Below, in pieces: positions 1 to 38,902 of a stretch of 38,902 nt of DNA. The notes below the pieces were generated by a model. It was given only the letters and a program-made list of their open reading frames with translations, had not been told where the DNA came from and ran no database searches. How positions within the stretch are numbered: the stretch's first letter is position 1; each line of letters opens with the position of its first letter. The position numbers and the translations under genes are program-made. Origin of the DNA: Actinomycetota bacterium (lineage in GTDB: Bacteria > Actinomycetota > Actinomycetes > Nanopelagicales > Nanopelagicaceae); assembly GCA_005787645.1 (NCBI GenBank), contig SYAM01000082.1, forward strand, positions 1 through 38,902, written 5' to 3'.

Positions 1-1331
1 CCTGTTTCGCTGTGAATGCTAAAGCGCCGATAATCGGATTTCTTTGCCATTCCATCTTCGAATACGACCATGGATGCGACAATCTGGCTGCCCTGCATAT
101 TTGCGATATCAAAACACTCGATACGAAGCGGAGCCTGGTCCATTCCTAAGGCCTGAGTAATCTCCTCAAGGGCCTGACTGCGAGTTGAAATATCTTGTGA
201 GCGTTTCGCGAGATGACGAAATAGTACGTCGTGAGAATTCCGTTGAACTGAATCGAGTAAATCACGTTTTTCTCCTCGCTGCGGAACTCTGATTTCTACT
301 TTGCTATTCCGTCTCTGTGAGATCAAATCTGCAAGGAGACTCCCATCTTCGAGGGGAACATTCACCAAGATCTCATCTGGAATCTCAGCGCCATCCGCAG
401 CGAGATATTTCGTGGCCAAAAGGTGTTCGAGGTGGGCAGCGCGACTAACTTCAACGCCAGATTCTACAATCCACGATTGCGCGCTAGTTACTCGACCACT
501 TCGAACTTGGAATTGGGTTATCGCACCCTTTCCGCCCATCTCTTCCCAGATACTGGCAAAGAGGTCCACGTTGGAATCTAATGGCAATGCCACTGAGTTA
601 GAGGTTGATATCTTTTCAAGCGCATCTATCTGATCTCGTAACTTTGCAGCGCTCTCGAAATCCTCAGCCGCAGAGGCATCCGTCATCTTTTCGCGCAACT
701 CTGTTATGAGTTTTCTCGGATCGGAGTTCATAAAGGAAATGAGGGAATTCATTAGTTTGCGATATTCAGATGAACTTGTCTCATCTTTTTTGATACACGG
801 CGCGACACATTTACCTATATATCCGAGTAGGCAAGCGCGATTGCTCCGTTCAGCACGCGCAAATACTCCACTAGTGCACGACCTTAGCGGGAAAATCGTC
901 TGCAAAATATCGACCAATTCTCGCAAGGCCCATGCATGCGGGTATGGTCCGAAGTATTTCGTGCCATCCTTGCGAATATTTCGAGTTACGAAAATCCGAG
1001 GCACTGCATCCTTTACAGTGATTGCAAGATAAGGAAAAGACTTATCGTCACGAAAAATGATGTTGTATTTTGGCCGTTCTTGTTGAATCCAATTAAATTC
1101 CAATTGCAGAGATTCGATTTCGTTCCCGACGATGGTCCAATCGACTCGTGTGGCTTCCCAGACCATAGTGCGCACCTTCTCATCAAGAGCGCTTTGGAAA
1201 TAGGTGCTCAATCGGGCGCGTAAATTCTTTGCCTTGCCTACATAAATCACCTGATTCTGGTCGTTGAAGAATCGGTAGACGCCAGGAGATGTGGGAATAT
1301 TGAGTGGGCGATAGCTATTTGGGTTAGCCAC
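1..1331 (-). CDS. uvrC: Excinuclease ABC subunit C, 5' portion (gene runs off the window start)
   Basis: Not in the supplied ORF track. Reverse-strand reading from GTG at 1331 gives [46 protein letters not shown] (GIY-YIG nuclease N-terminus) and stays open to base 1. It overlaps the uvrA stop by 8 nt. Confidence 0.95.
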
Positions 1332-4179
1332 GACTTCTGCCGCCAGTTAGCACCTCTGCCAGGAAGGCGCCGGTATAACTCTTCTTATTTTTCGCGACTG
1401 CTTCTGGAGTTCCCTCTGCAACGATGGTGCCCCCGCGCGAGCCACCGTCAGGTCCTAAATCGATAACCCAGTCTGCGCTTTTGATGACATCGAGATTATG
1501 CTCGATGACTACGACAGTATTTCCACCATCGGCTAGGCGATTGAGTACGCCCAACAATTTACTTACATCTTCAAAATGTAACCCAGTAGTCGGCTCATCC
1601 AACACATAGATTGTTCGTCCTGTGGATCGACGCTGAAGCTCGGTTGCGAGTTTGACTCGCTGCGCCTCACCACCTGAAAGTGTAGGCGCAGATTGCCCCA
1701 GGCGAACATAGCCCAAACCAACATCACAGAGGGTCTTTAGGTAGCGAGCGATTGCGGGCACGCTCTCAAAGAACTCGTAAGCATGTTCGATGGGCATGTT
1801 GAGTACTTCGGAGATGTTCTTCCCTTTGTAATGCACCTCTAAGGTTTCTCTGTTGTATCTAGCACCATGACACACTTCGCAGGGCACGTAAACATCGGGA
1901 AGGAAGTTCATCTCAATGGTGATGGTGCCATCACCTGAACAGTTCTCACATCGCCCACCCTTGACATTGAATGAGAATCGTCCTTGTTGATAACCCCGGA
2001 TCTTCGCTTCGGCAGTCTCTGCAAAAAGACCCCGTACCTTATCGAAGACTCCGGTGTAGGTAGCAGGATTTGACCGCGGCGTTCGTCCAATCGGAGATTG
2101 ATCTACATGGACAACTTTATCGAGAGCATCAATACCTGTGACGGTTTTATGTCTACCAGGGACTATTCGGGCGCCATTTAATTTATTTGCCAGAACGCTG
2201 TAAAGAATTTCATTTACCAAAGTCGATTTTCCGGAACCACTTACTCCTGTTACGGCGACAAAGGTCCCTAATGGGATCTCAACATCGATATTTTGGAGAT
2301 TATTCTCTCTCGCTCCTTTAATGTGAATTGTTCGCTTCGAGTCAACAGGTCGGCGAACTGGAGGAATTGCGATCTCCTTCCGCCCAGAAAGATAGGCGCC
2401 AGTGATCGAGCGCTTATTCGCAATTAACTCTTTATATGGTCCAGAGACCACTACTTCTCCACCATGCTCTCCCGCTCCAGGACCGATATCAACAATCCAA
2501 TCTGCGGTACGAATCGTCTCCTCGTCGTGTTCAACGACAATCAAGGTATTGCCCAAATCCCGCAAGCGCGTCAGGGTTTCAATCAGTCTTCTGTTATCGC
2601 GCTGATGAAGGCCGATACTTGGTTCATCCAATACGTAAAGCACCCCTACCAACCCCGACCCAATCTGAGTTGCCAATCTAATTCGCTGCGCCTCACCCCC
2701 TGAAAGTGTGGCAGCAGGACGATCCAAGGAGAGGTAATCAAGTCCAACATCGAGGAGAAAACCAAGGCGTGCATTTACCTCCTTTAACACCCGTTCAGCG
2801 ATCTTTTTCTCACGCGCACTGAGTGAAAGTTTGCTGATGAACAGAGCACATTCAGAGATGGAAAGAGCGCAGAGCTGAGCGATATTCAATCCTCCAAGGG
2901 TCACCGCGAGGATCTCGTCCTTCAGGCGAGCACCCTTGCATGCAGGGCAGGGTGTCTCACGCATAAATGCTTCATACCTATCGCGACTGAATTCACTCTC
3001 AGTTTCCCCATGTCGCCGTTCTAGGAATGGCACCACACCTTCAAATCCGGTGCTGTATTGCCGTGCTCTTCCATAGCGATTCTTATATTTGACGTGAACT
3101 TCGTATTCGTATCCATTGAGAATCGCATCTTTGACTTTTGCGGTCAGTTTCTTCCACGGCGCATCGAGTGAGAAATTCATATCTTTCGAGAGCGCCTCGA
3201 GCAATCGCAAGAAATATTCAGAGCTGGAACCCATCGACCATGGGGCAATCGCGCCCTCATAGATACTGAGCGAATCGTCAGGAACAATCAACTCCATATC
3301 CACTTCAAGTTTGGTGCCGATTCCTGTGCAGTCAGCACAGGCACCAAAAGGAGAATTGAAGGAGAAAGATCGCGGCTCGAGTTCCTCGATCGAAATGCCA
3401 CAACGCATACATGCCATCTTCTCGCTGAAGGTTCGTTCACGATCGGCTGCTTTCTCATCCCGCTCGATGAAATCCAGAGTGAGAATCCCATTTCCCAAAC
3501 GGAGCGCCGTTTCAATGGAATCGGTCAAGCGCTGCTTGCCGCTACCTTTGGCTGTAAGGCGATCCACGACTACTTCAATGGTGTGCTTCTCTTGCTTCTT
3601 TAATTTTGGGACCTCATCAAGCCCGTAGACAACTCCATCTACTCTCACTCGCGCAAACCCTTGAGTGGTGAAGTCCTTCCATAGATCGAGAAACTCTCCT
3701 TTACGCTCTCGCACCACCGGTGCCAAGACATGGAATTTCGTCGCTTCGGGAAGAGTGAGGATTTGATCCACTATCTGTTGTGCAGATTGACGCGACACAG
3801 GATCCCCGCATTTCGGGCAATGTGCTTTACCTGCTCTCGCATAAAGAAGTCGGAAATAGTCATAAACCTCGGTGATGGTACCCACGGTAGATCGCGGATT
3901 CCGATTAGTCGACTTCTGATCGATAGAGACTGCAGGTGAAAGTCCCTCTATAAAGTCAACATCAGGCTTATCCAACTGACCTAAGAATTGACGAGCGTAT
4001 GCAGAGAGGGATTCGACATATCGACGCTGACCTTCAGCAAATATGGTGTCGAAGGCAAGGCTGGACTTACCCGAACCTGACAACCCCGTAAATACTATGA
4101 GGGCATTTCGAGGAAGGTCGATCGAAATATCCTTGAGGTTATGTTCGCGGGCGCCACGAACGACTAAGCGTTCTTTCAT
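1324..4179 (-). CDS. uvrA: Excinuclease ABC subunit A
   Basis: 951 aa; Walker [15 protein letters not shown] and [13 protein letters not shown], two LSGGEAQR signatures, zinc-finger cysteine motifs. Confidence 0.98.
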
Positions 4180-6254
4180 GCTCCAGCGCCCTCCATACCC
4201 CGTAGTTCTCGTTTCAATTCATGTATTTCATCGCGCAATCTAGCAGCCAATTCAAATTGGAGATTCTCAGCGCTTGCTCGCATCTGCTCAGTAAGAGCTG
4301 CAATCAAACCGATGAGTTCTTCCTTAGGCAACTTACCAAGTGTGCCGGCATTTTGCCCAACTGCCGGCATGGAAGTGACTCGTTTTGCGCGCGCAATAAG
4401 TTTCTCAGAGTCGTCTTCTTCTTTAGATATCGAATCGGTAATGTCCGCAATCTTCTTCCGCAACGGTTGTGGATCGACACCATGCTCAACGTTGTATGCA
4501 ACCTGCTTCTCGCGGCGGCGATTAGTTTCGTCAATTGCCTTGATCATCGAATCAGTCAGATTATCCGCATACATATGAACTTCGCCGGAGACGTTTCGAG
4601 CAGCACGACCGATTGTTTGGATAAGCGATGTTGCCGAACGTAAGAATCCCTCTTTGTCGGCATCAAGTATCGCCACCAAGGAGACTTCGGGCAGGTCCAA
4701 TCCCTCTCTTAGAAGATTGATGCCCACAAGCACGTCAAACTCTCCCAATCGCAACTCACGCAGGAGTTCTACCCGTCGCAAAGTATCGACCTCAGAGTGG
4801 AGGTATCGAACCTCGATCCCCTGCTGTACCAAGTAATCAGTGAGGTCCTCAGACATCTTCTTGGTCAGAGTTGTCACGAGGACTCGTTCATTCTTCTCTG
4901 CTCGCTGGCGGATCTGATGGACTAAATCATCAATCTGACCTTTGATTGGTTTGATGATGACCTTGGGATCGACTAAACCTGTAGGGCGAATGACCTGCTC
5001 GACCACATGTGGTGCAATTCCCAATTCATATTTGCCTGGCGTTGCCGACAGATACATCTTCTGTGGAGTTCGCTCGAGGAATTCACTCCACTTTAGAGGG
5101 CGATTATCTAACGCGCTCGGCAACCGGAAGCCATGTTCAACCAGAGTTCGCTTACGCGAGGCATCACCCTCGAACATCGCACCTATCTGTGGAACCGTCA
5201 CATGGGATTCATCGATGATGCAGAGAAAATCCTCTGGAAAATAATCGAGTAAACAATTGGGTGGATCTCCGGGGGCGCGTCCATCGATGTGCCGTGAATA
5301 GTTCTCAATTCCAGAACAGAAGCCAAGTTGCCTGATCATTTCGATATCAAAAGTGGTGCGCATCCGAAGTCGTTGCGCTTCAAGCAACTTCCCACTTCTC
5401 TCAAAATTCGTCAATTGCTCGGCTAACTCTATTTCAATGGCGCTAATCGCCCGATCCATCGTCGCTTTACTTGCGGAATAGTGCGAGGCTGGGAAGACGA
5501 AAGCCTCTTGCTCTTCACTGAGAACCTCCCCCGTAAGAGGATGGAGAGTGAGTAAGCGCTCTATCTCATCGCCAAACATCTCGATTCGAAGCGCAGTCTC
5601 CTGATAGACCGGAATAATCTCGATTGTGTCGCCACGTACTCGAAAAGTTCCTCGTTCGAACGCAGTGTCATTTCTAGAATATTGAATGGAGACAAACTTA
5701 CGGAGTAAAGCAGTTCTTTCAATCGACTCCCCTACTCGAAGTGGAATCATCCCATCGACATACTCTTGAGGGGTTCCTAGACCATAGATACACGAGACAG
5801 TTGATACAACAATCACATCGCGTCGAGTCAGGAGTGAGTGCGTAGCCGAATACCGCAGGCGCTCTACCTCCTTGTTGATAGATGAATCCTTTTCTATGAA
5901 GGTATCGGTTTGGGGCACGTATGCTTCTGGTTGGTCGTATACGTAGTACGAGACGAAATACTCCACAGCATTATGAGGAAGTAACTCTCGAAACTCATGC
6001 GTCAATTGCGCGGCAAGGGTTTTGTTGGGCGCTAAGACCAAAGTTGGTCGTTGTAATCTTTCGATCAACCATGCTGAGGTCGCTGATTTTCCGGTTCCGG
6101 TCGCGCCCAACAGGACTACGTCCGACTCCCCACCAGCAAGACGAGAGGCTAATTCGTCGATTGCTTGAGGCTGATCGCCTGCAGGTTGGTAATCGCTGAT
6201 CACCTGAAAAGGGCGACCGGCTCTCGGTAATTTATCTCGGAGCTCCGGACGCAT
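4176..6254 (-). CDS. uvrB: Excinuclease ABC subunit B
   Basis: 692 aa; [41 protein letters not shown]-terminal UVR motif; ATGA overlap with uvrA. Confidence 0.98.
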
Positions 6255-6268
6255 GGTTTAACCGTAAC

Positions 6269-6868
6269 TTAATCGGCGATTTTTGGTGCTACGTGGATAG
6301 CCCACCACTCTTCTAGGCTCTGCAGCAACTCATCTTTATCGCCATTGTTCTCAATGACGTGATGGGCAATCTCTCTACGCCGATCATCGCTTACTTGAGC
6401 CGCGATTCGTGCATCTGTTTGCTGATGGGTAAAACCACGTTGGAGTAACCGCTCTCGTCGGAGATGTGCGGAGGTCTCAATCGTGAGCACCAAATCAAAT
6501 TCCGCAACTCGGTCGGAATTCTCTGCTAATAGCGGAATCTCGTAAACCAGGACGCTCTCTTGAGGCAACTCTCTTGCAATCTGTTGGAATCGCTTCTGAA
6601 TAAGCGGATGAGTAATCTGCTCCAGTACGCTCTTCTTCTGGGTATCTCGAAAGATAATTTCCGCTAACTTTCCTCGGTCTATTTCACCTTTAGATAAAAT
6701 CTCATCTCCAAAATATGCAAGGACATTGTTATACCCCTCTTCACCTCGCTCAAGAACTTCGCGCGCTAATTGATCTGCGCTCACATGTATCGCTCCCAAA
6801 CGCGCCAAGAGGGAACCGGCGCTGGTTTTGCCAGCTCCGATTCCCCCCGTCAACGCTATAAGCAACAT
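6269..6868 (-). CDS. coaE: Dephospho-CoA kinase
   Basis: 199 aa; MLLIALTGGIGAGKTSAGSLLARLGA P-loop; located between uvrB and rpsA as in other actinobacteria. Confidence 0.95.
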   Translation of the reverse strand: MLLIALTGGIGAGKTSAGSLLARLGAIHVSADQLAREVLERGEEGYNNVLAYFGDEILSKGEIDRGKLAEIIFRDTQKKSVLEQITHPLIQKRFQQIARELPQESVLVYEIPLLAENSDRVAEFDLVLTIETSAHLRRERLLQRGFTHQQTDARIAAQVSDDRRREIAHHVIENNGDKDELLQSLEEWWAIHVAPKIAD

Positions 6869-6906
6869 CGGGCAACCCGATTTCTTCTCTAGTTCTGTAA
6901 TTAACC

Positions 6907-8211
6907 TTACTCTGCGCCCTTAGCCTCTTCACGCTGCCTTCGGTGCGCGAGAAAGCGTGCTTGCGCCTCGGCGTACTGACGCTCCCACTCTTCGCGAGCA
7001 GCTTCGAAGCCAGGCTTCCACTCTTGGGTATCTGGATCAAATCCTTCTGGGTAGATGAAGTTACCGCTCTCGTCGTAACGGGCTGGCATTCCATATTGTG
7101 TGGGATCGAATGCTTCGACCTCCACTTCATGCCCTTCATTAGCCTGCTTCAGGGAGAGTGAAACACGGCGACGCTCTAAATCGATATCGATGATCTTCAC
7201 CATGATTTCATCATCGACGCGGACTACCTGTTCGGGGATTTCCACGTGACGTTCGGCTAGCTCAGAGATATGAATAAGTCCTTCGATACCTTCAAACACT
7301 CGAACAAAGGCTCCGAATGGGACCAATTTGGTGACCTTGCCTGAGGTCACTTGACCAATCGTGTGGGTGCGGGCAAAAGCCTGCCATGGATCCTCTTGGG
7401 TTGCCTTGAGCGAGAGTGAGACGCGCTCACGCTCGAAATCAACTTCGAGCACTTCTACCGTCACTGGCATACCAACTTCGACGACCTCATTGGGGTGATC
7501 GATGTGCTTCCAAGAGAGTTCACTGACGTGTACCAATCCATCGACTCCACCTAGATCCACGAATGCACCAAAGTTCACAATGGATGAGATGACACCTGTG
7601 CGAACTTGCCCCTTTTGAAGTTGATTGAGGAATGTAGTTCGACTCTCAGATTGTGATTGCTCGAGGAATGCGCGACGTGAGAGAACTACGTTATTGCGAT
7701 TCTTATCTAATTCAATGATTCGTGCTTCAATCTCTTTACCTATGTATGGAGTCAGGTCACGAACTCGGCGCATCTCGACCAGGGATGCTGGAAGGAAGCC
7801 ACGGAGTCCAATATCGACAATGAGTCCGCCCTTGACTACTTCGATGACTAGACCCTTCACAACTTCGTCGCGTTCTTTCATTCCTTCAATAGTTCCCCAG
7901 GCTCGCTCATACTGGGCACGCTTCTTGGAGAGAATGAGACGACCTTCTTTATCCTCTTTTGTGAGAACAAGCGCTTCGATACGTTCGCCCACTTTTACCA
8001 ATTCGCTGGGATCGACATCATGGCGAATGGAGAGTTCACGAGATGGAATGACACCTTCAGTCTTGTATCCGATATCAACGAGTACTTCGTCACGATCTAC
8101 TTGGACGATTATTCCTTCGACGAGATCTCCGTCATTAAAATTCTTGATTGTTCCTTCGATGGCGGCGAGAAAATCTGCCGCGGTTCCGATGTCGTTAACT
8201 GCGATACTCAA
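6907..8211 (-). CDS. rpsA: 30S ribosomal protein S1
   Basis: 434 aa with repeated S1 domains (GIIVQVDRDEVLVDIGYKTEGVIP, GVISSIVNFGAFVDLGGVDGLVHVSELSW); apparent TTG start with a GGAG-type RBS. Confidence 0.97.
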   Translation of the reverse strand: MSIAVNDIGTAADFLAAIEGTIKNFNDGDLVEGIIVQVDRDEVLVDIGYKTEGVIPSRELSIRHDVDPSELVKVGERIEALVLTKEDKEGRLILSKKRAQYERAWGTIEGMKERDEVVKGLVIEVVKGGLIVDIGLRGFLPASLVEMRRVRDLTPYIGKEIEARIIELDKNRNNVVLSRRAFLEQSQSESRTTFLNQLQKGQVRTGVISSIVNFGAFVDLGGVDGLVHVSELSWKHIDHPNEVVEVGMPVTVEVLEVDFERERVSLSLKATQEDPWQAFARTHTIGQVTSGKVTKLVPFGAFVRVFEGIEGLIHISELAERHVEIPEQVVRVDDEIMVKIIDIDLERRRVSLSLKQANEGHEVEVEAFDPTQYGMPARYDESGNFIYPEGFDPDTQEWKPGFEAAREEWERQYAEAQARFLAHRRQREEAKGAE

Positions 8212-8345
8212 GGTGCTCCGTAGGTAGTGGATAGTGGTGTGCGGCTATTTGACTAACCGCGCTTGAGCCCTTTGCCCAAGCCGGAGAAGGCTACGCGGGG
8301 GCAGGCAATGGGGTCAATTTGGCTCTTTTTCCGGAGTTAGCAGGA

Positions 8346-10955
8346 TTAATGGGCGGCGCTATCCCAGGTGGGGCCAATGCCGATATTGACTGAAAGTGAG
8401 GCCCTAAGCGGATAGGCGCTACCCATTTGGGTGCGCACAAGTTCTGATACCGCTGTTGCCTCGTGGGCAGCGATCTCTAGGACCAATTCATCATGAACCT
8501 GAAGCAATATTCGAGAGTGCAACTTCCTAGTTTGTAGTTCTCTGTCTACAGAAAGCATGGCTATCTTCATGATGTCCGCAGCGCTCCCTTGGATCGGTGC
8601 ATTGAGCGCCATTCGTTCAGCCATCTCCCGTCGCATCCGATTATCACTCTGCAAATCAGGAAGGTATCGCTTGCGTCCTAAAATAGTCTCTGTGAATCCT
8701 TTCTTTCGCGCTGTAACTACAACAGATTCCAAATACTCACGAATACCACCGAAACGAGTGAAGTACCTATCCATTAACTCTTTCGCTTCTCCTGGTGAGA
8801 TATCTAGCTGCTGACTTAACCCGAATGCCGAGAGACCGTATGCCAATCCATATGACATTGCTTTGACAGTTCTGCGCATTTCGGCATCAACCTCCTGCGG
8901 CTTGACTCCAAAGACTTCTGCGCCGACTGTTGTGTGTAAGTCTTCCCCTTGCTCAAATGCATCTAGCAGCGCCGCGTCATCCGATAGATGGGCCATGATT
9001 CGCAATTCGATTTGACTGTAATCTGCAGTCATCAGAGATTCGAAGCCATCTCCAGCAACAAATAGGTTTCGGATTCGTCGACCCTCTTCGGTCCGAATTG
9101 GGATGTTCTGAAGGTTGGGATCGGTTGAAGAGAGTCGTCCTGTGGCAGTAATCATCTGTTGGAATGTTGTGTGTATCCGACCATCATTTGCCACTTCTCT
9201 GCGTAAGCCCTCAACGACGCTCTTTAATTTAGTGACATCCCTCGAGCGCAGTATCGATTCGAGAACTGGATGCTTAGTGGTTTCCATTAACCAATTGAGC
9301 GCATCTGCATCGGTAGTAAATCCTGTTTTTATCTTTTTGGTTTTAGGTAGCTTTAACTCATTGAAAAGTACCTCTTGCAATTGCTTCGGTGATGCGAGGT
9401 TGAATTCATGCCCCACTGAAGCAAATGCGCTCTTAGCCGCACTTTCGGCTTGACTCTCAAAATACTCCTCGAGTACTTGAGCTTGGCCCCCCGTGATAGC
9501 AATTCCTACAGATTCCATGCGGGTTAATAGCGCGAGAGTTGGGAGCTCGATCTCCTCTAGGACCTGCTCCAACCCCGCTGCTGCACATTCATCTTTCAAA
9601 ATTGGATATAGATCGAGTAAATGACGCGCGCGCTCGGCTAATGCACCCGAAGTAGATTCCACATGTGAAGCGAAGTCCAGTTCCAAATCTGCCAAATCAT
9701 TTTTTGGACCACCCGATGCATTCGATAAAGTCTTCTGTAGGTACTTCTCGACTACCTCACTCAATTCCGGCGTCCGAGCGCCAGGGTTGAGCAAGTACGC
9801 CATTAGCGCAATATCACCATGGATTCCAGTGATAGCGCTCTGTACTTTTCGAAGTAACGCTTTCCCATCGAAGAAAATCTTGGGAGTTTTTGATTTTTTG
9901 ATCCATGCAAAGAGTTCTCCCTGACTGACTACAAAAGCAAGCTTTCCTTGTGCCACACCAAAGGTCGAAAGATCAATTGAACTACATATAGCAGTCAAAC
10001 TTTTATCATCTAGATCCGATAACGAGCCTACTTGTTCAAAACTTTTCGTAGATTGTGCGTGTGATACTTCGACCACAGATTTCGGCAATCGATTCTTAAG
10101 CGTCCGAAATTCAAGTAAGTCAAAAAGTTCTCCGATTTTTACATGATTCAATTCTCGTCGAGCAAGATCTCCAGGACCTCTTGACAAGGGAACGTCGCTA
10201 TCCAATTGAGTTAGCTCCCGGTTAAGGAGCACCTGCGGGATATGTTCTCGCAGCGCAATCCCTACTTTCCCAGGCACTTCATCCACCTTGGCAATCAACG
10301 CTGTAAGAGAGCCGTATTCAGAGATCCATTTGGTCGCGGTCTTCTCACCCACTCCCGGTATCGAAGGAAGGTTGTCGCTTGGGTCTCCTCGTAAGGCGGC
10401 GAAATCCGGATATTGGGCAGGGGTCAATCCATACTTTTCAGCGACAGCCTCTGGAGTCATGGTGGCAAGTTCGCTAACGCCCTTTTTGGGGTAAAGGACT
10501 GTGACATCAGGTGAAACAAGTTGGAATGAATCCCGATCACCAGAACAAATTTCTACATGAAAACCCTCGGCAACGGCTTGCTTGGCTAGCGTTGCAATCA
10601 CATCATCGGCTTCATAGCCTTCACGTTCGATATGGGTTATGCCCAGTGCTTCGATAATTTCGTGCAATAACGCCATCTGGCTTCGAAACTCATCAGGGGT
10701 CTTCGAACGATTTGCTTTGTACTCAGGGAACTTCTCACTACGGAAAGTTTTCCGCGATACATCGAATGCAACTGCTATGTGAGTGGGATTTAAGTCACGT
10801 AACAGGCTGAGCAGCATCGAAGTAAAGCCATAGAGGGCATTCGTTGGTTGGCCACTTGAGGTAGTGAAATTCTCAACAGGAAGGGCATGGAATGCGCGAT
10901 ATGCCAGCGAATGCCCATCGAGCAACAGGAGGGTTTTCGATGAGCGCGTAGGCAT
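8346..10955 (-). CDS. polA: DNA polymerase I
   Basis: 5'-3' exonuclease N-terminus (LLLLDGHSLAYRAFHALP) and polymerase motifs (MTADYSQIELRIMAHLS, LQVHDELVLE). The start is reassigned from 11027 to the ATG at 10955 (MPTRSSKTLLLLDGHS), because the longer ORF overlaps the divergent thioesterase gene. Confidence 0.95.
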   Translation of the reverse strand: MPTRSSKTLLLLDGHSLAYRAFHALPVENFTTSSGQPTNALYGFTSMLLSLLRDLNPTHIAVAFDVSRKTFRSEKFPEYKANRSKTPDEFRSQMALLHEIIEALGITHIEREGYEADDVIATLAKQAVAEGFHVEICSGDRDSFQLVSPDVTVLYPKKGVSELATMTPEAVAEKYGLTPAQYPDFAALRGDPSDNLPSIPGVGEKTATKWISEYGSLTALIAKVDEVPGKVGIALREHIPQVLLNRELTQLDSDVPLSRGPGDLARRELNHVKIGELFDLLEFRTLKNRLPKSVVEVSHAQSTKSFEQVGSLSDLDDKSLTAICSSIDLSTFGVAQGKLAFVVSQGELFAWIKKSKTPKIFFDGKALLRKVQSAITGIHGDIALMAYLLNPGARTPELSEVVEKYLQKTLSNASGGPKNDLADLELDFASHVESTSGALAERARHLLDLYPILKDECAAAGLEQVLEEIELPTLALLTRMESVGIAITGGQAQVLEEYFESQAESAAKSAFASVGHEFNLASPKQLQEVLFNELKLPKTKKIKTGFTTDADALNWLMETTKHPVLESILRSRDVTKLKSVVEGLRREVANDGRIHTTFQQMITATGRLSSTDPNLQNIPIRTEEGRRIRNLFVAGDGFESLMTADYSQIELRIMAHLSDDAALLDAFEQGEDLHTTVGAEVFGVKPQEVDAEMRRTVKAMSYGLAYGLSAFGLSQQLDISPGEAKELMDRYFTRFGGIREYLESVVVTARKKGFTETILGRKRYLPDLQSDNRMRREMAERMALNAPIQGSAADIMKIAMLSVDRELQTRKLHSRILLQVHDELVLEIAAHEATAVSELVRTQMGSAYPLRASLSVNIGIGPTWDSAAH

Positions 10956-11003
10956 GTGGCAAGGGTAGGAGGATGGGGCCAATAGTAGGAATATGCTTGG
11001 CCC

Positions 11004-11417
11004 ATGTCGGGAATTAACGAAGAGCAACTAGCCCAACTCAATGCTCGTGGTAGAGGCGCGCTCGATGAGAAAATGGGAATTGAGATCCTTGAAGCAAGCC
11101 CTGAGCGGCTTGTGGGACGAATGCCAGTTGACGGCAACACCCAACCCTTTGGCCTACTTCATGGCGGAGCAAATGTGGTGCTTGCTGAGAGCCTTGGCTC
11201 TATCGGAGCACACCTACATGCAGGGCTTCATCGACGAGTAGTGGGGGTCGATATCAACGCCACCCACCATCGCGCAGCCAAATCGGGATACGTCACCGCG
11301 GTGGCTACCGCCATCTCCCTCGGCCGGACATTGGCCAGCTACAACGTAGAGATCTCCGATGATCAGGGGAAAAAAACCTGCACCGCTCGAATAACCTGCC
11401 TCATTCTCGCCGACTAA
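11004..11417 (+). CDS. Hotdog-fold thioesterase (PaaI/MenI-like)
   Basis: 137 aa; GRMPVDGNTQPFGLLHGGANVVLAESLGSIGA hotdog signature. Confidence 0.88.
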   Translation: MSGINEEQLAQLNARGRGALDEKMGIEILEASPERLVGRMPVDGNTQPFGLLHGGANVVLAESLGSIGAHLHAGLHRRVVGVDINATHHRAAKSGYVTAVATAISLGRTLASYNVEISDDQGKKTCTARITCLILAD

Positions 11418-11493
11418 TTGTCGTAATTTCACCCGCCCCTGAGTACGCTACCGACCACTATTAAGCAGAGCACGTTCTACCCTGGGGAGCCAT

Positions 11494-12777
11494 ATGCGCA
11501 AGAGGAGGATCGGCGCATTACTGATGTTTGCGACAGTCACCGCCACCCTCTCTGGTTTCGCTCTCGGTTTTGCTGGCGCTGCCTCGGCAGCTACACCTAC
11601 TTTCATCCAGGGAACTCTGGTCGACGCCGAGAAAAAACCGCTTCCTGGAGTAGATATCTCCGCGAGTGGGCCGAATAATTTCACGAGCACTTCAACTACT
11701 GATCCTCTCGGCAAATGGAGGATTGAAGTTCCTGCAGCGGCGGTCTATGAAGTCTCCATTAATCAAGAGCAACTACCGCAGGGACAAACGCTCACAGATC
11801 CCACTCGAGCAACCATCAAGGCTAATGTCATCTCGCTTGGCTTTAATGTCACGATTTTATTTCCGATTGGACCTGGGGTAGAAAAAGCCTCAGATCTTGA
11901 CCGAGGAGCGCAACTTTTAGCTGACGGTCTCATTCTTGCGCTGGTAATCGCTCTGGCCGCCCTGGGATTAAACCTGGTCTTTGGTACAACAGGTTTGACG
12001 AACTTCGCACATGGTGAACTTCTCACGCTCGGCGGTCTACTCACTTATTACTTGAGTGCGGTAGTTGGTCTCAAAGTCATTCTTGCCGTACCAATTGCAG
12101 TCTTACTCTCTGCCTTCATCGGTGGCTATCTCCAAGACAAGGTTCTATGGCAACCACTTCGTCGTCGTGGCACTGGACTGATTGCAGCGCTCATCGTCTC
12201 CATCGGACTTGCCATTTTCATCAGATATTTCTTCCTCTTTATCTTCGGAGGCGATACCAGACAGCTTCCCGAATATGCCGGACAAGATGGACTCACTATT
12301 GGATTGGTTTCGATTACCCCCAAGTCAATAATCACCTCCAGTATCGGATTGGCGATGTTGATTGGAGCCACGTTATGGCTCTCCAGAAGTCATATGGGCA
12401 AGGCAAGTCGCGCCGTCGCAGATAATCCAGCGCTCGCCTCTTCTTCAGGCATCGAAGTGGAGCGTGTCATTCGCGCGGTGTGGATCCTAGGCGCAACTCT
12501 CGCTGGATTCGCAGGCATCATGATCACTCTTAACCAAGGCGTGAGTTTCGTTCTTGGACAGGATCTGCTCTTGCTTATCTTCGCTGCCGTAACTCTAGGT
12601 GGTTTGGGAACAATCAATGGCGCCTTGATTGGCTCGCTGGTGATTGGCGTTTCGATACAGATATCTACTCTTTTTATCCCTACCGAACTTAAATATGTAG
12701 GCGCCCTGGTGATTTTGATTCTCATCCTCCTAGTTAGGCCACAAGGAATTCTCGGCAAGAAAGGGAGGGTCGGCTAA
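11494..12777 (+). CDS. livH: Branched-chain amino acid ABC transporter permease (LivH-type) with an extra N-terminal signal peptide and carboxypeptidase-regulatory-like beta-sandwich domain
   Basis: Residues 1-33 resemble a signal peptide. Residues ~37-120 FIQGTLVDAEKKPLPGVDISASGPNNFTSTSTTDPLGKWRIEVP resemble a CarboxypepD_reg-like domain. The rest is a LivH permease (ALGLNLVFGTTGLTNFAHGELLTLGG). Confidence 0.9.
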   Translation: MRKRRIGALLMFATVTATLSGFALGFAGAASAATPTFIQGTLVDAEKKPLPGVDISASGPNNFTSTSTTDPLGKWRIEVPAAAVYEVSINQEQLPQGQTLTDPTRATIKANVISLGFNVTILFPIGPGVEKASDLDRGAQLLADGLILALVIALAALGLNLVFGTTGLTNFAHGELLTLGGLLTYYLSAVVGLKVILAVPIAVLLSAFIGGYLQDKVLWQPLRRRGTGLIAALIVSIGLAIFIRYFFLFIFGGDTRQLPEYAGQDGLTIGLVSITPKSIITSSIGLAMLIGATLWLSRSHMGKASRAVADNPALASSSGIEVERVIRAVWILGATLAGFAGIMITLNQGVSFVLGQDLLLLIFAAVTLGGLGTINGALIGSLVIGVSIQISTLFIPTELKYVGALVILILILLVRPQGILGKKGRVG

Positions 12778-13772
12778 TGGATTTTCTCTTCATCACTCAA
12801 CAATCATTGAGCGCAGCAATCGGCGTTAACACCATTATATTTGCGCTTGCTGCAATCGGATTGAATATGCACTTTGGATACACGGGCCTGCTCAACTTCG
12901 GTCAAGCAGGATTCCTTGCGGTTGGCGCCTATAGCGTCGCGGTCGCCGTGGTCTCGTTCGATATCTCTCTCTGGATTGCGCTCTTGATTGGCATCGGCAA
13001 CTCCATCATTCTTGCGCTGCTCCTGGGTATTCCCACACTTCGCTTGCGCGCTGACTACCTCGCTATCGTCACTATTGCTGCAGGTGAAATCATCAGGCAA
13101 GTGGCCCGCTCAGCGACTTTCAATGACACTCTCGGTGGATCCGACGGCATTACTGGGAAGTTCGGAAAAGAATTCTTCGACCTCAACCCTTTCACCGAAG
13201 GCTTAGATCTCCCCTTCCTTCGCTATACCCCCAATGACCTATGGGTGGTTATCGTTGGATGGATTGTCGTAGCGTTCATTCTTATCTTGATGTGGCTATT
13301 AGTGAATTCGCCTTGGGGACGGCTTCTCAAAGCCATTCGTGAAGATGAGGATGCTGTTCGCTCATTAGGTAAAAACGTCTATCTCTACAAAATCCAATCC
13401 TTGATTGCTGGTGGCGTGATTGGCTCAATCGGTGGTTTTGTCTATGCGCTCTCTCGCCAATCGGTACAGCCTGACAACTACGGAACTGCGCTCACCTTCT
13501 TTGCTTACACCGTGCTAATTCTTGGTGGCGCCGCGCGAGTGATGGCCCCCATCGCAGGTGCCATCATCTTCTGGTTCTTACTCGTCTTTGTCGAGCAACT
13601 ACTACGTCAAGCCGTCTCTGCTGGGTACATCCCGGAGTGGCTAATTGGTGTCAATCAAGTAGGTCAAATCAGGTTCATGCTCGTTGGTCTTGGGTTGATG
13701 CTGTTGATGATATTCAGGCCGCAAGGAATCTTCGGTGATCGAAAGGAGTTGGCTCTTGATGCCCGCGCATAG
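12777..13772 (+). CDS. livM: Branched-chain amino acid ABC transporter permease (LivM-type)
   Basis: 331 aa; ALAAIGLNMHFGYTGLLNFGQAGFLAVGAY; TAATG overlap with livH. Confidence 0.93.
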   Translation: MDFLFITQQSLSAAIGVNTIIFALAAIGLNMHFGYTGLLNFGQAGFLAVGAYSVAVAVVSFDISLWIALLIGIGNSIILALLLGIPTLRLRADYLAIVTIAAGEIIRQVARSATFNDTLGGSDGITGKFGKEFFDLNPFTEGLDLPFLRYTPNDLWVVIVGWIVVAFILILMWLLVNSPWGRLLKAIREDEDAVRSLGKNVYLYKIQSLIAGGVIGSIGGFVYALSRQSVQPDNYGTALTFFAYTVLILGGAARVMAPIAGAIIFWFLLVFVEQLLRQAVSAGYIPEWLIGVNQVGQIRFMLVGLGLMLLMIFRPQGIFGDRKELALDARA

Positions 13773-14628
13773 TTCTCGTTTCAAAGAGCAAGCGCTTGCA
13801 GCGTTTGCATCAGTTACTCCGACTCCTGGAGTGGCAAAACCCGATCCCATCATCGTTGCCGACAAGGTCACAAGAAAATTTGGTGGACTAACAGCTGTCA
13901 ATGTTGATCACGTTGAGATCCAACGCGGCTCGATCACAGCGTTAATCGGCCCAAATGGCGCAGGTAAGACCACCTTCTTCAACTTAATTACTGGTTTTGA
14001 CTCGGTGAACGAAGGGAGTTGGACTCTCAACGGCGAGCAGATTGTGGGTACTCCTCCTCATAAAGTGGCGCGAAAAGGAATGGTCCGCACCTTTCAATTA
14101 ACGAAGGCGCTTTATCGTCTCTCGGTGCTCGATAACATGCGTCTTGCTGCGACAGGACAACGTGGTGAATCCTTCATTCGCGGCCTCTTCCCTTTCATTT
14201 GGCGCAGACAAGAGAGCGCAATCACTGCTCAAGCAGAAGAGTTACTCACTCGATTTCAATTAATTGACAAAAAGTCTGACTTTGCTGCAGCGCTATCTGG
14301 TGGCCAACGCAAACTCCTTGAAATGGCCCGCGCGCTCATGGTCAAACCAGAGATTGTCATGCTCGATGAACCGATGGCAGGAGTCAACCCAGCGCTCAAA
14401 CAATCTCTCCTCGGTCATATCAAAGACCTCCGCGATGAAGGCATGACTGTTCTTTTTGTAGAACATGACATGGATATGGTCCGCGATATCAGCGATTGGG
14501 TGATTGTGATGGCTGAGGGCAAAATTGTTGCCGAAGGCACTCCAGAGAGCGTGATGGGAAATCAGGCGGTCATTGATGCCTACCTGGGAGCCCACCATGA
14601 TCTCTCTCTCGATGAGGGCCCCAGATGA
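13759..14628 (+). CDS. livG: Branched-chain amino acid ABC transporter ATP-binding protein (LivG-type)
   Basis: GPNGAGKTTFFNLITGF Walker A, LSGGQRKLLEMARALM, VMLDEPMAGVNP. Start set at ATG 13759 (MPAHSSRF) with a GAAAGGAG RBS about 10 nt upstream, rather than ORF start 13735. Confidence 0.93.
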   Translation: MPAHSSRFKEQALAAFASVTPTPGVAKPDPIIVADKVTRKFGGLTAVNVDHVEIQRGSITALIGPNGAGKTTFFNLITGFDSVNEGSWTLNGEQIVGTPPHKVARKGMVRTFQLTKALYRLSVLDNMRLAATGQRGESFIRGLFPFIWRRQESAITAQAEELLTRFQLIDKKSDFAAALSGGQRKLLEMARALMVKPEIVMLDEPMAGVNPALKQSLLGHIKDLRDEGMTVLFVEHDMDMVRDISDWVIVMAEGKIVAEGTPESVMGNQAVIDAYLGAHHDLSLDEGPR

Positions 14629-14644
14629 AGATCGGTAATAGGCT

Positions 14645-15391
14645 ATGAATTCACTCAACACCACCGGCACACCGTTAGTTGAGGCGGCGGGAATCATCGC
14701 TGGTTATCTGCCTGGTGTGAATATCCTCAATGGTTGCGACCTTTATGCCAATGAAGGTGATTTGGTAGGCATCATCGGACCAAATGGCGCCGGCAAATCC
14801 ACTCTTCTTAAATCTCTCTTTGGTTTAGTAAAAGTTCGAGATGGCATCGTTCGCCTTAAAGGCGAAGATGTCACCAATCTACGCGCTGACCAACTCGTCC
14901 GCGCCGGAATTGGCTTCGTGCCGCAAACCAATAACATCTTCCCATCGCTCACTATTGAAGAGAATCTACAAATGGGGGCCTACCAACGTCCGGATAGTTT
15001 CAATGAGCGTTTTGATTTCGTCACCAACCTCTTCCCCACCCTGGGCAGCCGTCGCAAACAACGAGCGGGTTCACTCTCGGGTGGAGAGCGCCAAATGGTT
15101 GCCATGGGGCGTGCGTTGATGATGGCGCCGAGCGTTCTCTTACTCGATGAACCAAGCGCTGGCCTTTCGCCTGCGCTACAAGATGAGGTTTTCGTGCGAG
15201 TACGCGAGATCAATAAAACTGGCGTGACCGTAATAATGGTCGAGCAGAATGCTCGCCGTTGCCTTCAGATTGTGGATCGTGGATATGTTCTTGATCAAGG
15301 GCGCAACGCTTATACCGGTACTGGCCGCTCGTTGGCTAACGATCCAAAGGTTATTGAATTGTACCTTGGCACTCTCGCTAAAAATAATTAG
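14645..15391 (+). CDS. livF: Branched-chain amino acid ABC transporter ATP-binding protein (LivF-type)
   Basis: 248 aa; GPNGAGKSTLLKSLFGLV, LSGGERQMVAMGRALM, VLLLDEPSAGLSPAL. Confidence 0.93.
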   Translation: MNSLNTTGTPLVEAAGIIAGYLPGVNILNGCDLYANEGDLVGIIGPNGAGKSTLLKSLFGLVKVRDGIVRLKGEDVTNLRADQLVRAGIGFVPQTNNIFPSLTIEENLQMGAYQRPDSFNERFDFVTNLFPTLGSRRKQRAGSLSGGERQMVAMGRALMMAPSVLLLDEPSAGLSPALQDEVFVRVREINKTGVTVIMVEQNARRCLQIVDRGYVLDQGRNAYTGTGRSLANDPKVIELYLGTLAKNN

Positions 15392-15406
15392 TTGCTCATA
15401 AATAGA

Positions 15407-15438
15407 TTAGGGCCGATCTCTAGCGAGACCGGCCCTAA
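15407..15438. terminator. Bidirectional hairpin between convergent livF and livK
   Basis: TTAGGGCCGATCTC-TAGC-GAGACCGGCCCTAA: 14-bp stem with one mismatch and a 4-nt loop, in the convergent intergenic gap; no strong T-tract. Confidence 0.8.
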
Positions 15439-15461
15439 CTAGTTAACTAGCCGAGTTATTA

Positions 15462-16736
15462 CTACTGTGCAGGAACTGCTCCAGTGATGAACTCTTCAGC
15501 CTTTGGTGCGAACTTGTCATTCGCTGAGTACTCGTAAACGCCCATGGTGGCCACCGATGGGTCGCCATTTGCGTCGAACTCGATTGGACCAGAGACACCG
15601 TCATAATCAATGTCGGTGCCTGCTGCAATCAAATCTAAGCACTCCTTGTAGCTGGTGCACTTGGTTCCACCCGAGGAGACAGATGCCAAGTTAGCAGCGA
15701 TGGTCTTGCCATCGGTGCCCTTGCCCTGCTCTGCAGCGAGTGCAATCAAGATGACTGCATCGTATGACTCAGGAGCGTACGAGAAGTCGGTCAACTTAGG
15801 ATCAACTTCGAGTAGGCGCTTCTGTAGTTCGTCGCTGGTGAGAACGCCTGGAAGAGTCGCCTTGACGCCCTTCATGGTGTTATTTGGTAGATCCTTGTAA
15901 GCCTGGCTGGAGAGGTTACCGTCAACGAGGTAAGTCTTTACCTTGTTTGGACCAATGCCCTGCTTGATTAATTCGGTAAGAACCTTCACTGACTCGTCGA
16001 AACCGATGAGCGCAATTGCATCAGGCTTTGCAGCCTTCACCTTTGCGACATCAGCGGAGAATTCTGCAGCCTGTGGGTTGTAGACAACCTGAGTTGAGGT
16101 TCCGGAGAATGCAGCGATGCCGTACTTGGCAAGACCGTTTCCGTATGCGTCATCAAGGTTCATGAAGACAGCATTTGTTGCACCATTCTTCGCCATCAAT
16201 TGGCCAAGAACTGCACCTTGGAAGGTATCTGGTGGAGCAGTACGGAAATAGAGGCCATTATCTGCATAGGTGGTGAGATCTGGTGAGGTATTCGCTGGGG
16301 AGAAGTGAACAATTCCAGCGCCGGTGATCTTGTCGATAACGGTGAGTGATACACCAGAGGATGCCGCACCCACGATTGCACCTACGCCAGCTGCGATATG
16401 TGAATCAGCAGTCTGTTGAGCGATATCGGTGCTGGTATCTCCAGAGTCGCCACGAATGTGCTCAACTGGTTGACCAAGAACTCCACCTGCATCGTTGATG
16501 TCCTTGACAGCAAGGTCAACGCCTGCGAACTCTGGTGGCCCGAGGAATGCGAGGTTACCTGTCTCAGGAAGTAGTGAACCGATCTTGAGCGGACCAGTTG
16601 AAGCAGGAGCTGCCTCTTCTGTGCTCTCTGTTGCGGTCTCTTCTGAAGCTGTGTCGGATGAGGACGAGCAGCCTGCAAGAACGAGCGTCGCTACAGCGAA
16701 GGCGGTTACAACCTTCCACTTGTATGACTTTTGCAT
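15462..16736 (-). CDS. livK: Branched-chain amino acid ABC transporter substrate-binding lipoprotein
   Basis: Start set at ATG 16736 (MQKSYKWKVVTAFAVATLVLAGCSSSSDT) with lipobox LVLAGC and RBS GAAAGGG. The body (LKIGSLLPETGNLAFLGPPEFAGVDLAVKDINDAGGVLGQPV) is type 1 periplasmic-binding. Confidence 0.93.
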   Translation of the reverse strand: MQKSYKWKVVTAFAVATLVLAGCSSSSDTASEETATESTEEAAPASTGPLKIGSLLPETGNLAFLGPPEFAGVDLAVKDINDAGGVLGQPVEHIRGDSGDTSTDIAQQTADSHIAAGVGAIVGAASSGVSLTVIDKITGAGIVHFSPANTSPDLTTYADNGLYFRTAPPDTFQGAVLGQLMAKNGATNAVFMNLDDAYGNGLAKYGIAAFSGTSTQVVYNPQAAEFSADVAKVKAAKPDAIALIGFDESVKVLTELIKQGIGPNKVKTYLVDGNLSSQAYKDLPNNTMKGVKATLPGVLTSDELQKRLLEVDPKLTDFSYAPESYDAVILIALAAEQGKGTDGKTIAANLASVSSGGTKCTSYKECLDLIAAGTDIDYDGVSGPIEFDANGDPSVATMGVYEYSANDKFAPKAEEFITGAVPAQ

Positions 16737-16741
16737 TATTA

Positions 16742-16771
16742 CCCTTTCGATTGCTATCGATTGCTTTCGAT
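16742..16771 (-). repeat. Three tandem 10-bp direct repeats upstream of livK
   Basis: Minus strand: ATCGAAAGCA / ATCGATAGCA / ATCGAAAGGG; the third copy overlaps the livK Shine-Dalgarno. Confidence 0.85.
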
Positions 16772-16778
16772 GATTTCT

Positions 16779-16790
16779 AGAAGTACTTCT
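16779..16790. promoter_or_regulatory. Perfect 12-bp palindrome AGAAGTACTTCT upstream of livK (candidate operator)
   Basis: Read directly; lies in the pdtaR-livK intergenic region, about 43 nt upstream of the livK ATG. Confidence 0.5.
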
Positions 16791-16935
16791 GATCACTACA
16801 AAACTTCTCCCGCAGATCAAGGTGATTCGAGGGCACAGTAGCGTCAAGTAATCCCTGAGTATGCCAAAAGAAGAGAAAAGTTGTAAGTCGAGGAGTCCGC
16901 TAAATTGGCCGAGTGTGGGTAATTTTCTCGGCTAA

Positions 16936-17526
16936 TTAGCCCTTCTGAGCCGAGATTAGCGCCTGAGCGACCTCGACCATCGAAACCCGCTTATCCATGG
17001 CCCCGCGCTGAATCCAGGTGAAAGCCTCCCCTTCGCTCATTCCATGTGCACTCATCAAAATACCTTTTGCCCGCTCAACGATTTTTCGCGCCTCGAGTTT
17101 ACCCTCGAGCGTGGCTATCTCCCCTTCGAGAATGGTCCGCTCGAAGAAGCGAGAACGGGCGACCTCGATTGCAGGAATCAGATCACTAATCGTGAAAGGT
17201 TTTACCAAGTAAGCCATCACACCGGCGTTATTTGCTCGCTCAATCAACTCTCTCTGACTAAAGGCAGTCAACATCACTATCGGAAGATAACCGCGCAATT
17301 CTTCGGCTGCAGTAATGCCATCTTTAACTGGCATCTTCACATCAAAGAGCGCCACATCAGGTTGTTGCTCTCGGACCAATCGAACGGCATCTTCACCGTT
17401 GGCTGCTTCACCAACTACCTCATAACCTTCGCGAGCGAGCATTTCTACCAAGTCCATCCGGATGAGCGCCTCATCTTCAGCAACCACAATTCGCAACGGT
17501 GAAGGTTTCGATGGCGAGATGGTCAT
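16936..17526 (-). CDS. pdtaR: ANTAR-domain response regulator (PdtaR/Rv1626-type transcription antiterminator)
   Basis: 196 aa; receiver LRIVVAEDEALIRMDLVEMLAREGYEVVGEA, DVKMPVKDGI; C-terminal ANTAR LEARKIVERAKGILMSAHGMSEGEAFTWIQRGAMDKR. Confidence 0.95.
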   Translation of the reverse strand: MTISPSKPSPLRIVVAEDEALIRMDLVEMLAREGYEVVGEAANGEDAVRLVREQQPDVALFDVKMPVKDGITAAEELRGYLPIVMLTAFSQRELIERANNAGVMAYLVKPFTISDLIPAIEVARSRFFERTILEGEIATLEGKLEARKIVERAKGILMSAHGMSEGEAFTWIQRGAMDKRVSMVEVAQALISAQKG

Positions 17527-17527
17527 G

Positions 17528-17600
17528 TGCCCCGAGTCGGATTCGAACCGACACTATGCAGTGTTTGAGACTGCCCTCTCTACCGTTGGAGTACCGAGGC
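17528..17600 (-). tRNA. tRNA with anticodon CAA (nominally Leu) but class I architecture with a 5-nt variable loop; CCA not encoded
   Basis: GCCTCGG-TA-CTC-CAACGGTAGA-GAG-G-GCAGT-CTCAAAC-ACTGC-ATAGT-GTCGG-TTCGAAT-CCGAC-TCGGGGC-A. The acceptor, anticodon and T stems all pair; U8, G18G19, U33, TTCGAAT and discriminator A are present. Anticodon at 17565-17567. Confidence 0.88.
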
Positions 17601-17614
17601 GTGGTGTAGAGAGT

Positions 17615-19063
17615 TTACCTATAGGCCGCAGCGGCGCCAGCCACGGCATCTCCGATCCGATGTACGCGCATGGCATTGGTCGAGCCAGGGATTCCTGGAG
17701 GGCTACCGGCAACAATCACAATATGTTCGCCAATAGCTCCGCGCCCAGTATCAAGAAGAGCAGAATCGATCTGTTTGACCATCTCGTCGGTATGTTTCGC
17801 CGGTGGAATCACTATCGGTTCTACTCCCCAGGAGAGCGCGAGTTGATGGGCAGTACTTATCTCTGGGGTCAGGGCGAGTATGGGAATTACCGAGCGCAAA
17901 CGTGACATTCGACGGGCCGAATCTCCACTCTGTGTAAAAGCAACGAGAAATTGCGCACCGACGACTGCTCCCACTTCAGCGGCCGCTTTCGTAATTGCGC
18001 CCGATTTTGTATGGGGATTATGGCGCAGCTGGGCCACCTCTGAGAGCGCCTTCTCCTCTGTCTTCGCAATTATCTTAGACATCATGGAGACCGCTTCAAG
18101 TGGAAACTTCCCCACGCTCGTCTCACCAGAGAGCATCAGCGCATCTGCCCCATCGAGAATCGCATTTGCGCAATCGGTCGCTTCCGCCCGAGTGGGCGAA
18201 GGATTGCTCATCATCGATTCCAACATTTGGGTCGCGACAATCACTGGTTTGGCATTCTCCCTGGCCGCCGCGATGCATCGCTTCTGAACCAATGGCACCT
18301 CTTCTATTGGAAGTTCCACACCCAGATCACCACGTGCCACCATCAAACCATCGAATGCGTTTACAATCTCATCGAGATTAGAGACTGCTTGTGGTTTCTC
18401 AATTTTCGCAATAACAGGAATGCGAACATCCATCCGATTCATGACAGCATGAACGCCCTCGATGTCGGAACCGTGACGAACAAAAGAGAGCGCAATCAGA
18501 TCCACGCCTGCGGTGAGCGCCCATTCCAAATCAGAGAGATCCTTCTCCGAGAGGGCAGGAACCGAAAGTGAAGAGCCTGGAGCGTTTATTCCTTTATTGC
18601 TACTTATTGCCCCACCATTTCTCACGATGGTGTAAATATCTTCGCCGCTAATCTTTGATATCTGAAGTGCAATCTTGCCATCGTCGATAAGTAAAGTATC
18701 TCCAGCGGTACAATCTGCTGCCAATCCCTTGTACGTAGTGGAGGCTCGTGAACTATCACCGACGATTTCTTGAGTGGTGATGACGAAACTTGCTCCCTCT
18801 TGAAGAAAGTGCTCACCTTCAACAAGTTTTCCCAGACGAATCTTGGGCCCTTGGAGATCTGCAAGAACTGCTACGTACGCAGCGCGCTTTCTAGATTCAT
18901 TCCGCACGTTAGTGAGCAATTCTTCATGTTGAACGCGAGTGCCATGTGAAAGATTCAATCGTGCAACATTCATTCCAGCATCGATCAATTGACCGATGCG
19001 CATCTCACTCGAGGTTGCTGGCCCTAAGGTGCAGACGATTTTTGCACGTCGTTGACCGCTCAT
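17615..19063 (-). CDS. pyk: Pyruvate kinase
   Basis: 482 aa; RRAKIVCTLGPATSS, VMVARGDLGVELP, MLSGETSVGKFPLEAV. Confidence 0.97.
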   Translation of the reverse strand: MSGQRRAKIVCTLGPATSSEMRIGQLIDAGMNVARLNLSHGTRVQHEELLTNVRNESRKRAAYVAVLADLQGPKIRLGKLVEGEHFLQEGASFVITTQEIVGDSSRASTTYKGLAADCTAGDTLLIDDGKIALQISKISGEDIYTIVRNGGAISSNKGINAPGSSLSVPALSEKDLSDLEWALTAGVDLIALSFVRHGSDIEGVHAVMNRMDVRIPVIAKIEKPQAVSNLDEIVNAFDGLMVARGDLGVELPIEEVPLVQKRCIAAARENAKPVIVATQMLESMMSNPSPTRAEATDCANAILDGADALMLSGETSVGKFPLEAVSMMSKIIAKTEEKALSEVAQLRHNPHTKSGAITKAAAEVGAVVGAQFLVAFTQSGDSARRMSRLRSVIPILALTPEISTAHQLALSWGVEPIVIPPAKHTDEMVKQIDSALLDTGRGAIGEHIVIVAGSPPGIPGSTNAMRVHRIGDAVAGAAAAYR

Positions 19064-19067
19064 CCCA

Positions 19068-20522
19068 CTACACCATTAATGGGCGAGCAGTGGGCTCGAT
19101 CGGTGCCGGAAGTTGAGTTCTTCCCATCAGATAGCGATCTGCTCCAGCGGCAGCAGAGCGACCCTCTGCAATCGCCCACACGATGAGCGACTGGCCCCGA
19201 CCTGCGTCGCCGGCTACGAATACCCCTGGAACGGTGCTCTGATAGCTCTCATCTCGAGCAATATTGCCTCGAGAATCCAGTTCTACTCCCAATTGCGAAA
19301 TCAGAGGTGACTTCTCTACTCCCGTAAAGCCCATCGCCAAGAAGACAAAGTCCGCTGGGATCTCACGCTCGCTTCCGGGAACTTTTTCAAATTTACCATT
19401 GACGAATTGGGTCTCTATCAGCTTGAGCGCCTTCAGGTTGCCGGCGCCATCACCGATGAATTCTTCAGTGGAGACAGAGTACATACGCTCCCCCGCTTCC
19501 TCATGTGCGCTCGATACTCGATAGATCATCGGATAGGTCGGCCAGGGCGCAGACGAAGGGCGTTCGTTGCTTGGTCGCGGCATGATCTCGAGTTGAGTAA
19601 TGGATGCTGCACCTTGACGTATTGCAGTTCCTAGACAATCGGCGCCGGTATCACCCCCACCAAGGATCACCACATCTTTGCCTCTCACATTTATTAGGGG
19701 TGCGGTGATTTCACCTAAGCCCTGTTTATTGCCCCAAGGGAGATATTCCATCGCTTGATATATCCCACGAAGTTCTCGCCCAGGTACTGGAAGATCTCGC
19801 CACTGCGTAGCACCAATTGCAAGGACCACTGCGTCATAGCGAGTACGTAACTGCTCACCGGTAATCTCTTCACCAACATTTACTCCAGCACGAAAGCGAG
19901 TGCCTTCAGCCTTCATTTGATCGAGACGGCGATCAAGAATTGATTTCTCCATCTTGAATTCGGGGATACCGTAACGAAGTAAACCGCCAATCTTCTCGCC
20001 CCGTTCATAGACTGCAACGGTGTGACCAGCACGAGTCAATTGTTGCGCCGCAGCAAGTCCAGCAGGACCAGAACCAACCACCGCAACAGTCTTTCCTGTA
20101 AGACGATCGGGAACTAATGGCTTGACTCCGCCTACAGCAAAGGCCTCTTCAATAGTTCGAAGTTCTACTTGCTTGATAGTTACAGCATCTCTATTGATGC
20201 CGACAACGCAAGCAGTCTCGCACGGTGCAGGACATAGCCGACCAGTGAATTCGGGGAAATTGTTTGTGGCATGTAGTCGATCAATCGCCTCGCCGACTTC
20301 GCCACGCCAAATCAGGTCATTCCACTCAGGAATCAGATTTCCCAGCGGGCAGCCTTGGTGACAGAAAGGGATACCGCAATCCATGCAACGACCTGCTTGT
20401 TTCTGTAAATCTGCGAAGGGTTGATCCTCATACACTTCACGCCAATCGCGAATTCGAATATCTACCGGTCGTCGCTTAGGAGTCTCGCGCGGTACTTTCA
20501 TAAACCCTGCTGGATCAGCCAT
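19068..20522 (-). CDS. gltD: Glutamate synthase small subunit
   Basis: 484 aa; [45 protein letters not shown]. Confidence 0.97.
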
Positions 20523-23500
20523 GAGTAGCCTCCATTACGTAAGTCTCCCGAGGGAGCCCTTCTCTCTCCGCGCGCTCCATTGCCGCAAGCACTCGAGCAT
20601 AATCCCGTGGCATTACGAGCGAGAAGCGCTCAACCGATTCTTGCCAATTATTTAGAATCTCTGCGGCTACTGGTGAACCGCTCTCTGCCCCATACCGCGA
20701 GAGAATCTGGTGTAGATGGGCTTTGTCACTCTCGGTGAGAATCAAGATATCTACCATCTCGCCGTTGACATGCGCAGGATTGATATCGAGTACGAAGGCT
20801 CGCCCACCAGACATTCCTGCAGCGAAGTTCCGTCCAGTTTTGCCGAGGACTACAACAACGCCACCGGTCATGTATTCACAACCGTGGTCGCCCACTCCTT
20901 CAACTACTGCAGTCGCACCTGAGTTTCGCACGCAGAATCTCTCACCAACGATTCCTCGAATAAAAATATCGCCTGATGTGCCACCATAACCGATGACATT
21001 TCCCGCGATCACATTCTCCTGTGCAACAAATTGTGCGCGTTCATCAGGCTGAACCACGATCGTTCCACCAGAGATTCCTTTGCCGACATAGTCATTCGCA
21101 TCACCGTAAAGTCGCAAGGTCACGCCTTTGGGAATGAAGGCACCAAATGATTGACCTGCTGAACCATGGAAGGTCAGATCAATTGTTCCCGGTGGAAGTC
21201 CCTCCCCACCAAAACGTCTGGTCACTTCAGCCCCAAGCATTGTTCCAACTGTTCGATTGACATTGCGGACTTCAAGGCTTGCTCTGACAGGTTGTGCATC
21301 TTCCAATGCGCTCTGAGCTAGAGCGATGAGTTGATTGTCAAGGGCTCGATCCAAGCCGTGATCCTGCTTATGTACTGCATAACGAACACCCGGCGCTGGC
21401 GCCACCAATAATGGTGAGAGATCAAGCCCCGATGCCTTCCAGTGATCTACTGCTTTTTTCGTATCGAGTATTTCGACTTGGCCGACCGCATCTTCAATAC
21501 TTCTAAAGCCAAGTTCGGCAAGTAATTCACGTACTTCCTCTGCGATGTATTCGAAGAAAGTCTCTACAAACTCCGGTTTGCCTGAGAACTTTTCGCGTAA
21601 CAGAGGATTTTGGGTTGCCACTCCCACTGGACAGGTATCTAGATGGCATACCCGCATCATGATGCAGCCAGAGACGACTAGTGGAGCGGTGGCAAAGCCA
21701 TATTCTTCAGCGCCTAAAAGCGCTGCGATAATGACATCGCGTCCAGTCTTCAACTGACCATCGGTCTGAACCACGATTCGATCACGTAGTCGGTTGAGCA
21801 TGAGAGTCTGTTGTGTCTCCGCAAGTCCCAACTCCCATGGCGCTCCTGCGTGTTTCAGCGAAGTAAGTGGAGATGCGCCAGTACCGCCGTCATGACCGGA
21901 GATGAGCACGACATCAGCATGTGCCTTACTTACACCTGCAGCGACAGTACCCACACCCACCTCTGCGACTAACTTCACATGAATACGCGCATCCTTATTG
22001 GAATTCTTTAAATCATGGATGAGTTGAGCTAAATCCTCGATTGAATAGATGTCATGGTGAGGCGGTGGCGAAATCAAGCCAACGCCAGGAGTCGAGTGTC
22101 GAGTCTTTGCTACCCATGGATAGACCTTCTGTCCTGGGAGTTGACCGCCCTCTCCCGGTTTAGCACCTTGGGCCATCTTGATTTGAATGTCATCAGCGTT
22201 GACCAGATACTCGCTTGTCACGCCAAAGCGTCCACTAGCAACTTGTTTGATTGCTGATCGTTTGGAATCTCCATTTGCCAATGGCAGATAGCGTTCGGGA
22301 TCCTCGCCACCTTCGCCAGTGTTGGATTTACCGCCCAAACGGTTCATCGCAATAGCCAATGTCTCGTGCGCCTCTTGCGAGATCGATCCATAGGACATTG
22401 CTCCTGTAGAAAAACGTTTGACGATCTCACTTATCGGCTCAACTTCGTCGATTGAGAGTGGTTTACGTTGATCTTTTTTCAATTCAAAGAGTCCACGTAA
22501 TGTCATCAGATCTTTTGACCGATTGTTAACTTTGTCAGTGTACTTCTTAAAGATTTCGTATTGACGCGCCCTCGTCGAATGTTGGAGCAAAAAGACAGTC
22601 TCAGGATCGAATAGATGTGGTTCGCCATCTCGACGCCACTGATACTCGCCTCCTGTAGGCAACTTCTTTGTGCCAGGAATTTCGCCCCCCGGTGGATACG
22701 CGATTTGATGGCGGGCAATCGCTTCGCTTGCGATGATGTCAATCCCGATTCCACCAAGCCGTGAAGTAGTGCCAGAGAAGTACTCATCTACCACCGCTTG
22801 CGAGAGGCCAATTGCCTCGAATACCTGTGCCCCGGTGTACGAAGCAATCGTGGAAATGCCCATCTTCGACATAACCTTTAAAACGCCCTTACCTAGGGCT
22901 TTGATGAGATTGCGAACTGCTTTCTCAGGAGAGATGTTGGGGATGACACCTTGGTTGACCAAATCTTCGACGCTCTCCATAGCAAGATAAGGATTAACTG
23001 CTGCGGCGCCAAAACCTAAGAGGAGCGCAACATGATGAACTTCTCGGACATCGCCAGCCTCAACGACCAGACCTACATGGGTTCTACGTTGAGTGCGGAT
23101 CAGATGGTGGTGGATTGCTGAGATGAGTAAGAGCGATGGGATCGGCGCATTATCAGCATCGCCATCTCGATCAGAGAGCACGATTATCCGCGCCCCCTTT
23201 TCAATTGCCTGGCTCGCCTCATGACGTAATTCTTCAATTCGCGCTGCCAACCCGGCGCCACCATCGGCGACCGAGAAGAGTCCACGGAGTACGTATGGAG
23301 CGAAACCGCTCTGAGTCTTGTCGGCATTGACATGAATGATTTTTGCCAACTCGTCATTATCAATAACAGGAAAAGGCAAAAGTATTTGGCGGCAGGACTC
23401 AGGTCCCGGATCAAGAATGTTATGTTCTGGCCCAATAGTGGCAGAAAGACTCGTAACCAGCTCTTCCCGAATCGCATCAAGAGGTGGATTCGTCACCTGA

Positions 23501-25068
23501 GCAAATAATTGTGAGAAGTAATCGAATAAGAGCCGTGGTTTATTCGAGAGAGCGGCGATTGGCGAATCAGTACCCATCGAACCTAAAGGTTCCATCCCTG
23601 CCCGCGCCATTGGAGTAAGGAGAATTCTCAACTCTTCTTCGGTATACCCAAAAGCGCGTTGTCGTCGGAGCACGGATGCATGCGGATAGACGATGTGCTC
23701 TCGTGCGGGTAAATCCTCAAGTCGCACCACTCCTTGCTCTACCCACTCTGCGTAATCTGCGGCCGAGGCGAGGGAAGATTTAATTTCCTCATCTTCAATT
23801 ATTCGACCCTCTTCGATATCCACCAAGAACATTCGCCCAGGCTGTAATCGTCCTTTTCGGATTACTGAGGCGGCGGGAATATCCAATACGCCAACTTCAC
23901 TGGCTAAGACGACCAATCCCTCATCAGTTACCCAGAACCGAGAGGGGCGGAGGCCATTTCGATCGAGAACTGCGCCTACTTGATGACCATCGGTGAAAGT
24001 TACGCAGGCTGGGCCATCCCAGGGCTCTATCAGTGAGGAGTGAAAGGCATAGAAAGCCTTGCGGGTCGGATCCATTGTGGAGTTGTTCTCCCAGGCCTCT
24101 GGAATCATCATCAACATCGCATGTGGCAATGAACGTCCTGATAAATAAAGTAGCTCGAGCACTTCATCGAACGACGCCGAGTCACTACCGCCATCGGAGA
24201 TGATTGGAAATATTCGCTTGATATCTCCGGGAATGACATCACTTGCAAGTAGCGCTTCGCGAGCGCGCATCCAATTGCGATTTCCCTTCACGGTGTTGAT
24301 TTCACCGTTATGTGCGATGTAGCGATACGGATGCGCTAGCGGCCAAGAGGGAAATGTATTTGTGGAGAATCGTGAGTGCACCAATGCAAGTGGCGATGCA
24401 ACACGTTCATCTGAAAGGTCAGGAAAGAACTCCTCTAGTTGTCCAGTGGTCAACATTCCTTTGTACACGATTGTTTGTGAGGAGAGCGAAGGGAAATACA
24501 CTTCGAGCGTATGTTCTGCTCTCTTACGGAAGATGAAAAGCAATCTATCGAGAGCAATTTGGCTCTCGCCATTCTTGCCTTCAAGGAAAATCTCTTTAAA
24601 CGAAGGCATTACAGACTTGGCGGTCGCACCTAGAGAGCTCGCGTTAATTGGAAGGTCGCGCCAACCGATGATCGAAAGTCCCTCTTGGGTAGCCAGCGTA
24701 TTCATGGCACGCAGAACTTCCGCACTCTTTCTCTCGTCTGCCGGCAAGAATGCGATTCCTGTTCCATAACTTCCTGCAGGTGGAAGTGGGAAGTCCACGA
24801 CCTCTCGGAAGAATTGGTCGGGAATGCGAATGAGAATGCCAGCGCCATCTCCGCTATCAGGTTCAGCACCTGAAGCGCCGCGATGTTCCATATTGCGAAG
24901 TGCGGTCAATCCCAGCGCGACGATGTCATGGCGCGCTTGGCCAGTGAGGGTAGCGACCATGGCGACGCCACAGGCATCCTTTTCAAATTCGGAGTTGTAG
25001 AGTCCAACTCCGCGAGAACGCACCGGTGCAGCCTGGTCTGGAAAGGCTGAAAAATGAGAAATGGCCAT
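20515..25068 (-). CDS. gltB: Glutamate synthase large subunit
   Basis: 1517 aa; N-terminal glutaminase [13 protein letters not shown]/Fe-S domain [31 protein letters not shown] at 25075-25081. Confidence 0.98.
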
Positions 25069-25134
25069 GGATATCCCTCCTGATGGGACGCCTTTGGCCC
25101 GGATGTGCTAAACGAACAACCCTAATACTAGCGT

Positions 25135-25845
25135 CTAGATCCCGCTTATGTGCACCAGAGCGCCAATGCCGGCTGTGACCGCCATTGCCAGGCTCCCGCC
25201 GATCATGATTCTCATTGTGGCGGAAATTGGGTTAGTCCCGGAAATCCTCGCCCCCGTTACTCCAGCCAGAGCAAGACCGAGGATGGTGATCGTCACGATA
25301 CTCACCCCTTGATTGATGAGCGTAGGAATGAAGACTCCGATTAGCGGAATCAATCCCCCAAGGGTGAATGCCGCCGCAGATGCAACTGCTGCCTGAATCG
25401 GTCTGGCCTTGGTGAGATCATGCTGACCTAATTCATCGCGAAGATGAGCCTCTAGCGCATTGTGTTTATGGAGCGCCTGCGCAACCTGGAGCGATAAATC
25501 GCGAGGGATACCCCGATCTTCATAGATTTTCGCAAGTTCTAGTAACTCTCCTTCAGGATCGAGTTCTAAGTGAGCCCTCTCAATCTCCCGGTCGGCTCTT
25601 TCGATATCAGTCTGGGAGCTAACTGACACATATTCGCCAACTGCCATCGACAGCGCTCCTGCCGCAATTCCAGCAAGCCCAGCAGTTACTACAGTTGCAG
25701 TACTTGTCTGTGCGGCAACAAATCCAAGCATTAGTGAAGCGTTCGAGACTAAACCATCGTTGACACCCAGTACCGCAGCCCGTAACCACCCCGCGCGATG
25801 AGTTCGATGCTCGAGATTACGTTGATAGACCTTTTCTAATGACAC
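25135..25845 (-). CDS. VIT1/CCC1-family (iron/manganese) membrane protein
   Basis: HRAGWLRAAVLGVNDGLVSNASLMLGF signature and C-terminal TM segments. A GTG start at 25845 (VSLEKVYQRNLEHRTHRAGWLRA) is preferred over ORF start 25908, which overlaps lgt. Confidence 0.85.
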   Translation of the reverse strand: MSLEKVYQRNLEHRTHRAGWLRAAVLGVNDGLVSNASLMLGFVAAQTSTATVVTAGLAGIAAGALSMAVGEYVSVSSQTDIERADREIERAHLELDPEGELLELAKIYEDRGIPRDLSLQVAQALHKHNALEAHLRDELGQHDLTKARPIQAAVASAAAFTLGGLIPLIGVFIPTLINQGVSIVTITILGLALAGVTGARISGTNPISATMRIMIGGSLAMAVTAGIGALVHISGI

Positions 25846-25855
25846 AGAGAGAAGT

Positions 25856-26686
25856 TTAGCGCGCTCCACGCCGATTTCGACGACCAAAACTGGCGAATGC
25901 GGCGACAACGAAGGCGCAGAGGCTTACCCATACGTTAAACCGAAGGGAGAAGATTTCCGCACTGGTATCGATTCGCAAGTTCTCGATCCAGAAGCGACCA
26001 AATGAATAGCTCGCTACATAAAGGAGAAAGAGGCCGCCACTTCGTAAGAGCCCTCTACGCGCTACTCCGATTAATATGAGGGCCACGACCCCGCACCAGA
26101 GCGATTCATAGAGAAATGTGGGATGGAAAGTTTCGAAATCGGCAAAACCATTTGGTCTTTTATTCGCTGGCACTTGTAGCGCCCAAGGCAAAGTACTGGG
26201 TCTGCCAAATAACTCCACGTTGAACCAATTGCCCCACCGACCAATTGCTTGCGCAATGACTATCCCTGGAGCGAGCGCATCCATGAACACTGCAAAAGAT
26301 GGCAAAGCCTGTAGTTCTACCCCGTGAAGTGAACCTTTTCGCAGAAGTAGTCGATAACGAAGATACGCCCCCGCTACACCTAGACCAATTGCACCCCAAA
26401 TTCCCAAGCCGCCACGCCAAATTGCGATGGCATCAAAAAAGGTTCGCTCGCTATTCCACGATGTAGCAAGGTGATAAAGGCGGCCACCCACGATTCCAGA
26501 GGGCACAGCCCAATATGCAACATCTGTTACAACTCCTGGTAAACCACCGAGTGCTATAAAACGTCGTTCACCCCACCAAACGGCAACAATGACTCCGGCA
26601 ATGATGCAGAGCGCGTAAAAGTGGATTGTTAATGGACCAAGAGTCAACGCACTTAGTGAAGGTGAAGGAAATGACGCCACCTTCAT
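25856..26686 (-). CDS. lgt: Prolipoprotein diacylglyceryl transferase
   Basis: 276 aa; Lgt signature GRWGNWFNVELFGRPSTLPWAL, multiple TM. Confidence 0.96.
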   Translation of the reverse strand: MKVASFPSPSLSALTLGPLTIHFYALCIIAGVIVAVWWGERRFIALGGLPGVVTDVAYWAVPSGIVGGRLYHLATSWNSERTFFDAIAIWRGGLGIWGAIGLGVAGAYLRYRLLLRKGSLHGVELQALPSFAVFMDALAPGIVIAQAIGRWGNWFNVELFGRPSTLPWALQVPANKRPNGFADFETFHPTFLYESLWCGVVALILIGVARRGLLRSGGLFLLYVASYSFGRFWIENLRIDTSAEIFSLRFNVWVSLCAFVVAAFASFGRRNRRGAR

Positions 26687-26693
26687 CAGGTTG

Positions 26694-27404
26694 TTAGTTA
26701 ATTCCGTACTTGACTAGTTGTGCGTTAAAGCCTTCAGGGGTGTAGTAGTTGATCCCTTGCTGATCGCTCTCGATGATATTGCCATCGATAACCACCGTTG
26801 GAGTTCCGTTGATATTTGCCTCGCCGCCTGCAGCAGAGACGTTAGTCAACCACTTACGATATTTATCGGTATTGAGGCAAGCAGCGAATTTCGTCTCATC
26901 AAGTCCCATCGCTGTGGCCATCGAGATGATGTATGGCTTATCCCACGTACCCGAACCCTCTTGCTCTTGGTTGTCATAGAGGAACTTACTATATTCGCGG
27001 AACTTACCTTGATCAGCGGCACAACCACCACCCATTCCTGCTACCACTGATTCAGGGCCAAGGAACGAGAGAGTGTTGTAGACAACTTTTGCTTTACCTT
27101 GACTAATAATCTCCGCAATCTTGGCGCCATTGGTATCTTCGAAACGCTTACAACTCGGGCATTGAAAATCTTCCCAGATGTTGATTGTGGGCGACTTATC
27201 AGCATTGAACACAATGCCATATCCATCGGCAGCGCTTGCTCCCGGAGGGAGTGCGACATTTGATGCACTTCTATTACTCACGACAGTGAAGACTGCACCA
27301 ATCACTACTACGAGTGAGACCATTCCGATGACGATCCACCGAGTGATTGGATCGGGTTGATTATTTCGTCCGCCACGTTGAGGGCCACGGTTCTTGGATG
27401 CCAT
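26694..27404 (-). CDS. Membrane-anchored DsbA-family thioredoxin-fold protein
   Basis: N-terminal TM, then INIWEDFQCPSCKRFEDTNG (CxxC) and NGTPTVVIDG cis-Pro region. Confidence 0.9.
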   Translation of the reverse strand: MASKNRGPQRGGRNNQPDPITRWIVIGMVSLVVVIGAVFTVVSNRSASNVALPPGASAADGYGIVFNADKSPTINIWEDFQCPSCKRFEDTNGAKIAEIISQGKAKVVYNTLSFLGPESVVAGMGGGCAADQGKFREYSKFLYDNQEQEGSGTWDKPYIISMATAMGLDETKFAACLNTDKYRKWLTNVSAAGGEANINGTPTVVIDGNIIESDQQGINYYTPEGFNAQLVKYGIN

Positions 27405-27413
27405 GTTTTCAGC

Positions 27414-27926
27414 CTACTTCCCGCGATTATCTAGCGCAAAACGAGAACTCGGGCGGTAATAGAGGTAGAAACCGCATATCGCCAACCCAATATCTCTGAT
27501 GATTTCTTGGAGATACTTGGTCTCGCTCGGGTCGATCTCTCCCCCGCCACCAAAGCACCCACAGTCGATGCTCAAACCGCGTGCCCACGCTGAGGCAATT
27601 GCCCCAATAAAGAGCACCATAAGTAGCGCACCGACCAATCCTGAGAGTCTGGTGAATACTCCGAGAATCAAAAGCGCACCGAGCCCTACCTCAAACCACG
27701 GCAAGATGTAACCAAAGAATGAAGCAAGAGAGTTTGGCAGTAATTCATAGGCGCGCATCGCTGCTGCCGCTTTGTAAGGGGTTGGAATCTTTATCGCTCC
27801 AGCAACAAAGACCACCCCACCTAATGTCAGGCGTGCAAATAAACCGAGCCAATCCAGTAGCTCTACCCGCTTTGAGAGAAGCGGTGACTCCGATGAGACC
27901 TTTACTCCATCTACTTGATTATTCAT
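27414..27926 (-). CDS. MauE/DoxX-family redox-associated membrane protein
   Basis: 170 aa, 4 TM, SIDCGCFGGGGEID motif. Confidence 0.85.
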   Translation of the reverse strand: MNNQVDGVKVSSESPLLSKRVELLDWLGLFARLTLGGVVFVAGAIKIPTPYKAAAAMRAYELLPNSLASFFGYILPWFEVGLGALLILGVFTRLSGLVGALLMVLFIGAIASAWARGLSIDCGCFGGGGEIDPSETKYLQEIIRDIGLAICGFYLYYRPSSRFALDNRGK

Positions 27927-28771
27927 TTTACTCCTCTTGCCTCTTTCGCGCCGCTCACTCCGGGAGATTCACGATTGGCTGACCTAGTCGCCGCTGCGAG
28001 CGATAATGCAAGTTCTTCCAAGCCCACTAAACCTTTATCGAGATCTTTTCCAAGTAACTCTTTGATAAGTGCGCTACCGATAATGACACCATCAGCGTAA
28101 GTCGCAACCTCTCTCGCTTGCTCAGGGGTAGAGACTCCTAAACCCACCGCTACCGGGAGATCAGAGACTTGTCGAATGCGCGCGACCAACTCTTGCGCTG
28201 AATTCGAGACCGATGTGCGTGTTCCAGTCACGCCCATCAAACTTGCCGCATAAATAAATCCAGAGGTGATTCCCGTGACCTTTCGCAAACGATCATCAGT
28301 GGTGCTCGGGGCAACTACATATATCGTGTTGATGCCTGCTCGCGCAGCGCTCTGATTCCACGGCTGGGCCTGTTCAAACGAGAGATCAGGGGTGATAACC
28401 CCAGAACCTCCCGCTTGCGCAATCGCATGAGCGAACTTATCGACACCAAATTGCTCAATCGGATTCCAATACGTCATTACTACTGCCGCTGCACCCCGCT
28501 CGGTAGCGTGATGCAATGTTCCAAGAACATCCTTTGCTTTAACCCCATTTCGCAACGCCTGGTCGGCTGCCTCTTGAATAATTGGGCCATCCATCACAGG
28601 ATCGCTATAGGGATACCCAATCTCCACCGCATCAAATCCAGAGTCGATGAGAACATCGATTGCCCTCTTACACCCCTCAACTGTCGGAAATCCCGCTGGA
28701 ATGTACCCAATGAGTGCTGCTCGGTTCTCACCTCTTGCTTGATGGAGAACTCTTTCGAGCGAGGTCTGCAT
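27923..28771 (-). CDS. trpA: Tryptophan synthase alpha subunit
   Basis: 282 aa; ALIGYIPAGFPTVE, DAVEIGYPYSDPVMDGPIIQ. Confidence 0.97.
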   Translation of the reverse strand: MQTSLERVLHQARGENRAALIGYIPAGFPTVEGCKRAIDVLIDSGFDAVEIGYPYSDPVMDGPIIQEAADQALRNGVKAKDVLGTLHHATERGAAAVVMTYWNPIEQFGVDKFAHAIAQAGGSGVITPDLSFEQAQPWNQSAARAGINTIYVVAPSTTDDRLRKVTGITSGFIYAASLMGVTGTRTSVSNSAQELVARIRQVSDLPVAVGLGVSTPEQAREVATYADGVIIGSALIKELLGKDLDKGLVGLEELALSLAAATRSANRESPGVSGAKEARGVK

Positions 28772-28773
28772 CG

Positions 28774-29961
28774 CTAGGCCATTCCAAAATATTCAGCGGC
28801 AGTTTGTACATCTTTGTCGCCACGACCGCTGAGATTAATCAGTAGTGTCGAGTTTGGGCCCAACTCTTTCCCAAGTTTGATAGCGCCTGCAAGTGCGTGC
28901 GCAGTTTCAATGGCTGGAATTATCCCCTCAGTTCTGCAGAGAAGTGAGAATGCTTCCATCGCCTCCTTATCGGTAATTGGCCAATATTCAGCACGACCTA
29001 TGTCATAGAGATGTGCATGTTCTGGACCCACACCTGGGTAATCCAATCCCGCAGAGATCGAATGTGACTCGATGGTCTGCCCATCTTCATCTTGCAGCAT
29101 GTACGAGCGAGCGCCGTGGAGAACTCCTGGTCGGCCACCTGAGATCGCTGATGCATGGCGACCAGTTTCAAGTCCATCACCACCGGCCTCTAATCCAATG
29201 AGTCGTACGCTTTTCTCATCGATAAACGGATAGAAGATTCCAATTGCGTTGGAGCCGCCCCCGACGCACGCCAGAACTGCAGTAGGTAAAGCACCAGTCA
29301 ATTCGAGCACCTGTGCTCGCGCTTCATCACCAATGATTCGATGAAAATCTCGAACCATGACTGGGAATGGGTGTGGACCGGCGACAGTCCCCAATATGTA
29401 ATGAGTCGTCTCTACGTTAGTTACCCAATCACGCATCGCTTCATTGATCGCATCTTTTAACGTTCGCGATCCTGCAGTAACAGGTACAACAGTTGCCCCA
29501 AGCAATCGCATTCGCGCAACATTGAGCGCTTGACGCTTGGTGTCTTCTTCTCCCATGTATACAACGCACTCAAGTCCAAGAAGTGCCGCTGCAGTCGCAG
29601 AAGCTACTCCATGTTGTCCCGCACCAGTCTCAGCAATTACCCGCTTTTTGCCCATCCGTTTTGTCATGAGCGCTTGACCTAGAACATTGTTGATCTTATG
29701 AGAGCCGGTGTGGTTGAGATCCTCGCGCTTAAGCAAGATTCGCGCGCCACCGCAGTAATCGGCAAAGCGATTCGCCTCAGTAAGGATGCTAGGACGCCCT
29801 GAGTACGTTTTATGAAGATGGCTCAACTCCGCAACAAAACTTCGGTCGTTTTTCAGCTCCTGGTGCATCTTCGCTAATTCATCAAGCGCTGCGATAAGCG
29901 CCTCTGGCACGTAGCGACCACCATAAGGGCCAAAGAGGCCGGTATCTATAGTTGCAGTCAT
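28774..29961 (-). CDS. trpB: Tryptophan synthase beta subunit
   Basis: 395 aa; [24 protein letters not shown]-lysine motif, [10 protein letters not shown]. Confidence 0.98.
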
Positions 29962-30785
29962 GGGCTAAGCCTACGGACTCTTGCCGCTTGCGCGCGATGT
30001 AAAAATGTTCGAATACTCTCGGCTGGATCTCCATCTTTAACCAGCGCCTCACCCACCAAGATGCCATCTGCCCCGACCGCCGCCAACGCCGCTACCTCAT
30101 CCGCGCTGCTGATCCCAGATTCAGCAATTAAAGGAACTCCGGCCTCAACCAGAGGAGCCAGCTGGGAAAAAATTCCAGAGTTGATGTCGAGCGTTTTGAG
30201 ATTTCGTGCATTGATTCCTAGTAAATCCAGAGAGAGAACTCCTTGAGCTGAGAGGCGAATCACACGAAGTAACTCATGTTCATCATGAATTTCTATCAAC
30301 GTTCTCATACCTAGTGAATGGGTGAGATTGGTGAATTCAACGAGTTGTTCATCGCTCAGCGCAGCGACAATCAAAAGAATGATATCTGCACCAAATGCTC
30401 GAGCTTCGAAAATCTGATAGTCATCGACAATAAATTCTTTACGTAGCACAGGAATAGAAACAGCGCCTCGTACAGCAGCGAGATCAGCAAGCGAGCCTTT
30501 GAAGCGACGCTCCTCTGTTAAAACACTAACGGCACACGCGCCACCCAATTCATAACTTTTGGCAAGCGCTGCAGGATCAGTAATTTGCGCAAGCGGGCCC
30601 TTGCTCGGTGACGAGCGTTTGACTTCAGCAATCACACCGAATGCGCCACCTGCAAAATACTCTCTGACGTCAAGAGCGGGGGCTGCCTCTAAAGCGCGGC
30701 TCCGCATCTGATCAAAAGTATGCTGACTTTTTCGACTGGCTAGATCCTCTTTTACTCCGACGATGATTTCGTCTAGAACGCTCAT
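29958..30785 (-). CDS. trpC: Indole-3-glycerol phosphate synthase
   Basis: 275 aa; [28 protein letters not shown]. Confidence 0.97.
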
Positions 30786-30803
30786 TTGATTAGCTAATCT
30801 CTT

Positions 30804-31007
30804 TTAATGTGATGTGTGCTTGCGGCCAAGGCCCACAGCCTTCATGACGAGGCCCACAACACCACCGAGTGCGACGATTGCAAAACCTGCAATAGCCCAT
30901 GGAATATTCGCCACAGCAATCGCGACGCCAGCCACTATCGAACCAATGATGACTATAAATGTCGTCACCCATGCTGCAGGAGTCTTTCCGTGATCGTTTA
31001 CGGACAT
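30804..31007 (-). CDS. HGxxPAAW-motif small membrane protein
   Basis: MSVNDHGKTPAAWVTTFIVIIGSIVAGVAIAVANIPWAIAGFAIVALGGVVGLVMKAVGLG: HGKTPAAW motif and two TM. The ATG at 31007 has upstream AGGGGAAA, so it is preferred over 31046. Confidence 0.85.
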   Translation of the reverse strand: MSVNDHGKTPAAWVTTFIVIIGSIVAGVAIAVANIPWAIAGFAIVALGGVVGLVMKAVGLGRKHTSH

Positions 31008-31057
31008 TGGTTTCCCCTCTTGTGATGTGCTAGCAAGGCGGCACACCCTAATTTTAT

Positions 31058-31072
31058 CGTAGTTTTACTACG
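31058..31072. other. Perfect 6-bp stem hairpin CGTAGT-TTT-ACTACG directly after the 31074 ORF stop
   Basis: Inverted repeat read directly. On the minus strand it is followed by ATAAAATT, so it may be a weak terminator or leader structure. Confidence 0.5.
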
Positions 31073-31073
31073 C

Positions 31074-31346
31074 CTACTGCTCAGTCGGGTCCTCGCCGGC
31101 AGAGAGAGCGCGCCAGGGATCCTTCTCTCGCTCGTAGCGACTGGGCAACCCAGAGCGCTTTCGTCCACCTCGCATCCGTCTCATGAAAAGAGGTGCAATC
31201 AAGGCCAGGAGTAGCGATGTAAGCGAGAGCATTAAAAGTAGTAGCGCCCATGCCTGTAGGGCTTGACTCAACGATTGCGCTGCTATCAACGCCCCAGAAG
31301 TGGAGAGAATGATGGCGACAATGAATTTCACTGAGCGCATTCTCAC
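31074..31346 (-). CDS. Small two-TM membrane protein in the trp operon (Trp-biosynthesis-associated membrane protein-like)
   Basis: 90 aa, two hydrophobic segments, position between trpE and trpC; family call rests mostly on position. Confidence 0.55.
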   Translation of the reverse strand: MRMRSVKFIVAIILSTSGALIAAQSLSQALQAWALLLLMLSLTSLLLALIAPLFMRRMRGGRKRSGLPSRYEREKDPWRALSAGEDPTEQ

Positions 31347-32836
31347 CCCTTTGCGAGTGCATTAGCGGACGCAATCGCGGTGAGCACTGCCGCTGCCTTA
31401 TTTACACACTCTTGGTCCTCGTTCTCAGGAATCGAATCGGCGACGATTCCAGCACCTGCTTGAACGTAAGCAATGCCATCTTTGATGAGCGCCGTTCTGA
31501 TTGCAATCGCTGAATCAAGATTTCCTCTGAAGTCGATATAGCCAACTATCCCTCCATAAAGCCCGCGCCGAGTCGGCTCCAACTCTTCGATGATTTCCAT
31601 TGCGCGCGGTTTAGGCGCTCCCGAGAGAGTACCTGCAGGAAATACTGCGCAGAGCGCATCGACCACTGAAACCTCATCATTCAATTCGCCTGTAACGGTA
31701 GAGACGATATGCATCACATGGGAATATCTCTCTATATTCATAAACTCGATAACGTCAACCGTTCCAGGTTTGCATACTCTTCCTAGATCATTTCGCCCCA
31801 GATCAACAAGCATCAAATGCTCAGCGCGCTCCTTAATATCTCCCAAAAGTTCAGCTGCTAACCGATCATCTTCTTCGCTGTCTTTTCCACGTGGCCGAGT
31901 ACCTGCTATGGGATGAACCATTGCTTTACGGTCAGATATCTTGACGAGCGCCTCCGGACTAGAACCGACTACATCAAGTCCCCCATTAAATCGGAGAAGG
32001 TACATATACGGACTGGGGTTGTAACGCCTAAGCATTCGATAAATATCAAGTGCACTTGCGTTGACGGGAGTTGAGAAACGTTGCGAGAGGACCACTTGGA
32101 ATGCCTCTCCTGCAAGGATCTCCTCCTTTATCTTCGCTACAGCATCGCAATATGCGGCAGAGCTTGTTGCCCGTAGATAATCTGGCTGTGCACGTTGGTC
32201 GAGGAAGGAGATAGAGCCTTGCTCTGTTGAAGAGACCCCTAATAGATCACCCTGCATCTGATCAAGTCGCGAATTTGCATCTGTGAATGCCTCATCTACT
32301 CGCTCGTCACTCCCATCCCAGTTGATCGCATTAGCAATCAAAGTGACTACGCTCGTTGCATGATCGAAGATTGCTAGGTCTGAGATGAGCATGAACGATA
32401 ACTCTGGAATATTGAGATCATCTTTGGCGATATTGGGAAGCCGTTCCATTCTCCTGACGCCGTCATATCCGAGAAAACCTACAAGACCACTCGTAAGGGG
32501 TGGAAGTTCAGGAAGAGCCACGCTCTTCAGGTGTTGGGTGGTGATTTCTAGCGCTTCAAGTGGATCAATGCCTTCCGGAGCGCCAGCAGGTTTGATACCC
32601 CTCCAGATGGCAACACCATTCTCTTCGGTAAGCGTTGCATTACTGCGAACACCGATAAAGGAGTAGCGCGACCAAGTCCTTCCATTTTCGGCGGACTCAA
32701 GGAGAAAGGTTCCCGATCGCTCCTTTGCCAATTTACCGTAGAGACTAAGCGGAGTTTCATTATCTGCAACGAACGAGCGTGTGATTGGAATGACTGTATG
32801 ACTCTTCGCGAATTTGCGAAATTCCTCGAGGAGCAT
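31343..32836 (-). CDS. trpE: Anthranilate synthase component I
   Basis: 497 aa; HPIAGTRPRGKDSEEDDRLAAELLGDIKERAEHLMLVDLGRNDLGRV. Confidence 0.97.
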   Translation of the reverse strand: MLLEEFRKFAKSHTVIPITRSFVADNETPLSLYGKLAKERSGTFLLESAENGRTWSRYSFIGVRSNATLTEENGVAIWRGIKPAGAPEGIDPLEALEITTQHLKSVALPELPPLTSGLVGFLGYDGVRRMERLPNIAKDDLNIPELSFMLISDLAIFDHATSVVTLIANAINWDGSDERVDEAFTDANSRLDQMQGDLLGVSSTEQGSISFLDQRAQPDYLRATSSAAYCDAVAKIKEEILAGEAFQVVLSQRFSTPVNASALDIYRMLRRYNPSPYMYLLRFNGGLDVVGSSPEALVKISDRKAMVHPIAGTRPRGKDSEEDDRLAAELLGDIKERAEHLMLVDLGRNDLGRVCKPGTVDVIEFMNIERYSHVMHIVSTVTGELNDEVSVVDALCAVFPAGTLSGAPKPRAMEIIEELEPTRRGLYGGIVGYIDFRGNLDSAIAIRTALIKDGIAYVQAGAGIVADSIPENEDQECVNKAAAVLTAIASANALAKG

Positions 32837-33201
32837 CAGGAAATCCGATTACCAAAACAGGTTGGCGCGCCAGTGTGGCAAGCGACACCTGTCTGATCAA
32901 CTCTCATCAAAAGCGCATCGCTATCACAATCCACATCAATAGAGTGAAGTCTCTGCGTGTTACCAGAAGTTCTTCCCTTCACCCATAATTCATTTCGACT
33001 TCGACTCCAGTACGTAGCCTCACCAGTTTCGAGCGTCCTCATTAAGGCTTCACGATTCATCCACGCGAGCATCAGGACTTCATTGCTCTCTATCTGCTGG
33101 ACGATTACGGGAATAAGTGATGTCGGTTCCGCGAGGCGATCCTCAATCTCCGCTGGCAATACTGGCCGGTCACTCATGGCGATATTCTCCCCTATCTTCA
33201 C
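32836..33201 (-). CDS. hisI: Phosphoribosyl-AMP cyclohydrolase
   Basis: 121 aa; [35 protein letters not shown]. Confidence 0.96.
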
Positions 33202-33962
33202 CGGATGAGGTGGCCACGGCCTCGTAAGTACTCCTTGACCGCGCCAATGCGAAAAATGCCGAAATGAAAGACCGAAGCGGCCAATAGCGCATCAGCGCCC
33301 GCCTTGATTGCCAGGTCAAAATCTTCTAATGCCCCCGCACCACCACTTGCTATCAGCGGCACCTTAGCCACCTGTCGAGCCCGTGTGATCATCTCAATGT
33401 CATAACCAGATCGAGTGCCATCAGCATCCATCGAATTAAGAAGCACCTCTCCAATGCCACGCGAACACCCTTGCTCAATCCATTCCAGTGCATCGATACC
33501 CGAACTCTTGCGACCGCCATGGGTGGTCACTTCAAAACCACTTAACGTATTTGCTCGTCGCGCATCAACAGAAAGAACGAGAACTTGCGAGCCAAATCTC
33601 CCACTGATTTCATTGATTAATTCTGGGCGAGCAAGTGCAGCTGTGTTGATTGAAACTTTGTCGGCACCTGCACGTAAGAGTCGATCGACATCATCAACGC
33701 TTCGCACACCACCTCCCACTGTTAGTGGGATGAATACTTCGGCTGCGCATCTATTTACGACCTCATACATCGTCTCGCGAGCGCCACTACTTGCCGTTAT
33801 ATCGAGGAACGTCAATTCATCTGCGCCCTCAGCGTTATAGACGCGGGCCATCTCGACTGGATCTCCAGCATCGATCAAATTGGTGAAATTAACCCCTTTG
33901 ACTACGCGACCTTCCGTAACATCGAGACAAGGGATGATGCGAATCGCTGGCTTCTTGCTCAT
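33198..33962 (-). CDS. hisF: Imidazole glycerol phosphate synthase subunit HisF
   Basis: 254 aa; [30 protein letters not shown]. Confidence 0.97.
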
Positions 33963-34678
33963 CGTGCGACTACTAACGCCTCTTCGAGGGTGAATGCGCG
34001 AGCATAAAGGGCCTTTCCTACAATCGATCCCTCAATGCCAATGTCAGTTAGCGAGCGAAGCGCCCGAATATCATCAAGAGAAGAGACACCACCACTTGCG
34101 ATGATTGGGGCTTTTGTTGCTTGAGCAACCTCTCGTAGCAGATTTAAGTTTGGCCCTTGCATCGTTCCATCTTTTGCAACATCTGTTACAACATATCGAG
34201 CACACCCATCCCGATCAAGACGCGCTAGGGTCTCGAAGAGATCTCCTCCCTCTTTCGTCCAACCACGTGCGGCTAAAGTATGGCCACGGACATCAAGACC
34301 AACAGCAATTTGCTCGCCGTATTTCTTGATGACATGCGAGGTCCATTCAGGATTTTCCAGGGCAGCGGTTCCGAGATTGATGCGTGCGCACCCGGTGGCA
34401 AGAGCGCGTTCTAGCGATGCATCGTCTCTGATGCCGCCGGAAAGTTCCACGTGGATATCGAGTTTGCCGACTACTTCGGCGAGAATCTCATGATTACTGC
34501 CGATTCCGAATGCTGCATCAAGATCTACTAAATGCAACCATTGCGCTCCTGAATTCTGAAAATCCAAAGCCGCATCAATGGGTGCCCCGTAGGAACTCTC
34601 TTGCGACAGTTCGCCCTGAACGAGACGAACTGCCTTACCATCTTTGACATCAACTGCTGGTAACAGAATTAAAGACAT
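33959..34678 (-). CDS. priA: Phosphoribosyl isomerase; likely bifunctional HisA/TrpF (PriA)
   Basis: 239 aa; [32 protein letters not shown] (the Arg/Trp segment typical of PriA), [12 protein letters not shown]; no separate trpF in the trp cluster. Confidence 0.9.
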
Positions 34679-35292
34679 TGTTTAATCCAATTCTCGATGA
34701 GCGTGGCGCCAGCATCGCCGGATTTCTCAGGGTGAAATTGCGTAGCGCTCAATGGGCCATTCTCCACCGCAGCGATAAATGGCGCTCCATATTCACTCCA
34801 ACTGACCATCGCCGGAGCCAGGCTCTCTGACGGTTGGAGATCCCATTTTTGAGTGGCATAGGAGTGGACAAAATAAAAACGCTCATTTTCGACTCCTTTA
34901 AATAGTTCCGAATCAGGAGCGCTATTGATTTCACTCCAACCCATGTGGGGCAAAATTTCGGCCGGCAACTGGGCGACTATGCCCGGCCACTGTCTGAGTC
35001 CACTCCTTGGAATGTCGTGTTCAACCCCTTCCGTAAAAAGCACTTGCATCCCAACACATATTCCTAATACTGGTCGATTGGCAAGTAAGCGAGCATCGAC
35101 AATTGGAGCTGCTTCAACACGATCAAGTCCATCCATGCAGGCCGCAAAAGCTCCCACTCCTGGAATAACAAGACCGTGTGCCTCTATGCACTCTTGTCTG
35201 TTGGAAGTGATCTGCGCATCAATCCCATGACGCCCAAAAGCACGTTGAGCAGAACGAACATTTCCAAAACCATAATCAAGAATTGCAATCAA
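34669..35292 (-). CDS. hisH: Imidazole glycerol phosphate synthase subunit HisH
   Basis: 207 aa; [40 protein letters not shown]. Confidence 0.97.
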
Positions 35293-35873
35293 AGCGTGCC
35301 TTTAGTGGAAGGAATTCCCGCGACTCCATCTCGTGAGACTGCATCGCGAAGTGCGCGAGCAACCGCTTTGAATTGAGCTTCCATAACGTGGTGTGCATTA
35401 CGTCCCTCTAGTACTCGGACGTGGAGAGCTATCCGAGCCTCGGCAATGAGTGATTCCCAAATGTGGCGTGTAAGAGTGGTGTCGTAGGTACCAATCAATT
35501 CCACAATCTCAGGTTGACGATGAATCAAGTATGGGCGACCTGAAAGATCAACCGCTGCTTGCACCAGTACTTCGTCTAACGGCACTGTGGCATCACCAAA
35601 GCGGCGAATGCCCGATTTATCTCCAAGCGCTTCACGGAGCGCCTGCCCGAGTGCAAGCGAAGTATCTTCGACTGTGTGGTGAGAATCGACCTCTACATCA
35701 CCAGTGGTCTTGACGGTCAAGTTAAAGCCTGCGTGCTTACCAAGTTGACTGAGCATATGGTCGAAGAAGGGCACTTGGGTATCGATGGAAATCTCACCTG
35801 TGCCATCAAGTTCAAGATCAATGTGGACCGATGATTCTTTGGTGGTGCGATCAACTACTGCGCGACGACTCAT
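35289..35873 (-). CDS. hisB: Imidazoleglycerol-phosphate dehydratase
   Basis: 194 aa; [46 protein letters not shown]. Confidence 0.97.
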
Positions 35874-35908
35874 CGTGCCCCCTATCGCTTGGTAATGTAC
35901 GGAGGATT

Positions 35909-37039
35909 TTACCCTGTGGCGCTGCTCCCAAGCGCCTTACTCAGTGCAGCGATAAATCGGTCGTTTTCTTCAGGAGAGCCCACCGTTACTCGCAAGTACT
36001 GAGGCAAACCCACATCGCGGACGAGAACATCGTGTGCCAGCAGCGCCTTCCATAGCGACTTAGGGTCGTCTGTTTGAAAGAGGAAGAAATTAGCGCCACT
36101 TGTCAGTGTCTCCACTCCAATTCGCTCCAACTCTTTTTTGATTCGCATTCGCTCTCGCCTCAGGTGTGCGACATTAGCGAGTAATTCACGAGAGTAGGAG
36201 AGAGCCACTAGCGCTAGAGCCTGAGTTGCACTACTCAAGTGATACGGAAGCCTGACCAACAACATCGCCTCTATCACCGCAGGATTGGCAACGAGATAGC
36301 CGACACGAGCTCCGGCAAAGGCGAAGGCCTTGCTCATAGTCCGACAGACGATGATGTTGGGGAATTCATCGACGAGGGTAATCGCGCTCGACTCTTGAGA
36401 GAACTCCTGATAGGCCTCGTCCACCACTAACAATGCATTTACCTCTGCGCAGATTCGCCCAAGCGTTCTAATGTCGTTGATGGAGGTGATTGTGCCTGTT
36501 GGATTATTTGGTGTTGTCAGGAAGACAAGGGAAGACTTCTTTGCGGCAATGGTGCTGCGAGCACTTTCGACATCAATCACGAAATCACCAACGCGATTGA
36601 CTGTTATCCATGAAGTACCAGTCACTCGCGCAATATTGTGATGCATCGAATAGGACGGCTCGAATCCAACTGCGCTCCTACCTGACCCACCGAAGGCAAG
36701 GAAGATGCTCTGAATAACCTCGTTACTTCCATTCGCTGACCAAATATTTACCTCTGAGAATCTCGTATCTGACAGTTGATTGAGGTACTGTGCAAGCGCG
36801 CGCCTTAATTCGACCGCATCGCGATCGGGATAGCGATTCAATCTCGCTCCAATCTCACTGATTGCGCTCTCTAGATCCTTTACCAAAGTTTTACTCGGTC
36901 CAAATGGGTTCTCATTGGTATTGAGTCGAGTAGAGACCTCTAATTGCGGTGCACCGTACGGCACTTGATCACGTAGGTCATCACGAAGTGGTAACCATGT
37001 TGGCCAAGTCGCTCCCCTGTTCTGGTTATCCATCATCAC
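35909..37039 (-). CDS. hisC: Histidinol-phosphate aminotransferase
   Basis: 376 aa; [33 protein letters not shown] site. Confidence 0.95.
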
Positions 37040-38352
37040 TCAAATCGCGCTTTGATCGCTTCCCCATGAGCGGGGAGATCTTCAGCATTCGCCAATGTGA
37101 CCACCACGTCGGCAACTTCGCGAAGGGCGGTTTCAGAGTAATCCACGAAGTGCAGCCCCTTGAGAAAGGTCTGCACAGAGAGACCGCTAGAGTGACAAGC
37201 GCATCCTCCAGTAGGTAAGACGTGATTTGAACCAGCCGAGTAATCACCAAGTGATACGGGCGAGAAGGAACCAACGAAGATTGCGCCGCCATTGCGCACC
37301 TTCAAAGCATCTGACCGCGAATTGCGGGTATGGATTTGCACATGCTCACCTGCATAAGCATTAAGCACCACAAGTCCCTGCTCGACATCTTTGACGATCG
37401 CTATTGCTGACTGGATTCCGGAGAGCGCTGTAGCAATTCGCTCACGATGTTTGGTCGTCAAAACACGTTCACGGACTCGTTCCTGGACCGCATCAGCGAA
37501 GCTCTTGCTCGTCGTTACGAGCACTGCAGCGGCGATAGTGTCGTGTTCGGCTTGGCTCATCAAATCCGCTGCGACGAAATCTGGATTAGCGGTCTCATCG
37601 GCGAGGATGATGATTTCCGTTGGTCCAGCCTCTGAATCAATTCCAATCACGCCTCGCAACGCGCGTTTGGCTGCTGCGACGTACACATTTCCCGGACCAG
37701 TCACCATGTCGACCGCTTCGCAACCTACGCCATAGGCAAACATCGCTACTGCTTGCGCTCCACCCACTGCATACACCTCATCGATACCCAAGAGCGCACA
37801 AGTCGCCAAGATTGTTGGATGAGGCAATCCATTGAACTCCTTCTGGGGAGGTGATGCGACAGCGAGCGAAGCAACTCCTGCAATTTGCGCAGGAATCACA
37901 TTCATCATCACGCTACTCGGATAGACCGCTCTACCACCGGGGACGTAGAGCCCAACACGATCCACTGGGACCCAACGTTCTGTAACAACACCTCCTGGAA
38001 TCACTGCAATGCTCTTATCGCTCCGTTTTTGCTCTCTATGAACGGTGCGAATCCGCTCTATAGATTCTGTAAGAGCAGTGCTCACGGACGAATCCAGGTT
38101 TGCGAGCGCTTTGTTCAACTCATTCGAAGGGACTCGAAGTTGTGGCGGACGGATTCCATCGAAACGCTCCCCTAGATCCAAAAGCGCATTTACTCCGCCG
38201 GTCCGGACTTTTTCGATGATTTGTTGTACATCATTCATCGCTCCAGCGACATCGAGAGTTGCGCGAGGCAAAAGCACACGAATTTCATCTCGAGTTGTCG
38301 ATGAATTGATCGTGGAGCTTAGATTCAACTCCCGAATGAGCGGTGATGGCAC
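37036..38352 (-). CDS. hisD: Histidinol dehydrogenase
   Basis: 438 aa; [52 protein letters not shown] start. Confidence 0.97.
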
Positions 38353-38358
38353 TGCCCC

Positions 38359-38364
38359 ATTCTA
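38359..38364 (-). promoter_or_regulatory. Candidate -10 element (TAGAAT) for a leaderless hisD/his-trp transcript
   Basis: Minus strand TTGAGTAGAATGGGGCA-GTG: TAGAAT ends 6 nt before the hisD GTG, leaving no room for an SD-containing leader. Confidence 0.45.
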
Positions 38365-38403
38365 CTCAAGAGCAGATGAAAATGACGGGCAATATTCTTC
38401 CTG

Positions 38404-38902
38404 TTACATCAGACAATTAGGGCCAAGTAGCGCCTTCAAATCTGCACTTAGGCTGGCGGTAGCGCTCACCTTCAAACCTTCATCGATGGTAAGCAAAGTG
38501 TTCTCGGTAGCGCTCTCGAGTCGAAGATGAACATCGGTGGTCCCAGGATGTGAACGAAGAACTTCCTTCATCCGCTCAACCACCGGAGGGGTGCATCGAG
38601 CAAGCGGCAATGTGATGATAAGTGGTCCTTTTCGTTCTTGATGAAGATCAGGAAGGCTCATCTCCATCAGGATGAATTTAGGAGTTTCCTCCCGTCGATC
38701 CACTCTCCCTTTGACGAGCACAATGACATCCTCACCCATCAGCGCACCATATTGATTATAAGTATTGGAAAATGCCATCACATCAACTGCTCCTGAGAGA
38801 TCTTCCAGAGTGAATATCGCCCATGCGGCACCTTGGCGTGTGACTTTTCTTTGGATGCCCGTAATCAGACCAGCAATCGTGACAATTTCCTCATTATGCG
38901 AC
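38404..38902 (-). CDS. dnaE: DNA polymerase III alpha subunit, C-terminal OB-fold portion (gene runs off the window end)
   Basis: Open through the window end: TIAGLITGIQRKVTRQGAAWAIFTLEDLSGAVDVMAFSNTYNQYGALMGEDVIVLVKGRVDRREETPKFILMEM. Confidence 0.88.
   Translation of the reverse strand, partial: SHNEEIVTIAGLITGIQRKVTRQGAAWAIFTLEDLSGAVDVMAFSNTYNQYGALMGEDVIVLVKGRVDRREETPKFILMEMSLPDLHQERKGPLIITLPLARCTPPVVERMKEVLRSHPGTTDVHLRLESATENTLLTIDEGLKVSATASLSADLKALLGPNCLM

What the first reader, a model, noticed from the sequence alone, without database searches (positions are those of the whole stretch)
17528..17600. Structurally intact class I tRNA with the Leu anticodon CAA
Seen in sequence: the cloverleaf has 7-bp acceptor, 3-bp D (plus a C.A mismatch), 5-bp anticodon and 5-bp T stems, loop CTCAAAC (anticodon CAA), discriminator A, and only a 5-nt variable loop (ATAGT). 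A15-U48 Levitt pairing is possible. Established: bacterial tRNA-Leu species normally have a long class II variable arm. A CAA-anticodon tRNA without one is either a non-canonical Leu tRNA, one charged with another amino acid on UUG codons, or a tRNA-like RNA with a regulatory rather than decoding role.
Basis: partly seen in the sequence, partly recalled or inferred. Interest (0 to 1): 0.8.

Follow-up and report, generated by a model that had tools for sequence, protein, structure and literature searches.

The report
Leucine tRNA lacking its long arm
This is a real leucine transfer RNA that has lost the long side arm textbooks say every bacterial leucine tRNA carries; it is the only tRNA matching the common codon UUG in its lineage, and related Actinobacteria (including, by published gene length, the tuberculosis bacterium) have swapped short-arm and long-arm versions at the same chromosomal spot several times.

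Summary
A complete class I cloverleaf with anticodon CAA lies at 17600-17528 (minus strand), between pyk and an ANTAR response-regulator gene. It is not a pseudogene or regulatory relic. It is the ordinary UUG-reading tRNA-Leu of its lineage, in an unusual short-arm form. A complete genome of the same genus has 47 tRNA matches. Its only UUR-Leu tRNAs are class I: this CAA gene and a 73-nt UAA gene. Its CUN-Leu tRNAs are class II. Across 59 class-level genomes the patterns found class I or class II for each UUR isoacceptor, never both (62 versus 23 calls, 0 overlaps, about 13 expected). Class I copies keep every tested E. coli leucine identity element (A73, U8/A14, A15-U48 or G15-C48, G18G19/A20a D-loop) but carry a coordinated core change (A9, C13, mostly A46). 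Class II Leu(CAA) genes occupy the same locus beside the response regulator in relatives, so the class has switched in place: five families hold both states. Each of nine genomes checked has one LeuRS. UUG is 1.9% of window codons and aligns with CUN leucine elsewhere. Charging is inferred, not measured. In this clade the regulator's AUG follows the tRNA with one nucleotide between, suggesting a leaderless mRNA made by tRNA 3' processing.

The parts
17528..17600 (-). class I tRNA-Leu(CAA), 73 nt; CCA not encoded (A73 followed by C-ATG)
17565..17567 (-). anticodon CAA (positions 34-36), loop CTCAAAC
17553..17557 (-). 5-nt variable loop ATAGT (positions 44-48), where class II tRNA-Leu has a 14-15 nt arm in the relatives compared
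17579..17592 (-). core signature of the class I form: A9 (17592), C13 (17588), A14/A15 (17587-17586) and A22 (17579); A9 and C13 are invariant in 76 distinct class I copies, against G9 (39/40) and G or A13 (40/40) in class II
17528..17528 (-). discriminator A73
17612..17617 (-). -10-like box TAAACT overlapping the pyk stop codon; a TANNNT box 11-20 nt upstream of the tRNA occurs in 37 of 52 distinct family upstreams (shuffled mean 9.3, max 17)
16936..17526 (-). ANTAR-domain response regulator (PF00072 + PF03861); its ATG starts 2 nt after A73
17615..19063 (-). pyruvate kinase (PF00224, PF02887), upstream neighbour, conserved in synteny

Best explanation
This is a functional, leucine-accepting elongator tRNA and the sole tRNA with the CAA anticodon for UUG in its lineage. 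It is built on a short-arm (class I) frame instead of the usual class II frame. Inferred mechanism: LeuRS recognises A73, the U8-A14 and 15-48 core and the G18G19/A20a D-loop, all of which are kept. The long arm is therefore dispensable for leucylation. It was lost together with a matched rearrangement of the core (G9 to A9, R13 to C13, usually A46) that lets a 5-nt variable loop pack. Shown here: real conserved cloverleaf, sole gene, mutual exclusion with the class II form, in-place class switching at the response-regulator locus, retained identity elements, use of UUG at leucine positions, a single LeuRS in each of nine genomes. Inferred: charging by LeuRS, core packing, the route of switching. 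In this clade the tRNA probably also supplies the promoter and, through 3' processing, the 5' end of a leaderless mRNA for the ANTAR regulator.
For: Complete same-genus genome G004: all 47 RF00005 matches read; Leu tRNAs are UAG and GAG (class II) plus UAA and CAA (both 73 nt, class I), with no class II UUR gene. The own genome shows the same four. In 59 class-level genomes the two patterns gave, for CAA, 36 class I only, 14 class II only, 0 both; for UAA, 26, 9 and 0; permutation mean overlap 13.4, none of 10,000 at 0. Complete or near-complete genomes show mosaics: I CAA + II UAA (Streptomyces bldA type), I UAA + II CAA, or both I. Class II Leu(CAA) sits beside the same response-regulator gene in 13 of 14 genomes examined. 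One LeuRS in each of nine genomes. UUG is 219 codons, 19.1 per 1000, of the window; in pyk and the regulator 62% of aligned high-GC codons are CUN. Identity elements are kept in all or nearly all of 76 distinct copies. In E. coli, A73, A15-U48, G18G19 and A20a matter and the long arm does not (PMC9976931).
Against: No charging, expression or proteomic data were available. The stated leucine rules come from E. coli and other models, not from an actinobacterial LeuRS. In archaea the arm is part of leucine identity (PMC9976931). Class II and some class I genes that depart from the search patterns are missed, so a number of genomes have no call for one isoacceptor. UUG could in part be read by the UAA tRNA through wobble.
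Confidence: 0.93

Rival explanations
1. The tRNA is charged with another amino acid (a class I identity such as Met, Ile or Arg) and UUG is ambiguous or recoded.
For: A class I frame with a CAA anticodon is normally not leucine; [quoted passage not shown] The nearest other tRNAs by the R1 model are class I tRNAs such as Arg(CCT) and Asn.
Against: UUG is common and aligns with leucine codons elsewhere. The tRNA is the only CAA gene. The D-loop, 15-48 pair and A73 follow tRNA-Leu. Class II Leu(CAA) takes its place at the same locus in relatives.
Confidence: 0.03
2. A tRNA-like regulatory RNA or pseudo-tRNA that does not decode.
For: Tight conserved linkage to an ANTAR (RNA-binding) regulator, with AUG 2 nt after the tRNA.
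Against: It is the sole CAA tRNA, its stems covary, and it is mutually exclusive with the class II decoder. A regulatory role in addition to decoding is not excluded.
Confidence: 0.02
3. On origin only: the short form arose by many independent deletions of the long arm, rather than by spread, gene conversion or differential loss of one ancient class I tRNA-Leu lineage.
For: The same locus holds both forms in five families, and 9 label changes are needed on the regulator tree, at least 5 forced by its starred branches.
Against: All 76 class I copies, CAA and UAA alike, share A9 and C13, and 74 share A46, a signature that repeated simple deletions would not give. Within families the two forms also differ in acceptor and D stems, as replacement would.
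Confidence: 0.25

Closest known systems
Bacterial class II tRNA-Leu(CAA), including the actinobacterial copies at the same locus
   Same: Anticodon, A73, U8/A14, A15-U48, D-loop type ARN-GG-NAG, genomic locus beside the ANTAR regulator
   Different: 14-15 nt variable arm in the actinobacterial copies compared; G9 and G or A13 instead of A9 and C13; different acceptor stems within the same family
Mycobacterium tuberculosis leuV (Leu-CAA, 74 bp) and leuX (Leu-TAA, 74 bp), listed in PMC9336784
   Same: Gene length fits class I; the published T1 fragment ACUCAAAACCCG matches class I sequences found here in family f4
   Different: Listed without comment on structure in the passages read; it is a substrate of MiaA in vitro
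Mammalian mitochondrial tRNA-Leu(UUR)
   Same: Class I frame, reads UUR, leucine identity from A73 and A14 without a long arm (PMC9976931)
   Different: Organellar, floppy, charged by mitochondrial LeuRS; not a relative of this gene by anything tested here
Streptomyces bldA tRNA-Leu(UAA)
   Same: A UUR-Leu isoacceptor in Actinobacteria
   Different: Class II; in G061 it coexists with a class I Leu(CAA), each serving its own codon
[quoted passage not shown]
   Same: CAA anticodon on a class I body
   Different: Mutated tRNA-Met, very low expression, recent; ours is conserved, Leu-like and the only gene for its codon

Membership tests
tRNA (RF00005) | cloverleaf matching the covariance model above its gathering score | tested here: met
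   52.1 bits against 29; 98.5% of pair cells standard across 25 homologues
tRNA-Leu (functional family) | discriminator A73 | tested here: met
   A in 76 of 76 distinct class I copies
tRNA-Leu (functional family) | U8-A14 and 15-48 hinge, G18G19 and A20a in the D-loop | tested here: met
   U8 and A14 76/76; A15/U48 70 and G15/C48 6; D-loop motif 75/76; 15-48 covaries
tRNA-Leu (functional family) | reads a codon used for leucine | tested here: met
   UUG positions align with Leu CUN in high-GC relatives (62%), like CUU (54%) and CUC (76%); sole CAA gene
tRNA-Leu (functional family) | aminoacylated by LeuRS | not testable with these tools
   one LeuRS per genome found; charging not measurable here
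class II tRNA | variable arm of about 10 nt or more | tested here: not met
   5 nt; the 25 aligned homologues all carry a short variable region. It is therefore not filed under class II
pseudo-tRNA | decay of stems, loss of conservation in relatives | tested here: not met
   stems intact and covarying; 24 of 25 family genomes keep it

The most novel reading that the evidence does not exclude
Actinobacteria contain an ancient, separately evolved short-arm lineage of tRNA-Leu with its own core (A9, C13.A22, A46). It repeatedly replaces the class II gene in place, isoacceptor by isoacceptor. In the window's clade it also serves as a 5' processing module: tRNA 3'-end cleavage releases a leaderless mRNA for an ANTAR regulator, tying regulator supply to tRNA-Leu(UUG) maturation.
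Probability: 0.4. Interest if true: 0.75.

Novelty: new variant of a known kind. Interest (0 to 1): 0.6.

Why it matters
Reviews treat the long arm as a shared feature of all cytosolic tRNA-Leu (PMC9976931, PMC7609411). Here a phylum that includes Streptomyces and mycobacteria decodes UUG and/or UUA with tRNAs that lack it. These are natural experiments on how LeuRS chooses its tRNA, how SerRS and LeuRS substrates stay apart, and how an essential tRNA can change structural class repeatedly without loss of identity. Because M. tuberculosis leuV and leuX have the class I length, the point bears on how tRNA-targeting toxins and LeuRS inhibitors discriminate there.

Tried and rejected
A first class I pattern was mis-spaced, did not match the window itself, and was discarded. 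Corrected patterns were checked on held loci before use. Using a locus id as the 'of' centre for other phyla failed. A negative control on 26 genomes whose Leu(CAA) is class II, mostly Pseudomonadota, gave 0 hits, with 2 of 2 actinobacterial positives. The phylum sample with R1 (34 of 100) used strict filters and 49 candidates per genome, so it is a lower bound. The apparent coding of flanks antisense to the Streptomyces tRNA was judged an artefact of the T-loop and not pursued. A promoter inside the tRNA for the regulator was considered and found unlikely: there is no TANNNT at the right distance in the acceptor and T arms (by reading). A tree of the tRNAs themselves was not built (about 70 columns); the regulator protein was used instead, with many weak branches.

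Full report
WHAT IS THERE. On the minus strand, 17600 to 17528, lies the sequence GCCTCGG-TA-CTC-C-AACGGTAGA-GAG-G-GCAGT-CTCAAAC-ACTGC-ATAGT-GTCGG-TTCGAAT-CCGAC-TCGGGGC-A. Rfam scores it as a tRNA at 52.1 bits, and ARAGORN names it Leu(CAA). It lies 14 nt after the stop of pyruvate kinase and directly before an ANTAR response regulator.

IT IS NOT A RELIC. The same gene is found in 24 of 25 genomes of the family sampled. An alignment of 25 distinct homologues shows 98.5% standard pairs and 12 pairs with changes on both sides, against a shuffled mean of 6.6 and no shuffle of 500 reaching the observed value. Even the tertiary 15-48 pair moves from A-U to G-C together.

IT IS THE ONLY READER WITH THIS ANTICODON. 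In the complete genome G004 (same genus; its contig length equals that of record CP015606, IMCC26077) I read all 47 RF00005 matches. Leucine tRNAs are UAG and GAG, both class II, and UAA and CAA, both 73 nt and class I. The own MAG shows the same four. So the window's tRNA is half of a matched pair: in this lineage both UUR-leucine tRNAs are short.

IT REPLACES THE CLASS II FORM. Two patterns, checked on known loci, were run on the same 59 class-level genomes. For CAA, 36 genomes matched class I, 14 class II and none both. For UAA the counts were 26, 9 and 0. Label shuffling expects 13.4 double calls, and none of 10,000 shuffles gave zero. Inventories of individual genomes show every combination: both short; short CAA with long UAA (Streptomyces, where the long one is the bldA type); short UAA with long CAA. 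One genome in another class also has a short Leu(UAG) (L248).

THE SWITCH HAPPENS IN PLACE. Class I Leu(CAA) is neighbour to the ANTAR regulator, often with pyk close by, across the phylum. In 13 of 14 genomes with class II Leu(CAA), that gene sits beside the same regulator or within about 1.6 kb of it. Five families (f4, f17, f18, f60, f61) hold both forms at this locus, and within Streptomycetaceae genus g34 G159 has the long form while G061 and G131 have the short one. On a tree of 118 regulator proteins the label changes at least 9 times, at least 5 forced by strongly supported branches. The tree is weak in many places; the within-family cases do not depend on it.

HOW IT CAN STILL BE LEUCINE. 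Published E. coli leucine identity is A73, the 15-48 trans-Levitt pair, G18G19 and A20a. The long arm and anticodon are not needed, and truncated tRNAs without the arm are still charged (PMC9976931). All of these are kept in the 76 distinct class I sequences, with one exception in the D-loop motif. What differs is coordinated: A9 and C13 in 76 of 76, A46 in 74 of 76, against G9 in 39 of 40 and G or A at 13 in 40 of 40 class II copies. I infer that this is a second way to pack the core without the arm. Each of nine genomes checked has one LeuRS matching the bacterial model (in the window's own MAG it is cut by a contig end). UUG makes up 19.1 per 1000 codons of the window. In pyk and the regulator, UUG positions align with CUN leucine codons of high-GC relatives in 62% of cells, between the values for CUU and CUC.

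A SECOND ROLE IN THIS CLADE. In 37 of 56 loci with the same orientation, 34 of them distinct by the first 60 nt, the in-frame start codon of the regulator begins exactly two nucleotides after A73 (A73-C-AUG; one GUG), although the N-terminal lengths differ. A -10-like box stands 11-20 nt before the tRNA in 37 of 52 distinct upstreams, against 9.3 in shuffles. There is no room for a leader. The simplest reading is one tRNA-regulator transcript, cut at the tRNA 3' end to give a leaderless mRNA. Leaderless mRNAs are common in the actinobacterium Propionibacterium acnes, where endonucleolytic cuts at tRNA 3' ends were also mapped (PMC3848588). This step is inferred.

WHAT IS KNOWN. M. tuberculosis leuV (CAA) and leuX (TAA) are listed at 74 bp, and leuV transcripts are MiaA substrates in vitro (PMC9336784). 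Another paper notes that Leu-2, -3 and -5 of M. tuberculosis have long arms, which leaves two without (PMC11541572). A short-loop Leu(TAG) in one mycobacterial tRNA cluster was noted (PMC6582537). I found no paper that states that the chromosomal UUR tRNA-Leu of Actinobacteria are class I; the reviews read describe tRNA-Leu as class II. The library is open-access only, so this is not proof of novelty.

VERDICT. Observation confirmed; the tRNA is a bona fide leucine isoacceptor in a short-arm form, widespread in its phylum but unremarked in the literature searched. Charging remains the one step to be measured.

Noticed in passing
window 17524-17528 (and 36 other loci, e.g. L031, L057, L143): The regulator's start codon lies exactly 2 nt after the tRNA's last base (A73-C-AUG) in 37 of 56 co-directional loci: a probable leaderless mRNA made by tRNA 3' processing.
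   Followed up: partly
L014 / L182 (own genome C69:1417-1489; G004): The genome's tRNA-Leu(UAA) is also class I (73 nt), with the same A9/C13 core.
   Followed up: yes
L248 (G068:C1:2880360-2880433): A class I tRNA-Leu with anticodon UAG in another class of the phylum, so the short form is not limited to UUR; G137 has a similar-scoring hit.
   Followed up: no
L172 (G004:C1:190600-194850): Three degenerate tRNA-like copies, two with 8-nt anticodon loops (aacg, cacg), in tandem in IMCC26077; they look like decayed or mobile-element tRNAs.
   Followed up: no
L026-L029 and other Streptomyces loci, both flanks of the tRNA: Short CCTT(C/G)NATTCNAAGG-like motifs flank the class I Leu(CAA) gene on both sides in many Streptomyces; possible terminator or recombination site.
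   Followed up: no
L026 and similar Streptomyces class I Leu(CAA): An A31.C39 mismatch at the loop end of the anticodon stem is conserved in many Streptomyces copies.
   Followed up: no
window 13735-16847: Two ABC-transporter ATPase genes, one with the branched-chain amino-acid C-terminal domain, and a periplasmic binding protein gene lie next to the regulator and tRNA-Leu; whether this is conserved was not checked.
   Followed up: no
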